A DNA stretch of 51,900 nt, from IMG/VR virus record IMGVR_UViG_3300036981_000213, positions 1 through 51,900 of that record. One strand, given 5' to 3'. Within the stretch, counting starts at the first letter, position 1, and every line of letters starts with the position of its first letter. The translations under genes and the position numbers were made by a program. The notes beneath the pieces were generated by a model, which worked only from the letters and a program-made list of their open reading frames with translations, was not told the DNA's origin and did not search any database. Source of the stretch: a virus. Positions 1 to 51,900 of this stretch are shown here, piece by piece.

Positions 1-152
1 CCAGCACCGGATGATACCGGCATTTGCCCCACATCCGAATTACTTTTCCGTGCTCGTCCCGCAACACCTCTTCGCTGCTCGCAATGATATTTACCAGCTC
101 CGATTTGCCCCGCGTAATGGCGTAAGCCTGCACATACTCATAGTCATTAACG
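1..152. repeat. Terminal direct repeat, left copy
   Basis: These 152 bases recur at 51749-51900. Only two positions differ: 23 (T here, C there) and 26 (G here, C there). Both changes are silent in the leftward PAS-protein gene that crosses the junction (Lys AAA/AAG and Gly GGC/GGG). The simplest reading is that the contig is one turn of a circular or circularly permuted genome of about 51,748 bp, assembled from a population with minor strain variation. Confidence 0.95.
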
Positions 153-619
153 CCCGCGTAGGCAGCCTGAAACGCTGCCATGACTTGAGGCGCTAAGTTT
201 GGCGCAATGGCCTGTGTCCATCGCGTGCCGAGCATCATGTCTCGCGGTCTGCCGAACATCGTGCAGAGCTCGTCGTTGACCTCGACGCAATGCCCATGCT
301 CGTCACACTCCCATCGCGGCACCGGAGATTCTCGCATTAGGATTCGGGTGCGAATATCGGACATATTGCTCTTGCGATCCGCCGAAACAGCCATCACCAC
401 GGCCTTATCCATTGCGGATGCGATATGGGTTATCTGGTCGGTCTGCCGCTTCGTCTCATGGGTTAGCGCCTCGATTGCGACGGTGCTGCGGTTCCACCAT
501 TTCGAGATGCTTTTCCGCGCAAGTCCTGCCCACGTTGCAAGCGCAAGGAATAACGCGCCCACAGTTAGCTTCACGGTTTCGCGCAAAGCATCGTTTCCGA
601 GGTGGGATTCGTCAGCCAT
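1..619 (-). CDS. Membrane-anchored PAS-domain protein (5' part; ends at 51732 across the junction)
   Basis: The gene starts at ATG 619 (overlapping the stop of its upstream neighbour) and runs off the left end. Joined through the terminal repeat it ends at TAG 51732, giving 211 residues. Residues about 17-33 form one hydrophobic helix, followed by a charged, coiled-coil-like stretch (about 44-90). Residues about 97-205 have a PAS pattern: an early N-x-E-L-C, then F-G-R-P, then L-G-T-R-W and I-A-P, then a Y-E-Y-x-x-x-Y strand, and finally D-E-H-G-K-V with W-G-K. PAS domains bind small ligands or cofactors or mediate protein contacts; no kinase, cyclase or other output domain is attached. It sits between tail-fibre and lysis genes. 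A role in sensing or timing at the inner membrane is only inference. Confidence 0.75.
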   Translation of the reverse strand, partial: MADESHLGNDALRETVKLTVGALFLALATWAGLARKSISKWWNRSTVAIEALTHETKRQTDQITHIASAMDKAVVMAVSADRKSNMSDIRTRILMRESPVPRWECDEHGHCVEVNDELCTMFGRPRDMMLGTRWTQAIAPNLAPQVMAAFQAAYAGVNDYEYVQAYAITRGKSELVNIIASSEEVLRDEHGKVIRMWGKCRYHPVL

Positions 620-962
620 GAAGCGCGGCGAGTTTGTCGACGGCTTCAATGACAGCGGCTTGTGCGGCGACTAGCTCGTTTTCCAGTCGGATAAGGCGCG
701 CGGTGGTGGTGTAGCCCTTGGCCTGCGCGATTACTGCGGCGATGGCGTCAAGGTCGCCGCTTGCGTGCGCGGATTCTGCGGCCTGCACAAGCGCGTCGAG
801 GTTGCTTTGGATGGCGAGCTTTGCGGCATCCACGGCGGCGGCTTTCTCGGCGTCTTTCGCGGCGAGTGCGGCGGCGTGCTCAGTGTCTTTGACTTGGAGT
901 TGAGCTTGAATGTCGGGCCATAGCTGGCCGGATTCGGTTTGGATGGTGAATAGGTCTTTCAT
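612..962 (-). CDS. Small Ala-rich helical protein downstream of tail fibre
   Basis: This is a 116-residue protein. An N-terminal segment (M-K-D-L-F-T-I-Q-T) is followed by a long alanine- and charge-rich helix (about residues 25-115) that looks like a coiled coil. Its start is 2 nt below the tail-fibre stop, and its stop overlaps the PAS-protein start by 8 nt, so the three are probably translated together. Small coiled-coil proteins right after a fibre gene are often fibre-assembly chaperones or fibre subunits. That role is an inference from position; no family was recognised. Confidence 0.8.
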   Translation of the reverse strand: MKDLFTIQTESGQLWPDIQAQLQVKDTEHAAALAAKDAEKAAAVDAAKLAIQSNLDALVQAAESAHASGDLDAIAAVIAQAKGYTTTARLIRLENELVAAQAAVIEAVDKLAALHG

Positions 963-964
963 GA

Positions 965-2899
965 TTAGGCTAGGACGACTCCGATGTTACTTATTGGAGT
1001 CCATTTAGAGTTTAGATATTGCAGCATCAGAGTGTCGCCAACGGCGTCGAATACCGCCGTAGTCACCCCGCCCCACGAAGCGTTTGTCACGGTCACCGTG
1101 CAGGCTCCTGTTGCTTGCGTCATTACAATAACCTTGATCTGTCCGTTGGCGACTCCGGTTGCGGTCAGCGTTGCCGTGGCTACTCCGGTTGCTGCCAGCG
1201 TTGTTGTAAGCGTGGTAATGTTTATTGCTCCAAGCGTTGTCCCGCTCAATGCCTGCGGCGTGGAAATTAGTGCTCCGTTGCTGGTCAGGTTTCCCGTTAG
1301 CGTGCTGGCTCCGGTGATGGCGAGAGCGCCGATGGCAGTGATGTTACCGCCTCCGGTAAGCGTTACTCCTGCTCCACTAGCTCCGCTTCCGGCGGCGTTG
1401 GTTACGTTCAACGAATTGTTGTTTCCGCCGTCGCCTCCAAAATTAAACCTTCCCGCACCATCTAGTGAAATTATTCCGTTGTAGCCAATGGTTGGTGCTG
1501 CGCCTGCACAGGAACGAAACCCAAGACTGACGTGCGCGAAATTTTGCGTTGATGTATTCTGGACAATCAGATTTGCCGTCGCGGCACCCGTGCTGTTGGA
1601 TGCCGTGTTGGTCGTGTTAACGGTTGCAACTGTCTGTGACGAGCCGGTAAAAGTCTGCGCGGCATCCGTGCGCGCGGCGGTAAAGCTGGTTGCCGGAGGC
1701 GTCATTGTCACGCTTGCTGACGGCGCGAACGTAAGCGTGGCGGTGGTTGCTGTGGCTGGCGCGGCCAGCGTGACCACGCCGCTTGTTGCGCCCTTTAGGC
1801 TGGTCGTGGTCGTCGCTACGGTCCCCGGCGTTGTGCCGCCGATGGCTCCCGGCGTGGTCAGCGCGGTGGCGATGTCTGCCGTGGCGATAGCCCGATACGC
1901 CGGAGCGCCCGCTGTGGCTGTGCCAAAAAGCGCGTGCGTCGCCGTGGTGGTTGTTGCGGCGACGGCAAATGTGCCGGTGACGTCGGGGAATGTTTGTGTT
2001 TGTCCAAAAGTAAGGGGCGCATTTGTTAGCGTTAAAAGGTAGTCACCGATTCCTCCCGCTCGCGGAGAAATGACAATAACATCCTGAGTATCCGCACGCT
2101 GGAATGTTGCTTGAGTGAATTGCGGGTTTGTCGTCATCGCCACGCTGCCGGTGCCGCTGATGGTCAGCAGCTCCGGTGATCCTGTCCCGGCTGTCGTGCG
2201 ACCTACGACGCGAGCGGTCGCCATGTGCGCTAGTTGGGCGAGGCCAACTACATCGTTGTCAATAGTCCAAGTAGCTCCGCTGTTGCTGACCGTGATGTCG
2301 CCCTTGTCGCCGTCTGTTAGTGCGCCGCTCGCCGTCCATGTAAGCGTGCCAGCGCCGTCTGTGGATAGCTGGTAGGTGTTTGTGCCGAGTGCGCTAGGGA
2401 AGGTGAGGCTTTGCGGGAACGTGACGGTCTTGCCGGCGGCGACGGAGATAACCCCAGGCGCGTTATCCGTCGGCGTCCCGCTTAGGCTGTAACCCGGCGT
2501 GATTTGCAGCTCAAGCGGTGTCGTGAGGATGCCGTTGGCGCTGTCGTAAATCTCCAAGGCGCACCACGTATTCCGATACGTCTGCAAGAACGTGTTTAGG
2601 TTCGCGCTGTTGAGCGGCGAGACGGTGAAGGTGTAGAGCGTGGTGTCGCTTAGGACAGGCGCGGAAAGCTGGATGAGGTAGCTGCCGGTGAAATCGTTTT
2701 GGGCCTTGATTGACGATGCTGTAAAGACCGGGGCTGCTAGCACCACCGCCGCGCCGCCTTGCACGAAGCGGACGGCGAACTTCACAATATCTCCTTGGAC
2801 AATGCCGGTCTGCGGGGCCGTTTCCGTGGTTCCGGCTAAAGTGGTCGTCCACTTCCGCAAGTCCATGTCCCAAAAGAGCGTTACGGTGATATTCGCCAT
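965..2899 (-). CDS. Tail fibre / receptor-binding-like protein
   Basis: This is a 644-residue protein. The N-terminal part (about 1-150) is globular, with W-D-M-D and W-C-A-L-E-I-Y segments. It resembles the baseplate- or particle-binding domain seen at the start of many fibres. The rest is a long Thr/Ala/Gly/Ser-rich, low-complexity repeat region with G-D-K-G-D-I-T-V and many T-T and G-A steps, typical of trimeric beta-structured fibre shafts. The last about 80 residues look more folded and may be the tip. It lies directly after the capsid gene terminator and before a small helical protein. Probable role: host recognition. Strong bias toward Ala, Thr and Val codons produces long open antisense frames, which are artefacts. 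Confidence 0.8.
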   Translation of the reverse strand: MANITVTLFWDMDLRKWTTTLAGTTETAPQTGIVQGDIVKFAVRFVQGGAAVVLAAPVFTASSIKAQNDFTGSYLIQLSAPVLSDTTLYTFTVSPLNSANLNTFLQTYRNTWCALEIYDSANGILTTPLELQITPGYSLSGTPTDNAPGVISVAAGKTVTFPQSLTFPSALGTNTYQLSTDGAGTLTWTASGALTDGDKGDITVSNSGATWTIDNDVVGLAQLAHMATARVVGRTTAGTGSPELLTISGTGSVAMTTNPQFTQATFQRADTQDVIVISPRAGGIGDYLLTLTNAPLTFGQTQTFPDVTGTFAVAATTTTATHALFGTATAGAPAYRAIATADIATALTTPGAIGGTTPGTVATTTTSLKGATSGVVTLAAPATATTATLTFAPSASVTMTPPATSFTAARTDAAQTFTGSSQTVATVNTTNTASNSTGAATANLIVQNTSTQNFAHVSLGFRSCAGAAPTIGYNGIISLDGAGRFNFGGDGGNNNSLNVTNAAGSGASGAGVTLTGGGNITAIGALAITGASTLTGNLTSNGALISTPQALSGTTLGAINITTLTTTLAATGVATATLTATGVANGQIKVIVMTQATGACTVTVTNASWGGVTTAVFDAVGDTLMLQYLNSKWTPISNIGVVLA

Positions 2900-2915
2900 A
2901 GGTTTTCACCCAAAA

Positions 2916-2943
2916 GGCCCGTCCAGCTTTCGCGGGACGGGCC
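2916..2943 (-). terminator. Rho-independent terminator after the capsid gene
   Basis: A perfect 9-bp inverted repeat (GGCCCGTCC at 2916-2924, GGACGGGCC at 2935-2943) has a 10-nt loop. On the leftward strand it is followed by CTTTTG, a short T run. It lies between the capsid stop (2996) and the fibre start (2899). It probably reduces transcription from the very highly expressed capsid gene into the fibre gene. Confidence 0.75.
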
Positions 2944-2954
2944 GGTTGGCGCAA

Positions 2955-2984
2955 GCCGCCGCGCCCGGTTAAGAGCGCGGCGGC
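2955..2984 (-). other. Second GC-rich hairpin after the capsid gene
   Basis: A perfect 10-bp stem (GCCGCCGCGC at 2955-2964, GCGCGGCGGC at 2975-2984) encloses a 10-nt loop. It lies 11 nt beyond the terminator hairpin and just after the capsid stop. No T run follows, so it more likely stabilises the 3' end of the capsid mRNA or pauses polymerase than terminates alone. Confidence 0.7.
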
Positions 2985-2995
2985 TGCGTAATTCC

Positions 2996-4246
2996 TTACA
3001 AGCCGGACGTACAAACCGTCACAGCCTGGTCGTTCTGGCAACGCTTGTAGAACAAAACCCAGCCGTAATTGGTGTGGATCGGTTCCGGTGCGTAGACGAA
3101 CTCAGCAAAGTGCGCGCCCCACTTGTGGAGCGGGTCAAAGCACACGTTGTTCGAGACGATACGCTCGCCGCCAGTGACAAACTTCCAGTCACCCGTCCAC
3201 ATAGACGGATCAAAATCTAGACCACCGTAGTCTGGAGTCAGGATGTCCGCCTTGAACTGGCGACGGTGCGGGATAACGATGGCTTCATATTCGGCATTTT
3301 GATACGCGCTGGTTTCAACGGACTTTTGGCCGTGCGTGGCTGTGGTAAACTCAAATTGCTCAACCTCGACCAACGTGCTGTTGTTCCATGTGAAACGCGG
3401 CGCGTTCGTGACCGGAGCGAACCGGAAGTTTTTGATCTGCCGGGAAGCGCCAATGGCCTTCATGGTTTCCGACATAGCGCCCTTGCCAGTATCGGCAATA
3501 CGGAAGTCCTGCCGGTAAAGGCTAGGATCAGACGCGGGACCGTTCTGGAACAGGCGGTTGAGGGCCTCAATACTGATGAAGGCCGGGAACACAGGACCGT
3601 CCGGCCCCATCTCGATCACCTCGCCGTCCGAGTTGGCCGCGCCGTCGCCGATGAGGCGAACAGCCACTCCATCCAGCCACGACCAGTTTAGCGCCGAAGT
3701 CGGCTTGGTGGTCGGCAGGGTAGTAGCGGTGACAACCGCGCCAAAGCCGCCCGCAGCGAGGGACATCTTGTTGGAGAACTTGATGATCTGGTCGCGGAAC
3801 TCCAAATCAATCTTGCGCTTCACATAGCGGGCAAGAGACGGAAGGTAGTGCTGCTGGATGAACTTTGTGGGCTGATGCGCGAAACTAAGCGTATCTTTAC
3901 AAATCGAAGGTCCCTGCAACTGGAGTTTGCGGGGCGAGTATTGCAGCGTATCAAATCCAACGGGAACAGCGGTAAAGCTATCGCCGCAAATCATGTTTGT
4001 TGGGCTTGGGCCGGTAGTTCCAGAGCCAAATTCAGAGATGGACACGGCAGACCAGCCAGCAGATTTGCTGTCAGGCTCGACGCGACCAGCAATGAACGTG
4101 GACATCGTGACGCCCGCGTTTCGAGGAAACACGCCGCGTTCGACGAAGTTGAAGTAAGGCGTCGCCGGAGTGGGGATGCCGTAGATTTCGCTGCCGAGAT
4201 GCTCGGTGGCGATTTGGATTGCTGCAAACGGATTGGGACAGGACAT
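2996..4246 (-). CDS. Major capsid protein (probable)
   Basis: This is a 416-residue soluble protein with no signal peptide or membrane helix. The C-terminal part has a pattern common in large-headed phage capsid proteins: D-P-L-H-K-W-G-A-H-F, then P-I-H-T-N-Y-G-W-V-L-F-Y-K-R. A central stretch around P-D-Y-G-G-L-D-F-D-P is also typical of such proteins. It has its own promoter-like site upstream (4397-4425), a 150-nt leader and two hairpins downstream, as expected for the most abundant virion protein. The scaffold-like gene lies upstream at 10534-11700, separated by the inserted sugar cassette. The assignment rests on size, context and motif pattern rather than a database match. Confidence 0.75.
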   Translation of the reverse strand: MSCPNPFAAIQIATEHLGSEIYGIPTPATPYFNFVERGVFPRNAGVTMSTFIAGRVEPDSKSAGWSAVSISEFGSGTTGPSPTNMICGDSFTAVPVGFDTLQYSPRKLQLQGPSICKDTLSFAHQPTKFIQQHYLPSLARYVKRKIDLEFRDQIIKFSNKMSLAAGGFGAVVTATTLPTTKPTSALNWSWLDGVAVRLIGDGAANSDGEVIEMGPDGPVFPAFISIEALNRLFQNGPASDPSLYRQDFRIADTGKGAMSETMKAIGASRQIKNFRFAPVTNAPRFTWNNSTLVEVEQFEFTTATHGQKSVETSAYQNAEYEAIVIPHRRQFKADILTPDYGGLDFDPSMWTGDWKFVTGGERIVSNNVCFDPLHKWGAHFAEFVYAPEPIHTNYGWVLFYKRCQNDQAVTVCTSGL

Positions 4247-4396
4247 GAGAGTAGGATTCTAAAAAGTGCGTGGACGTGAAACCGTGCGAAATCCCCGCCG
4301 ATAGCGGGCGCACGTTTTGGTTTCAGGCGGGCCAATCCCTGTGATACAGCCCAAGTTTTACCGGAGGAGCACGGCTGAATAGAACCTCTGAACGGG
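4247..4396 (-). other. Capsid gene leader region
   Basis: These 150 non-coding bases lie between the capsid promoter-like site and the capsid ATG (4246). No open frame of note is present. Short inverted repeats (for example CCCCGCC/GGCGGGG-like segments around 4300-4355) could form a structured 5' untranslated region. Confidence 0.5.
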
Positions 4397-4425
4397 TTTT
4401 TACGGCACTTCCGTAAAAAGGTCAA
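4397..4425 (-). promoter_or_regulatory. Capsid promoter with palindromic operator
   Basis: Reading leftward, TTGACC (4425-4420) is followed after 17 nt by TAAAAA (4402-4397), a sigma70-like arrangement. The spacer and -10 region form a perfect palindrome on the plus strand: TTTTTACGG, 5-nt loop CACTT, then CCGTAAAAA. The core TTTACG-N7-CGTAAA recurs before the portal gene (14313-14340) and in the divergent region (26600-26633). Confidence 0.75.
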
Positions 4426-4433
4426 CAGGATTC

Positions 4434-5591
4434 TTAACGTGTCTCAATGAACACGTCGCCTGCCCGGCTTCTCAGCCGCTCCACATTGGCGCGGATTTCC
4501 GCCCCAACATTCCACGCCATCACCACAAACAGCACCTTGGATTCTTGCAAATTGGCAATCTCGTCAAACGGCATAATCAGCATCCCGCTCGTCACCTTGT
4601 AATACTTTGTCGGCGTATTGTCGGCAAGCACGTCCAGCTTCACGCCTGCCATGTTCAGCATGGAGATTCCCTTTGCCGCCGCTCCGCATCCGACAGTGAA
4701 AAATCCCTCTTTCTTGAATCCGTCAATCGTTCTGCCAAGCCGCTCAATCTTCTCCGCGACGTGCTCCTTCCACCATCTGTAAAGCCCCGGCCTCGTCAGT
4801 CCGACCGCTTTCTCCCACTGCATCCGGTGCCACACCCTGATAGACGGCTCGCCAGCGATTCCCAGCACGAAAACGTAGCTGGTTCCGTGAATATCGTTCA
4901 TCACGATGTCCAACAGCCGCAGCCCGGCGCGCTCGGCCAATCGCTTCATTGACCCGGCGTTGAAGTAGCTGACGTGTTCGTGATAGATCGTGTCGCACTC
5001 TCCTAGAACCACCATGTTCGCCTGTGAAGTGGCGATGAATAGCCGCGACTCCTTGTGCATAATGTCCGCGCATCGGGACAGGAACTCCATAGGTCGGTGC
5101 GTATGCGCCACCACGTTTTGAGCGGTGATGATGTCGAATGTAGTTCCTTCTGGAATGAAAGTTTCCTCAAAAAGCCCAACGGTGATGGCGTGCCCTTTGG
5201 CTTTCGCAACCTCAGCAAGATTCGCCGCCGGATCAATCCCGGACGTTGATAGGCCAAGCGCCTTGAAAGCGTCCAGTTGCGAGCCGTCATTACTGGCGAT
5301 GTCCAGAACACGCTTGGCTTTCGGAACGTAGGTCAGCGCCGTTCGGGCGAATCCGGTGAAGAATCCAAGGGCGGTTTTCCCAGTGCCGGAACAATAGGTG
5401 TAATCACTGTAAAGAACCAGCGGATCGACCGCTTCCGACAACTGTAAATGGCAGCAGACTTTACAGCGATTGACCGCCAGCGGGAACTTTTCCGTCACGC
5501 CGTAGGTATTCACCAGCGGCATCCGCCCAAAGTTCACCAGCGGAACCAGCGCGCCTTCGCAACACAGGCAGCTATCTATCGCCGTGCTCAT
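4434..5591 (-). CDS. Sugar C-methyltransferase (SAM-dependent, zinc-binding N-terminus)
   Basis: This is a 385-residue protein with the three-part layout of NDP-hexose C-methyltransferases (TylC3/NovU type). It has an N-terminal zinc module with C-x-x-C and C-K-V-C-C-H-L-Q-L, a central Rossmann SAM domain with V-L-D-I-A-S-N-D-G-S-Q and I-T-A-Q-N-V-V-A-H-T, and a C-terminal domain with G-C-G-A-A-A-K-G and A-D-N-T-P-x-K. The motif D-T-I-Y-H-E-H-x-S-Y-F is typical of the catalytic region. ATG 5591 is preferred over an upstream frame opening at 5669 because the zinc module begins a few residues later; it overlaps the epimerase stop by 20 nt. The predicted substrate is a nucleotide-linked hexose, so this is the last step of the phage sugar cassette. 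Confidence 0.85.
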   Translation of the reverse strand: MSTAIDSCLCCEGALVPLVNFGRMPLVNTYGVTEKFPLAVNRCKVCCHLQLSEAVDPLVLYSDYTYCSGTGKTALGFFTGFARTALTYVPKAKRVLDIASNDGSQLDAFKALGLSTSGIDPAANLAEVAKAKGHAITVGLFEETFIPEGTTFDIITAQNVVAHTHRPMEFLSRCADIMHKESRLFIATSQANMVVLGECDTIYHEHVSYFNAGSMKRLAERAGLRLLDIVMNDIHGTSYVFVLGIAGEPSIRVWHRMQWEKAVGLTRPGLYRWWKEHVAEKIERLGRTIDGFKKEGFFTVGCGAAAKGISMLNMAGVKLDVLADNTPTKYYKVTSGMLIMPFDEIANLQESKVLFVVMAWNVGAEIRANVERLRSRAGDVFIETR

Positions 5592-6249
5592 TGCGGTTGC
5601 GGATTGAAAACACCTTTGGTTCGTAGGATGGCATCGGGTATCCTGTTTCCAATCGGATCGTGCTATCACCTGTGAATTGACGGCAGAAATCTATCACCGG
5701 AACAGCGGTTCCGCTTCCGCAGTCGAATATCCCTGACTCCTCCTCTTGCAGCGCAATATCCACCAACCTCCGAGCCGCATCTTGGACAGGGATGAAATCG
5801 CGCATCCCGTCAATGACTTGGAAAGATTCGTCACCACGCTCCATTGCCCGCCGCAGACTCGGCAGCAAACATTCTTCCCGCTGCCCTGGCCCATAGAGAT
5901 TCCAAAAGCGAACCCACTTGGCTGTTGGCAGTCGCCACAGCAGCCCGTCGCGGACGCTGATTTTGGCGAGTCCGTAGGGTGGCGGATTGTCCACCAATTC
6001 GAGACAGCTTCCCGCTGCGGTGATGTTCGTGATGCCGTCGCCGATGACCGCACTTAGGAAGCCGTGGTGCCACTGGACTTGCGCCGCGTGCAGGTATGAT
6101 TCGTAGTTTGGCAAATGCCCCCAGCCGAGATGAATCACCGCCTCTGGACGGTCGGTGAAGTCCGGCACAATCTCGACATCCCGGCGTTCCAGTTCGCGGA
6201 CAACGTGACGACCAACGAATCCGCTTTGTCCTGTGACGAGCATTTTCAT
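5572..6249 (-). CDS. NAD-dependent epimerase/dehydratase (short SDR)
   Basis: This is a 225-residue extended-SDR protein. The N-terminal nucleotide-binding loop is G-Q-S-G-F-V-G (residues 7-13). The catalytic Y-x-x-x-K is Y92-G-L-A-K96, preceded by T-A-A-G-S-C-L-E, which supplies the usual Ser/Thr. The family is normally about 300 residues; this one is shortened, mostly in the first half, but keeps the C-terminal substrate segment (R-D-F-I-P-V-Q-D-A-A-R). It starts 2 nt after the methyltransferase stop at 6252 and overlaps the C-methyltransferase start. It probably acts on a nucleotide sugar together with that enzyme. Confidence 0.85.
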   Translation of the reverse strand: MKMLVTGQSGFVGRHVVRELERRDVEIVPDFTDRPEAVIHLGWGHLPNYESYLHAAQVQWHHGFLSAVIGDGITNITAAGSCLELVDNPPPYGLAKISVRDGLLWRLPTAKWVRFWNLYGPGQREECLLPSLRRAMERGDESFQVIDGMRDFIPVQDAARRLVDIALQEEESGIFDCGSGTAVPVIDFCRQFTGDSTIRLETGYPMPSYEPKVFSIRNRNEHGDR

Positions 6250-6251
6250 GG

Positions 6252-6806
6252 TCAGAAACGATAAACCAACAGCACGTCGTCAAAGCGACCTTTTACGCCA
6301 CGCAGATCAATCACTTCGCAGTTTGAATGAAGCGCGCGAAGCGAAGGAAGGCTGGATTCAGGACTTAGGATGTCCTCGATGATGTAAAACCCGCCCGCCC
6401 TGACTCGCGGCGACAGCAAGCGAAACGTCGCCTCTTGGTCAGCTTGCATATGGGAACCGTCGTCAATGATGATGTCAAACTTTGCGTCGCCTAGCAAAAC
6501 AATAGCCGCCTGGCTTGTGGCATCTGCCTGAATCACACGGAATCGCGGCGGCTGGAATCGCGACGTGTCAAACACCACGGAAATATCGACGCCGGTTATG
6601 GTGCAATCCTGCCCAAAGTATTCGCCCCACAAATCCAACGACTTTCCTGATGCCAGTCCTATTTCCAAAACGTCAGCAAAGTCCCGATACGGCGCAAGCA
6701 GGCGCTCGTATGATTCAATGTAGGAGTGCGTTGATCCCTTGTCATTATGCCCGGCATCGCTTCCGAAGTGCCCGATGCGCGTAAAGATGTCAGCTAGTGA
6801 TTCCAT
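6252..6806 (-). CDS. Class I SAM methyltransferase (small-molecule/sugar type)
   Basis: This is a 184-residue Rossmann methyltransferase. The opening G-H-F-G-S-D-A-G-H-N-D-K-G-S-T-H-S-Y is typical of macrocin-O-methyltransferase and cephalosporin-hydroxylase-like enzymes of glycan and antibiotic clusters. Motif I is V-L-E-I-G-L-A-S-G-K-S, an acidic loop I-T-G-V-D-I follows, and F-D-I-I-I-D-D-G-S-H-M is the metal/acceptor region. It overlaps the preceding gene by 13 nt. The likely role is O-methylation of a sugar on a glycan or on a virion protein; the acceptor is unknown. Confidence 0.85.
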   Translation of the reverse strand: MESLADIFTRIGHFGSDAGHNDKGSTHSYIESYERLLAPYRDFADVLEIGLASGKSLDLWGEYFGQDCTITGVDISVVFDTSRFQPPRFRVIQADATSQAAIVLLGDAKFDIIIDDGSHMQADQEATFRLLSPRVRAGGFYIIEDILSPESSLPSLRALHSNCEVIDLRGVKGRFDDVLLVYRF

Positions 6807-7552
6807 GTAAGTCCGTAGGCTTCGATGTCCTTTGTATGGACGGGAGTATGCGGATCGCGAAACATATCGTCGCCGCTAATCCGTTGCCAGAAATCGTTAT
6901 CCATCGGAAGATGCAGGAACTTGTCGTTCATCTGCCGGAACAGGTAAAGCGTGAACAGCGCTCCGGTATGGTTTGGAGTCCAGAACAAGCGCGTATTCCT
7001 CCAGTTGTTTCGGAAGTAGTCCGACATCTCAGGGAAGCTGGTCTTAGCGCAGAGGTCGCAAAACTTTTCCACCGCTGCCAATCCGCGCTCCTTCCAATCT
7101 TCCGGCACTTCACCGAACGCCGCAAAATCGTTGTAGAGAATGAAGTGATCGTGAAAGTTTGGGATGCTGATGTCGGTTTTTGCCCTCATCCCGAACTGAT
7201 ATACATTCTTGGATGCGTCACGCGATGTATTGAACATCCCGTAGTTCCCGTAATGTTCGTGAATGAATATCTCGGTGTCACCAATCACGGAAAGGATTCC
7301 GCTGTTAATTTCCAGAGCGTCAATCGCCTTTTCCAAGTCCACCAGCTCGTCTGACGCGTTCCAGTGCCAGTCAAACGGGTTGATATAACGGATCGTCATT
7401 CCGTTTCCACTCATCTCGTTCCACGTTGCAAGATAGTTTAGGAACGCCATTGTCCGACAAGAGCCGACAATCAGCACGCGGCGCGGCCCGCTGCCGGTCT
7501 GGTAGAATCCATCCCGCAGTTGCGCCCGCTTGGTGTCGAAGGTGTAGATCAT
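6794..7552 (-). CDS. WcbI-like polysaccharide biosynthesis protein
   Basis: This is a 252-residue protein with R-V-L-I-V-G-S-C-R-T near residue 25, the WcbI/SGNH-like start with a nucleophile-type Ser-Cys. A late segment, W-T-P-N-H-T-G-A-L-F, resembles the F-x-x-P-x-H-P block of WcbI proteins. WcbI proteins occur in capsule clusters and are proposed acyl/acetyl-transferases or hydrolases acting on polysaccharide. The ATG overlaps the upstream stop as ATGA. With glycosyltransferases upstream and methyltransferases downstream, sugar modification is a reasonable guess; the reaction is not proven. Confidence 0.6.
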   Translation of the reverse strand: MIYTFDTKRAQLRDGFYQTGSGPRRVLIVGSCRTMAFLNYLATWNEMSGNGMTIRYINPFDWHWNASDELVDLEKAIDALEINSGILSVIGDTEIFIHEHYGNYGMFNTSRDASKNVYQFGMRAKTDISIPNFHDHFILYNDFAAFGEVPEDWKERGLAAVEKFCDLCAKTSFPEMSDYFRNNWRNTRLFWTPNHTGALFTLYLFRQMNDKFLHLPMDNDFWQRISGDDMFRDPHTPVHTKDIEAYGLTWNH

Positions 7553-8256
7553 GGCAAGTTTTTCTTTAGCTCGCGCATTAACTTCTCGTCCAGCCTGCGA
7601 CTGTGATCCTGCTTCACTCGGAAGAAGAAGTGACCGTCCGCTTTTTTCAAATCTGCAAAGTCAGTAAAGGTGAATGGTTCTCCAAGCCCGTAGGTCATGC
7701 ACAGCCATTTACCTTCAAACTGGTCGTCAATTGTAGCAAACATGCACCCTTGATCCATTGAAACCCCAGCGCCTTTCGCGCAGTCCGTCAATGCCTCATC
7801 GTCCATTAGCCCATTCTTCCATCCACCAGCGGCAATCATTCGCTCCACGACATCCCGCGAGATGATATACTGCCCTCCGCCCCACAGGAAACCGTCCTTT
7901 CCACCCGTCCACGCGCCGCGCAATACGCCCGTTTCCGGCAGCGTGTCGCAATGCTTGGCAAGATTTCCCTTGTGGACGTAGCAGCTTGAATTTGGACGGG
8001 CGAGATAGTTCCAATCCGGCAGTTCCAGCGCCCACTTCAACGCCTCGAATGTTCGCGGGCTGATATTCTCCAGCGAATCCTCCATTGCCGAGTAGCGCAC
8101 GTTGTCGCGAAAAAGCGCGTTGCTTCCGTGTGCGCAGTAGTAAAGCGTCTGGACTTGCGGGTGCGGGTCGGCGTCCCACGTCGCCAGCGAAACGTCCATA
8201 AGGTCGCCCCACGGCTCGCGGCGAGAGCTTAGGACGAGCACAAGGACGTTGCTCAT
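7549..8256 (-). CDS. Glycosyltransferase, galactosyltransferase-like
   Basis: This is a 235-residue protein resembling compact GT31/GalT-type enzymes. It has an N-terminal L-V-L-V-L-S-S-R-R strand, a W-N-Y-L-A-R-P-N-S-S-C-Y strand-loop in place of the usual acidic DxD site, and G-G-G-Q-Y-I-I-S-R-D-V-V, the usual G-x-G-Y-x-x-S motif near the acceptor site. The acidic M-D-D-E-A-L segment that follows matches the E-D-V block. There is no membrane anchor, so it would act in the cytoplasm. It is coupled by ATGA overlaps to both neighbours. The lost DxD (R-P-N-S) may mean metal-independent or altered activity. Confidence 0.65.
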   Translation of the reverse strand: MSNVLVLVLSSRREPWGDLMDVSLATWDADPHPQVQTLYYCAHGSNALFRDNVRYSAMEDSLENISPRTFEALKWALELPDWNYLARPNSSCYVHKGNLAKHCDTLPETGVLRGAWTGGKDGFLWGGGQYIISRDVVERMIAAGGWKNGLMDDEALTDCAKGAGVSMDQGCMFATIDDQFEGKWLCMTYGLGEPFTFTDFADLKKADGHFFFRVKQDHSRRLDEKLMRELKKNLP

Positions 8257-8942
8257 GCCAGCGCCGCCTCCAGATTCTTTCGGATGTCGTCATTCAACCC
8301 GCCCCACGAATACGACTGATGCACGAACGGAACACCCAATTTCTCGTCCGTGTTCTGCCATTGAACCTTGCTCCGGTGAAAATACCACAGCCAAGCGCCG
8401 ATGACGTTCCACTCGCTAAACTCATGCCCAGGCTGCGCGATGATGTAGCTTTCCAAGCTCATGCCGTGTCTCTGCCAAAAGAACTCGCGCAACCCTTGCA
8501 ACATCCACCGTTGAACGCTCAGCGGATGCCGCCGCATGAACTCGTATTCTGGCAGAATCCCAATGGCTTTCTCCACCACCTTGCGCCATGTCATCGTGTT
8601 CGGATCGTTCAGGCTGGCGTATGGCGTGTAAAGCCAAGGAGCGAACGCATCGCCAGCCGAGATTGTCCGAGTGAAGATGGTGTCGCTATCCATGCAAAGG
8701 AAAACGTCAGCGTCGGAAAAGCAGTCCGCGTGCAGCTTGGTCAACTGTTGGTGCATATATCCATCGCATCCCTCATGCACGAAGAACACCTTTTCAACGG
8801 GTCCGGTCGGTGGCGTTTGTCCGCTCGGAACCACCACGATTACGTTTCTGAATCCGGTGGCGAATCGTTGGATGGAGCGGAGACAGAATTTCAACCACTC
8901 GAAATCCTTTTCGTAAGAGCGTATGAAGATATCGCAGGTCAC
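8253..8942 (-). CDS. Glycosyltransferase-like protein (DUF6492 type)
   Basis: This is a 229-residue protein. It starts C-D-I-F-I-R-S-Y-E-K-D, the opening of DUF6492/GT-A-like proteins, followed by V-I-V-V-V-P-S-G and the metal/nucleotide motif C-M-D-S-D-T-I-F (DxD = D-S-D). A later E-W-N-V-I-G-A-W and a final S-Y-S-W-G-G are typical of the same group. ATGA overlaps link it to both neighbours. It is likely a cytoplasmic transferase that adds a sugar in the cassette; donor and acceptor are unknown. Confidence 0.75.
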   Translation of the reverse strand: MTCDIFIRSYEKDFEWLKFCLRSIQRFATGFRNVIVVVPSGQTPPTGPVEKVFFVHEGCDGYMHQQLTKLHADCFSDADVFLCMDSDTIFTRTISAGDAFAPWLYTPYASLNDPNTMTWRKVVEKAIGILPEYEFMRRHPLSVQRWMLQGLREFFWQRHGMSLESYIIAQPGHEFSEWNVIGAWLWYFHRSKVQWQNTDEKLGVPFVHQSYSWGGLNDDIRKNLEAALA

Positions 8943-9856
8943 CTCTTCCTCCCGGCACGCGCCTTCGCCATCCTGTCCTTCGCGGCTTGCATCTGTTCCG
9001 GCGTGCGTTGCTTTTTACCGTCTGTAACCGGAGTTGTTACAGTTTGGGTTTTCAGCTTTTCCTCCAGTTCCGCAATGCGCCGCAGCAGCGCATCCGCGTC
9101 CACAGTTGCGGGGGCCGGGGTTGCACCGGCAATCTCCCCGCCGATGAGAACGGGACGTGTTACACTTACACCACCCCGCGATTCGCGGAGACGATCAATC
9201 AAACTTCCGTCCTTGTTCCGATGGAAAAGCACGGCACCAGGTTCAATGATGGACAACGATTCGGCGTCAGGAAATACCGGAGGTCCGCTATTCGGGTCTT
9301 CCCACACCCGATAAAACTTGTCGTGAATCAGCCCGGTATGATGCGCGAACGGCGTGAACTCCTCCGCCAAGAATACGTCCCACGGGATGTTTGAAAGCTC
9401 CCACAGCCGAATGGTGTAGTCGCGCACTTTGCCAGGATAGACTCCAACGCCGCTATTGTGCGAGCGCGTCGGCGTAACCACCCGGTCAAGCATGAACGGC
9501 TTCTTGGCCGCAAGATATTCGTCCTCGATCCTGTCCAGCCAATCCGGCACCAGCGGAACGGCATCCGGTTCCATCCAGAACCACGGCACATTGAACTGGT
9601 CGGCAACGGTCTTCACGCACTCATGCCACATGATATTAGCGATAGCCGGATATGTCGTCTCCGGGTCGCTAATCTTAAATCCTCCGACGTGGTTGAAGTG
9701 CGGTTTGAGGATTTCGTGAATCGGATCAGGCGTGGTGTCTTCGTGAAATGCTAACAGCAAATCATGTTTTGACGTTCCTCCCAATTCAGCAAGCCAGTTG
9801 GCAAGACGAACGGTAGTTGCTTTATCCTTCTGGCAGAACGCGATGACAAGGATCAC
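8939..9856 (-). CDS. Glycosyltransferase-like protein with basic C-terminal tail
   Basis: This is a 305-residue protein. The first about 230 residues look GT-A-like: V-I-A-F-C-Q-K-D-K start, then W-F-W-M-E-P-D-A-V-P in the place of the DxD strand (E-P-D), and H-N-S-G-V-G-V-Y-P. A linker rich in Thr/Pro/Ala and a short coiled coil (A-L-L-R-R-I-A-E-L-E-E-K-L) follow. The lysine/arginine-rich end (K-A-R-A-G-R-K-R) could bind nucleic acid or the capsid. It starts at GTG 9856 with a good GGAGG site 6 nt upstream, and this GTG overlaps the stop of the 39-residue gene. It is the first enzyme of the cassette in transcription order. Confidence 0.7.
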   Translation of the reverse strand: MILVIAFCQKDKATTVRLANWLAELGGTSKHDLLLAFHEDTTPDPIHEILKPHFNHVGGFKISDPETTYPAIANIMWHECVKTVADQFNVPWFWMEPDAVPLVPDWLDRIEDEYLAAKKPFMLDRVVTPTRSHNSGVGVYPGKVRDYTIRLWELSNIPWDVFLAEEFTPFAHHTGLIHDKFYRVWEDPNSGPPVFPDAESLSIIEPGAVLFHRNKDGSLIDRLRESRGGVSVTRPVLIGGEIAGATPAPATVDADALLRRIAELEEKLKTQTVTTPVTDGKKQRTPEQMQAAKDRMAKARAGRKR

Positions 9857-9972
9857 AGCTTTCCTCCAGACATACCAGCGCGCCGCAGCGAACTGGCTAC
9901 GCTTCGCTTCGCCAGTCGCTGAGCTTGTTTTTTAGGCGACTGAGCGCCCTGCATCTCGTTCGGATTATTCAT
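9853..9972 (-). CDS. 39-residue basic peptide upstream of the sugar cassette
   Basis: ATG 9972 opens a 39-codon frame rich in Lys, Arg, Gln and Ser, containing S-P-K-K-Q-A-Q-R-L and ending R-R-A-G-M-S-G-G-K-L. Its last codons supply the GGAGG site, and its TGA overlaps the GTG of the following glycosyltransferase gene (GTGA). This coupling is the main reason to believe it. The hairpin repeat at 9886-9927 lies inside it. Function unknown. Confidence 0.55.
   Translation of the reverse strand: MNNPNEMQGAQSPKKQAQRLAKRSVASSLRRAGMSGGKL
9886..9927. repeat. Dispersed hairpin repeat, copy 1
   Basis: This copy begins CAGCGAACTGGC and ends GCCAGTCGCTG plus AGCTTG. The arms pair over 11 bp with a one-base bulge (extra A in the left arm). 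The same ends recur at 10461-10509 with a different loop. It lies in the coding sequence of the 39-residue peptide. Confidence 0.7.
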
Positions 9973-9975
9973 AAT

Positions 9976-10284
9976 ATGACAACACACAAAACAGACAGCG
10001 AATGGATTGAGGACGATTCATCACAGGCTAGAGCCAAAGCATTTGATGACGGCGCAAGAACATTCATCACAATCACGATGGACGGTCAGCATTGGGCGCA
10101 GATTGAGTGCGCTCCGATTGGAGGGCTGGTCCTGTATATGCTCCGCGAGCAATCAGCCACTCGTTGGGTTGGCCCTGATACGGACAAGAAGGAGATGACT
10201 GACGAGCAGCGGAAATTGCTGCGAGAATCAGCGATTTCTCTGTTTCGGTCGGCTCCTCGGACTTGCGAAGAATGGATGGGCTAG
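9976..10284 (+). CDS. Possible antisense-oriented small protein (102 residues)
   Basis: ATG 9976 opens a 102-codon rightward frame in the middle of the leftward late unit. The peptide looks folded: D-S-E-W-I-E-D-D start, an I-T-I-T-M-D-G-Q-H-W-A-Q-I strand pair and a charged helix (D-E-Q-R-K-L-L-R-E-S). It begins only 3 nt from the divergent 39-residue peptide and overlaps the 3' third of the leftward zinc-ribbon gene, so at least one of the two predictions may be wrong over 10073-10284. There is no clear ribosome site. If real it would be a moron-type single gene. Confidence 0.4.
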   Translation: MTTHKTDSEWIEDDSSQARAKAFDDGARTFITITMDGQHWAQIECAPIGGLVLYMLREQSATRWVGPDTDKKEMTDEQRKLLRESAISLFRSAPRTCEEWMG

Positions 10285-10537
10285 GTAGCGCGCACCAAGG
10301 GCAAAAGTTCCAATTCATCGCCAGTTCAGGTTCCATGTCAGAACCGCATTTTGCTTCAACAATGAACTTCTGATTTATCTCCCTCACGCCGATACAACAT
10401 TCCCTTTTTCCGCAATCGAGCCATGTCGGAATCTCCCCAACGTCGCCTAACCATGCGCTCCAGCGAACTGCTTCGGCTCGCGGACTCGCCTCCGCAGTCG
10501 CTGAGCTTGGGGTCGGTATGTCTTGCATTGTGTTCAT
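10073..10537 (-). CDS. Zinc-ribbon protein following the scaffold gene
   Basis: This is a 154-residue protein. C-G-K-R-E-C-C near residue 42 and W-N-F-C-P-W-C near residue 77 form a likely four-Cys zinc ribbon of the type often found in small phage proteins. ATG 10537 overlaps the scaffold stop (ATGA), which fixes the start. The last about 70 residues are less convincing and overlap a rightward frame; the true protein may be shorter in function. The role is unknown. Cys-rich small proteins near capsid genes are sometimes assembly factors. Confidence 0.6.
   Translation of the reverse strand: MNTMQDIPTPSSATAEASPRAEAVRWSAWLGDVGEIPTWLDCGKRECCIGVREINQKFIVEAKCGSDMEPELAMNWNFCPWCALPSPSILRKSEEPTETEKSLILAAISAARQSSPSCPYQGQPNEWLIARGAYTGPALQSERTQSAPNADRPS
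10461..10509. repeat. Dispersed hairpin repeat, copy 2
   Basis: It begins CAGCGAACTGC and ends GCAGTCGCTG plus AGCTTG, in the same orientation as 9886-9927 and with the same bulged A. It lies within the 5' part of the zinc-ribbon gene but in a different reading frame from copy 1. This argues for a small mobile or selfish hairpin over a shared protein motif. Confidence 0.65.
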
Positions 10538-11700
10538 TGCCCGAACGCCTCCGCAATCATGGAACTAAACGGCTTTGGATTTCCGGTGGTTGCCGCTGCC
10601 CCGCGTTGCGTGAGTGACGGCGAGCGCCCGTGAATCGCTTTCAGTTCCTTTTCCATCTCAGCAACTTTGGATTCCAGCGCAGCCTCGCGCTCGCGAGTCT
10701 CCAGAAACAGTTCGCGATAAACCGGCATCGCCTTGGCCTCAATCACCGCCTCCACATCGGCGTAGGGATTGTCCTGAATGTAGGCGCGGGCGCTTTCCAC
10801 CACGGCTTTCGATTTGGTGTTCCAATCTTCATGGCCGTCCACTTGGTTGAGGATTTCCAGCCGGGATTTGAGACGCTTAGTCGTGTCCTCGAATTGCAGA
10901 AACTTCGTTTTCACGAACTCGCCATGCTCAGCCATCCTGTCCAGTCGCTCGCGTTCCGTGCGCTGCTCCAGTGATTGCTTGGCATTGGACCGCTCCGACT
11001 CGGCGCGCTCATGCAGCTCGTCCATCTTTTCGATGATGCGACCAAGCCGACCGCTTTGCACCGGGTCAAGGTCAAGCCCAAGGTCGCGCAGCGCATTAGC
11101 CCGCGCCTTGCCGGTCAGCGATAGCGCATCTGTCAGCTCCTCTGGGTTTGCGTCGATTTCCTCGGCAAACGCTTTGGCGCGTTGCATCTCGCGGTTGCGC
11201 GGCTCCACGATTTCACGCTGGAAACTCTCGCTCGATTCCAGGTCAACCCTCGCCACCTTTGACTCGTATTCGGACAGCTTCTTGTCGCGCTCGGCAAGCT
11301 GTTTTTCCAGCGTCTCGGGATCGCGGCCTTTGGACTTCCATTCATCGATTTGCTTCTCCAGTTCCGCACGTTTGGTAGATTCTTCGCGCGCCGTTTTCTT
11401 CAACGCTTCCCATCCTGCCTTACCTTTGGCGTCCAGTTTCGGCGGCTCGGTGATTTCATCCGCAGCGACCTTTGTTTGCGGAGGTTCGTCCGCTGATTTT
11501 GCGTCGGCTTCCGGCTTCTTGAATAGGGCGTCAGGAACCGACTTGGCGCTTTCCTTGACGACCTCGGCAGACTTTGGAGCTGCTTCCGATTTGGTTTCAA
11601 CTGGAGACGCCTCATCCCCCTTGAACGCGTTTTCCAGCGCCGCATGAAACGGGCTTGGTTTTACTTCTGTCGGTGGTGATTCCGCAATGGTAGTGCTCAT
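10534..11700 (-). CDS. Scaffold-like head assembly protein
   Basis: This is a 388-residue, very charged, largely helical protein without cysteines. An N-terminal Pro/Glu/Lys-rich disordered part (about 1-90) is followed by long coiled coils (about 95-165 and 220-350) with E-K-Q-L-A-E-R-D-K-K-L and similar heptads, and a small C-terminal end (K-P-F-S-S-M-I-A-E-A-F). This is the usual composition of phage internal scaffolds. It comes after portal and a small protein, the standard head-gene order. Unusually, the capsid gene is not next but about 6.3 kb further on, past the sugar cassette. It overlaps both neighbours by 4 nt. Confidence 0.75.
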   Translation of the reverse strand: MSTTIAESPPTEVKPSPFHAALENAFKGDEASPVETKSEAAPKSAEVVKESAKSVPDALFKKPEADAKSADEPPQTKVAADEITEPPKLDAKGKAGWEALKKTAREESTKRAELEKQIDEWKSKGRDPETLEKQLAERDKKLSEYESKVARVDLESSESFQREIVEPRNREMQRAKAFAEEIDANPEELTDALSLTGKARANALRDLGLDLDPVQSGRLGRIIEKMDELHERAESERSNAKQSLEQRTERERLDRMAEHGEFVKTKFLQFEDTTKRLKSRLEILNQVDGHEDWNTKSKAVVESARAYIQDNPYADVEAVIEAKAMPVYRELFLETREREAALESKVAEMEKELKAIHGRSPSLTQRGAAATTGNPKPFSSMIAEAFGQ

Positions 11701-11972
11701 ATTTTTTCGGTTTCTGCAAATTTGTCGTCTGGTTCAAAATGTTTTTCCTGCTCCGTTGAAAGGGAAACGAGAAACGCTCGCAACCGCTCATGTCCGCGAA
11801 TCTCAGCGGCCAACACAGGTCCACCGTGCAAAACGTCCGCATCACTTCGTGCCGCAATGATGCGCGAAGGGCTTTCGTCATCTATCGCTGATAGCAGCGC
11901 CGCAAAGATTGGCTTGCCTGCCAGTTTGCGCCAGTCCGCCCCCCACTCCTTAATAAAATCCGCCTTAGTCAT
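11697..11972 (-). CDS. Small protein between portal and scaffold
   Basis: This is a 91-residue protein. ATG 11972 overlaps the portal TGA (ATGA), and its own stop overlaps the scaffold start. Predicted mostly helical, with K-E-W-G-A-D-W-R-K and E-I-R-G-H-E-R-L-R-A-F-L segments. No known family was recognised. The position between portal and scaffold is conserved in many podoviruses for short head accessory proteins, so a head role is likely. Confidence 0.75.
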   Translation of the reverse strand: MTKADFIKEWGADWRKLAGKPIFAALLSAIDDESPSRIIAARSDADVLHGGPVLAAEIRGHERLRAFLVSLSTEQEKHFEPDDKFAETEKI

Positions 11973-14302
11973 TTCTCATCGGTTTCTTCTGTTGCTGCCC
12001 TTGCTTTCTCCATGTCCATCGCGGTGTAGGCGCGGCTTTCTGCTGTGGATCGGTTGATGTCCGCCGCTGCCTTTGCGTCGGCTATCGCTTTATCAAACTG
12101 CGCTTGTTGCAATTTCATCTGCTGGTCAAATTGCTGTTTCTGTTCACGCAACGCCATTGTCGATTGTTCCTTTTGCGATTTGATTGCCAGATTACCTTGG
12201 ACCTTTGCCATTTCTGGCGTCGGTTGGTCGGGCTGCGGCGGCGCGTCGGCCTGTTGCTCCTCAATCATGGCTTCAAGTTGATCCTTGAACGCAGCCAGCT
12301 CATCCAGCGCCATCTTAAACTGTTTGTATTCGCGTTTGCGCGTCGGGTTTCCGGCGAGTTTGGCAAGATGTTCTCCAGCGTGCTTGCCCTTTGACTCCAA
12401 TCGCTTGTCGCACTCTTCCGGTTCCTGCTCTCCAGCTTGGCACATCGCCATGTCTTTCTGCATGGACGAAATGTGAACTTCCAGATGGAGAACGTGATTT
12501 TGCCCTGGCACCACCATCGCCTCTGCTTCCTCGCCTAGCATGGAGAATCCGTTGTCCTCTTGTGCAGCAAGCGCAGAATCGTTGGTTGCATCGCGCCCTG
12601 TCGTCAGGCTTGGCACGATGGAATCAACGCTATGGAAGCTCGTCATCACAGAAACGAACTGGCGTTTGATTTCGTTCTGACCAACTTCATCAAAGCGGTC
12701 AATGTTTGCCATAAGCTGATTGACGATTTCGATACGCATGGCCGCGCTGCCAAGTCCCAGCGAACGATTGGCGCGGATGTTTGTAACTGCCTGCAATGCC
12801 TCGCGCTCAACTCCAAGTTTGTCGCAAAGTTTGTAGCAGCGTTCCTGAAACTTTAACGCCTCTTTTGCCCCTGGATGCCACGACTTCAAATTGGGGTTTG
12901 TTGCCCTGCGCCACATTTCCGAATACTGGCGATCCTTGCACCGCATGTAACGGTTAGATAGACCCTTAGAAACTTTTGCGCGCTCGGCTGCGCGAATCAT
13001 TGCGCCCTTAGCGGTTTCTTCCACCGTAGGAGCGCCTAAATCTTGCTGATTAGATGCCGCCGTGTTCTGAATCAGCGTTTGCGTAAAAGCAGCAGAAACT
13101 TGCAGTGCAGGATTGATCCCCTGACTCATGTTCAACTGGAGCGGATTGATTCCGTTCGGGATGAAGTTGCCGCCGCCCCATTTGACCATCTTGAAGTCTT
13201 CCAGCTTGGCGTTTGTGGTAGGTTGCCACATTGGCTTAATGCCCGTTACCACAAGGTCCGCAATGCTGTTGTCGATCTGGTTCAGTAACGCGCAGAACGG
13301 GTAGATGTCCGTCCCTAGCCCCTTGATTGAATGATACGTTCCATCGGCTCCAATGTCGTAGGGAAACAAGCAAATGCACTGGTCCCATCCTTCGTATCGG
13401 CTTTGGCTGTCGAAGATAAACGCGAAATCCGCCTGTCCCTCTTTTGCCGGAACGATCTTCTGGGAAATCGTGCCGTCCATTTCTTCAACAAACAGTGTGG
13501 AAAGCTGGATGCGTTTGGTCTGCGTCTGTGTGATGTAAATGTCGCCGTTCTTGAACGCCTGATTCCACCGCTGCCACTCGCGATTCCATCCGTAGGCTTC
13601 GCTGCCGGTGGTGGCGCTGTCCATGATGACCGACTTCACGGCCTCGACATTCCATCCCGCTGCTTTCGCTGCCTTTTCATCCTCGATCTTGCGCCAGAGT
13701 TGCCCGGCGCTCATCGGCGTAAAGACCATCGCCATCTCGCAGTTGTCCAAGGAAAGCTCGGTGCCGTCTGGAAAGTAGATGTTCCCTGCAAGAATCGCCT
13801 TTGGACGCCAATCCAACGAATCTTCCCACGCCAAAATACCGGGACCGTGCAGGAGCATTTGCAGATCGCAAAGCTGGCTCATGTCGTCAAACCCGCGCCA
13901 GTTGAAAACCATGCTGTGAAAATACTCAGCGAACCCGCGCATCAATTCCGCGTCCTGCGCCGCATCGCCGTAGTCCAAATCGCCGTCGATACAAAGCGGA
14001 ACCTCGCAAACCATGTCGAAGAACGGCGTCCAAGCGTTCATAATGTTCCCGCGATGCCGCTTGAAATTTAGATTGGAGTCGTTGCCGCGCCCGGCCCTGA
14101 CAAGATCGCCCTGCGCCTTTGGCGCGTTTCCATCAAATGCTCCCTGAACCTTGGCGCGACGTGCGGCCCTTAGCCGGTCGTCATTGACGAACCGCTGACA
14201 GATTTTCAGCGCGTGCTTCGGGTCTGATATACGCGATTTAACCGGCTCCCCAGACTCTGTAAGGTCGGCAAGTTTTCCGTCTGGAGGCTCTTTGGTTGGC
14301 AT
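11969..14302 (-). CDS. Portal protein
   Basis: This is a 777-residue protein, the size class of P22-like portals. The N-terminal half has a mixed fold with N-F-K-R-H-R-G-N-I and a K-G-L-G-T-D-I-Y-P-F-C-A-L-L-N-Q-I-D stretch typical of the portal stem/clip region. The C-terminal about 120 residues are a long Gln/Lys/Ala-rich coiled coil like a portal barrel. ATG 14302 is preferred over an in-frame opening at 14365 because the longer form would overlap the upstream gene and the palindromic promoter at 14313-14340. It is flanked by terminase and scaffold genes. It should form the dodecameric DNA channel at one capsid vertex. Confidence 0.85.
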   Translation of the reverse strand: MPTKEPPDGKLADLTESGEPVKSRISDPKHALKICQRFVNDDRLRAARRAKVQGAFDGNAPKAQGDLVRAGRGNDSNLNFKRHRGNIMNAWTPFFDMVCEVPLCIDGDLDYGDAAQDAELMRGFAEYFHSMVFNWRGFDDMSQLCDLQMLLHGPGILAWEDSLDWRPKAILAGNIYFPDGTELSLDNCEMAMVFTPMSAGQLWRKIEDEKAAKAAGWNVEAVKSVIMDSATTGSEAYGWNREWQRWNQAFKNGDIYITQTQTKRIQLSTLFVEEMDGTISQKIVPAKEGQADFAFIFDSQSRYEGWDQCICLFPYDIGADGTYHSIKGLGTDIYPFCALLNQIDNSIADLVVTGIKPMWQPTTNAKLEDFKMVKWGGGNFIPNGINPLQLNMSQGINPALQVSAAFTQTLIQNTAASNQQDLGAPTVEETAKGAMIRAAERAKVSKGLSNRYMRCKDRQYSEMWRRATNPNLKSWHPGAKEALKFQERCYKLCDKLGVEREALQAVTNIRANRSLGLGSAAMRIEIVNQLMANIDRFDEVGQNEIKRQFVSVMTSFHSVDSIVPSLTTGRDATNDSALAAQEDNGFSMLGEEAEAMVVPGQNHVLHLEVHISSMQKDMAMCQAGEQEPEECDKRLESKGKHAGEHLAKLAGNPTRKREYKQFKMALDELAAFKDQLEAMIEEQQADAPPQPDQPTPEMAKVQGNLAIKSQKEQSTMALREQKQQFDQQMKLQQAQFDKAIADAKAAADINRSTAESRAYTAMDMEKARAATEETDEK

Positions 14303-14312
14303 CGGTGGAGAG

Positions 14313-14340
14313 TTTTTACGTTGTTTGCGTAAATAGTCAA
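14313..14340 (-). promoter_or_regulatory. Portal promoter with palindromic operator
   Basis: Leftward TTGACT (14340-14335) and TAAAAA (14318-14313) are separated by 16 nt. Between and overlapping them lies TTTACG-N7-CGTAAA (14315-14333). The -35 box overlaps the stop codon of the upstream Cys-rich gene. It shares its core with the capsid (4397-4425) and divergent (26600-26633) sites. Confidence 0.7.
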
Positions 14341-14972
14341 ACGGTTTCCGCGTCCAAAGCCTCAATTTCCTGCCGTTTCCAGCACTTTGTCGGGAAAAGC
14401 GGCATCATTTCCGGCGTCACGCCGCGTTTTAGGTGCTCAATCGGCACCCAAACCTGGGCTTTATTGCTACATTTACACACCGAACAAGCGTGCAGGTCCA
14501 AATCTCGCGTAGTTCCTTCGCCTCCGACAATCGCCTCTACGGTATCGGCCAGTTCTGGGCAATCTCCGCCACACGGCTTGGAGTATCGGGCGTTGCGACT
14601 GCACAGGAAACAGATTTCAGCGCGCCGTTCTGCTTCCGCACGATCCACCGTCTTTCGCCCGCCCACAATGAAGGATGCAAGCACCTTCGTCCCTGCCCAA
14701 ATGTCCGTCCATTGCAAGTCCACCCCGCTGACAGAGATTCCATCGCCGGAACAGAATCGGCGTGCGGTCTGCGGTCCAAGCTGTTCGCAGATGTATTGCT
14801 CGATGTCCGCCTCTGGAATTGACGGCAATCCGTTGGCGGTGCAATAGTCGCGAACCTGCCAAAGCAGCAAATTATAGGTGCCGCTGTTGAAATTGTGGCC
14901 GGTAGTTGGGTGCTTGAACGGGTAGCCGCCAGGCGGAACCATCGTTCTGTTGGTTAGGTTCATCTCATTCAT
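14337..14972 (-). CDS. Cys-rich protein between terminase and portal
   Basis: This is a 211-residue protein. ATG 14972 overlaps the terminase stop (ATGA), so an upstream in-frame opening is not needed. The second half has several Cys pairs (C-F-L-C, K-P-C-G-G-D-C, C-S-V-C-K-C, F-P-T-K-C-W), suggesting one or two zinc sites. The first half contains T-G-H-N-F-N-S-G-T-Y-N-L-L-L-W-Q. Unrecognised family. Its place between TerL and portal suggests a packaging or head-completion role. Confidence 0.8.
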   Translation of the reverse strand: MNEMNLTNRTMVPPGGYPFKHPTTGHNFNSGTYNLLLWQVRDYCTANGLPSIPEADIEQYICEQLGPQTARRFCSGDGISVSGVDLQWTDIWAGTKVLASFIVGGRKTVDRAEAERRAEICFLCSRNARYSKPCGGDCPELADTVEAIVGGEGTTRDLDLHACSVCKCSNKAQVWVPIEHLKRGVTPEMMPLFPTKCWKRQEIEALDAETV

Positions 14973-16783
14973 ATTGCAAAAGCTGCGGTTGAATCTTCGT
15001 AGTCGCCTTCCGTTTCCTCCAGATTCACTTTGTCGGCATGGGTATTCCAAGCGGAAGCATCTACAATGACGCTTCCTCCCGTTGTTCCTGCCGGTTGCAC
15101 GCCCTTCCGCCGCAAATACTCCGCTGCTATCACCGCAGCATCGGCTCGGTCAGGCGATTTATTCTTAGACAGCTTCATCTCGCCCTTTGGCACGACTTGA
15201 ATCTTCGCGCCTTTGGTCTTTTTGTTGCGGCTTGTCAGTTCGGTAATTGTGCCCGCATCGGTCAGCCCTCGAATCTGTCCACCTTCGATAAACCGCCGGA
15301 ACGCATACCATAGCATCGTTACGCGGTTGGCGTAAAGTTCATACCACGTTGTCGGACGATCCGGCGCAATCTGCACTTTTTCAGCGGCCCCGCCAAACTC
15401 GCACGACTGAATCAGCGGACTCCAGCGGCCTGACATGATGCTGAAAAGACCGCCGCCCTCTCCGGTGACATCCATGATGAAGTTCTCCGGCAAGATTGGT
15501 GCGGGGTTTCCGTCCACTCGATACTCCTTGCACATCCGCTCCACGGCATCGCCAATCTGGTAATGAATCCAGCGTTTGTCTTGCGTCATGTCCACCTCGA
15601 CAATCTGCGGGGCAAGAAACTCTAGTCCAGTCACGCCATTGGCGTATTCACCCCAGCGGAACGGGTAGAATACGCGCCTGTCTCCACCCTCGAATGACGG
15701 GTCCAACGTCGCCGCCATCGTCCAGCGCGCTTTCCACACGGCTTTGTCGCGCGTATTGAACTGATTCAGCAACGCCTCGTCCATGACGGTATTGGACAGC
15801 CCGGTGGGTGCCCAAAATCCACGGATACCGCTCCATGCTTCCGGCGAGTTCAGACCGCCAACCTCGCGCGCCTCTTCTTCGAGTGCCTGTTTGTTCGGGT
15901 AGAAGTGAAACCGTTCCGGGTCGCGCATGGCAGGCGAATCGAAGGCGTCGAAGTGAACCGCGCAGCCGTATTTCGTCAGCCAGAACTTGTCTTCCACCGT
16001 GATGCTGTTCCAGCCCGCTAACGGTTCGCTACGTTCGCCGTGCGGGTCGCTCATGCTGATGGCATTGCCGAGTCCGATAAGCTGATACTCCATTGTGCCC
16101 TTGTTCAGATTTCGGCACGCCTTCACGATGGCGTCTGGCACGCTCGTCATCTCGTCAATGATGACAAGGATGCGTTTGGCGTGAATACCTTTGATTCGGT
16201 CGATTGATTCTTGAGGCGAACCGCCGCTTTTCACCGCTACACCGAAGATGCAATGCTTCCGGTCGTTGTCGTTCCAGCGGATTTCCAAGTCGGACGGGAT
16301 AGAGCGCAGCGGCAATTCCTGTGTGCTGTTGGAAATCCACGTCTGGATGTCGCTCCAGATGCGTCGTGCAAGCATGTCCACGCTGGTAGAAGTCAGGATA
16401 CAGGCGGTGCTTTCCTGCGCGCACAGCCAGAAGCACAGCGCCCACATGGCGGCGCGGGCGCTCTTGCCGGTTGATGAAGCGCCAGTGAAGATGGCGTTGC
16501 GCTGCCACGCAATGTCCGACTCGAATACCGTGCCGCTCACGCGCTGTACGGTATCCTTCGCCCCGCACAGTGCGCCAAAATACAGGTCGCTCCATTCGTC
16601 CCAAATGAATATCGGGTCCGGCCATAACTCCGCGACGAGCTTTTTGAACCAGCGCAGCTTTTCCTCCCCTTTCTCCATGCCAAATTGGTATAAAAATAAG
16701 TGCCAGTTTTTCCACTCCTCCGGGAAAATGCAGCCGTGCGCGTAGCGTTTGCCTTTCGGGACTTTTGGCGGCGCGGCGGTCAT
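14969..16783 (-). CDS. terL: Large terminase subunit
   Basis: This is a 604-residue packaging motor. The ATPase has Walker A G-A-S-S-T-G-K-S (residues 101-108) and Walker B R-I-L-V-I-I-D-E (204-211), with an adjacent motif E-M-T-S-V. The C-terminal RNase H-like nuclease is visible as I-M-D-V-T-G-E-G-G-G (first acidic residue) and S-P-D-R-A-D-A-A-V-I-A-A-E-Y near residue 555. It cuts concatemeric DNA and pumps it through the portal. It overlaps the giant-protein stop and the following Cys-rich gene by 4 nt each. The likely small subunit is far away, at 33531-34046. Confidence 0.95.
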   Translation of the reverse strand: MTAAPPKVPKGKRYAHGCIFPEEWKNWHLFLYQFGMEKGEEKLRWFKKLVAELWPDPIFIWDEWSDLYFGALCGAKDTVQRVSGTVFESDIAWQRNAIFTGASSTGKSARAAMWALCFWLCAQESTACILTSTSVDMLARRIWSDIQTWISNSTQELPLRSIPSDLEIRWNDNDRKHCIFGVAVKSGGSPQESIDRIKGIHAKRILVIIDEMTSVPDAIVKACRNLNKGTMEYQLIGLGNAISMSDPHGERSEPLAGWNSITVEDKFWLTKYGCAVHFDAFDSPAMRDPERFHFYPNKQALEEEAREVGGLNSPEAWSGIRGFWAPTGLSNTVMDEALLNQFNTRDKAVWKARWTMAATLDPSFEGGDRRVFYPFRWGEYANGVTGLEFLAPQIVEVDMTQDKRWIHYQIGDAVERMCKEYRVDGNPAPILPENFIMDVTGEGGGLFSIMSGRWSPLIQSCEFGGAAEKVQIAPDRPTTWYELYANRVTMLWYAFRRFIEGGQIRGLTDAGTITELTSRNKKTKGAKIQVVPKGEMKLSKNKSPDRADAAVIAAEYLRRKGVQPAGTTGGSVIVDASAWNTHADKVNLEETEGDYEDSTAAFAI

Positions 16784-19700
16784 CGGTAGCCCTTGGCCTT
16801 TTCTTCATCGCCATACACAGACACGCCAGCGCCGAACATGCCGAGCGCTTCGACAATCGCGCCCTCTGCCATTCCTCGATCACGCATGACATCGGCAATA
16901 TCACGCAAGGACATTGGCGTGTACATGGACGCGACAACCTCTGAGTAGGTTTGTGGCCTGCCCGGTTTTGGTTTTTCGAGGTAAATTTCGTAAGCGTTCC
17001 AAAGTGCGCCCCAATCTGGACGCAGTTTGTTTCGGCCAAAACTTGCGATGACAGCGCCAAGATCATTTTCGCGCTCGTCGCCTTTGATTGAAGTCGTTTT
17101 TCCGGTAATTGCTCTTGCCGCAAGGACGCCAACTTGCTGATGACCACCCCACGGATCAATGCGGGTATTACCGCGCACAATCTTTCCAAAGTCGCTGGAT
17201 GTAGGATTGGTGGTATCAGCGTCGTCATCGCTGAACATCTGCGCCGTTTTCCACAGCAAATATCCGCTGATAATCACGCGGGCATATTCCTTTGCCACAG
17301 CGGCGCGAGCGCGTCCCGTTCCCTTGAACGGCTGCTTGATGCTCCATATTGGCTCCATTGTCAGCCCCTTAACGCGACTTGCAAACAGCGACGGTGCCCA
17401 AAACACAAACCCCGCGCCCCTGGCTAGGGCGGGATTGATGTTTCCTCGCCCAGTAGCAATATTCACCAAATTTCCAAGCACCTTCAATTCAGCAGGAGTC
17501 GGAGCGCGGTCCTTGTAGTTTTCTGCAAGCAACGAATCAGCAAGGTCTAGGCGCATCTCATTCAGAAGCGTATTGAAAGCGCGATTGGATGCGTGAACCA
17601 CCTTCGCGGCTACTTTTCCCGGTGCTGTGATGATGGTTTTACCAGTGCTGCCGGTTCGCATCGGCAGTTGCGCCCATTCATCCAGCACCGAAGACATCAT
17701 TTCCTCATGCTTTGAGCGAACCTTTGTGTCGAGATTCGTGATGTCTATTCCCATCTCTTCATACGCCCCGCTCTTGGCGTTTGGGCGGTTCTCGCGAGCC
17801 TTTTCCATGCGCCGCGCTTTTTGCTCTGAAATACCAGACACGATCATCTTTGCTCCCGGCCTCAGAATCATCATTGCGGATTTAAGCGGGTTGGTCAAAA
17901 CAACCTGAGTTTTACCAGACGCGCCGCGACGGACATCCACCGGGAAAACTGTCTTTCCAAATGCCATCATGGTTGTTCCCATGCCTTGCCGGAATCCGCT
18001 AAAATCGGTGGACGAATTGATATTGATTCCGGCGCGAAACGTCTGTCCTATTCCATCCACGATCTTCTTACTGGTAGACCGCTGCTTCTGGTAGTAATCA
18101 AACTGCTCCTTAATGAACTTCTGTTTTATCGCATCCACACGGATTTGTGCGTCCTGCGTCGGAATATCCATCTTAGGAGAAACCCTTTTTGGCGGTCGCG
18201 CATAGTTTCCGGTGCGAATCTTCTCCTTGAAATCAGCCTCGCGTTTGGTCAGCGCCTTCAATCGCGTGGCGTTCCAACGCTGTTCCGGCGTAAGCACGGG
18301 CTTTCCGGCGTCCTTTGCTGCCTGATACGCGGCACGGCGCAAATCGCGGATTGCCTTCAACTGCGTCACGCGCTGAGAATCCGGCCCCTGCACCTTGCCT
18401 TTGGCTGCAAAGTCAGCATGGGCTACTCGTTTTTCGTAGTTGGCAATCGCACGTTCCAGCGCCTTGATTTGCGCCTGCTCTTTCAGATAGCCCGGATCGC
18501 CCGGATTCTTGGCTTCCCGGCGCATCTCAGCGGCGAGCGCCTTGAGCGCATCTGTTTCAAGACGCACATCCTCTTCCAGTTGCGTCAGCGCCTCCTTGAC
18601 CTTGGCGGGGTCTTTCACCTTGCCGGTGGAAATATCGTCCAACGTCTGTCCGGCTCGTTCCCTAGCCACCAATGCGCTGTCGAGCGCCTTTTGGGCGTCG
18701 GACAGCGGAATGGGTTTGCGAAGTTCCGCTATCGTGTCGGAAAGTTGTTTTATTTCCGCCTTTGCGGCAGCAATCTCCGCCGTGTCCACGGTGGGTTTCC
18801 CTTCGGCTTTGGGTTTCCCCAGTTCCATTCTTGCCAGCCTGTCGCGAAGTATGTCTGCGCGGTCTTGCAGCCTTTCCAGTTCTGCAAGATGCTCAGGAGG
18901 CGGCGGATTCTTGGCGGCATCCACTTCCTTAACGTAGGCTTCCAACGCCTCTTTCTCGGCGCGCAGTTGCTCTGTTTTTACACTGTCAGGCGACGTTGGT
19001 TTTCCTTTTTTCGGCTCAATGCCTTCGGCCAGGAGGCGGTTCAACTCCTCTATGCGATACTTAATGCGCGTCTGTTTTGCCTCATCCTTGGATGCCAAAG
19101 CTCCCGGCCTTTCTGGCAACGTAGGGTCTTTCAGGAGTTCGTTTAATTCCTTCTGCAAATCCCTGAGTTCAATATCCGGCTTGTCTCGGCGATAGCCCTT
19201 TGGACTTGGAAGTTTCCGGTCGATTGACGCTTGAGAAATGTGCTCCTCCAATAGCGTCGCGGCCTTGAGCTTGCGTGTAAAAACGTCCTTTTCCGCAATG
19301 CTTGGAGTCGTGACCTTTCCATACTCCACATACGCCCGGCGAACGTCGCGCTCCGTAGCCTCTGGCATAAACTCTTTCACGATTTCATGCGCCCGCTTGT
19401 AGATGTCTGGACGGGTTCGGTTTCCGGCCTCGATCATTCCGTTGATGATTTGCGCCACGATATTGTGCGACAACTTTCCAGTTGCCTCTACGGCAGCACG
19501 ACCTTCACCAATCAGCGTATCGGTCGATTTTTTAGGTTTGGTCTTGGCGACTTTCTCGCCCTCGACCTTGATTGCCTCAATGTTTTTGATGGCTTCCTTG
19601 ATCTTCGTTGGCTTTCCAGACGTGGCCTTTTCATACAGCTTCACGGCCATTTTGTAAGCCTTGTCGAAGTATGGTTGGCTCTTTGGATACATCGCTGCAA

Positions 19701-22700
19701 TCGCCTCAAGATTCTTGGCGCGGTTTAGTCCAAACCGCATAAGGCGCTCCACAATTATGTCTGACAACGCCTTGATTCGGTTCATCTCCAGCTCGCGATT
19801 CTGCTGGCCCATCTTCTTGCCCTCGCCCTTCGGACCGCCAACACCGGGATTGATTGCGCCTGATTCGCTCCCAAAGAAGCCATCTTGTTTCAGCCATTCC
19901 CTAGCAATGTCCGCTTTTTTCTTGGCGTCATCGACCATCCGTTCCGCCCACTCCATAACTGCCTTGGAATACGGCATGTTTGGATTGCGCTCCGTTTCCA
20001 GCGACTTTTCGTAAGCGTCCACCTTGGCATCCAGTTCCGCGTCTTCATCCAGTTTCTTGCGCGCTTCCACTTCCGCGTCCACCTCGGCTTGCGCTTTTTT
20101 GTATTCCTCTGCTGTTTTTTTAAGCTCCTTGGCCCGCTCCTTTGGAACAACGTCGCCTGTTGCCCGACGCTCGCGCATCATTAGCCCGGCGTAGGTGTAG
20201 TCGTCATTCATCTGCATCCGCCGCGACCGCAAGGCGCGACCGCTGGCCGTTCCAGCCATCCGATTCGCTTCTTCCGCGCGAAGTAGTTGCGCCTCGAAAA
20301 CCTCCGCGTTGGTCTGGTGAACCGCCTGCTCCTGTGGCGTCAGAGAAGGGTCAATGGCACGCTCGCTTTCTGCCGCCATCTTGTTTTCAAGTTCAGCACG
20401 GCGATAGGTGAGCATCTGTTGCTCCTCATCGGTGATTGACTTTTTTTCTTTCTTAAGAATGTCATCAACCAGCTTTTCGGGCAGTGCCGGATTCTTTTCA
20501 ATCGCGTCCATCGCGTTCTCGAATGTCACCGGGTCTTCCTTGCGCGCTTCGCTGACTGTCGGCACCTGTCCGCGCCGGATTTGCGCCGCTTCCACGTCGG
20601 CGTTGTAGCCACCAAGAATCTTCCGAGACGCATCCTGAAACGCTTTTTCGACTGGCCCCATCGCTCCCGGTCCGCCACGGTAGTTAGGCGGAAAGTTGGT
20701 GCCGTATTTCTCTTTGCCGGATGCCACGGCGCTTTCGATGGCGTCAAGCATCTGGTAGTAGTCGTCAAACTGGAATCCGCGTTCCGAAAACATCTCGCGC
20801 AGCGTGTCCAAGGATTGCGCGCCCTTTCGGAAAAACCGACGACCGGCAAGCCGATGCGCTTCCGTGATGCGGCCAAGCTCTCCGATTGCCTCCTTGCCGA
20901 ACTTTGGAAGTCCACCAAAGTCCTTGAGGCTTTGCAGCAGCCCGTATTGCGTTTCGCGCTCCACGTCCAACGCCGCCGTTTCTGCCGCGCGAGCTTCGTC
21001 TTCCAGCGCGTTTGCAATCTTGCGCTTGGCAGCGTTCAGTCGGTCCACAACGGCCTTGTTATTTGGATCACCTTCTAGCGCTTTTACTTGATCGTCTAAA
21101 TGCCGCCAAGCGTCCGTCACGTCCTCAAAAGCTTCAATGGCTATATCCGCAGTTTCTTTGGCGGTCTTTGCTTCGATGATTTTTGGCGTAACAGTATCGA
21201 CCGGCTTGGGCGCAGCGGGCGCGGCGGGGGTGGGTTTGCGCTTCTTTGGCAAAGGTTGAGCACCAATCCTGTCCCAATCGTCAATTAGTTGCCGCAGTTT
21301 TGGAAGCGCATCTGACAATCTTTTTTGTTTTCGCTCATTGAGAACAATCTCATCAAGAACGTCCATATACTCCGCTTTTACATTCTCGGTTAGTTCATCA
21401 AGCGGCATCTTGCCAAAGTCATCCAAATAATCCTGCTTCTCACGCAAAAGTTCTGTGTTTTTTTCCCTGAGATTCTCAAAAGAGTCTGTTTGATCGCGAA
21501 GTTGTGTTTCTGCAAGAGCTGCGGTGTGAACGTCCATCTCCATTTGTGGAGTGGATTCTCCGCGCGCAATACGCTCCTTTGGTCCGCCATTTTCCAAAAA
21601 TTTTGCGGAGTCAATTCTTGGCATGATGCCAGCCTTGGCTAGCTTCCTGTATTCCTCTGCAATCTGCCTTGTGATAGAAACAGACGGTCCATGAAACGGG
21701 GAATCAGGCCACAACTCCGCTTTTTGCGCGTCGGTGAACACAGGCACAGCCGCCGCCGGGGTAGCGACCGGCGACGGCTCCGTGCGTGTCGGCTCGGGTA
21801 AAGGTGCGCCAGCCGCCGAAGGCTTTTGTTCCGGGATGATTGTGGACTCCGGGGCTGGCGAAAGTGGTTTGCGCTGCAATCCTACCGTAATATCATACAC
21901 GTCCGTCTCACGTCCGTATGGCGTCGGTGTTCCAGGTTCCTCGATGCGCGGTTCAAACGGCCTGCCAGCCGCCGCAGCAGCCTCCGCCGTCTTGATAACA
22001 CCGGCAGCAGTTGCCACCGGGTCAGGCGCTCCCGCTGTTCCGCTCGGTAGCACCGCCTGTGCGACGGATGTATTACTGTTGTTTTTTTCTAAAGCAGCAT
22101 TTTCCAATGGGTGTAATGTGTCCTTCCAAACCACCCCACGGTCTTTTCCGTTTGGACTTATTACTCTGCGAAATTGTTTTCCTGATTCGTTTGTTTTCCA
22201 CTCCCCGTCAAATTTCCATCCAGTAATATCAGCTTGTCCAATCGTGTCGTATTGAGAGCTTGTAACATTTACTTTTTCAAGCGGATTGTTTTTATTTATT
22301 CTGCGCTTTCCAAGACCAAGCGCGCGCCCCTCTTCTGTATAGATTAAATCTCCATGCGCCTCTAGCTCGTTTCGGATTGACTTGCGTTCTGGAGAGCCAA
22401 TGGTTGATTCATCGGATTGGATAGCATCGCGCTTTGCTATCAAAGCGTCTTGTTTCTCCCACCAGTCTTGCGACGCCTTGCTTTCGTATTGGTATTCAGG
22501 TGAAGCAGGAGACGCGGAACCGACTCGGCTAGGAGGCTGCGCGACTTCAGCGGCGTCCGCTGCGGCGGTGGTTTCCGGTGCGAGTGCGGCTTGGCGCTCC
22601 TTGAAGCGTCGAATCAGTTCCGCTTGAGCCAGGTTGCGCGAGTAGGTGTCCGCCTCCCGGTTGCGCGCCACCGTTTCCAGCACGGCATCCGGCGCGCGTT

Positions 22701-23760
22701 TCGCCAGTTCCACCACGTTTTCCACGGTCTGCCGTTCGACGGGGTTCAGCGGTTGTTTTGCCGCGTGCTTTGCTGCCAGCGCCGCAAATCCGAGTGACGA
22801 TACCGCGCCAAGCCAACCCTCAACCTTGCCTTGCAGCGTCGGCGATTCCGTCGCGGCCTTATATTGCTCCGGCACCGCCGAAGCCATGTCCACCGCGAAT
22901 CCTCCCGAAACGACACGCGCCGTAGTGGCAAGCCTCGCGGCGGTCTGCGCGGCAACGGTTCCTTCCGCGCCCAAACCAGCCGGTGCGAATCCTGCGGCGC
23001 GAGCGGTTGCACCACTAGCCGCACCAAGCCCTACCGTCGCAATACCCAACGGACTCAATCCGAAATTGACCAGACCAGCCATGAAGTTGAACGTAGCTTT
23101 TCCGGTCGCATCCAAGGCGCTATCATCCGCTTCCGGCTCCATCATCTTCGTCTCAAGCAACGGCGTCATCACTCCGGTTCTGTCAAGACGACTGGCAAAC
23201 GGCTTGTATTCGTATTTCACGGTGCCGTCCGGCTGCGTTATTGGTATGCTTTCGTCGTATTTTTGTTGTTCGGTTACGAAAACGGCGCGCTTCACGTTCT
23301 CCCACGCATCGGCAATCGGGGTCGCTTCACGCGCCTCGATTCGCGGGGTCTGCATCTTATCCAGTTCTGCGCTGGTATAGCGCACGTCACCCATCCTCAT
23401 GCGAAGCCAAGGTTCTGCCGCCGCGTTGTAATCGCGCTCGGCAATAGCGGCTGGCGTTGGCGGATTCAGTTCGTCAGCCCCGGCATTGTGAGCGGCAATA
23501 GCTTCCGGCGTCCATTGCCCATCGACGGGTTGAAGAATCGGGACCGCGTTCGTCGGCGCGGCTTTGGCGCTGGAGATGGTGTAGTCTCCGGTATTGACCG
23601 AAGGAGTAGCCGCTGAAACAACGGGGGGGCTGCCAGCAAGAAACGCGTCCGGGTCGAATGTAGCGGAATCCTGAGCAAGAAACTTGTCTGGATCAAACGT
23701 AGCTTCCGTAACGGCAGTCCCGCCGCCCTCCGCAAGAAAAGCGTCAGGATCAAATGCCAT
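16780..23760 (-). CDS. Giant virion protein with N-terminal FDPDxFLA repeats
   Basis: This is a 2326-residue protein, the largest of the genome. Three copies of F-D-P-D-x-F-L-A occur at residues 3-10, 22-29 and 35-42. An early Ala/Gly-rich hydrophobic region (about 230-330) could insert in membranes. Very long Lys/Glu/Ala-rich coiled coils fill about 400-1700. The C-terminal about 450 residues look folded, with N-R-A-F-N-T-L-L-N-E-M-R-L-D and a G-F-V-F-W-A-P-S-L-F-A-S-R-V segment, like domains of large polyvalent phage proteins. Such proteins are usually internal virion proteins ejected into the host. No peptidase, lytic transglycosylase or polymerase motif was seen. Starts 1 nt after the upstream stop. 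Confidence 0.8.
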   Translation of the reverse strand: MAFDPDAFLAEGGGTAVTEATFDPDKFLAQDSATFDPDAFLAGSPPVVSAATPSVNTGDYTISSAKAAPTNAVPILQPVDGQWTPEAIAAHNAGADELNPPTPAAIAERDYNAAAEPWLRMRMGDVRYTSAELDKMQTPRIEAREATPIADAWENVKRAVFVTEQQKYDESIPITQPDGTVKYEYKPFASRLDRTGVMTPLLETKMMEPEADDSALDATGKATFNFMAGLVNFGLSPLGIATVGLGAASGATARAAGFAPAGLGAEGTVAAQTAARLATTARVVSGGFAVDMASAVPEQYKAATESPTLQGKVEGWLGAVSSLGFAALAAKHAAKQPLNPVERQTVENVVELAKRAPDAVLETVARNREADTYSRNLAQAELIRRFKERQAALAPETTAAADAAEVAQPPSRVGSASPASPEYQYESKASQDWWEKQDALIAKRDAIQSDESTIGSPERKSIRNELEAHGDLIYTEEGRALGLGKRRINKNNPLEKVNVTSSQYDTIGQADITGWKFDGEWKTNESGKQFRRVISPNGKDRGVVWKDTLHPLENAALEKNNSNTSVAQAVLPSGTAGAPDPVATAAGVIKTAEAAAAAGRPFEPRIEEPGTPTPYGRETDVYDITVGLQRKPLSPAPESTIIPEQKPSAAGAPLPEPTRTEPSPVATPAAAVPVFTDAQKAELWPDSPFHGPSVSITRQIAEEYRKLAKAGIMPRIDSAKFLENGGPKERIARGESTPQMEMDVHTAALAETQLRDQTDSFENLREKNTELLREKQDYLDDFGKMPLDELTENVKAEYMDVLDEIVLNERKQKRLSDALPKLRQLIDDWDRIGAQPLPKKRKPTPAAPAAPKPVDTVTPKIIEAKTAKETADIAIEAFEDVTDAWRHLDDQVKALEGDPNNKAVVDRLNAAKRKIANALEDEARAAETAALDVERETQYGLLQSLKDFGGLPKFGKEAIGELGRITEAHRLAGRRFFRKGAQSLDTLREMFSERGFQFDDYYQMLDAIESAVASGKEKYGTNFPPNYRGGPGAMGPVEKAFQDASRKILGGYNADVEAAQIRRGQVPTVSEARKEDPVTFENAMDAIEKNPALPEKLVDDILKKEKKSITDEEQQMLTYRRAELENKMAAESERAIDPSLTPQEQAVHQTNAEVFEAQLLRAEEANRMAGTASGRALRSRRMQMNDDYTYAGLMMRERRATGDVVPKERAKELKKTAEEYKKAQAEVDAEVEARKKLDEDAELDAKVDAYEKSLETERNPNMPYSKAVMEWAERMVDDAKKKADIAREWLKQDGFFGSESGAINPGVGGPKGEGKKMGQQNRELEMNRIKALSDIIVERLMRFGLNRAKNLEAIAAMYPKSQPYFDKAYKMAVKLYEKATSGKPTKIKEAIKNIEAIKVEGEKVAKTKPKKSTDTLIGEGRAAVEATGKLSHNIVAQIINGMIEAGNRTRPDIYKRAHEIVKEFMPEATERDVRRAYVEYGKVTTPSIAEKDVFTRKLKAATLLEEHISQASIDRKLPSPKGYRRDKPDIELRDLQKELNELLKDPTLPERPGALASKDEAKQTRIKYRIEELNRLLAEGIEPKKGKPTSPDSVKTEQLRAEKEALEAYVKEVDAAKNPPPPEHLAELERLQDRADILRDRLARMELGKPKAEGKPTVDTAEIAAAKAEIKQLSDTIAELRKPIPLSDAQKALDSALVARERAGQTLDDISTGKVKDPAKVKEALTQLEEDVRLETDALKALAAEMRREAKNPGDPGYLKEQAQIKALERAIANYEKRVAHADFAAKGKVQGPDSQRVTQLKAIRDLRRAAYQAAKDAGKPVLTPEQRWNATRLKALTKREADFKEKIRTGNYARPPKRVSPKMDIPTQDAQIRVDAIKQKFIKEQFDYYQKQRSTSKKIVDGIGQTFRAGININSSTDFSGFRQGMGTTMMAFGKTVFPVDVRRGASGKTQVVLTNPLKSAMMILRPGAKMIVSGISEQKARRMEKARENRPNAKSGAYEEMGIDITNLDTKVRSKHEEMMSSVLDEWAQLPMRTGSTGKTIITAPGKVAAKVVHASNRAFNTLLNEMRLDLADSLLAENYKDRAPTPAELKVLGNLVNIATGRGNINPALARGAGFVFWAPSLFASRVKGLTMEPIWSIKQPFKGTGRARAAVAKEYARVIISGYLLWKTAQMFSDDDADTTNPTSSDFGKIVRGNTRIDPWGGHQQVGVLAARAITGKTTSIKGDERENDLGAVIASFGRNKLRPDWGALWNAYEIYLEKPKPGRPQTYSEVVASMYTPMSLRDIADVMRDRGMAEGAIVEALGMFGAGVSVYGDEEKAKGYR

Positions 23761-23761
23761 G

Positions 23762-25120
23762 TTATTGCAGTCCTAGTTTTGCCTTTATGGCAGTTGCGCG
23801 CGGATCGTTCGGGTTGGCTTTTAGCCACTCAATTGCCGCAGCATTGGCAGCGGGTGCAGGAGCGACGCCTCCAGCCGCTTCTTCTGGCGTGATTTCAATG
23901 GTCTTTGCTCCGGCGGCTGGAGCTGCCGTCGCCCCTCCCCTGTTTTCGTCCCATGCCGCCTCCTCCTTATCGAAGCGTTTCTGCCAGCGTTCAACAATCC
24001 TATCCTGCTTGTCGATGACGCTCTGCGCTTCACTGATTGCCGCTATCTGTGCCGCGTTCGGACTATTGGTAGTGACCTTGAGTTTGATGGCTTCCATCAC
24101 CTTAGCGGCGGCGTTCCGGTCGTCCTGTGCCTTCGCAAGATTGTCCGCCGCCATTTTGTAAGCCTCCTGAGTGGCTTTTGCCGTCGTGTCCTTCGCCTCC
24201 TTTTGGGCGCGATACGTTCTGGAAACCTTTCCGTCCGGCCCAATGGTTGCGCTGGACGGTTCCAGTCCTTCAGGAACCTTCGTCGCCCTGGACTCGATCA
24301 TGTCCACCTGTTCCATCTTAGCTTTCAACGTCGCCGCCAGCGTGGAATCGTTTGCGACCTCTGGATATTTGGCTGCAATCGTGCCGAGATACTGCCTTGC
24401 GTCAGCGGCATCCATCGAGCGCGGGTCAAACTCGCTAGCCTCCCACAGCGCCGTTGGCAGCTTGGGATGGACCTGCCACTTTTCCAGCAGCTTGCTGGAA
24501 TGTTCCACTTGGGAGAATGTCCTTTTATCCTCTGTGGCAAGCGGGAACTTTCGCGCTGCCGCAACGGTCATGGCGGCAACCCTCACCGGATCGTCTCCCC
24601 ACATTTTTTCAATCTGAGAAACCTCCTTGTCGAAGCCTTCGACGTTTTGGAATTTCTTCTCCTCAAACTCAATGGCCCGCGCATCCTTATCCACGTCTAG
24701 CTTGAGTCTGCGGGCGGATTGCAGCGCGGTTCGCTCATCGTTTTCCTGCCGACGCGCCTCCATTTCTTCACGAAGCGCCTGTGCTTGGTCGAAGCGCGAT
24801 TGCACCCCGGCTTGAGTGCTACGGCGGTAGTCCATTGTGTCCTGAAACCTTGATTCAGCGGCAGCCTGTGTTCCGCGCCGATAGTCCATAGTATCTCGAA
24901 AGCGAGAATCTGTGGCGGTAGCTTTTTGCGCTGATTCCTCAGCCCTTCGCATTGTTTCAGCCTGCCGAAAGGCTTCATTGCTGCTGGTCGCAGCCTGCCG
25001 CATCTCCAAGGATTGCCGCTGATAATCCGTCATGTCACCACCAGCGGAACCAGTGTCCCCACCGTAGTAAATGGAGCGTCCAGACCTTGCGCGAATTGGT
25101 TTTTCGTCAAGTGCAGCCAT
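23762..25120 (-). CDS. Coiled-coil internal virion protein
   Basis: This is a 452-residue, strongly helical protein. Residues about 70-115 contain repeated S-R-F-x-D-T-M-D-Y-R-R units. A long coiled coil follows, then a Pro/Ala-rich linker and a compact C-terminal motif A-I-E-W-L-K-A-N-P-N-D-P-R-A, found at the end of several podovirus internal proteins. It lies one base upstream of the giant-protein gene, and the two are probably partners in the ejected core. Function is inferred from context. Confidence 0.75.
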   Translation of the reverse strand: MAALDEKPIRARSGRSIYYGGDTGSAGGDMTDYQRQSLEMRQAATSSNEAFRQAETMRRAEESAQKATATDSRFRDTMDYRRGTQAAAESRFQDTMDYRRSTQAGVQSRFDQAQALREEMEARRQENDERTALQSARRLKLDVDKDARAIEFEEKKFQNVEGFDKEVSQIEKMWGDDPVRVAAMTVAAARKFPLATEDKRTFSQVEHSSKLLEKWQVHPKLPTALWEASEFDPRSMDAADARQYLGTIAAKYPEVANDSTLAATLKAKMEQVDMIESRATKVPEGLEPSSATIGPDGKVSRTYRAQKEAKDTTAKATQEAYKMAADNLAKAQDDRNAAAKVMEAIKLKVTTNSPNAAQIAAISEAQSVIDKQDRIVERWQKRFDKEEAAWDENRGGATAAPAAGAKTIEITPEEAAGGVAPAPAANAAAIEWLKANPNDPRATAIKAKLGLQ

Positions 25121-25122
25121 AA

Positions 25123-25863
25123 TCAGAAAGCGAAATTAGACCGGCGAGAACCGCCTTGACCTCCGGCGCGAAATCTTTTTTCGTCCTTTCGAGCGTAGTA
25201 ATCATACGATTGCCTAGCCGAGCTTTCGGCTGAATCCAGTTTTTGCTGTTCAGTTCGGTCAAGCGCCCCTTGCCCCATTGGACGCGTCAGCTCGCCGCTG
25301 AATCCACCCCATCTTTCCGCTGCTTTTGGCTGTGCTGACAATCTGGCAAGAGCTGGCTTTAGTTCGCCGCGCTGCCACGCATCGGGTGTCACGGATGGCG
25401 CTCGCGGGTCAGAGAACGCATCCGCCTCCGTAGACGGTCTTCCGAGCGGCATTGCTGGACGCGGTGCTGCTGCTGTGGACGGATAGTTTCCACGCATATC
25501 GTTTTCAGTGTATTGCGCGGCGGTCAGTTCTGTGGCGGACGGATCAAATGTGTCTGCTTCCGTGGAGGGGCGGTTTAGTCTAGAATACGCTGGATTGCCA
25601 GCTATCGCCATCGCGCCGCCAATCCCCGGCGCTTGCCACCGCGAAGTCGGCGCGGGAGTCGGTGCGGAAACCGGCACCATCGTATTCATTTGTCGGTTGT
25701 TCTCCAAATACTGCGGGATGCTGGCGTTCGGCGTGCCCCATTTGTCGCGCCCGCCCGTGGCGTCGTAGTTCGACGGCAGCATGGGCCGAACCTCGCGAGT
25801 CGGTCCAGTCCCCCATTTTTGCAGCCGTTCCCGGCGAAGTTGTTCTGGAGATTGGTAGGCCAT
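25123..25863 (-). CDS. Low-complexity virion-region protein
   Basis: This is a 246-residue protein rich in Pro, Ala, Ser and Arg, probably disordered. R-P-S-T-E-A-D occurs twice (about residues 98 and 140), each followed by an Asp/Phe-rich turn. The C-terminus has D-Y-Y-A-R-K-D-E-K-R-F. It is separated by 2 nt from each neighbour in the tail/ejection gene block. No family was recognised; an ejected or tail-associated protein is likely. Confidence 0.7.
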   Translation of the reverse strand: MAYQSPEQLRRERLQKWGTGPTREVRPMLPSNYDATGGRDKWGTPNASIPQYLENNRQMNTMVPVSAPTPAPTSRWQAPGIGGAMAIAGNPAYSRLNRPSTEADTFDPSATELTAAQYTENDMRGNYPSTAAAPRPAMPLGRPSTEADAFSDPRAPSVTPDAWQRGELKPALARLSAQPKAAERWGGFSGELTRPMGQGALDRTEQQKLDSAESSARQSYDYYARKDEKRFRAGGQGGSRRSNFAF

Positions 25864-25865
25864 AA

Positions 25866-26564
25866 TTACACTAGATTCGGCACCATGCCCATGCTGATAG
25901 CAGGATCGGTTTGGAGAGTTCCAAAATCATTCCCCTGGTTCATCTGCCCCATCGAATCATCGAGTGCCTGAAACGCCTTCGCCCACAGCGCGTCCACGTT
26001 GTCGGCCTGCTCATCTTCGGCGTTGTAGGCGCGCACGCCCATTTCCAGCGCCGGATAACAATCTGGTGAAACAACCGTGCTATCAGCCGTCGCCCACACG
26101 TAGCGTTTCCGCGCAAATCCTCTGTATTCATACGCGTCGAGCGTCGCCGTTTCGCCGGTTAGCTGATACTTCCGCACCCCGCCAACGTCGCCAAGATCGT
26201 AGGCAATCACGCCGCAAACGTCAGTCGGATCAAAGTATCCCGGCCCGCCCGGTTGCCACCGATACTGCATCGGTTTGATGTCAATGTTCGTCCAACATCC
26301 GGTGTCCGGTGCGGTGAAGTCCTTGGACGCGGCCAGTCCGTCGAGGCGCAAATACGATGCGTCCAGAGTAATCACGCCGCCGGAAGATGTCACCGTCGCC
26401 TCTGTGTGCAGCCCCGGCCACGAACCTTTCAGCCAGAATTGCTCGAGCACCTGATTGAGCCTTTGGAGGGCCTGGACGTTGCTCATCATGCCGTTCTGCG
26501 TTAACAGAAGTGAGAATTTGCTTCCCGTAAGGCGGGCTATCGCGGCCCCTAATGTGAACGACAT
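25866..26564 (-). CDS. Head-tail adaptor / tail tubular A-like protein
   Basis: This is a 232-residue protein and the first gene of the leftward late unit. The N-terminal helix (residues about 25-50) and the closing segment (C-Y-P-A-L-E-M-G-V-R-A-Y-N-A-E-D-E, then A-L-W-A-K-A-F-Q-A-L) match the arrangement of T7 gp11/P22 gp4-like adaptors: helical bundle, beta insert, long helix. Such proteins form a ring between portal and tail nozzle. A promoter-like palindrome (26600-26633) lies 36 nt upstream. Confidence 0.65.
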   Translation of the reverse strand: MSFTLGAAIARLTGSKFSLLLTQNGMMSNVQALQRLNQVLEQFWLKGSWPGLHTEATVTSSGGVITLDASYLRLDGLAASKDFTAPDTGCWTNIDIKPMQYRWQPGGPGYFDPTDVCGVIAYDLGDVGGVRKYQLTGETATLDAYEYRGFARKRYVWATADSTVVSPDCYPALEMGVRAYNAEDEQADNVDALWAKAFQALDDSMGQMNQGNDFGTLQTDPAISMGMVPNLV

Positions 26565-26599
26565 GACCGCTGTTCTACTCTGAGTGTGGCAAAAAGCAA

Positions 26600-26633
26600 T
26601 TGCTATTTTTACGCAACTCCCGTAAATAGTCGG
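26600..26633. promoter_or_regulatory. Divergent promoter with shared palindromic operator
   Basis: The palindrome TTTACG-N7-CGTAAA (26608-26626) lies between two divergent units. Rightward, TTGCTA (26600-26605), 17 nt, TAAATA (26623-26628), with the tail-gene ATG only 9 nt beyond. Leftward, CCGACT (26633-26628), 16 nt, TAAAAA (26611-26606). One dimeric regulator could thus control both units. Same core as at 4397-4425 and 14313-14340. Confidence 0.7.
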
Positions 26634-26636
26634 TAA

Positions 26637-28511
26637 ATGGCACTCCTAGGCAAGCTCACGTTTATCCAGTCCTACGACGCCGACGATTCCGCGTTCCCGA
26701 TTCTCGGCATTTTATGTGACCCTCGCGCTCCAGGATATGTCGTTCCAGACGACCTTGCTCCTCACCCCGACACACAGGCTTGGCCGAATCACGTATTTCA
26801 CAGCGCTGCACCCGCAGGAAACGAGGGGCGCGTCATGTGGAGCTACTCAATTTTCCCTGGCCCGTGGTCCACTTCCACCCGGCAGGACTACGACGGCGAG
26901 ACGCTGACCACCAAGACCCGGCGCAACATCGCCGCGAACGTCACCACTCAGGAAACGCTCGTTTCTACGCTCTGGACACGGACGTATCGGCAGCAGCAAA
27001 ACGACGACCTGATTGCCACGGAGATTCAGGAATTTCGCACGGTGCCGGGCAATTACGTTCCGACCACCCGATATGACCTCGTTTTTGGTCCGATTTCAGG
27101 CACTCGCCGACTTGTCGCAAACAGCGGCCTCACCACGACGCTGACTGCAACTTTCAAACGGACATATCAAGCATACGAAAACAGCGACCTCGTAGTTTGG
27201 GAGCTGATTGAGACGAACAGCAACGGCACCGGCAGCGCAGGCAATCCGGCCTACCCGATTCGCGTCACGGACTTTTACGACAATGATCGGGGAGCGGTGG
27301 AGCGCACCAGCCAGGCGGTCTCCGACATCACCACGGCAGGGAACCTTGTTGTCACAGGCACGACCCCGACCGCAACGGCCACGCTCACGCGCTACGAGCC
27401 GATCAATCAGTTCCTTCGTGACAAGATCGTGGAGACTTGGACTCTCAATGGTCCATTGCTTCGCAATGGCGAGCGGTACGACAAAGACCTTGGCCTCGTC
27501 ACGTCCACCCGGCAGCTTGCAGACGGAACGGGCAGCCCGGCGCAGTCCGAAAGCGCGACTGGTCTGACCAAATACGAAACCTCATCCTACGGAAATCCGG
27601 TGGTGTGGAAGATTGTGGAGAGTTGGGTGACGGCCAACTTCCCGACCAACACCGAGGACATCTACGATGGGGAAAAGGGTGCCGTGGAGCAAACGTCCAT
27701 TCTTTCCACCGACACCAACACCGCCGGGAGCATCGGAATCAGCAGTAATATCGTCACGGAGACATCGTGGAAGCCGCGCAATGCTTTCCTGCGTTACAAG
27801 ATCATTGATACTTGGGACATATCAGCCGCCCCGTCCCTGATTCGCTACGACGTGGACGACGAAACCTACGATCAGGTCAAAATCACCACGCAACTCATCG
27901 CCAAGCCATCTGCCGGAACCATTTCTGCACTCAATGTGGCGGGAACGCAGGTCAATTACCTCCCGCTCAACGATTATTACGGCAGGAAGGTCAGCATGGA
28001 GATTGGCGCGACCCCGACTTCGCGCACGGAAACCGTTCTTTCCAGTTACACTTTCCCGGCGCTGGTTACGGGAGGAACCATCTCGTCACTTACCCGAGTG
28101 GACAAGAACGCGAAGTTTCTAGTCAACCTCAACCATATCGGGGCGAGAAGTCGGGTGGTTCCGCACACGGTCGCCATAACCTACGGCACCTATTCCAATC
28201 GAGCCACGGCAGCAGCAACGCTGGAAAACGCACGCCTCAAGCTCAAAACCTATGATTTGAATTTTCAGGGTGTTTTCTTCAATGTGCAGGCGTCGAACGT
28301 GCTCACCGACAGTTTTACCATCGGAGCAACAACAGGGTCCGACAATCCGACATGGGGAGTCGTCACGGAAACCTACACCGTCGCTGCCAGCAGCCCAACA
28401 GCAACAGCCTACATCACGCTAATTGGCGCGGCCCAAGGCGTAAGCTGGTCGCTCAAACCTTGGAAATACAACCTGTGGCGGCTGGAAAACGTCAGCGTGG
28501 TCATGGAGTAA
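26637..28511 (+). CDS. Large tail/virion protein (beta-rich)
   Basis: This is a 624-residue protein rich in Thr, Ser, Asn and Tyr with many short alternating strands. It contains repeated T-W/T-Y-E pairs such as K-Y-E-T-S-S-Y and R-Y-E-P-I-N-Q-F-L, and three related blocks (about residues 215-300, 310-370 and 375-440) that each include I-V-E-T-W or I-V-E-S-W or I-I-D-T-W. Repeated homologous blocks suggest a tail nozzle, tail needle or adhesin subunit. ATG 26637 is almost leaderless relative to the divergent promoter. It is followed after 3 nt by a second virion protein. No database family was recognised. Confidence 0.75.
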   Translation: MALLGKLTFIQSYDADDSAFPILGILCDPRAPGYVVPDDLAPHPDTQAWPNHVFHSAAPAGNEGRVMWSYSIFPGPWSTSTRQDYDGETLTTKTRRNIAANVTTQETLVSTLWTRTYRQQQNDDLIATEIQEFRTVPGNYVPTTRYDLVFGPISGTRRLVANSGLTTTLTATFKRTYQAYENSDLVVWELIETNSNGTGSAGNPAYPIRVTDFYDNDRGAVERTSQAVSDITTAGNLVVTGTTPTATATLTRYEPINQFLRDKIVETWTLNGPLLRNGERYDKDLGLVTSTRQLADGTGSPAQSESATGLTKYETSSYGNPVVWKIVESWVTANFPTNTEDIYDGEKGAVEQTSILSTDTNTAGSIGISSNIVTETSWKPRNAFLRYKIIDTWDISAAPSLIRYDVDDETYDQVKITTQLIAKPSAGTISALNVAGTQVNYLPLNDYYGRKVSMEIGATPTSRTETVLSSYTFPALVTGGTISSLTRVDKNAKFLVNLNHIGARSRVVPHTVAITYGTYSNRATAAATLENARLKLKTYDLNFQGVFFNVQASNVLTDSFTIGATTGSDNPTWGVVTETYTVAASSPTATAYITLIGAAQGVSWSLKPWKYNLWRLENVSVVME

Positions 28512-28514
28512 CCG

Positions 28515-29225
28515 ATGGCCGAAGAACCTGACATTAGCAAAATCCTGTCCATTCCGCGACAGGTGTTTCCGATTCTCGTTCCGCCCGCCGAAGGTCCGGT
28601 GCAAGGTAATCAGTTTCAACCGGACGAAGAATCCAATCCCGGCATCAGCAACGACAGCGGTTCCACGCCATGCTCGCATTTGCATCCCTACGTCATGCGG
28701 AGCAAGAAGTTTGGCAGCGTCGATCCTGACGACAACACCGCACCGCTCGGGGTGGATGTAGTCAACCCGGACACTTGGGAGCGCGAAAACCCACCGCAAC
28801 TCAATTCCGTGAACATTGCCGCCGGAGGCACGACCGGGCTCACCCCGAACGTCACCACCGCCGCGCACGGGATTGCCGCAGGAACAAGCGTCAGGGTTGT
28901 TTTCGCGGGAACCAACTCCACCCCAAGCATCGACGGAAGTGCCATCGCCACCTACGTCAGCGCCACCGTAGTTTCCTTGTCCGTGCCCGTCGCTCTGACC
29001 GTCGCCGCCACATCAGGAACAATGGCGATTGTGTGCGACGGCGTTACCATTGGACCGGAGCAGCGGGTCTATAAGGTGAACAGCACCACCACCTACACCG
29101 AGACGGTTTTCGCGCGGCTCAAGAAATGGGATTCCTGCGGTGAGCTGTATTATGTCGGGCCGGAAGTCATCATTCAGGTTGCCACCGTTACCGGCAGCGG
29201 CAGCGCCAGCGGCGGACTTCCGTGA
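28515..29225 (+). CDS. Tail-associated virion protein
   Basis: This is a 236-residue protein. The first about 90 residues hold P-C-S-H-L-H-P-Y-V-M-R; the rest has an Ig-like/BACON-like beta pattern rich in Thr, Val and Ala (about 95-170) with a G-I-A-A-G-T-S-V-R-V strand, then a final K-K-W-D-S-C-G-E-L-Y-Y. It follows the large tail protein by 3 nt, and its stop overlaps the glycosyltransferase start (ATGA). A tail decoration or adhesin role is likely but inferred. Confidence 0.7.
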   Translation: MAEEPDISKILSIPRQVFPILVPPAEGPVQGNQFQPDEESNPGISNDSGSTPCSHLHPYVMRSKKFGSVDPDDNTAPLGVDVVNPDTWERENPPQLNSVNIAAGGTTGLTPNVTTAAHGIAAGTSVRVVFAGTNSTPSIDGSAIATYVSATVVSLSVPVALTVAATSGTMAIVCDGVTIGPEQRVYKVNSTTTYTETVFARLKKWDSCGELYYVGPEVIIQVATVTGSGSASGGLP

Positions 29226-30043
29226 AAGCGGAAACCGTCCTGTTTTCGTGGCGTTCGCCGCAGCGCACTATCGCCCTGCATCACGCATGGCTCTGGACTT
29301 CCGCCGTTTGCTGGGCGCGAAAATGGTTTCCCAATGTCGTCTTTGTCGGGGACCAACCGGCCAAGGTGCTGATCTTCGACGGTCTGGGTCTGCCCTTCAC
29401 GGACTTTCTGGAACTGCCGGAACTGCCCGCCGACCTGATCCACGTCCGCGACCTGACCAAGATTGCCGCCACGCTCGCCGGCATCCGCGCCTTCGGCCCG
29501 TGCTGGCATCACGACCACGACGGCAGATTCAATCGCAGACCGCCCGAAGCGATGTTGGAAGCTCCATTTGTATGCGAATATCGCTATCGCCGCACCACGC
29601 CGGAAAATTGGCATATCCTCTTCGACCAGTGCGAGCAGTGGAACGCCCATCTGCCGCATTCGCGGATGGCTGTGATGCCCGAATACGGCCTCGCCAGCGG
29701 ACTCATGGGCGGTTGCGACTACGACGGAATCGAGCGCATGTGCGAAACCAGCATCCGCATCGCCACGCACCCGGACAACCGCCGCGCCTTTGCCGAGGCC
29801 AACGGCTTCACGTCATCGGTGGTCATCGGCGAAATGGCATACGGACACGACTTCCCTAATGCCCACGCCCTGCTGTCCGAAGGTGGCGGAACCGAGGACG
29901 AACGCCGCATCGCCGGTTGGAATCACATCGCCGGAGGCAAGGAGAACGCCGGACTGCTCGCCTGTCTCGCGCAAGAGCTGGAGTGCGACTTTCCGAGCGA
30001 GAAACGCCGCACGTTCGAGGCGCGCAGTCGCCTCTATCGGTAA
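29222..30043 (+). CDS. Glycosyltransferase-like protein (DUF6734 type) in the tail unit
   Basis: This is a 273-residue protein resembling DUF6734-type GT-A proteins: an opening H-A-W-L-W-T-S-A-V-C-W-A segment, L-I-F-D-G-L-G-L-P-F-T-D (the 'lgLPy' element), a D-L-T-K-I helix and H-H-D-H-D-G-R-F-N-R-R-P-P-E, which corresponds to the H-x-D-x-D metal site. It is translationally coupled to the tail gene before it (ATGA). The stop overlaps the convergent leftward secreted-protein gene by 10 nt. It probably modifies a tail protein or a host glycan in the cytoplasm. Confidence 0.65.
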   Translation: MKAETVLFSWRSPQRTIALHHAWLWTSAVCWARKWFPNVVFVGDQPAKVLIFDGLGLPFTDFLELPELPADLIHVRDLTKIAATLAGIRAFGPCWHHDHDGRFNRRPPEAMLEAPFVCEYRYRRTTPENWHILFDQCEQWNAHLPHSRMAVMPEYGLASGLMGGCDYDGIERMCETSIRIATHPDNRRAFAEANGFTSSVVIGEMAYGHDFPNAHALLSEGGGTEDERRIAGWNHIAGGKENAGLLACLAQELECDFPSEKRRTFEARSRLYR

Positions 30044-30297
30044 ATAAACACGTTCACCGGAGACGTGTTCTGCGTAAATCCCGTCGCGCGCCGCAGACGC
30101 TCCTTCTCCTTCGCGTCCGCCGCCGCACACCATTGCTGCTCGGTGCCACCAGGATTGCGCCGACGTTCCTCGCGGTAGGTCTTGTTCCAGAACGCATCCT
30201 TTGTAAATACGCGCCCGCCAGCCTTTGCGGGCTTGTCCAGCGCGGTTTCGGCAAGGGCCGTAGCGGTGAGAAAAAGGAGCAGGATGATCGTTTTCAT
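30034..30297 (-). CDS. Small secreted protein with signal peptide
   Basis: This is an 87-residue protein from ATG 30297. The N-terminus K-T-I-I-L-L-L-F-L-T-A-T-A-L-A with A-L-A before E-T is a clear Sec signal peptide with a signal peptidase I site after about residue 17. The mature part is basic (R-E-E-R-R-R-N) with one Cys. An in-frame opening further upstream is ignored because it would bury the signal. It is the last gene of the leftward unit. Periplasmic targeting suggests superinfection exclusion or lysis control; no direct evidence. Confidence 0.7.
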   Translation of the reverse strand: MKTIILLLFLTATALAETALDKPAKAGGRVFTKDAFWNKTYREERRRNPGGTEQQWCAAADAKEKERLRRATGFTQNTSPVNVFIYR

Positions 30298-30328
30298 GGG
30301 AAAAAGGTAGGTAGCGATGTGGTTGAAG

Positions 30329-30472
30329 TCAATTCCCCTTCTCGGAACACTCAAACCACACCCGCCGCGCCAAGTCCGCAATATGCCGCAGGTTGCGACG
30401 GCATTGCCAGAGGTTCAGGAAGCGGACCGCCAAGGCTCCGCAGATGGCGCAGGTGACGGGCGGCGGTTTCAA
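30329..30472 (-). CDS. 47-residue CxxC protein, TTG start
   Basis: The TTG at 30472 follows immediately after the TGA of the upstream gene. The peptide has P-P-V-T-C-A-I-C-G and later Q-C-R-R-N-L-R-H and E-C, a possible zinc site, and looks basic and helical. Tight coupling and the Cys spacing support it. It is too short for routine gene calling. Unknown function. Confidence 0.5.
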   Translation of the reverse strand: MKPPPVTCAICGALAVRFLNLWQCRRNLRHIADLARRVWFECSEKGN

Positions 30473-30697
30473 TCAGTTGAAAACGGGCTTTTTCCAAGCG
30501 CGGACAGCCTTTTCCTCGCCATTGACTTCCTCGATTTCAAGCAGCATCCATCCGCTTTCGTATGCGGCATTAAGGAGCGTGTCCCATTGCCCCGGAGAAC
30601 AGGTGATGAATTGCATACCCGGTTGAGGGAATGGGTTTGGTATCGGATGTGGGACAAGCGCGGGACGTTTCCATCGCTTTTTCTGTGGACGATTCAT
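30473..30697 (-). CDS. 74-residue hypothetical protein
   Basis: This protein starts at ATG 30697, whose A is also the last base of the upstream TGA (TGATG). The N-terminus is basic and Pro-rich (R-P-Q-K-K-R-W-K-R), then a small alpha/beta segment: M-Q-F-I-T-C-S-P-G-Q-W, a helix N-A-A-Y-E-S-G-W, and a strand M-L-L-E-I-E-E. It might be a small inhibitor or RNA-/protein-binding protein. Not recognised. Confidence 0.65.
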   Translation of the reverse strand: MNRPQKKRWKRPALVPHPIPNPFPQPGMQFITCSPGQWDTLLNAAYESGWMLLEIEEVNGEEKAVRAWKKPVFN

Positions 30698-30906
30698 CAC
30701 GCCACCCTCCAAACGCGCACAAAGCCCTCTCCGGCCAGCCGACGCGTGTCGCCGCCCTTGCGCCGCCAATACGCCTGCACGCACAGCGCCTCGGCCCTGC
30801 TCTCGCAGTCGTGATACATGCCAACGGTCAGGGAACGGGCCGCTACGCTCATGCGGGGCGTCCAGGCGCGTCTGGCGGGTGGTTGAGTGGGAAGTGATAT
30901 GCTCAT
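30697..30906 (-). CDS. 69-residue hypothetical protein
   Basis: ATG 30906 has a strong GGAGG site 8 nt upstream. The protein contains M-Y-H-D-C-E-S-R-A-E-A-L-C and ends R-L-A-G-E-G-F-V-R-V-W-R-V-A. Its stop is coupled to the next gene. A hairpin at 30921-30942 sits just before the ribosome site and could control its translation. Family unknown. Confidence 0.6.
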   Translation of the reverse strand: MSISLPTQPPARRAWTPRMSVAARSLTVGMYHDCESRAEALCVQAYWRRKGGDTRRLAGEGFVRVWRVA

Positions 30907-30920
30907 GGCCCAATCCTCCG

Positions 30921-30942
30921 CTTGACTAAAGGTAAAGTCAAG
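30921..30942 (-). promoter_or_regulatory. Hairpin next to a ribosome binding site
   Basis: CTTGACT (30921-30927) and AGTCAAG (30936-30942) form a perfect 7-bp stem with an 8-nt loop. On the leftward mRNA it ends two bases before the GGAGG site of the gene starting at 30906. It could be a translational operator or a protein-binding palindrome. Confidence 0.5.
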
Positions 30943-30954
30943 GGGAGAGACAAA

Positions 30955-31263
30955 CTAATTCCCGCTCCGTCCCCGTCCTCTCCACGCCTTCCTAGACCGT
31001 TTCGGCACTGGTTGACTAGGCAGCACCGTCACGACGCGTTCTGGGGCCGTTTCCGGCTCACCGTGGCCGTCCTGTTTCCATCGCTCCGCCCAACGCGCAC
31101 GGTCTGCGTCTGTCACCTCCCCATCCGGCATGTCCCGATCCACTTTGCTCATGGATTTCACCCAGCGCGGCCCGCCAATCGGTTTGTTCAGCCGTTTCGC
31201 CAGCCGTTCCGCCACGCGCTGCTCACGGGCGATGGGGCCGAATGGCGGGTCAGGAAAGGTCAT
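30955..31263 (-). CDS. Basic 102-residue protein after the methyltransferase
   Basis: ATG 31263 overlaps the methyltransferase stop at 31260 (ATGA). The protein has R-E-Q-R-V-A-E-R-L-A-K-R-L-N-K helical segments and an Arg-rich tail (K-R-S-R-K-A-W-R-G-R-G-R). Probably binds nucleic acid. No family was recognised. Confidence 0.65.
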   Translation of the reverse strand: MTFPDPPFGPIAREQRVAERLAKRLNKPIGGPRWVKSMSKVDRDMPDGEVTDADRARWAERWKQDGHGEPETAPERVVTVLPSQPVPKRSRKAWRGRGRSGN

Positions 31264-32651
31264 GCAAACGGCAATTCCAGTTCCAGCCGTCGCCGGATGA
31301 TGTCGGCGTGGGCTTCGTCCAGTTCGCACCCGATGAACTTGAATCCCTCCTGCCGCGCGGCAACCAGCGTGGTGCCGCTCCCGGCACACCAGTCCAGCAC
31401 CGTGCCGCCCGGTGGCGTGACGAGACGGACAAGGTAGCGCATGAGCGCGAGAGGTTTTACAGTGGCGTGGTTGTTGAAATGCTCGCGTTCGGAACGGCTG
31501 GCCTTGGCGGTGTAGAAGAAGCGGGATGCGCCGCCGGTGTCGCCGAAGCCTTGGTGCAAATACACTCCGCCCTTGCTTGCTCCGCTTGCCACGGCTCTAC
31601 CCGGATCGGTGTGCATGCGGTTCATTGGCTGCCCGCTCGTCAACTCCCCGCTCTGCGCATCCAGCAGCCGGACCGGGCAGCCCTCGACGCATTGCCACGC
31701 CTCCACGAGTTCGAGGCCGTCGGCGGCGGCGTAGCCTCCAGACACATCCTTTGTCGCATCTCCCTTTCCATAGAGAGTGCCGCCGGTGGGGTTGAATCCG
31801 CCCGGCGCGGTGCCGTGGTTTCCAGACTTCACCCGCTTCGTCCCCGTGCAGACGCAGCCCTCGGCGTGCGAGAGGATGACGTTCGCGGGCCAGCGACCTT
31901 GATCGTGCTGTTTGATGGGAAACTCGATTCGACCGATTCCACGCCCCGCATCCGGCGTTGCTGCCGCTGCTCCATGCTCTTTTGTCGTCGCCCGTCCCTG
32001 CGGCTTGGCTGAATCCTTGTCCGTATCGCCTTGGAACTCCACCCGGCACCCGTCCACATTGATCGCCCCGGTGCCGTGCGCCAGCACATTCGCGGCCACG
32101 GTGCCGCACAGAGGCTTCCGCGCCACGCAGATTGGTTCGCACGCGGGCTTGAGCGCCGTGCCCCAGCCGTCCCATTGGGCGGCGGCTAGAGTGACGGGAG
32201 TATCCCCGGCAACTTCATGGTATCCCTTCTCTCTGCTTTCCTCGATCCACGGGCGGGTGTCACACGTCCCGCAAGTCTCCGGCCTTGGCTTGTGACGCTT
32301 CTTCTCCCGCTCCGCACCCGCCGCCTTGTCAATCGCCTTGCTCACGTCCAGACTTTTCGGGAAGCCGCTGCCGTAAAGCCACTGTATTTCGTCCCGAATC
32401 TCAAATCCGGCGTCCTCAATCGCGCAGACCATCCGGTGATGCGTCCGCGTGCCGCCAAAGGCCAGCAGATGCCCGCCCGGCTTGAGCACGCGCAGCACTT
32501 CACGCCACAGACCGACATCGTAGGCAATTCCCGTGCTGTCCCACGTCTTACCCATGAAGCCAAGCTCATACGGCGGGTCGCAAACACACGAATCCACACT
32601 GGAATCAGCCAGTCCCTTGAGCGTTTCCCGACTGTCCCCAACGAGAATCAC
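31260..32651 (-). CDS. DNA methyltransferase, beta-class (DPPY), with very large internal domain
   Basis: This is a protein of about 463 residues. Catalytic motif IV D-P-P-Y is at residues about 25-28, and SAM motif I L-D-W-C-A-G-S-G-T-T is near the C-terminus, so the order is that of beta-class N6-adenine/N4-cytosine enzymes with the target-recognition region in between. That region is unusually long and Cys-rich (C-G-T-C, C-E-P-I-C, G-C-V-C-T-G, C-V-E-G-C-P). The GTG at 32651 overlaps the stop of the upstream gene (GTGA) and has a GGTGGAG stretch before it; an in-frame opening at 32786 would overlap that gene by 139 nt. No restriction partner is present, so the role is protection or regulation of phage DNA. 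Confidence 0.85.
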   Translation of the reverse strand: MILVGDSRETLKGLADSSVDSCVCDPPYELGFMGKTWDSTGIAYDVGLWREVLRVLKPGGHLLAFGGTRTHHRMVCAIEDAGFEIRDEIQWLYGSGFPKSLDVSKAIDKAAGAEREKKRHKPRPETCGTCDTRPWIEESREKGYHEVAGDTPVTLAAAQWDGWGTALKPACEPICVARKPLCGTVAANVLAHGTGAINVDGCRVEFQGDTDKDSAKPQGRATTKEHGAAAATPDAGRGIGRIEFPIKQHDQGRWPANVILSHAEGCVCTGTKRVKSGNHGTAPGGFNPTGGTLYGKGDATKDVSGGYAAADGLELVEAWQCVEGCPVRLLDAQSGELTSGQPMNRMHTDPGRAVASGASKGGVYLHQGFGDTGGASRFFYTAKASRSEREHFNNHATVKPLALMRYLVRLVTPPGGTVLDWCAGSGTTLVAARQEGFKFIGCELDEAHADIIRRRLELELPFA

Positions 32652-33022
32652 TTCTCCACCCCCATCCCAACCAGTCGCACCACCGCCTTGTTCCCGCGTC
32701 CGCCCGTCCGATTCTCCCGCTCGATCAACCCTAACTTTGCCAGCCCCTTCATGGCTCGCCACACCGCCGGACCGCTCATCCGGCACTTCTTGGATAACTC
32801 TGCGTTGCTAAGCATCACTTCCCCACACTGATCCGCCTCCAATGCCAGCACCAGCCAAAGCAGCCTCCACGGCGGCGTTGTCGGCTCCTTGCTGTTGAGC
32901 GCAGCACAAGCAAACGCGATGGTCGCATTACGGTTCCTTCGCCCTGTCATCACTGGCATCTGGCACGCTGCACACAGCTTATCTCCGATTTGTCCTGTTC
33001 CAGCACATTTTTTACAGATCAT
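32648..33022 (-). CDS. Zinc-finger plus winged-helix DNA-binding protein
   Basis: This is a 124-residue protein from ATG 33022. C3-K-K-C6-A-G-T-G resembles a DnaJ-type zinc element and pairs with C17-A-A-C20. The rest is a winged helix: L-S-N-A-E-L-S-K-K-C-R-M-S (helix-turn-helix), R-A-M-K-G-L-A-K-L-G-L-I and a wing with R-G-N-K-A-V-V-R-L. Replication initiators and transcription regulators use this fold. Three operator-like repeats lie immediately upstream (33035-33121), suggesting autoregulation or an origin. Its stop is coupled to the methyltransferase gene. Confidence 0.75.
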   Translation of the reverse strand: MICKKCAGTGQIGDKLCAACQMPVMTGRRNRNATIAFACAALNSKEPTTPPWRLLWLVLALEADQCGEVMLSNAELSKKCRMSGPAVWRAMKGLAKLGLIERENRTGGRGNKAVVRLVGMGVEK

Positions 33023-33034
33023 AAGAGACAAATA

Positions 33035-33121
33035 GATACCAGAAGGTAATAGTTGTCAAGCTAAAGGGATACCAGAAGGTAATAGATTAAAAATGGCCTT
33101 AAACTATTACACACTGGTATC
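33035..33121. repeat. Three 18-bp operator/iteron repeats
   Basis: GATACCAGAAGGTAATAG occurs perfectly at 33035-33052 and 33068-33085. An inverted copy at 33104-33121 matches 15 of 18 bases. Starts are 33 and 36 bp apart, close to three helical turns. The core TACC-AGAA-GGTA is itself palindromic in the first two. They lie just before the winged-helix gene, so they are probably its operator or a small replication origin. Confidence 0.8.
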
Positions 33122-33530
33122 TATTATACAGAGAGAAGCCCTAGAGCATTGCTTCGCGTCCATTCTTGGGTTGGCTTCGCTCCGCTACGCCCATGCTCCG
33201 CACCAGTCTCGCGCGCGGTATGGTACGGCTCCATTCCACCGCCACCGTCGAATTACCATAAAGCCAATTTCGTTCGCCGCAGTTTTGGAGCAATCGCGTT
33301 TCGGTCAGTCGAATTACTAGAATGTCCAGTTTTGTTGACGGACGGGGAGAGACATCCCTACGCGCACGTTCTCGCGAGTCCCCTCCCCACCCCTCCGCGT
33401 CAGCCCCTAGAAAAAGCATGCTTGCCCGGCCCTCGCGCATGATAGCACCGACACCGGCACCGGCACCACACCCGCTTCGCGCAGCCCCTCGCGCGCCCCT
33501 CACACTGGTCTGTTTTACATTAGTCCCGTT
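33122..33530. other. Non-coding region between HTH gene and TerS-like gene
   Basis: About 400 bases without a convincing gene. It holds a GGCTTCGCTCCGCTACGCC-type short repeat (about 33172-33192), similar in style to the hairpin repeat at 9886. It also holds a CACCGG triplet run (about 33450-33470). A leftward open frame at 33141-33503 has poor composition and is not called. Confidence 0.5.
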
Positions 33531-34046
33531 TTATCTCGTTACGCTATCTTCTTTATCACTCACCACTTGGACGGCTGAACCGGCTCCAGCGAAGATCGAG
33601 ACGCGCACCTTGGCCTTGTCGCTGTCAGACCATCCGCCGGCCACGCTGGCCACCTTGACCACGCTGGAGACGTCAGAGGCGGAGGCTAGGGCGGTCTCCG
33701 GGTCGAGGTCGGCGGCGTGCTCCAGGGTGCGGGCGGAGTAGCGGAGAGCTGCAGCGCGGGAGCGGCGCGAGTTATCCGCGTTAGCTTCTGCCATTGCATC
33801 CGCTGTTGTTACATTCGTTACAATCCCCCCTCGCGCTTGTGTGGCTACAATAGCGGCGCGTGACAATGCGACGGCCTCGGCGGCGGCTTCGTGGACGCGA
33901 GGTCCGACCGGCCAAGCTTCGCGCGCCGCTCGTTGGCGGACGGTGCCGGACTTGATGCCGTGGAGCTTGGCGGCCTCCTCGAACGAGCCGGTTGCGATGG
34001 CGGTTGCTTTGACTTCTGGCCAATCGGCGACGGGATGAGCAGGCAT
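33531..34046 (-). CDS. Small terminase-like HTH protein
   Basis: This is a 171-residue protein. The N-terminus W-P-E-V-K-A-T-A-I-A-T-G-S-F-E-E-A-A, then L-H-G-I-K-S-G-T-V-R-Q-R-A-A-R-E-A-W is the helix-turn-helix pattern of small terminase subunits and related DNA-packaging recognition proteins. A long Ala-rich helical part follows (about 60-125) and a beta-rich tail ends the protein. It is first in a leftward unit that faces away from the MoxR-type ATPase gene. It is about 17 kb from the large subunit in the map; if it is the packaging subunit, this is an unusual separation. A transcription regulator is the alternative. Confidence 0.6.
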   Translation of the reverse strand: MPAHPVADWPEVKATAIATGSFEEAAKLHGIKSGTVRQRAAREAWPVGPRVHEAAAEAVALSRAAIVATQARGGIVTNVTTADAMAEANADNSRRSRAAALRYSARTLEHAADLDPETALASASDVSSVVKVASVAGGWSDSDKAKVRVSIFAGAGSAVQVVSDKEDSVTR

Positions 34047-34171
34047 GAGGCGACATAGCCACGGCTGCGGATGATTGGCAAGGCTGGAAAACTTAGGCTC
34101 GGCTAAGATTCTCGCGCTTGGCTATGGTGCGGGAATAGGCTGGAGAGCGAGAAAGCCGATACGATCTTTCC

Positions 34172-34216
34172 TTGTACCAGCCTTGATTCGCGGCCTATTT
34201 TAGCTTGCAGCTAAAA
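34172..34216 (+). promoter_or_regulatory. Promoter with operator palindrome for the ATPase unit
   Basis: TTGTAC (34172-34177), 18 nt, TATTTT (34196-34201) resembles a sigma70 promoter. Overlapping the -10 and likely start is a perfect palindrome TTTTAGCT-TGC-AGCTAAAA (34198-34216). A repressor bound there would block transcription of the 34230-39497 unit. Unlike the late sites, it has no TTTACG core. Confidence 0.65.
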
Positions 34217-34229
34217 AGAATTAGACAAC

Positions 34230-35441
34230 GTGGCAGAAAAGGGTGAATCTCTTTTCGTGAACTATCTCAACAAACCCTATGACGTGGCCGAGCTTGACCG
34301 CCTGGCCGTAAATGACAGCGCGCTCGTTGCCGGACTTCGTAGCCACTTGCGCCGAGACATCCGCGAAGCTGGCGGCGAACCTAGCTCTACCGTGGCCGCA
34401 ATGAGCCGCGCGGAGTTACTCGCAGCGCTCCAGAATGAATTGCTGCCGCTTCCCGCATCGCGTCCCGTGGCGACGATGCGCGCCGGAGCCGACCCCGCCA
34501 ACGCGCTCGCGGATGCTATCAGGGCCGCAATGGAGAGCGTGGCGCCGCAGGCAGCGCCACTGGATGAAGACGCCGTGCGCCGCATTGCAGCGGATGAAGC
34601 GGCGAAGGTTGCGCCCCGTCGCGTGGTGGTTGACGTAGTAAGCGCCGGACAGACTCGCACGGTGGAAGGGCAGCACTGGCTCTTTCCGATAGCTTGCGCC
34701 GTGGTTTCCGCTGGCGTCCCGCTTTACCTTTGCGGACCCGCAGGCGGCGGTAAATCCACCATTGCCCATGCGATAGCCGATTCTCTCGGCCTGCCCTTCG
34801 AGTTCCAATCTTTCGGCCCCGGAATGTCGGAAGCGAAGTTGCTCGGATATCGTGACGCCGCCGGATGCTATCACGATACTTCCCTTGTCCGCCAGTATCG
34901 CGACGGCGGAATTTGGCTCGCGGATGAGATGGACCGCGCCGACGGCGCAATCCTAACCACTTTCAATACTCCCCTTGCCAATGGTTCAATGAGCACGCCG
35001 GCGGGAATCATCCCGCGCAATGCCGACTTTCGATGCATCGCAGGGGCGAACACCGCCGGCACGGGCGCCTCCAACCTTTACACCGCCGCGATGGAGCTGG
35101 ACGCATCCACACTGGACCGCTTTTTTTTCCTCGCGTTTCCCTATGACGAAGCGATGGAGGCGCGCGCCGCTGGCGTTGCTGGACCCGCTCAGAAAGAGTG
35201 CCGCTTAGATGCTGGCGGAGTAGTGAGCGCGGAGAAGTGGCACGCTGGCGTTCTCGCGGCCAGGGCGAAGTGTGAAGCGCTCCAGATGCGCCACACGGTT
35301 AGCCCTCGCGCCTCGATTATGGGCGCGAAGCTATGCCGCGCCGGGCTCGGCTTAGATTGGCTCATCCCTGGCCTCATCACGCGCGGACTGCCAGAAGATG
35401 AAGCGAAAGCCCTTGAAACCGCTTTTCGGGAGGCTATCTAA
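34230..35441 (+). CDS. AAA+ ATPase of the MoxR/CobS type
   Basis: This is a 403-residue protein, GTG start. The first about 130 residues are a helical N-terminal part with V-N-D-S-A-L-V-A-G-L. The AAA+ core has Walker A G-P-A-G-G-G-K-S-T (about residue 170) and Walker B I-W-L-A-D-E-M-D-R-A-D (about 228). It also has sensor-1-like F-R-C-I-A-G-A-N-T-A-G-T-G and the L-D-R-F-F arginine-finger region. MoxR/CobS ATPases remodel or insert metals into partner proteins, usually with a VWA-domain partner. Here the next gene, overlapping as TAATG, is a DUF7192-like protein and no VWA gene is seen. Promoter and operator lie directly upstream. Confidence 0.85.
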   Translation: MAEKGESLFVNYLNKPYDVAELDRLAVNDSALVAGLRSHLRRDIREAGGEPSSTVAAMSRAELLAALQNELLPLPASRPVATMRAGADPANALADAIRAAMESVAPQAAPLDEDAVRRIAADEAAKVAPRRVVVDVVSAGQTRTVEGQHWLFPIACAVVSAGVPLYLCGPAGGGKSTIAHAIADSLGLPFEFQSFGPGMSEAKLLGYRDAAGCYHDTSLVRQYRDGGIWLADEMDRADGAILTTFNTPLANGSMSTPAGIIPRNADFRCIAGANTAGTGASNLYTAAMELDASTLDRFFFLAFPYDEAMEARAAGVAGPAQKECRLDAGGVVSAEKWHAGVLAARAKCEALQMRHTVSPRASIMGAKLCRAGLGLDWLIPGLITRGLPEDEAKALETAFREAI

Positions 35442-36226
35442 TGCACACGCTCACTCTCAAAAGTATGGCGGAAGCGGTGGCCTATTGCCAGCAGCCCCGG
35501 CAGACGGGCGCAGGTAATTCCAGCGACCGCGCCGGGGAAATTAGCTTTTTCGGCACGCCAAACCTTTCCGCCGCTTTGGCTCTCGCAACAAACGGTTGGA
35601 AGGAAGGGGCGGACAAAGCAGCAAAGGCCCTTGCATCGCGCCGAGTGGCCACAGGAGAGAAGACGAGCAGACGTCGCAGCGTGACCCGCTACGATGTCAG
35701 CGGTGACGATTGCGACGTTGCGCGCTTTTGCGCTGGAGACGTGGAGAACATGACGGAGAACCGCCGCGTAATGGTGCGCGGAAAGACCGTCCGCCGCGTA
35801 AATGTCGCGCTTAACTTTTCCTTCGGAGTAAGCGGACAGACCATCATGAATTATGCCGTCGCAGTTTGCGCCGCTGTCAACCGCATCGAAGCGGGCGGGC
35901 AGCGTGTAGAGCTATGGGTGAAAAAGAGCATCGGAAGCGAGAGGAACGGCCCGGCAGTTTTCGTCATGGAGATTCGGGTCAAGGAAGCCGGAAGCCGGAT
36001 GCACCCCGCCGCCCTCGCTTTCGCTTGCGGGCATCCCTCGTTCTATCGCCGCCTTCTTTTCGCCCTTGTGGAGCGCTTCCCGGCGCGCGCCGTGACGAAG
36101 ATTAGCGCCAACAAATACGGCTACACAAAAGACGATCATGGCACCGGTTATTTGACCAGCAACACACGGTGGGCAGGTGACCACGAAGTAAAAGCAGCGA
36201 TTGCCGAACTGGACGCCGCCAAGTGA
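35441..36226 (+). CDS. ATPase partner protein (DUF7192-like)
   Basis: This is a 261-residue protein. It starts with a hydrophilic helix (S-M-A-E-A-V-A-Y-C), then a D-V-S-G-D-D-C-D-V segment. A beta-rich core follows (V-R-R-V-N-V-A-L-N-F-S-F-G-V, then I-M-N-Y-A-V-A-V-C-A-A, then V-E-L-W-V). It resembles the DUF7192 proteins that accompany MoxR-like ATPases in phages. The A of its ATG is the last base of the upstream TAA, so the pair is co-translated. The core strand-helix order, with D-V-S-G-D early, resembles a degenerate VWA fold, which would fit the ATPase partner role. This last point is inference. Confidence 0.65.
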   Translation: MHTLTLKSMAEAVAYCQQPRQTGAGNSSDRAGEISFFGTPNLSAALALATNGWKEGADKAAKALASRRVATGEKTSRRRSVTRYDVSGDDCDVARFCAGDVENMTENRRVMVRGKTVRRVNVALNFSFGVSGQTIMNYAVAVCAAVNRIEAGGQRVELWVKKSIGSERNGPAVFVMEIRVKEAGSRMHPAALAFACGHPSFYRRLLFALVERFPARAVTKISANKYGYTKDDHGTGYLTSNTRWAGDHEVKAAIAELDAAK

Positions 36227-36230
36227 TTTT

Positions 36231-36851
36231 ATGACAGCACCAACAAACCAAAACGGAGCGGCCCCGATGCAGGCCGCAGACAGCCCGAAACCATCGCGAC
36301 TTTCCACGCTTGCAGCCCAGATCAGCGCCTTGCGCCACTTTATAGGGCGCGGACAGCTTGCCTCGATGTTCGAGGGGGCCAAAGGCGAAGATGGCGAATG
36401 GTTCCGCGCAAAGATCGGCGAACTTTTCTACACGGTCCGAACCATGCCGAAAAGCTACGAAACCGACGGCCAAGGGATGCGCGCCACCGCCCACTTGCGT
36501 TACTTTGCCGGCGGTTCTGCCGCTTGGCTAATCACGGAACGCGATGCCGGCGCGCCAGATGATAGCATCCACGGAAAACAGCACCAGGCGTTCGGCCACG
36601 CTGACCTTTTCGGCGACGGCGGCGAGCTTGGATATATCAGCATCGCGGAAATCATCGCCGAGGGTGGCGAGCTGGACCTCCACTTTACGCCGCAGCCGCT
36701 TTGGCAGGCGTTGAAGCTGGAGGAACCGCAGGATGCGCGCGATGCGCTAGCAATGGAGCTTCACGGCGTGCCATACGCCGAACTGCCAGACGATGGACCA
36801 GAGCAAGATCACATCGCCCGTGTGACCGCATCCGTGGAGGCTGTGTCGTGA
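36231..36851 (+). CDS. DUF2958-like protein
   Basis: This is a 206-residue protein from ATG 36231. The segment A-A-W-L-I-T-E-R-D-A-G, then F-G-H-A-D-L-F-G-D-G-G-E-L-G-Y-I-S-I-A-E-I, followed by L-D-L-H-F-T-P-Q-P-L-W, matches the DUF2958 pattern found on plasmids, ICEs and phages. An extra N-terminal part with W-F-R-A-K-I-G-E-L-F-Y is present. Biochemical role unknown. It lies 4 nt after the ATPase partner, and its stop is coupled to the next gene (GTGA). Confidence 0.7.
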   Translation: MTAPTNQNGAAPMQAADSPKPSRLSTLAAQISALRHFIGRGQLASMFEGAKGEDGEWFRAKIGELFYTVRTMPKSYETDGQGMRATAHLRYFAGGSAAWLITERDAGAPDDSIHGKQHQAFGHADLFGDGGELGYISIAEIIAEGGELDLHFTPQPLWQALKLEEPQDARDALAMELHGVPYAELPDDGPEQDHIARVTASVEAVS

Positions 36852-37015
36852 AAAACTTCTTACGCCTCTTCCGCTCGGCGCGCAACCGCCGCCGGCACTC
36901 ACGCATCCCGCTGCTCGGCGAGTACATGAAACGCCTGAACGAAATCGGCGACGGCAAAATCCCGTGGGAAAAAAGCCCCACGATCACGCGCCCGATATTC
37001 GCCCGCATCAATTAG
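36848..37015 (+). CDS. 55-residue basic protein
   Basis: GTG 36848 overlaps the upstream stop. The protein starts K-N-F-L-R-L-F-R-S-A-R-N-R-R-R and contains L-G-E-Y-M-K-R-L-N-E-I-G-D-G-K-I-P-W. Highly basic N-terminus, possibly nucleic-acid-binding. It is the last gene before a structured leader. Unknown family. Confidence 0.6.
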   Translation: MKNFLRLFRSARNRRRHSRIPLLGEYMKRLNEIGDGKIPWEKSPTITRPIFARIN

Positions 37016-37084
37016 GACCGCGCCACACCGCGCCCCCGGCAAACCGGAGGCGCGGAAGGCGCGGGCCACTACGGCCCGAGCAAC
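37016..37084 (+). other. Structured intergenic RNA before an AAAACC leader
   Basis: GCGCC-c-CCGG-caaa-CCGG-a-GGCGC (37036-37059) forms a nested hairpin with a tetraloop, and GGGCC-actac-GGCCC (37068-37082) a second one. They sit between the 55-residue gene and the AAAACC repeats that lead into the next start codon. A processing, stability or translation-insulating role is possible. Confidence 0.6.
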
Positions 37085-37114
37085 AAAACCAAAACCAAAA
37101 CCAAAACCAAAACC
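37085..37114 (+). repeat. (AAAACC)5 leader abutting a start codon
   Basis: Exactly five AAAACC units end right at the ATG at 37115. No Shine-Dalgarno site is present. A similar leader (AAACC plus four AAAACC) precedes the ATG at 38882. Such A-rich leaders can promote SD-independent initiation through ribosomal protein S1. Confidence 0.85.
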
Positions 37115-38053
37115 ATGAAACTCCAAACGAAAATCAGCGACCTCACCACCCTCCTCGCGTCCACCGACGCGGCCACCACAGCCGCGCACGATGCCGAGCG
37201 TCTCACCGCAGCCATTGCCACCGGACACCGGGAAAGCGCGATCTCCGCGCTCGACATTAGTCTCGCCAGCCGAGGGGAAGCGAGCAAAGCGGCGGCGCTT
37301 TTCGCGAAGGTGCCGCTGCCCCGGCGCGGACTTGCGAGGGTGACCATGACCAAAGCCGAGCGCTTGGGCAAAGCGGCGGCGAAAAGCGGCGACAGCTACT
37401 CAGGTGAGACGGATTACGCCGCAAAATGGGCGGCCTCTCCCTCCGCATCCACTTACACCGCCAAAGGGGGCCGATACTCTGGGCGCTGCACCTACCAAAA
37501 AACAGATGCCTCCCACGTCGTGCGCCTGTCGCCCGAATGGGCTGTGCTGCTCACAGAGCGCGAGGATGTCGCGTCCCTGTCCGCTCGCGACGGGCTCCCG
37601 CTCATAGGCTGGCATGCCGACGGGCGCGCCTGTTGGGTGCGGACGAAAGGGAAAGCGATCACCGAGGAAATAGGCTGGATTGCCCACTTTGGCACGGTCT
37701 GCTATCATTCCACGAAATCGCAACAGTCAGCAGATCAGGGGTTGAAAATCAAGCTGGCGGCGATGCGCGATGAGTGGGCGGCGCAGGCTGTGGCACGGGC
37801 AAACGCTGCCCAGTGGGCGAAAGACGAGCGCAGGTCGCGGCTGATAGCGCGGCTGTGCGATGTGTCCGCGACCATCGCAGATGCACGGGAGATGGGCTAC
37901 TGCCTCCCCGGCATCGAAGCATTCCAAAGCCAGCACCACATCGGCGACAGCGCCCCGCTACGGGCGCTCCTAGCGACTGGCAACGCCGCCGCCGTCCGCC
38001 TCGCGCTGGCTGTGGCGCGGAAGGTCCGCCGCACCGAAGCCGTCGCCGCTTAA
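37115..38053 (+). CDS. 312-residue phage protein, unknown family
   Basis: Residues 1-60 are a helical Ala/Thr-rich region; about 85-200 form a folded domain with R-C-T-Y-Q-K-T-D-A-S-H-V-V, E-W-A-V-L-L-T-E-R-E, and W-V-R-T-K-G-K-A-I-T. The end is a Lys/Arg/Ala-rich helix (W-A-K-D-E-R-R-S-R-L-I-A-R-L). Related proteins seem to be present on other phages, but no function was recognised. It starts directly after the AAAACC leader. Its TAA (38051-38053) is immediately followed by the hammerhead ribozyme. Confidence 0.8.
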   Translation: MKLQTKISDLTTLLASTDAATTAAHDAERLTAAIATGHRESAISALDISLASRGEASKAAALFAKVPLPRRGLARVTMTKAERLGKAAAKSGDSYSGETDYAAKWAASPSASTYTAKGGRYSGRCTYQKTDASHVVRLSPEWAVLLTEREDVASLSARDGLPLIGWHADGRACWVRTKGKAITEEIGWIAHFGTVCYHSTKSQQSADQGLKIKLAAMRDEWAAQAVARANAAQWAKDERRSRLIARLCDVSATIADAREMGYCLPGIEAFQSQHHIGDSAPLRALLATGNAAAVRLALAVARKVRRTEAVAA

Positions 38054-38104
38054 TGCACTGATGAGTCGGTGAAACCCCGACGAAACCGCCCCGGCGGTCT
38101 GCAT
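38053..38104 (+). ncRNA. Hammerhead ribozyme, type I
   Basis: All core elements are in order. Stem I strand ATGCA (38053-38057); CTGATGA (38058-38064); stem II GTCGG / CCGAC (38065-38069 / 38077-38081) with a 7-nt loop; GAA (38082-38084); stem III ACCGCC / GGCGGT (38085-38090 / 38093-38098), possibly with one closing pair opened; cleavage-site C at 38099; stem I strand TGCAT (38100-38104). The invariant A15.1-U16.1 pair and G10.1-C11.1 pair are present. Both RNA ends leave from stem I, so it is type I. Cleavage would fall between 38099 and 38100, three bases before the next gene's ATG (38103), whose first bases are in stem I. Seen directly in sequence; activity is untested. Confidence 0.9.
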
Positions 38105-38417
38105 GAAAACCAAATCCAATACCACCAAGCCCGCCGGCGGCACGCGACCGGAAGAAATGACGATGAAACAAGTGCGCGATCTCATCCACGCGGAGGCGTG
38201 CAAGTGCGCCGAGAAATGGTTCCCGCTGCAATGCCGGAAGGATTGGTCGTCCTTTTACCTCTATTACCGGACCGGCGAGCTGGACGTGTCCGACGCCGAG
38301 GAGACGCCGTCCGGCTGGACGCTCGCCAGCTCGGAACGGATTAACCCGGCGAGCACGCGCGACCAGGTGGCCGCGAAAATTGCCACCATCGCGCAGCGGC
38401 TGCCCTTTTTGCCCTAA
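38103..38417 (+). CDS. 104-residue protein starting at the ribozyme cleavage site
   Basis: The ATG at 38103 lies in stem I of the hammerhead, 3 nt after its cleavage site, so a self-cleaved transcript would be almost leaderless with a 5'-hydroxyl. The protein has a Lys/Thr-rich start, helix E-E-M-T-M-K-Q-V-R-D-L-I-H-A-E-A-C-K-C, then W-S-S-F-Y-L-Y-Y-R-T-G-E-L-D-V and W-T-L-A-S-S-E-R-I. Compact alpha/beta, unknown family. It ends 4 nt before the next ATG. Confidence 0.8.
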   Translation: MKTKSNTTKPAGGTRPEEMTMKQVRDLIHAEACKCAEKWFPLQCRKDWSSFYLYYRTGELDVSDAEETPSGWTLASSERINPASTRDQVAAKIATIAQRLPFLP

Positions 38418-38421
38418 CCCT

Positions 38422-38595
38422 ATGACCACCACCAAAACCCAACCGACCCCGACACCAGCGCCGGACGCGCAGCCCGTGCAGGCTCCATATTGGCGCGACG
38501 GTCGAGTGACTGACCCGGAAAAATACGCGGCATGGATTGCGAAACGAGCGGACGACGCCCGCGCGGCGCTGCAAATGGCGAGGGGGGCGAAATGA
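38422..38595 (+). CDS. 57-residue Thr/Pro-rich protein
   Basis: From ATG 38422. The first about 20 residues are Thr/Pro/Gln-rich, encoded partly by CCAAAA-like repeats; then Y-W-R-D-G-R-V-T-D-P-E-K-Y-A-A-W-I-A, a short helical end. The stop overlaps the next ATG (ATGA). Unknown function. Confidence 0.65.
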   Translation: MTTTKTQPTPTPAPDAQPVQAPYWRDGRVTDPEKYAAWIAKRADDARAALQMARGAK

Positions 38596-38789
38596 GCGCA
38601 CCCTACGCATACACGATGCACACCGCAGCCAGCCCGGACGGATACGGGTGGGATGCGTGGATGATCGAAACCGCAACGGGTGAATGTGTCGGCGACGGAT
38701 GGGGAATTGAACCGCACGAAGCTAGAGTAAACGCACTCCGGGACGCCGAGTTTACCACTGGAAAACTCAAGGAAGAAACCGCCCATTGA
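38592..38789 (+). CDS. 65-residue small protein
   Basis: ATG 38592 overlaps the upstream TGA. The sequence has Y-G-W-D-A-W-M-I-E-T-A-T-G-E and G-W-G-I-E-P-H-E-A-R, like a small beta hairpin plus helix, and a charged end (K-L-K-E-E-T-A-H). It is followed by the strong hairpin at 38789-38843. Unknown function. Confidence 0.7.
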   Translation: MSAPYAYTMHTAASPDGYGWDAWMIETATGECVGDGWGIEPHEARVNALRDAEFTTGKLKEETAH

Positions 38790-38843
38790 CGCCCCCACGC
38801 GCGCCCTGGGACGGCTCAGGGCGCGACGGGGGCGGCATGATGC
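38789..38843 (+). other. Long GC-rich intergenic hairpin
   Basis: CGCGCCCTG and CAGGGCGCG form a perfect 9-bp stem with an 8-nt loop. After short internal ACG/AC gaps it extends with CGCCCCC / GGGGGCG. It lies directly after a stop codon and upstream of the AAAACC leader at 38852. No T run follows, so it is not a classical terminator; RNA processing or insulation is more likely. Confidence 0.7.
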
Positions 38844-38851
38844 CGAACCAC

Positions 38852-38881
38852 AAACCAAAACCAAAACCAAAACCAAAACCT
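38852..38881 (+). repeat. AAACC(AAAACC)4 leader before a start codon
   Basis: Five near-identical units end one T before the ATG at 38882. When read in frame from an upstream TTG they would encode alternating Lys-Pro, which is an artefact. Same architecture as 37085-37114: hairpin, AAAACC units, ATG, no Shine-Dalgarno. Confidence 0.85.
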
Positions 38882-39268
38882 ATGACAATCGAACTCATCA
38901 GAACATCGCACTGGGCGGACACCAACCGCCAAACTATGGCGGAACTTTCCGCCAATCTTCCCGCCGTCCTTGAAAGCAATTTCGATCTGTGGGACCACCG
39001 CATCCAACGAGCCGAGAAAGGCAAGGAAACACCCTTCGTGTCGCACACCAGCCTTTTCTGCATGGAAGCGCTGGAATACGCGCGCACGGAAACCGAGCCC
39101 GGCAAGGGCCGGAGCGAGCCGACAGGAAGGACATTCTCGTTCTTGGTCGTAGCGGACTGCCGCCGAGAAGCCGTGGAAAAGGTTAATGCCCAGCTTGCAG
39201 CCCACGGATTCAACCCGGCAAATTTCATGCAGCGCAACAGCGGAAACCGCCTCTTGATCCTAGCCTGA
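38882..39268 (+). CDS. 128-residue protein after AAAACC leader
   Basis: ATG 38882 is chosen because the AAAACC leader abuts it. The protein has H-W-A-D-T-N-R-Q-T-M-A-E-L, W-D-H-R-I-Q-R-A, and F-S-F-L-V-V-A-D-C-R-R-E-A-V-E-K-V-N-A near the end. It looks like a small soluble alpha/beta domain. No family was recognised. Confidence 0.75.
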   Translation: MTIELIRTSHWADTNRQTMAELSANLPAVLESNFDLWDHRIQRAEKGKETPFVSHTSLFCMEALEYARTETEPGKGRSEPTGRTFSFLVVADCRREAVEKVNAQLAAHGFNPANFMQRNSGNRLLILA

Positions 39269-39275
39269 ACTCGAT

Positions 39276-39497
39276 ATGACCACACCAACCGACCCAAAAC
39301 CAAAACCCACCATTGGACGCCCCCGCAAAGCGCCCGGTGCGCCTAAATCCCGCTACAAAATGACCGAGGCTGCCCGGAAAGCGCGCAGCAAAGGCGGACG
39401 GGCGCACACGCTGGAGCATCGCCAAGAGCTGCAACGCGCGATGATGCGCTCGCAGGCGGCGAGGATGGCAACCGAGGGTGCCAAAACCAAAACCTAA
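39276..39497 (+). CDS. 73-residue basic protein with AT-hook-like motif
   Basis: From ATG 39276. It contains T-I-G-R-P-R-K-A-P-G, a G-R-P-R core as in AT hooks, and K-A-R-S-K-G-G-R. It is very rich in Lys, Arg and Ala, so DNA or RNA binding is likely. The gene begins and ends with CCAAAACC units. It is the last gene of the rightward unit and its stop overlaps the convergent leftward gene by 4 nt. Confidence 0.7.
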   Translation: MTTPTDPKPKPTIGRPRKAPGAPKSRYKMTEAARKARSKGGRAHTLEHRQELQRAMMRSQAARMATEGAKTKT

Positions 39498-39691
39498 CCC
39501 CGAGGGTGCCCGCACTGGGTGCAAACCGAAAACAACCCGGCAAAATGATGCCGCTGCCAGTAGAGATTTCCTCGCTGGCAGCGGTTTTTTGCTCTTTCGG
39601 CTAATTCCTGCGCGGAAGGTGGTTCCGCTACATCGCCCTTGCCGGGCGGCAAAAACGCGCTGGCGGGCGTCCTAGGCGCACCGCCGTTCAT
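39494..39691 (-). CDS. 65-residue CxxC protein
   Basis: ATG 39691 overlaps the stop of the upstream gene (ATGA). It has S-A-Q-E-L-A-E-R-A-K-N-R-C and ends F-S-V-C-T-Q-C-G-H-P-R-G, a possible half zinc site. It shares its 3' half with the rightward terminator hairpin on the other strand. Coupling and Cys spacing support it. Confidence 0.5.
   Translation of the reverse strand: MNGGAPRTPASAFLPPGKGDVAEPPSAQELAERAKNRCQRGNLYWQRHHFAGLFSVCTQCGHPRG
39551..39590 (+). terminator. Rho-independent terminator of the rightward unit
   Basis: CCGCTGCCAG (39551-39560) and CTGGCAGCGG (39575-39584) form a perfect 10-bp stem with a 14-nt loop. TTTTTT (39585-39590) follows directly. It ends the 34230-39497 unit where it meets the leftward early unit. 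Confidence 0.9.
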
Positions 39692-40077
39692 TTCTCGCAC
39701 CGTCTCCACACTGGCTTTCCGAACAAAATCTCCCCGAGGCGGTGGTATTCCCAGCGATTGTATTGCAGCGAGTTGAAGGTCTGGAATCCGGCTACGGTGA
39801 CGACTCCGAGGAGAGTCACCTCTTGAATCGTAAGGAATCCGGCGCTGTCGCCCTCCAGCCGCAGCACGCACCCGAGCAGGTCATCCGGCCCGAGGGGGAC
39901 CAGCTTAGGCGCGGGCGCTGGAGCAGCTGGCTTGCGGCGGTGTGCTCTGCCGGGTGCGATATGCGTTGCCGGCAACCATTGACCATTGAGCAGCGAGCGG
40001 AACTCTATCGGCTCGTCGTCCATCATTGCGAGGCAGGCGTCGAGCCAGTCGGCTTTTTCTTGTGGTGTCATATTCAT
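39688..40077 (-). CDS. 129-residue protein, unknown
   Basis: From ATG 40077 (a second ATG lies 2 codons in). N-terminal helix T-P-Q-E-K-A-D-W-L-D-A-C-L-A-M-M, a Pro/Ala linker, then a small beta domain: L-L-G-C-V-L-R-L-E-G, I-Q-E-V-T-L-L-G-V-V-T-V, Y-N-R-W-E-Y. The C-terminus ends R-R-C-E-K. Stop coupled to the next small gene. Unknown function. Confidence 0.7.
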   Translation of the reverse strand: MNMTPQEKADWLDACLAMMDDEPIEFRSLLNGQWLPATHIAPGRAHRRKPAAPAPAPKLVPLGPDDLLGCVLRLEGDSAGFLTIQEVTLLGVVTVAGFQTFNSLQYNRWEYHRLGEILFGKPVWRRCEK

Positions 40078-40093
40078 GGTTTTTTGGGTTGGG

Positions 40094-40174
40094 TCATCTG
40101 CACTCCGCGCGGATGGCACGGGCTTCAGCTCGCCGTGTCCTTGCCTTGCTTTTGAGCTCTTCAGAGTTGGTCAT
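40094..40174 (-). CDS. 26-residue charged peptide with A-rich leader
   Basis: ATG 40174 is preceded by a long A-rich leader containing AACAAAACAAA, similar in style to the AAAACC leaders. The peptide is S-E-E-L-K-S-K-A-R-T-R-R-A-E-A-R-like, a charged helix. A 7-codon frame links its stop to the next gene through overlapping starts. Very short, so uncertain. Confidence 0.35.
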   Translation of the reverse strand: MTNSEELKSKARTRRAEARAIRAECR

Positions 40175-40239
40175 TTTGTTTTGTTTTTTTGTTTATTTTA
40201 AGCGGCTGCCGGGTTGGCTAGGTAGTCTCAAAAAAGCAA

Positions 40240-40767
40240 TCAGCGCGGGCGATCCTCCAGATAAAAGGCGTCCCCGTATTTCGCGCGCATCCACTCCGCT
40301 CGGTTCTTTTGCCCCCGGCTTTCATCAGCGACCGTCGCGCCGTGTAGATGCTCGCGCCCTTTGATTTTCCAGTCCGTTCGCTTCGCGCTCAAGCCCGTGT
40401 AAATGAAGTTCGTGGCTTGGTAGATGTAGCCGACGTGCCCTTGCGCCGTGTCCGCGTAGCTCACGACCACGCTCGGCTTTGGCAGCAGGCGCAAGGACCG
40501 ACCGACCAGTGCGCTTGCGACGTTTTTGGAGTTCTCACAGCACAGCCGATTCAGTTCGAGCACCTTGTCTGCCCATTCCGGCCCGCAGACACCGCCTCGC
40601 AACGGTGCGCTAGCTGGCGTGCCATACGTCACGACGCCGATAAGCTCCGCGCCTCGATACGCTCCGAAGGCGTAGGAGATTGGGCAAAGGCGTTTCGCAT
40701 AGTGCCGATTGAGTAGCCAAGATTCTGTTTCGCATGTTGGCAGCGATAGAATTTGAATGTCCATCAT
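40240..40767 (-). CDS. Mom-like DNA hypermodification protein
   Basis: This is a 175-residue protein resembling the Mom family (adenine methylcarbamoylation in phage Mu). It has N-R-H-Y-A-K-R-L-C-P near the start, G-V-V-T-Y-G-T-P-A-S, L-E-L-N-R-L-C, and the diagnostic V-V-S-Y-A-D-T-A-Q-G-H-V-G-Y-I-Y-Q-A-x-N-F. Mom uses a GNAT-like fold to add a carbamoylmethyl-type group to adenine and blocks many restriction enzymes. It is the third gene in a tight chain (loader, 27-residue peptide, Mom) with ATGA overlaps. No Com-like zinc regulator is directly beside it. Confidence 0.8.
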   Translation of the reverse strand: MMDIQILSLPTCETESWLLNRHYAKRLCPISYAFGAYRGAELIGVVTYGTPASAPLRGGVCGPEWADKVLELNRLCCENSKNVASALVGRSLRLLPKPSVVVSYADTAQGHVGYIYQATNFIYTGLSAKRTDWKIKGREHLHGATVADESRGQKNRAEWMRAKYGDAFYLEDRPR

Positions 40768-40847
40768 CTCCCCATGCCCTCCCGAAACTCCCTAGCGGCT
40801 GTCCTCGCAGCCGTCGCGATGCGCTGGGCTTCGGCTGGGTCGGTCAT
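40764..40847 (-). CDS. 27-residue peptide between loader and Mom genes
   Basis: The ATG overlaps the loader stop and the TGA overlaps the Mom start (ATGA on both sides). The peptide is an Ala/Arg helix (E-A-Q-R-I-A-T-A-A-R-T-A-A-R-E-F). A role as translational coupler or a tiny regulator is possible. Support comes mainly from the double overlap. Confidence 0.5.
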   Translation of the reverse strand: MTDPAEAQRIATAARTAAREFREGMGR

Positions 40848-41536
40848 AGCGCGATTACCTCCGAAAATTCACTCAACCGACGAACCAGCGGCTCGCCCCT
40901 GTCCGGCCCCATCCGCTTAATCAGCCAAGCAGACGAACCGTTTGCGCTCCAAAGTATCGGCAAAAGGTTAGACGTTCTGACCTCGATCAACTCCTCTAAT
41001 TCAGCGTCGGCTCGTTCGGTCGGTGGTGGTTTCCCTAGATCGTCCAGAAGAATTACAGGAACGCGGTGTAGGTTTTTAAGATGCTCTTGAGCGTTGGCCT
41101 TGTCGAGTCCATCGCCTGAAAAAGCGGTTTGCACAACGCGGGAAAACGAGTTGTGAGAAATTGAAAGGCAACGCAAACCGGAATCGAAGGCGCGGCGAAG
41201 CGCGAAGAAAAGCGCGCGCGTTTTTCCCGCGCCAGTCTCGCCGACGATGCCCATGCCGCGCGTGCTCGCAACGTCCCATGTCAGCGCAGCCTCGGCGCAT
41301 CGCTGGTTGATTCGCATGATGTCAGTGTCGCGGTAAAGCGGTGGGCAAACCTTGAACCACTGATCCTCTCTGAGCTTTGCTTCTTTGCTTGCAAGCTCCT
41401 TGGTGGAGTCGGCAAGGCGTATTTCGCTGCACGCAGGGCAGCACTGGCGAGGGAAATACTCGCGCTCACCGATAAACATAGGTTCGTATTGGAAAGGCGC
41501 TTTGCAGTCGTTGCAGATTACGTTTTTAGAAGCCAT
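40844..41536 (-). CDS. DnaC-like helicase loader (AAA+)
   Basis: This is a 230-residue protein from ATG 41536, which overlaps the upstream gene by 11 nt. An N-terminal zinc module has C8-N-D-C11 and C32-C-P-A-C36. The ATPase has Walker A G-E-T-G-A-G-K-T (99-106), Walker B V-I-L-L-D-D-L-G-K and an arginine near the end (E-P-L-V-R-R-L). This is the DnaC/IstB type that loads the replicative helicase. No phage helicase gene was seen, so it probably recruits the host helicase. Confidence 0.85.
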   Translation of the reverse strand: MASKNVICNDCKAPFQYEPMFIGEREYFPRQCCPACSEIRLADSTKELASKEAKLREDQWFKVCPPLYRDTDIMRINQRCAEAALTWDVASTRGMGIVGETGAGKTRALFFALRRAFDSGLRCLSISHNSFSRVVQTAFSGDGLDKANAQEHLKNLHRVPVILLDDLGKPPPTERADAELEELIEVRTSNLLPILWSANGSSAWLIKRMGPDRGEPLVRRLSEFSEVIAL

Positions 41537-42227
41537 ATTTGTCGGATTTTTGGGAATGAAGGTTTGTTCCGTTTGTGCTGATTGTTCTCGTTTTCTCCAC
41601 AGACCGCAGAAGCCAGCGGTTGAAAAATTGCCGGGTGCATTGTCGGGAATTAGCCGCGCACCACGCTTGAGCCAATCCAAGCTCTTCACGAATTGGGATG
41701 ATCCGGAAACAATCCATTTTCTCCAGACCAGAAATCCATGCGTCATCGGTTTCTGTTTCCGCCTTCCGCCGGACTTTCGCCGCTTTGGGCGAAAGTGCCG
41801 GTGGAGAATCTTCGGAGTTGGAATCGGTAACGGTATTGGAGATAGGAGACGGAGACGGAGACGGAGACGGAGAGTTGACTTTCGGTTGCCCCTCCGGTTC
41901 CCCACTCGGTTCAACCGCGGTTGAACCGCGGTTGAACCGAGCCTGTGCTGACGCCTTCCCTTTTGCAGATTGTTGCGCTCTGTATTCGGCCTGCTTTTCC
42001 CGCTCGCGCTCCATTCTGGCGTTTTTGCCATCGGGAAACTTCGCCATCACGTCCGGACCGACCACGCATCCCGCGATCCTGTCCACCAGCTCTTTACGAA
42101 ACGGAATCGCTCCGTTGCCCCACTGATAGCAGAGAAGCCGCATGTAAGCGCCAACGTCCTCGGCGCTGAAAACCACCGTCCCTCCGATGAAATCGTCCGC
42201 GTAAAATTGAAAAGCCGGTGCCTTCAT
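41526..42227 (-). CDS. DUF1376-like replication initiation protein
   Basis: This is a 233-residue protein. The start A-F-Q-F-Y-A-D-D-F-I-G-G-T-x-x-F-S-A-E-D-V-G-A-Y-M-R-L-L is typical of DUF1376/YdaU-like replication proteins. A disordered linker with four Ser-Pro repeats (S-P-S-P-S-P-S-P), encoded by tandem GGAGAC units at about 41851-41875, leads to a C-terminal helical region (W-C-A-A-N-S-R-Q). It probably binds the origin and partners with the loader gene that overlaps it. Confidence 0.75.
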   Translation of the reverse strand: MKAPAFQFYADDFIGGTVVFSAEDVGAYMRLLCYQWGNGAIPFRKELVDRIAGCVVGPDVMAKFPDGKNARMEREREKQAEYRAQQSAKGKASAQARFNRGSTAVEPSGEPEGQPKVNSPSPSPSPSPISNTVTDSNSEDSPPALSPKAAKVRRKAETETDDAWISGLEKMDCFRIIPIREELGLAQAWCAANSRQCTRQFFNRWLLRSVEKTRTISTNGTNLHSQKSDKYGF

Positions 42228-42325
42228 TCGTCAAAACCCCTCAATCCAACTCCCGCCACGGGTAGAACCACGCCGGTATGAAACGACGCTGCGGCAGGAA
42301 TTGGATGGAATGGTCTTGTGGTCAT
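42224..42325 (-). CDS. 33-residue small peptide
   Basis: ATG 42325; its TGA overlaps the next ATG (ATGA). The peptide has a hydrophobic middle (H-T-G-V-V-L-P-V-A-G-V-G-L). Membrane association is possible but weak. Support is mainly from coupling. Confidence 0.4.
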   Translation of the reverse strand: MTTRPFHPIPAAASFHTGVVLPVAGVGLRGFDE

Positions 42326-42366
42326 ACGATGTATCCGCCGGGTTCTACTCGGCACCGTCACTGTAT

Positions 42367-42537
42367 TTACACAGGCGCGGTTGTCAAATTGGATTTCACG
42401 GCAGCTTCGCGGCGAGCTCTAAGCCACGCTGCAAACTCTTGGGGATTCATGCCTTCGTAGAAGCAACACGAACAAAAATCTCCCCAGCGTATGGGAATAA
42501 TTGCAACGCACCCTTTACCCGCGCATTGAGCAGTCAT
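42367..42537 (-). CDS. 56-residue Cys-rich protein
   Basis: ATG 42537 overlaps the upstream stop (ATGA). The protein has C-A-G-K-G-C and D-F-C-S-C-C-F-Y, a likely four-Cys zinc site, and then G-M-N-P-Q-E-F-A-A-W-L-R-A-R-R. Such zinc-ribbon micro-proteins are common in phage early regions. Function unknown. Confidence 0.65.
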   Translation of the reverse strand: MTAQCAGKGCVAIIPIRWGDFCSCCFYEGMNPQEFAAWLRARREAAVKSNLTTAPV

Positions 42538-42761
42538 GGCAGCTTCGCGGCGAGGGCAAGGGCGGCCTGCGCTTGTTCCGTGTCGGCGCTGGAATCAGCA
42601 TACCGGATGCAGATTAGCAGCGAGGCGACCAGCGCCCGCCGCGCCGTGCGCTCGGCGTCCAGATCGGCTCTAAGCTCGCGGCAGTGAATGACCAGCGTCT
42701 CGTCATCCGGGCATCCCGCTTCGGCGCGAGCAAGCGCCATGTGCTGTTCGGTGGCAGTCAC
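42534..42761 (-). CDS. 75-residue helical protein
   Basis: GTG 42761 overlaps the TGA of the mini-gene before it and has GGAGG five bases upstream. The protein is mostly helical: E-Q-H-M-A-L-A-R-A-E-A-G and R-A-D-L-D-A-E-R-T-A-R-R-A-L. Stop overlaps the next gene. Unknown function. Confidence 0.65.
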   Translation of the reverse strand: MTATEQHMALARAEAGCPDDETLVIHCRELRADLDAERTARRALVASLLICIRYADSSADTEQAQAALALAAKLP

Positions 42762-42820
42762 GCCAACCTCCAGGCTACCATTTTGCCGAAGTCGGCAAAA
42801 TGGTATAGGGAGGCAGTCAT
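42758..42820 (-). CDS. 20-residue mini-gene made by a duplicated gene end
   Basis: ATG 42820 overlaps the stop of the upstream gene, and its TGA overlaps the next GTG. It ends W-R-L-A, as the upstream gene does. The 25-bp flank GGCAGTCAYGCCAACCTCC plus 6 bases occurs at both ends (42753-42777 and 42812-42836). It therefore looks like a duplication of the gene end, with a palindrome inserted between. Confidence 0.5.
   Translation of the reverse strand: MTASLYHFADFGKMVAWRLA
42776..42805. repeat. 30-bp perfect palindrome
   Basis: TACCATTTTGCCGA, spacer AG, then TCGGCAAAATGGTA: 14-bp arms. As DNA it is a strong operator-like site; as RNA the two-base spacer makes it a stiff hairpin. It lies inside the mini-gene 42758-42820 and may regulate the downstream genes. 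Confidence 0.85.
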
Positions 42821-43119
42821 GCCAACCTCCAAACTATTCCGCCAGCCGTTCCGTGTCCCTTTAGCCGCTGGCAAAACCCGGCCTTCACGATCAGCTTTTT
42901 GCGCGAAAGCCAGCCGAACACCGGGCCCCAGGCACGCGAATCATGGGCGCGGATTCCGATAGCTTCACCGACTTCGACAATGCCTTCGCCGCTCAAGTCT
43001 CCTTTTTGCAGCATCCTCAAAACGTGACTTCTCGCTTGAAGCGAAAACACCTCGCCTGCGTTGCGCTCCACCGTCGCCATCGCGGCGTCCCGTTCGGCTT
43101 GCCAGTTGAGCGCGGTCAT
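42817..43119 (-). CDS. 100-residue winged-helix-like protein
   Basis: ATG 43119 overlaps the upstream TGA. The protein has A-M-A-T-V-E-R-N-A-G-E-V-F-S-L, then V-L-R-M-L-Q-K-G-D-L-S-G-E-G-I-V-E-V-G-E-A-I-G-I, and W-G-P-V-F-G-W-L-S-R-K-K-L-I. The pattern looks like a winged helix. It may bind DNA. No close family recognised. Confidence 0.65.
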   Translation of the reverse strand: MTALNWQAERDAAMATVERNAGEVFSLQARSHVLRMLQKGDLSGEGIVEVGEAIGIRAHDSRAWGPVFGWLSRKKLIVKAGFCQRLKGHGTAGGIVWRLA

Positions 43120-43406
43120 TGCGCCTCCACGTTGGTTGCCCATAGCAGCATATTCCCTGCGGTCACGGTCGTCATGCTGTGGATTTTCCGGATAAGATAG
43201 GAAACGCCCATGCGCCGCACAAAATAAGCCAAATCTTTGTCGGTTATGTCTTTTTCTTCAACGCGCAGCTTGACGCCCATATGCACCTTCACCCGTCGCC
43301 ATAGGTCTGTCCTTGATGCGGAGTTGCGCGCCTCGTAGGTGGTTGCGTATTCGTCGATAGCGTCCATGAGCGGTGCGCCCTTGTGTGTGTTCTTGTAGAT
43401 TTTCAT
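43116..43406 (-). CDS. 96-residue protein
   Basis: From ATG 43406, overlapping the upstream stop. It has D-A-I-D-E-Y-A-T-T-Y-E-A-R-N, R-T-D-L-W-R-R-V-K-V-H-M-G and D-K-D-L-A-Y-F-V-R-R-M-G. Basic helical, possibly nucleic-acid binding. Unknown family. Confidence 0.7.
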   Translation of the reverse strand: MKIYKNTHKGAPLMDAIDEYATTYEARNSASRTDLWRRVKVHMGVKLRVEEKDITDKDLAYFVRRMGVSYLIRKIHSMTTVTAGNMLLWATNVEAQ

Positions 43407-43726
43407 CTGGCGTGTCCAATTCCGTAATACAGTCCTTTGACTAACAGCGCGACAGGCTCGCTGCCTTTAGGTGCAGGCATCCTAGCCATTTTCGATTCAC
43501 TCACAACGCAATCGCAGATGGGCCGCTCCTTGTGGTCAACGCGCTTACGGGCAAATTCGTTAGCCTTGTCAGCCTCGGTGAACATGCTGCCGAGTTGCGT
43601 CCATGTGTAAGAGCCATGAGGTCGTTCCCAGACGATGAAGTAACTGCGAAGCGGCGGGAGTGATGATTGGTGGGCGTGGATTTGTTCTTCGGTTTTCATA
43701 AATTTTGATGGTCTGTTGGGCGTCAT
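43403..43726 (-). CDS. 107-residue protein
   Basis: ATG 43726 overlaps the methyltransferase stop (ATGA). The protein has F-I-V-W-E-R-P-H-G-S-Y-T-W-T-Q-L-G and C-D-C-V-V-S-E-S-K-M-A-R-M. A small alpha/beta domain. No function recognised. Confidence 0.7.
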   Translation of the reverse strand: MTPNRPSKFMKTEEQIHAHQSSLPPLRSYFIVWERPHGSYTWTQLGSMFTEADKANEFARKRVDHKERPICDCVVSESKMARMPAPKGSEPVALLVKGLYYGIGHAR

Positions 43727-44439
43727 AGCAACGCGCCATCCAGTTCGTGCACGATACGGTCGCACGCGGTTTTGTAGTGTGCGGCATCCCGTTCGATGCC
43801 GATGAAATTGCGGCCAGTGCGCAGGCAGGCGATTCCGGTGCTGCCAGACCCCATGAATGGATCGAGCACGGTTGCCCCTGCTGGCACTTTGGCGATGTCC
43901 AGACACCACGCCATGAGTTGCACCGGCTTTTGCGTTGGGTGTATGCCTAGCTCGATGCGGGCCTTATTGCAGTGCAGCGTGTAGAGCTTCACGCTTACGC
44001 CGTCCAGATTCGTCCACGCCAGTTCCGCGTCGGAGTAGGTGGGCATGACCTGCTCTTTATTCCACACCAGCCAGCGTCCACCACGACCGAGAGGCAGGTA
44101 GTTTCCGCCCCATATCACCGTCACAGGAGCGCACGAGATGACCAGTTCGAGTGCTTCGGGGCTTGGTGCTTCGGCGTCCCATCCGCCGTCATATTTGCGA
44201 GGCTTCCGGCGATACTTTCCGGTGGAGTCCCATCCGCCGTCGCCCATGCCACGGTCTTGGTTTATCCCGTAGGGCGGGTCAGTGATTACAGCATCCGCCT
44301 GGATTGGTAGCACGTCGAGGCAGTCAGCATTGTAGAGCGTAGCCGTCAACCCATGACGCCCAACCAGACGCTGGAGCGAACTGCCACACCGCGTCTCGGC
44401 GGTCGGTAGCGTGTCTGCGATAGTGTCGTCTTGGTTCAT
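43723..44439 (-). CDS. DNA adenine/cytosine-N4 methyltransferase (DPPY type)
   Basis: This is a 238-residue protein with motif IV I-T-D-P-P-Y-G near residue 52 and motif I V-L-D-P-F-M-G-S-G-S-T-G near 197, i.e. the beta-class order (catalytic motif first). Between them lies a short target-recognition part with H-P-T-Q-K-P. The typical enzyme of this size methylates adenine in short sites. It is in the early unit, so it can act before or during replication. No partner endonuclease is seen. Confidence 0.9.
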   Translation of the reverse strand: MNQDDTIADTLPTAETRCGSSLQRLVGRHGLTATLYNADCLDVLPIQADAVITDPPYGINQDRGMGDGGWDSTGKYRRKPRKYDGGWDAEAPSPEALELVISCAPVTVIWGGNYLPLGRGGRWLVWNKEQVMPTYSDAELAWTNLDGVSVKLYTLHCNKARIELGIHPTQKPVQLMAWCLDIAKVPAGATVLDPFMGSGSTGIACLRTGRNFIGIERDAAHYKTACDRIVHELDGALL

Positions 44440-44446
44440 CGGTTAC

Positions 44447-44647
44447 TTACTGCCCTCTGGTTTGCCAACAAGTTTGTTGCTCCGGCACTAGCGTGCCGTT
44501 GAGCGCCGCGCGCAGTTCGCGGTTTGCACGTTGAATGTCGCGGATTTCGCGCTCTAGGTCTGCGATGATTAGGTCGCGCGTCTCGACCATTTGCCGCAGT
44601 GATTCGGTGCGCTCCTGAAAAGCGTGGAGTTGTTCGGTTGCGTTCAT
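44447..44647 (-). CDS. 66-residue coiled-coil protein
   Basis: ATG 44647 overlaps the previous stop. It is almost wholly a charged coiled coil (T-E-S-L-R-Q-M-V-E-T-R-D-L-I-I-A-D-L-E-R-E-I). It probably oligomerises. Unknown role. Confidence 0.7.
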   Translation of the reverse strand: MNATEQLHAFQERTESLRQMVETRDLIIADLEREIRDIQRANRELRAALNGTLVPEQQTCWQTRGQ

Positions 44648-44829
44648 TGTTCTTGTTGATTCATAAAGTCCTGTGCTGACTGCTCGCCGTAGCACGTCGC
44701 GCAGTCCTCTCCTCCGCACGTCCGGTCAGCGCAACGGAATAGCTTGGCACGTTTCGGGATGTCGTCAGCCTCGCGCCGGGATTCTTCGGCCCGGTCTGCC
44801 CACCATGCGTCATTGTCTTGGTCGCTCAT
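44644..44829 (-). CDS. 61-residue zinc-binding protein
   Basis: It has C-A-D-R-T-C-G-G-E-D-C-A-T-C, a compact four-Cys site, flanked by acidic helices (D-D-I-P-K-R). Overlaps neighbours on both sides by ATGA. Small Cys-rich early proteins often bind RNA polymerase or DNA; this is inference only. Confidence 0.7.
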   Translation of the reverse strand: MSDQDNDAWWADRAEESRREADDIPKRAKLFRCADRTCGGEDCATCYGEQSAQDFMNQQEQ

Positions 44830-45197
44830 GGGTAGGTAATAGTTATCTCCGTCCTCTCCGCTTCGCCTTTCGCGGCTTTGCGTTGCGTTGTTTCAATTTT
44901 GCAGATTCCCGGCGCGTCCGAAGGTATGAGTCCAGCGTATCTGCAAAGGTCTGTGTGATATTTGGAAATGAGGTTGTCCTCATCCAAGAGTCGTTTTCTG
45001 ATGCTCTCAATGCGGACAAGAATACGGTCGCCAGCTCGGCCTTGAACTTGTGCCTTGACCAATGCTGCATTGCTAGGAGCGCATTGAGGGATGGGAGCTT
45101 TCCCGGTATCGTTAGGGTTATGGTTAGCATTTGGTTTAAGTGTTGGCTCGCGGTGCATACAGCGCCGCATCGCGTCTGTCATTTCTATTGGGATCAT
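44826..45197 (-). CDS. RusA-like Holliday junction/structure nuclease
   Basis: This is a 123-residue protein from ATG 45197 (ATGA overlap with upstream stop). The second half is RusA-like: K-R-L-L-D-E-D-N-L, K-Y-H-T-D-L-C-R-Y-A-G-L-I-P-S-D, then I-E-T-T-Q-R-K and a final I-T-I-T-Y-P strand. The two metal-binding aspartates (D-E-D-N and P-S-D) are present. The first half is not clearly RusA-like; a frame at 44843-45130 shows the expected N-terminal motif (P-S-L-N-A-L-L and H-W-S-R-H-K-F-K). Either a frameshift or chance overlap explains this. Likely resolves recombination intermediates with the ERF protein. Confidence 0.7.
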   Translation of the reverse strand: MIPIEMTDAMRRCMHREPTLKPNANHNPNDTGKAPIPQCAPSNAALVKAQVQGRAGDRILVRIESIRKRLLDEDNLISKYHTDLCRYAGLIPSDAPGICKIETTQRKAAKGEAERTEITITYP

Positions 45198-45622
45198 GGT
45201 GCGTCGTTGCCTCTTAGCTCTTCGACCCATGCGCTGGCATCTGGCACATCCTTCCACGCCTTCGCGCCTCGCTCGACCATCAGTTCCAGCACTCCTTTAC
45301 TTGAGGTTAAATCATTAGTTTTGTTCGCGGCCTCCCACGTTGCCAGCAACCTTGGGATCAAGGACAGCACAGCATCAAGGTCTTTTGGCAGTCCGTGGTT
45401 GTGCAGTCGCACCCACGTTCCGTCACTCAGTTCTCCACCTAGTTCTAGCTCGCAGCTTCCCGAAGACTCAACAACGGAAATTTCCACTTGGATTCCAGTC
45501 TTATCGTGATTGCAATGGCAATTAGTAGGTGTATCAAACCGCTTATAAAAGCAGCGAGCGTATTTCTTGAACTGGTTAGAACATTCATTCCAGCCTTGTT
45601 CGATTAGAGTTTTGCAGATCAT
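45194..45622 (-). CDS. 142-residue protein
   Basis: From ATG 45622. It begins I-C-K-T-L-I-E-Q-G-W-N-E-C, with further Cys/His (C-H-C-N-H-D-K), then strands with I-Q-V-E-I-S-V-V-E-S and C-E-L-E-L. Ends W-V-E-E-L-R-G. Possibly a small metal-binding early protein. Unknown. Confidence 0.7.
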   Translation of the reverse strand: MICKTLIEQGWNECSNQFKKYARCFYKRFDTPTNCHCNHDKTGIQVEISVVESSGSCELELGGELSDGTWVRLHNHGLPKDLDAVLSLIPRLLATWEAANKTNDLTSSKGVLELMVERGAKAWKDVPDASAWVEELRGNDAP

Positions 45623-45675
45623 AGTAAAAAGGGTGCCGAGATTCTGCCGCTCGGCGTCGGAGTTATGAACAGGGG

Positions 45676-46164
45676 TTAGAAGTCGTCCTGAGTCGACTTG
45701 CTAATCGGCTGCGGCTTGGCTTGTGTTGCTCGTTCAGTTCTTGCTGCTTGCTCGCGGCGGACGTCAGTGCGACCCATTGCTGCCTCTCCGTCATCATCAC
45801 TATCGTCGGGAGCGATGCCAGCGATTGCCGCTAGGGCATATTTCCTCGCATAAGTTATTGAGCTGCCGAGTCCTTGTGGGTCGTCCTTTATAGGGACGAT
45901 GTGAAGCTTACATGAAACAAACTCGCCGCTTGAGTGAGTCAGCACAGTCTCGACGTAGTAGCCTGCCTCGTCTTTGCCTGGCAGTTGCACCACCGCTAAT
46001 CCGTTCTTGGTCAGAGATTCCCTACAAGCATCCCAGACGCTTGCAAGGTCAGCATAACGCGACTTGAAGTGCGGGTTTGTGCTGTCTTTTTTTGCGCTGG
46101 TCATTGTTGCTTGCGCTTTGGAAAGCGCAGCGGCAAGAGCGGCGATGGAGTCTGAGCGTGTCAT
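45676..46164 (-). CDS. ERF-family single-strand annealing protein
   Basis: This is a 162-residue protein with the ERF signature: N-P-H-F-K-S-R-Y-A-D-L-A, then L-T-K-N-G-L-A-V-V-Q, V-E-T-V-L-T-H-S-S-G-E, and G-S-S-I-T-Y-A-R-K-Y-A-L-A-A-I-A-G-I. It ends in an acidic/basic tail (D-D-S-D-D-D-G-E). ERF proteins anneal ssDNA for phage recombination and circularisation. It shares its first base with the stop of the SSB-like gene. No exonuclease partner was identified. Confidence 0.95.
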   Translation of the reverse strand: MTRSDSIAALAAALSKAQATMTSAKKDSTNPHFKSRYADLASVWDACRESLTKNGLAVVQLPGKDEAGYYVETVLTHSSGEFVSCKLHIVPIKDDPQGLGSSITYARKYALAAIAGIAPDDSDDDGEAAMGRTDVRREQAARTERATQAKPQPISKSTQDDF

Positions 46165-46409
46165 CAGAACGGAATTTCGCCCTCGTCATCCGTGTCAACC
46201 GCAGGCTGCGGCTTGCTCGGTGCTTGTTCCTTTGGCTTGAAAGCCAGCGAAAGCCACTTGTCGCCACTCTTGGTTTCTTTGATCCAACCGCTCACCCAAT
46301 ACTCCACACCGCCGATAAGCGCGGTGCCGTTGCGGTCGGGGTGCGTGTCTTTCTCTTTCTTCGTGTTAACGAACATTGAGCCGCTCATTTCTTTCATTTC
46401 GTATGCCAT
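46164..46409 (-). CDS. SSB-like protein with acidic tail
   Basis: This is an 81-residue protein. The core F-V-N-T-K-K-E-K-D-T-H-P-D-R-N-G-T-A and Y-W-V-S-G-W-I-K-E-T-K-S-G-D-K-W-L-S-L-A-F is an OB-like small beta protein. The C-terminus D-T-D-D-E-G-E-I-P-F copies the SSB tail that recruits repair proteins. Paired directly with ERF, it likely covers and hands over ssDNA. The pairing and tail support the call more than the core does. Confidence 0.75.
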   Translation of the reverse strand: MAYEMKEMSGSMFVNTKKEKDTHPDRNGTALIGGVEYWVSGWIKETKSGDKWLSLAFKPKEQAPSKPQPAVDTDDEGEIPF

Positions 46410-46420
46410 ATCACTTGTAT

Positions 46421-46663
46421 CTATTTGGTTGTTTCATCGGTTGTCCCGGATGCGGTCGCCGGTGTTTCCGGCCAGAAATTGTCAAGGTTGCTAATCGGCA
46501 AATTTACCAGACCCGTCAGCGGCATGGGCAGCTCGTCATTGCGGAGTCTCCGCATCTCTGCGAGCACCTCGGCGGCGTCCATTTCGCGCCGGCCACGCAG
46601 CTCGTCCGCCACGGCGCGGGCAATGCGCCTGGGTAGCTCCTCGGATGGCAGGGACGCGCTCAC
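46421..46663 (-). CDS. 80-residue protein
   Basis: GTG 46663 overlaps the upstream stop (GTGA). Helical half (R-I-A-R-A-V-A-D-E-L-R-G-R-R-E, A-A-E-V-L-A-E-M-R-R-L) followed by an extended Pro/Thr-rich end. Unknown. Confidence 0.7.
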   Translation of the reverse strand: MSASLPSEELPRRIARAVADELRGRREMDAAEVLAEMRRLRNDELPMPLTGLVNLPISNLDNFWPETPATASGTTDETTK

Positions 46664-46860
46664 CTTCCTCCCTCCTGCCTGATTTTGTCGGCTAAGATCA
46701 GCTCGGCCTGCACTACGTCGGGGAGTAAGTGCTTAAGTGGGTTCATTTCGCCCATGTAGCGGTATCCCTCGGCGTCCTGTTTCTGCGCCGCAGTCACCTT
46801 CCCGGCGCGCATGTCCTCGTCCTCGCGCATCGAGTCCATAGCCTGTTCCCACGCGGTCAT
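46660..46860 (-). CDS. 66-residue protein
   Basis: ATG 46860 overlaps the previous TGA. Acidic helical start (W-E-Q-A-M-D-S-M-R-E-D-E-D), then Y-R-Y-M-G-E-M-N-P-L-K-H-L-L-P-D-V. Reminiscent of short phage early proteins, no family named. Confidence 0.7.
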   Translation of the reverse strand: MTAWEQAMDSMREDEDMRAGKVTAAQKQDAEGYRYMGEMNPLKHLLPDVVQAELILADKIRQEGGR

Positions 46861-47156
46861 GCCCATCCTCCTAGCGTCACCGAGTATTCCCGCTGGGTAG
46901 GAGCGCCCCAGTATCGTTTCCGTCCTACAAAGAAGGCGGGCGCCTTTCCGTCAATGTCGGCACACCTTTGGCAGATCATACTGTTTCCGCGCTTGATCGC
47001 TACCTTGTTTCCGCAGTCGCAGAACTGTCTTAGCAGTGTGTTGTCGGGTTGGGGTGCGCGGCCATCCTGCGTAGGTGCCTGATGTGTCGAGCCTTTGTCG
47101 CGCAGTCCATTCGCGGTGTCAGGCTCCAACGGGTTATACGTTGCGCGCAAATTCAT
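46857..47156 (-). CDS. 99-residue zinc-ribbon protein
   Basis: ATG 47156 overlaps the upstream stop. C-D-C-G-N-K-V and I-C-Q-R-C-A-D-I-D-G form a zinc ribbon in the middle, with R-K-R-Y-W-G near the end. Possibly nucleic-acid binding. Unknown function. Confidence 0.7.
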   Translation of the reverse strand: MNLRATYNPLEPDTANGLRDKGSTHQAPTQDGRAPQPDNTLLRQFCDCGNKVAIKRGNSMICQRCADIDGKAPAFFVGRKRYWGAPTQREYSVTLGGWA

Positions 47157-47380
47157 TTGAAAAGTTGGGAGATAAGTTCGCAGACCTGCTTGCCGTTTTC
47201 CGTGCTCGTTAGCGACCACGCCAGCGTTGCCAGTGCGGTTAGCAAAGCGAGCGTTAGTATCTTCGCGCGGAAGAAAGCTAGCTCTTGGTCGAGCCGCTCT
47301 TGGTAGCGTTGGAATTTAAGATCAACGCCGCGCTTATGGGCTGCGTCAATGTCGCGGTGCATGGCTGGTGTTGTTTTCAT
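47153..47380 (-). CDS. 75-residue membrane protein
   Basis: ATG 47380 overlaps the upstream TGA. Basic helical N-terminus (H-R-D-I-D-A-A-H-K-R), then one transmembrane helix (I-L-T-L-A-L-L-T-A-L-A-T-L-A-W-S) at about residues 44-61, and a short outer/periplasmic tail. Early membrane proteins can exclude superinfecting phages; this is only a guess. Confidence 0.75.
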   Translation of the reverse strand: MKTTPAMHRDIDAAHKRGVDLKFQRYQERLDQELAFFRAKILTLALLTALATLAWSLTSTENGKQVCELISQLFK

Positions 47381-47595
47381 TCGATATTCACCCAAACGCC
47401 GTTTTCGTGGCGCTGGAATTTGAGCCGTGCCAGCATGGCCTCCGCGTCGTTGCGCCGGATGACGCACTCACCGAGTGCCTTGACCGTCGCGCGGACCTGA
47501 GCCGCGAAGGCGTCACGGTCGGCGCAGGCCAGTTGATATTTGCTGAGAGCAACAAACTTGTTGGCGAGGAAGGTAGATAAGTCAGGATTAGTCAT
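47377..47595 (-). CDS. 72-residue protein
   Basis: From ATG 47595, 6 nt after the stop of the ribbon-helix-helix-like gene. A-L-S-K-Y-Q-L-A-C-A-D-R-D-A-F-A-A-Q-V-R is a helix; the end has a strand F-Q-R-H-E-N-G-V-W-V-N-I-E. Unknown family. Confidence 0.7.
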   Translation of the reverse strand: MTNPDLSTFLANKFVALSKYQLACADRDAFAAQVRATVKALGECVIRRNDAEAMLARLKFQRHENGVWVNIE

Positions 47596-47601
47596 GCCGG
47601 A

Positions 47602-47772
47602 TTAGTTAGCGGGTTTCGTGCCACGTTTGGACTTAGGCTTTGCGTTGATCGCCGCTGCCAGTTCGCGGTTCACAAGCTGCGTGAGCGACGGAGCAAAAGG
47701 GTTGTTGCGATAGAACGAAAGCAGCTTGTCGCAGATGTAGCCTTGAATACGGACGTGGCGTGTTTTGCTCAT
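47602..47772 (-). CDS. 56-residue ribbon-helix-helix-like protein
   Basis: ATG 47772 overlaps the upstream TGA. The order strand (R-H-V-R-I-Q-G), helix (C-D-K-L-L-S-F-Y-R-N), helix (L-T-Q-L-V-N-R-E-L-A-A-A-I) and a basic tail fits an Arc/CopG-type DNA-binding dimer. Could regulate early genes. Too short for routine calling. Confidence 0.65.
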   Translation of the reverse strand: MSKTRHVRIQGYICDKLLSFYRNNPFAPSLTQLVNRELAAAINAKPKSKRGTKPAN

Positions 47773-48176
47773 TGTCCTTCCATTGTTACGTTTGCATTTA
47801 CCGAAAGAGATTTTTGTTCAAACAAAGCTCGCAGACTAAGGCAAAGTTCATGTCCGAAATTTTCGCTAGATGCTCTGTCAAAATAATGTTTGTTTTCAAT
47901 TACATTGGCCAGCGTAAGGATTGCCGCAGCTACATCGCTGCTGGTTTCGGATCGCATATCATTGAATGAGTGCAATGTGTTATTCATTTGGTGTGGGGCA
48001 GATTGGAACATTGTGGGGCACTTGTCAAAATCTATTTTGACGATTCCTCGCAACTCGCCATCCTTCAACGCCTTAAAATTCCCCTTGCAATCTGGCGCGG
48101 CATACTCTACGCAAACGGTATAGAAATGGACGCGAACGACGTTTGCCTTGCGATTGATGATTTCCAGCTCCTTCAC
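47769..48176 (-). CDS. 135-residue early protein, GTG start
   Basis: It begins K-E-L-E-I-I-N-R-K-A-N-V-V-R-V-H-F-Y-T-V-C-V-E-Y and contains C-K-G-N-F-K-A-L-K-D-G-E-L. It is richer in Lys, Asn and A+T than its neighbours, which suggests recent acquisition. First clear gene of the leftward early unit. Unknown function. Confidence 0.65.
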   Translation of the reverse strand: MKELEIINRKANVVRVHFYTVCVEYAAPDCKGNFKALKDGELRGIVKIDFDKCPTMFQSAPHQMNNTLHSFNDMRSETSSDVAAAILTLANVIENKHYFDRASSENFGHELCLSLRALFEQKSLSVNANVTMEGQ

Positions 48177-48332
48177 CGGACACTGGCAGCGGACGCTCGC
48201 GCCGCCTCGCTACGGCGCGCGGATCGTGCGGCAATGGCGATGGTGCGGCGCTGGGACAAAGCCTCTACGCTCGCCGCGCTGCGGCCTCTGCGGACGCATT
48301 TGCAACGGGCGTTTGTCGTGCTCGCGGAGTAG
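48126..48332 (+). CDS. Possible divergent 68-residue protein
   Basis: ATG 48126 opens a rightward frame starting D-A-N-D-V-C-L-A-I-D-D-F-Q-L-L, then an Ala/Arg helix (A-A-S-L-R-R-A-D-R-A-A-M-A-M-V-R-R-W). It overlaps the first 51 nt of the leftward gene at 48176. Plausible small regulator, but might be chance. Confidence 0.4.
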   Translation: MDANDVCLAIDDFQLLHRTLAADARAASLRRADRAAMAMVRRWDKASTLAALRPLRTHLQRAFVVLAE

Positions 48333-48570
48333 CCGGAAAGATTCCGCTTGCGCTAATTTCCTGCAATCTTTCATCAGTCCTAAGCCTCTCACAATCCAGC
48401 GACAATGAGAGACAACCAATTTTGATCTCGCGATCTTCACAACAAAGCCGCGATTATGCGAAGTTTTTGGACCTGACCGGAGAAGCCGGACGCCAAAAAA
48501 AGCAGCCGAAAATTGTTCCACAAGCCGAGCAACCGACTTTGCTCTAGCTCTGCTGTCCTGGCACTAAAAT
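48333..48570. other. Control region between early and late leftward units
   Basis: About 240 non-coding bases. CTCTCA (near 48387) and TGAGAG (near 48407) form an inverted repeat with a 14-nt centre. TTGTGA-like boxes recur on the leftward strand. Likely holds the early promoter and its operators. No gene is called. Confidence 0.5.
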
Positions 48571-48635
48571 GCGCCGAGGTGTATGAGGGTCAGACAAAAC
48601 CCACCCGGCCCTCGCGGGAGCGGGCACCTCGGCGC
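48571..48635 (-). terminator. Large stem-loop ending the late unit
   Basis: GCGCCGAGGTG (48571-48581) pairs perfectly with CACCTCGGCGC (48625-48635). Inside, GAGGG (48585-48589) and CCCTC (48609-48613) can pair. On the leftward strand the stem is followed by ATTTTAG. It lies 5 nt after the last lysis-region stop codon (48641), so it probably terminates the whole late unit or stabilises its 3' end. Confidence 0.65.
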
Positions 48636-48640
48636 AAAGC

Positions 48641-48724
48641 TTAGTCCTTGTGCGTCCACCGCAGCAGTCCGGCGAGAGCCAGCGTTGCTGCGATCCAGCA
48701 CAAAGCGCAGTAAGGGTCTTTCAT
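48641..48724 (-). CDS. 27-residue membrane micro-protein
   Basis: ATG 48724 overlaps the upstream TGA (ATGA). One hydrophobic helix (A-L-C-W-I-A-A-T-L-A-L-A-G-L-L) after a short start and a basic end. The last gene of the late unit, near the lysis block. Could be a small lysis or membrane accessory protein. Confidence 0.55.
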   Translation of the reverse strand: MKDPYCALCWIAATLALAGLLRWTHKD

Positions 48725-48822
48725 GGCTGCGACCTCACCGCGATCCAGACAACCCAGAGAAAGAGAATCCCGCCGAGTATCCCGATGAACGAGACGCCGA
48801 AGGAATAGGAGTCGGCAATCAT
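48721..48822 (-). CDS. 33-residue membrane micro-protein
   Basis: ATG 48822 overlaps the upstream TGA. One strong transmembrane helix (F-I-G-I-L-G-G-I-L-F-L-W-V-V-W-I-A-V). It is coupled to another membrane micro-protein downstream. Similar pairs occur beside holin genes; function unproven. Confidence 0.6.
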   Translation of the reverse strand: MIADSYSFGVSFIGILGGILFLWVVWIAVRSQP

Positions 48823-49061
48823 AGGTTTTCGTCCAGCAGTTTCAAAATTCCAAGCCAGTTTTCCTTGGTCTTGAAATAAACTTCCATCGTGGTTGCGCCT
48901 CCTTTTTCGTTCATGAGATAGATGTCAAGTCCATAGAGAAGCGTGTCGTCTTTATAGGCGTAGTAGCCTTTGAAGTCAATTTGGTTGAAGGTGAACATGA
49001 CGTAGCCATCTACGTAAATCTTAACGCGACCGTTGAAGATTTTGAATCCGTATTTTGTCAC
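48819..49061 (-). CDS. 80-residue beta-rich protein
   Basis: GTG 49061 overlaps the endolysin stop (GTGA). It has alternating hydrophobic strands: Y-G-F-K-I-F-N-G-R-V-K-I-Y-V-D-G-Y-V-M-F-T-F, then L-Y-G-L-D-I-Y-L. It is more A+T-rich than neighbours. It could be a small late accessory protein. Unknown. Confidence 0.7.
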   Translation of the reverse strand: MTKYGFKIFNGRVKIYVDGYVMFTFNQIDFKGYYAYKDDTLLYGLDIYLMNEKGGATTMEVYFKTKENWLGILKLLDENL

Positions 49062-49567
49062 ACGGTGAAGCGGATTCGCGCCCGCACGTTGCTGGCCTTG
49101 CGCGTGTTTTTCTTATAGACTCCATCACCGTTGCGCCCCTCGTCATCGCCTGCGTTACCCTCCACCGTTTGCATGGTGTTGGACGTAGGGGTTTTTACAC
49201 ACAGACCGATATGCGATACGTTATCGAAAACCAGAATGTCACCGGCTTCAATGTCCTGCCATGAGGGACGCATCTTGGTCGAGGTGGTGGAGTCTTGTTC
49301 CTTAGACCAGCGAATGAAGTCCCACGCCCCCGCTGTGACCGGTCGGCGGAATGTCTTGGTCTGAGGAATCTCCAAAGCATATAGCGCCTCACGCACAAGC
49401 CAGCAGATGAACGCTGCACACCAATACCAAGACTCGGCAGGGTTGAGGCTCGTGGCTCCCTTGTATTCGTTGACCCGTGGCCCCTTGTTGCTGCCAAGCG
49501 GGACTTCGCGCACGCCGACCTCTGCCAAGGCAAGCGAGACGAGCTTGGCGGGAATACGTGCGCTCAT
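49058..49567 (-). CDS. Endolysin (CHAP amidase/endopeptidase)
   Basis: This is a 169-residue CHAP-type protein. Cys50 in W-Y-W-C-A-A-F is the nucleophile; His119 in V-S-H-I-G-L-C and the acidic/Asn residues in V-E-G-N-A-G complete the site. The early segment G-V-R-E-V-P-L-G-S-N-K-G-P is common in phage lysins. No signal peptide, so it needs the holin. Stops and starts overlap both neighbours. Confidence 0.9.
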   Translation of the reverse strand: MSARIPAKLVSLALAEVGVREVPLGSNKGPRVNEYKGATSLNPAESWYWCAAFICWLVREALYALEIPQTKTFRRPVTAGAWDFIRWSKEQDSTTSTKMRPSWQDIEAGDILVFDNVSHIGLCVKTPTSNTMQTVEGNAGDDEGRNGDGVYKKNTRKASNVRARIRFTV

Positions 49568-49704
49568 TTTCCGTGTTGCTTGGAAAGTGTAACCTTGGTG
49601 CCGATGCTCCGGCCATCCTTACCGGTGTAGTCGAGAGCAATCGTCGTGTCGTAGCCAGCGCAGCCGGCCAGCGCGATACAGAGCGCGCCGAGTAGGAGTT
49701 TCAT
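49564..49704 (-). CDS. Small lipoprotein of the lysis cassette
   Basis: This is a 46-residue protein with a lipobox L-A-G-C (residues 12-15) after a short hydrophobic signal. The mature part is about 31 residues with Y-T-G-K-D-G-R-S-I-G-T-K-V. It lies between holin and endolysin (TAATG and ATGA overlaps). Outer-membrane spanin-like, although it lacks the usual Pro-rich region and no inner spanin is obvious. Confidence 0.75.
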   Translation of the reverse strand: MKLLLGALCIALAGCAGYDTTIALDYTGKDGRSIGTKVTLSKQHGK

Positions 49705-49883
49705 TATGGTTTGGCTTGAAAGGTCGATGCGATTTTGTGCAGGACTGAGGCAATCGCAAGTATCAGCGGCCAGTAGGTCGAGAGCTGCGGGGGGATGCCT
49801 GGGAGGCTGAGTAGCGTTGCGTCAATCGACAACGGAATTGCCACAACGGCGAGGACAAGAGCTGCGGTTTTGGTTTTGTTCAT
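49704..49883 (-). CDS. Holin-like protein (two transmembrane helices)
   Basis: This is a 59-residue protein from ATG 49883. Helices at about residues 6-25 (A-L-V-L-A-V-V-A-I-P-L) and 36-52 (W-P-L-I-L-A-I-A-S-V-L) with Lys at both ends fit a class II holin. It lies before the lipoprotein and endolysin. Its start overlaps the upstream TGA. Confidence 0.75.
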   Translation of the reverse strand: MNKTKTAALVLAVVAIPLSIDATLLSLPGIPPQLSTYWPLILAIASVLHKIASTFQAKP

Positions 49884-50038
49884 TTGTGTATGGTAATACA
49901 TCCGAGCGCGTGGTCAATGGCCGTGCGCACGACCTGAGCTTCGCTTATGACTCGCGTAAAGGACTGCCGCTTGATCCATTTCGATTGCGCCAGGGTCACG
50001 CCGAGCTTGATAGTTTTTAGGTATTTGGTTTTCTTCAT
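49880..50038 (-). CDS. 52-residue basic protein
   Basis: From ATG 50038, 21 nt after the methyltransferase stop. K-K-T-K-Y-L-K-T-I-K-L-G-V-T-L-A-Q-S-K-W and V-V-R-T-A-I-D-H-A-L-G. Very basic; perhaps ribbon-helix-helix-like. Stop overlaps the holin start. Confidence 0.65.
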   Translation of the reverse strand: MKKTKYLKTIKLGVTLAQSKWIKRQSFTRVISEAQVVRTAIDHALGCITIHK

Positions 50039-50059
50039 GGGATGGTTGGCGCATCGCTC

Positions 50060-51004
50060 TTAGTCGCATATATGCTTGTTCTGGGAACCCGCGCCGCTGT
50101 GTTGCGTGGCCGCGTCGTCGCCCACCAGCTCCGCACCCCCGCCGCCCAAGGAAAGGCACTCTTGCGCCATGCGTTTCGCGATGAGTTCGCAGTATCTTTC
50201 CTCACGCTCAATCCCGATTGCCTTTCGCCCGAGGTCTTTCGCGACTCGCAGCGTTGTCCCGCTTCCCGCGAACGGGTCGAGCACGATTCCACCGGGCGGG
50301 CAGGACGCCTCAATCAGCGGAGACACCAGCGATTCAGGATACGGGCATGGGTGCCCGTCCCCGCTCCGATTCACGCACGGCGGCATTCTCCACACCGACA
50401 TCCTGGCGTTGTGCCGGTCGTCCCAATAGTGCGGCAGCCCAAACCCCCAAAATCCCTCATGCGAGGGCGCGAACCGCTTGCAGTTCAGCGCCATGCTAAT
50501 TCCCCTGTCCCAGATTACTTCCGCGTAGAGCGGCAGGCTTATGAAGCGCAGCGGATGCAGCGCCACGCCCTCGCGGTAGCGCACCTTGTGATTCATCCAC
50601 ACGATGCCCTTGCTCACGTCGGCGCATTCTTTCATCACGCCAGCCAGCCAGCATTGGTAGGCGCTTTCGTCCATGTCGTCGGCGTAGCCTTTGGCCGCGC
50701 GTTCCATCCACAGGTTCACGCCCGCCTTGCGTTCGGCGTGCAGCCCCGATGCCTTGCCGCTTTGCGGCAGCGTGTTATAGGGCGGCGATGTCACCGTGAT
50801 GTCCACGCGGGTAAGCTCCGGCAGGATTTCTTCCGCCTTGCCGTGATAGATGGTGACGCCTCCGGCGCAGTAGTAGGGACGAAGACTCCGCCCATTCCCA
50901 CCAGACCCAGCTTTACGCGGGCACACGCTCGGCTCTAGTTCGGGGTTCCCAGAACCACGCAGTGGAGCGAACAAATCCGCGCCGGTAACGTCTTGCGTGC
51001 TCAC
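50060..51004 (-). CDS. DNA methyltransferase, SPPY type (N4-cytosine-like)
   Basis: This is a 314-residue protein. Motif IV is V-T-S-P-P-Y-N, typical of N4-cytosine enzymes; motif I V-L-D-P-F-A-G-S-G-T-T is near residue 245 (beta-class order). The segment K-G-I-V-W-M-N-H-K lies between. GTG 51004 has GGGAGGG upstream. It sits in the late unit before the lysis genes, so it may act on DNA just before packaging. It is the third DNA methyltransferase of the genome. Confidence 0.9.
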   Translation of the reverse strand: MSTQDVTGADLFAPLRGSGNPELEPSVCPRKAGSGGNGRSLRPYYCAGGVTIYHGKAEEILPELTRVDITVTSPPYNTLPQSGKASGLHAERKAGVNLWMERAAKGYADDMDESAYQCWLAGVMKECADVSKGIVWMNHKVRYREGVALHPLRFISLPLYAEVIWDRGISMALNCKRFAPSHEGFWGFGLPHYWDDRHNARMSVWRMPPCVNRSGDGHPCPYPESLVSPLIEASCPPGGIVLDPFAGSGTTLRVAKDLGRKAIGIEREERYCELIAKRMAQECLSLGGGGAELVGDDAATQHSGAGSQNKHICD

Positions 51005-51032
51005 GGAGTCCCTCCCGGCGCGGCTTTGTCGC

Positions 51033-51302
51033 TCACCGCGACGCTAGGCCCCTTCTCTCTCCGACTAAGGCTTTCCCCATTGAGGTTTCGAGGCATCGGT
51101 CGGAGCACCACGCCACGCGCCGGTTCGGAGTCACGATCCCTATCGGGTGGTTTCCGTTCGCTCCACAGTTGTCGCACCTACCCATCTCACTGGAGCGAAG
51201 AATCTTCGCGGCATCGGTTTCCGTGGTCGCGGCGGTCCGCGCCTGTTGTGCTTTGTAGAGCGCATCTGCGGCCCCATACGTGTGTAGTTGGTCGTGCTTT
51301 AT
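51033..51302 (-). CDS. 89-residue zinc-binding protein with apparent ATA start
   Basis: An 89-codon leftward frame lies between the 90-residue gene and the methyltransferase. It has an Ala/Thr-rich helix (A-D-A-L-Y-K-A-Q-Q-A-R-T) and a clear zinc module: C-D-N-C-G-A-N-G and W-C-S-D-R-C-L-E. The only in-frame start near the GGAGG site is ATA at 51302, three bases after it; the next in-frame ATG would remove the helix. Either ATA initiates, or a mutation/assembly error changed ATG. Ends at TGA 51033. Confidence 0.6.
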   Translation of the reverse strand: MKHDQLHTYGAADALYKAQQARTAATTETDAAKILRSSEMGRCDNCGANGNHPIGIVTPNRRVAWCSDRCLETSMGKALVGERRGLASR

Positions 51303-51312
51303 AGTCCTCCGG

Positions 51313-51585
51313 TCACAGTTTCACGCGCTCAGTCTCTACCTCAGTTCCCACGTTCGGCGAATCCAGTTCTTGCGGTTGCCGTAGCTTTCCAGCTTCGCGC
51401 AGATGGACGCGGACGTTGTTCCACTCCGTCCAGTTCTTCGGTTTCCCGTCGTCCGTGCGTCCATATTTCCATTCGACGAGCCCAACATCCCAGAGCATTT
51501 CATCCCATGCCCACGCGGACAAACGCCTAACAATGCGCTGCACCGAACTCGCCTCCTGTGTGTTGTTGTCGTTTTCAGTAGTCAT
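51313..51585 (-). CDS. 90-residue protein
   Basis: From ATG 51585. It has S-V-Q-R-I-V-R-R-L-S-A-W-A-W-D-E-M-L-W and W-T-E-W-N-N-V-R-V-H-L-R-E-A-G. Trp-rich, soluble. It follows the PAS gene end by about 145 nt. Unknown. Confidence 0.7.
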   Translation of the reverse strand: MTTENDNNTQEASSVQRIVRRLSAWAWDEMLWDVGLVEWKYGRTDDGKPKNWTEWNNVRVHLREAGKLRQPQELDSPNVGTEVETERVKL

Positions 51586-51597
51586 AAAGTCTGTGTT

Positions 51598-51663
51598 TCA
51601 GTCCACCGTTTCTCTCAGCGAGTCGGTGAGCTTTTTGTCAGGTTGCATCTCTGGTGTATTCAT
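51598..51663 (-). CDS. Possible 21-residue peptide
   Basis: ATG 51663 opens N-T-P-E-M-Q-P-D-K-K-L-T-D-S-L-R-E in the gap between the PAS gene stop and the next gene. A GGGGC stretch precedes it. Too short to be sure. Confidence 0.3.
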   Translation of the reverse strand: MNTPEMQPDKKLTDSLRETVD

Positions 51664-51731
51664 AACTGCCCCTATTTCGCCCCCGTTTATCCTCTTGGCA
51701 AGAAAAACTTTCAGCCTTTTTTTGACCAGCC

Positions 51732-51900
51732 CTACGCCGACGCCTCGACCAGCACCGGATGATACCGGCACTTCCCCCACATCCGAATTACTTTTCCGTG
51801 CTCGTCCCGCAACACCTCTTCGCTGCTCGCAATGATATTTACCAGCTCCGATTTGCCCCGCGTAATGGCGTAAGCCTGCACATACTCATAGTCATTAACG
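51732..51900 (-). CDS. PAS-domain protein, 3' end (same gene as 1-619)
   Basis: This is the C-terminal part of the gene that starts at 619, read through the duplicated end. It holds the last PAS strands (K-V-I-R-M-W-G-K) and a short tail ending V-E-A-S-A before the TAG at 51734-51732. The two mismatches with the left copy are silent, so the frame appears to be under protein-level constraint. Counted once, the gene is 636 bp in the circular genome. Confidence 0.8.
   Translation of the reverse strand, partial: VNDYEYVQAYAITRGKSELVNIIASSEEVLRDEHGKVIRMWGKCRYHPVLVEASA
51749..51900. repeat. Terminal direct repeat, right copy
   Basis: This copy matches 1-152 at 150 of 152 positions, so window position 1 corresponds to 51749. 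The reading frame entering from the left end continues in frame here and reaches its stop at 51732, which supports true circularity over a chance repeat. Confidence 0.95.

Follow-up and report, generated by a model that had tools for sequence, protein, structure and literature searches.

A hammerhead ribozyme fitted between a stop codon and a putative start codon in a phage genome, and its relatives in other phages

Here we describe an element at positions 38053-38104 of a 51,900-base IMG/VR virus contig (the window, i.e. the whole stretch of DNA that was analysed), which is almost certainly a hammerhead ribozyme under selection. Judged from its sequence, the hammerhead is genuine; it is lodged between the stop codon of one gene and the putative start codon of the next, an unusual arrangement shared by at least two phage lineages. 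Our preferred reading, to which we give a probability of about 0.6, is that a genuine and probably active type I hammerhead splits the mRNA at this gene junction, and that the downstream mRNA, nearly leaderless, is translated. The class core (CUGANGA ... GAA, the A15.1-U16.1 pair and a base other than G at H17) was found at 38053-38104, with stem I open and a loop capping each of stems II and III, as in type I. A preliminary description had assigned the element the same coordinates and the same predicted cleavage position in a phage setting; all three are supported by the analysis. It had also taken the ribozyme to fill the exact space between the stop codon and the ATG, and the ATG to be part of stem I. 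This layout is right, but the last A of the TAA stop (A38053) already forms the outer end of stem I, and pairing within the ATG is confined to its first two bases, with G38105 lying outside the stem. The parts of the junction are collected in Table 1.

Table 1. Features of the gene junction and of the ribozyme (window coordinates)
Feature	Positions	Strand	Remarks
Upstream gene, 312 aa	37115..38053	+	ORF; its TAA stop, 38051-38053, runs into the 5' end of the ribozyme
UUAA adjoining stem I	38050..38053	+	Shared with the stop codon; presumed to make the tertiary contacts of loop I
Stem I, 5' strand AUGCA	38053..38057	+	Read directly
Catalytic core CUGAUGA	38058..38064	+	Read directly; invariant among relatives except N7
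Stem II, 5 bp (GUCGG 38065-38069 / CCGAC 38077-38081, loop UGAAACC)	38065..38081	+	
Conserved GAA	38082..38084	+	Read directly
Stem III, 5 bp (ACCGC 38085-38089 / GCGGU 38094-38098, loop CCCG)	38085..38098	+	Closed by the A15.1-U16.1 pair
Predicted cleavage site	38099..38100	+	Between C38099, which we take to be C17 in hammerhead numbering, and U38100
Stem I, 3' strand UGCAU	38100..38104	+	First bases of the predicted 3' product; includes the first two bases of the ATG
Downstream gene, 104 aa	38103..38417	+	ATG 38103-38105, 3 nt past the predicted cut
GC-rich coding stretch	38131..38143	+	Able, in fold predictions, to pair with the stem III region and so disrupt the ribozyme

A descriptor that included all the stems matched only once in the 51.9 kb, at 38053-38104, and even with relaxed stems it found nothing on either strand of 60 dinucleotide-preserving shuffles. 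A loose core pattern without stems matched at chance level, and thus it is the stems that carry the signal. A covariance model was built from nine phage hammerheads of the sub-family with a UGARA loop II, leaving out the window and two further viral contigs, L121 and L127. The model gave the window element 62.6 bits (E 5.5e-18 with 73.7 kb searched), and the elements of L121 and L127 scored 65.0 and 60.0 bits, respectively. A second match in the window, at 10189-10246, was dismissed as noise (14.6 bits, E 0.08, broken pairs). When the element was searched against Rfam, no match reached the gathering level, the scores being 27.2 bits against a gathering threshold of 48.5 for RF00008 (Hammerhead_3) and 18.0-21.8 bits against 56.3 for RF03152 (RAGATH-1-hammerhead). 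Low scores of this kind, together with core pairs that do not covary in related phages, had been named beforehand as grounds for giving up the claim; the scores were indeed below threshold, but the pairs do covary in relatives. In view of these relatives and of the independent covariance model, the sub-threshold scores reflect the Rfam models and not the element.

The 312-aa protein encoded upstream has a single relative among the viral contigs, 74% identical and carried by L121, in which a hammerhead lies directly after the stop of the homologous gene. Comparison of L121 with the window revealed five pairs changed on both sides, one in stem I (G-C to A-U), two in stem II and two in stem III, and no pair was broken.

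By its sequence features the window element is to be placed in a large family of phage type I hammerheads. A pattern scan of viral contigs gave at least 119 stretches with hammerhead cores, nearly all of them with good stems, and the UGARA sub-family was gathered by a second pattern scan. Besides the UGARA loop II, the family is marked by a stem I of 5 bp with a conserved U-A-A-like triplet immediately 5' of it; among the members listed, position -6, just before the stem, is A in 90% and position -7 is A or T in 97%. Among the 150 family matches listed, 98.2% of pairing cells hold, as against 28-37% in slid controls, and both partners have changed in 13 of the 15 pairs. The alignment was fitted to the model and hence leans towards the structure; gap-free plain alignments show the same pairs. 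All five pairs of stem I covary across the family, and all three helices are backed by covariation when the L121 comparison and the 150 matches listed are taken together. The identification as a hammerhead, originally made from the letters alone, was thus upheld by the descriptor, by the covariance model and by covariation across the family. The window carries the conserved bases both next to stem I and in loop II. Fast cleavage needs loop-loop contacts between helices I and II (PMC6155905), and as Hammerhead_3 has the same UUA/UGAAA combination, we infer from these known contacts that the bases adjoining stem I would dock on loop II.

Several model matches lie within about 10 kb in each of four contigs, L033 (seven), L078 (eight), L167 (six) and L202, which suggests that a single phage may carry ribozymes at many of its gene junctions. 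In two tRNA-rich phage contigs, one of them 347 kb long, a type I hammerhead is followed immediately by a tRNA-Tyr (L096:6633-6673, then 6674-6756; L088:8399-8442, then 8443-8525). In both, the predicted cut coincides exactly with the tRNA 5' end, and the hammerhead could set that end.

The overlap of the ribozyme with the upstream stop codon extends well beyond the window. In 43 of the 101 independent members listed (43%), the stop of an upstream ORF lies on the family UAA, as compared to 0.47% at random nearby places, where the frames were open frames of at least 60 codons, not annotated genes, and a stop was counted if it fell exactly on the UAA or, as in the window, one base later. On this comparison stop-codon overlap is a common trait of the family, one which the preliminary description had missed. 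Among the matches listed for other phage hammerheads, the stop falls at the UAA position in 14% and at the UGA of the core itself in 17%. We found no paper in the open-access literature that describes such overlap, and the term 'stop codon' is absent from the main text of Perreault et al. 2011 (PMC3088659). On the minus strand of L127, a strong SD motif, CAGGAGG, is followed by a mini-ORF, ATG CGC AAC TAA, immediately ahead of the ribozyme at 2525-2588, and the stop of this mini-ORF is the UAA adjoining stem I.

The distance of 3 nt from the cut to the ATG, also claimed earlier, was confirmed, and L121 and L127 share this layout; apart from methylase-like matches, L127 has no synteny with the window. 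For most of the family members listed, the next ATG of a frame of at least 45 codons lies 20-40 nt past the cut, and the 3-nt spacing is therefore atypical. An ATG at 3 nt often arises from the structure itself, by an A-U and a U-A pair at the end of the stem followed by G, with no gene behind it, so that its use as a start has to be argued case by case. Among the matches listed, only those of the window, L121 and L127 appear to have credible starts at 3 nt. The downstream gene of the window has a third-position GC of 0.82, and its later in-frame ATGs are at 38157 and 38163. The sequence GACGCGCAGCCCGTGCAGGCT is common to the downstream gene of L121 and to window ORF 38422, and in each of them the count from the ATG to this sequence is exactly 14 codons, which supports the start codon in L121. 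The frame in L127 opens with a Cys-rich stretch that would be lost under a later start. A fourth credible start is possible in L156, the stem II of which is imperfect. The near ATG is an unlikely start in L205, L112 and L027, since mostly the frame is very short or a later, SD-led ATG is present, and ten matches in bacterial or archaeal genomes with an ATG in or near stem I were set aside on similar grounds, mostly a short frame or an SD-led ATG that follows. L126 fits the ATG pattern but has no convincing stem II or stem I. For the window itself, the chances that translation of the cleaved RNA begins at 38103 seem to us about even.

The window is likely to derive from a tailed phage, given the terminase large subunit encoded at 14972-16783, the sole clear structural phage hallmark found. 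The upstream protein matched no PHROG or Pfam family and had no relative in a scan of bacterial genomes, no relatives of the 104-aa downstream protein were found, and neither flanking protein nor the flanking DNA had a match in annotated phages. SD-like motifs were present at 11 of 62 rough gene calls, against 11.3 expected by chance, and initiation without SD thus seems to be normal in this phage. Hexamer tracts, (AAAACC)n, occur at or around start codons at 37084-37115 and 38846-38880, and the genes concerned are also devoid of SD motifs. An 11-base unit that looks palindromic, CGGTTGAACCG, occurs three times at 41907-41939.

The element probably processes the mRNA. Under the reading that we prefer, the RNA would fold as the polymerase passes about 38104, the UUA adjoining stem I would dock on the UGAAA of loop II, and the RNA would cut itself after C38099 during transcription, splitting the polycistronic mRNA. 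Self-cleavage by hammerheads leaves 2',3'-cyclic phosphate and 5'-OH ends. The two mRNAs would then have separate fates: the upstream one would keep its stop codon and carry the ribozyme hairpins and a 2',3'-cyclic phosphate at its 3' end, and the downstream one would begin 5'-OH-UGC-AUG, near-leaderless, with the AUG freed from stem I and translated without SD. The junction had been proposed to act as a processing-plus-translation switch; the precedent of the family makes processing the best reading, but nothing was found in favour of a regulated switch. Hammerheads flanking prophage genes cut polycistronic transcripts of ~2 kb in vitro, and one set does so in E. coli (PMC3088659).

Fold predictions impose a condition on this scheme. 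With 38131-38145 included, the predicted minimum free energy is about -30 kcal/mol as against -16.9 kcal/mol, and no pairing is left in stems I and III, the predictions being of equilibrium folds that ignore tertiary docking. Bases 38131-38143 pair with the stem III region in these folds, and with 38040-38045 included, upstream bases are predicted to compete for stem I. Stem I is also predicted to misfold in an RNA of 38030-38130, the stretch proposed for transcription in the preliminary description. As the longer RNAs thus disfavour the ribozyme, cleavage would have to be fast and co-transcriptional. The competing downstream hairpin, which would break the ribozyme unless cleavage is quick, had escaped the preliminary description. 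In the predicted fold of L121, stem III survives the downstream sequence, and stem I is weak there too. A ribosome terminating or initiating at the junction would also cover the ribozyme.

The ribozyme may be active and yet serve to silence the downstream gene or just to trim the message; the 5'-OH RNA, with its 3-nt leader, would then be a poor template for translation, and the protein would be made from uncleaved RNA or from the ATG at 38157 or 38163. We consider this unlikely, but it deserves serious attention, as family members listed usually leave a leader of 20-40 nt, the near ATG is an improbable start in L205, L112 and L027, and in both L121 and L127 a GGGAG within stem III, 5 nt before the ATG, would be stranded across the cut. 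Against this, the window has no good SD at that place (GGCGG) and its phage shows no SD use, a later start in L127 would cost the Cys-rich stretch, and the position of the first ATG in L121 is backed by the codon count. It is decidedly less probable that cutting is conditional, being decided by the competing downstream hairpin, by the upstream helix or by ribosome traffic from the upstream gene. The strong alternative folds with 38040-38045 and 38131-38143 and the stop codon inside the ribozyme would suit such control; however, downstream sequence leaves the predicted stem III of L121 undisturbed, and a near-palindromic, GC-rich stem III is likely to find chance partners in a GC-rich gene.

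Two further explanations carry very little weight with us. The missing gathering-level match in Rfam would be expected of an inactive relic or a chance resemblance, but the core is intact in three phages, five pairs are compensated in L121, the covariance model gave an E of 5.5e-18 and the shuffles gave none, which makes this reading very improbable. Hammerhead pairs of viroids and retrozymes do excise small RNAs or circles (PMC6155905), and the element could be half of such a pair; only a single hammerhead is present in the 51.9-kb record, and we give this almost no credence.

Among known systems, the type I hammerheads of phages and prophages (PMC3088659) resemble the window element in having the core and three stems with stem I open, in lying between genes on the coding strand and in their presumed role in mRNA processing, but in the window both the stop and the ATG overlap the ribozyme and the leader is only 3 nt. 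In the haloviruses HF1/HF2 a hammerhead (HHphage) likewise lies just before a phage start codon, that of a helicase, and a mapped transcript end falls within 3 nt of the cleavage site (PMC3088659); the distance there is 13 nt rather than 3, the structural variant is another and the host is archaeal. The type III hammerheads of viroids and satellites (RF00008) share the core, the UGAAA loop II and the UUA adjoining stem I, but have an open stem III and belong to replicating RNA, in contrast to the open stem I and phage mRNA of the window. RAGATH-1 (RF03152) aligns across the whole of 38053-38104 with all pairs kept, but model positions 1-25 are missing from the window.

The role of prokaryotic hammerheads is an open question in the field (PMC6155905). 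As a tentative generalisation, about which we are rather doubtful, hammerheads in some phages may be punctuation fused to genes, in which the tertiary-contact UAA doubles as a stop codon and, rarely, stem I holds the next start, so that cleavage, perhaps competing with translating ribosomes, would yield leaderless mRNAs. The precise fit of stop, ribozyme and start, together with upstream stops that are enriched roughly 90-fold at one position of the ribozyme among the members listed, points to processing at gene junctions, and the junction described here offers a compact system for asking whether a phage makes leaderless mRNAs by means of a ribozyme.
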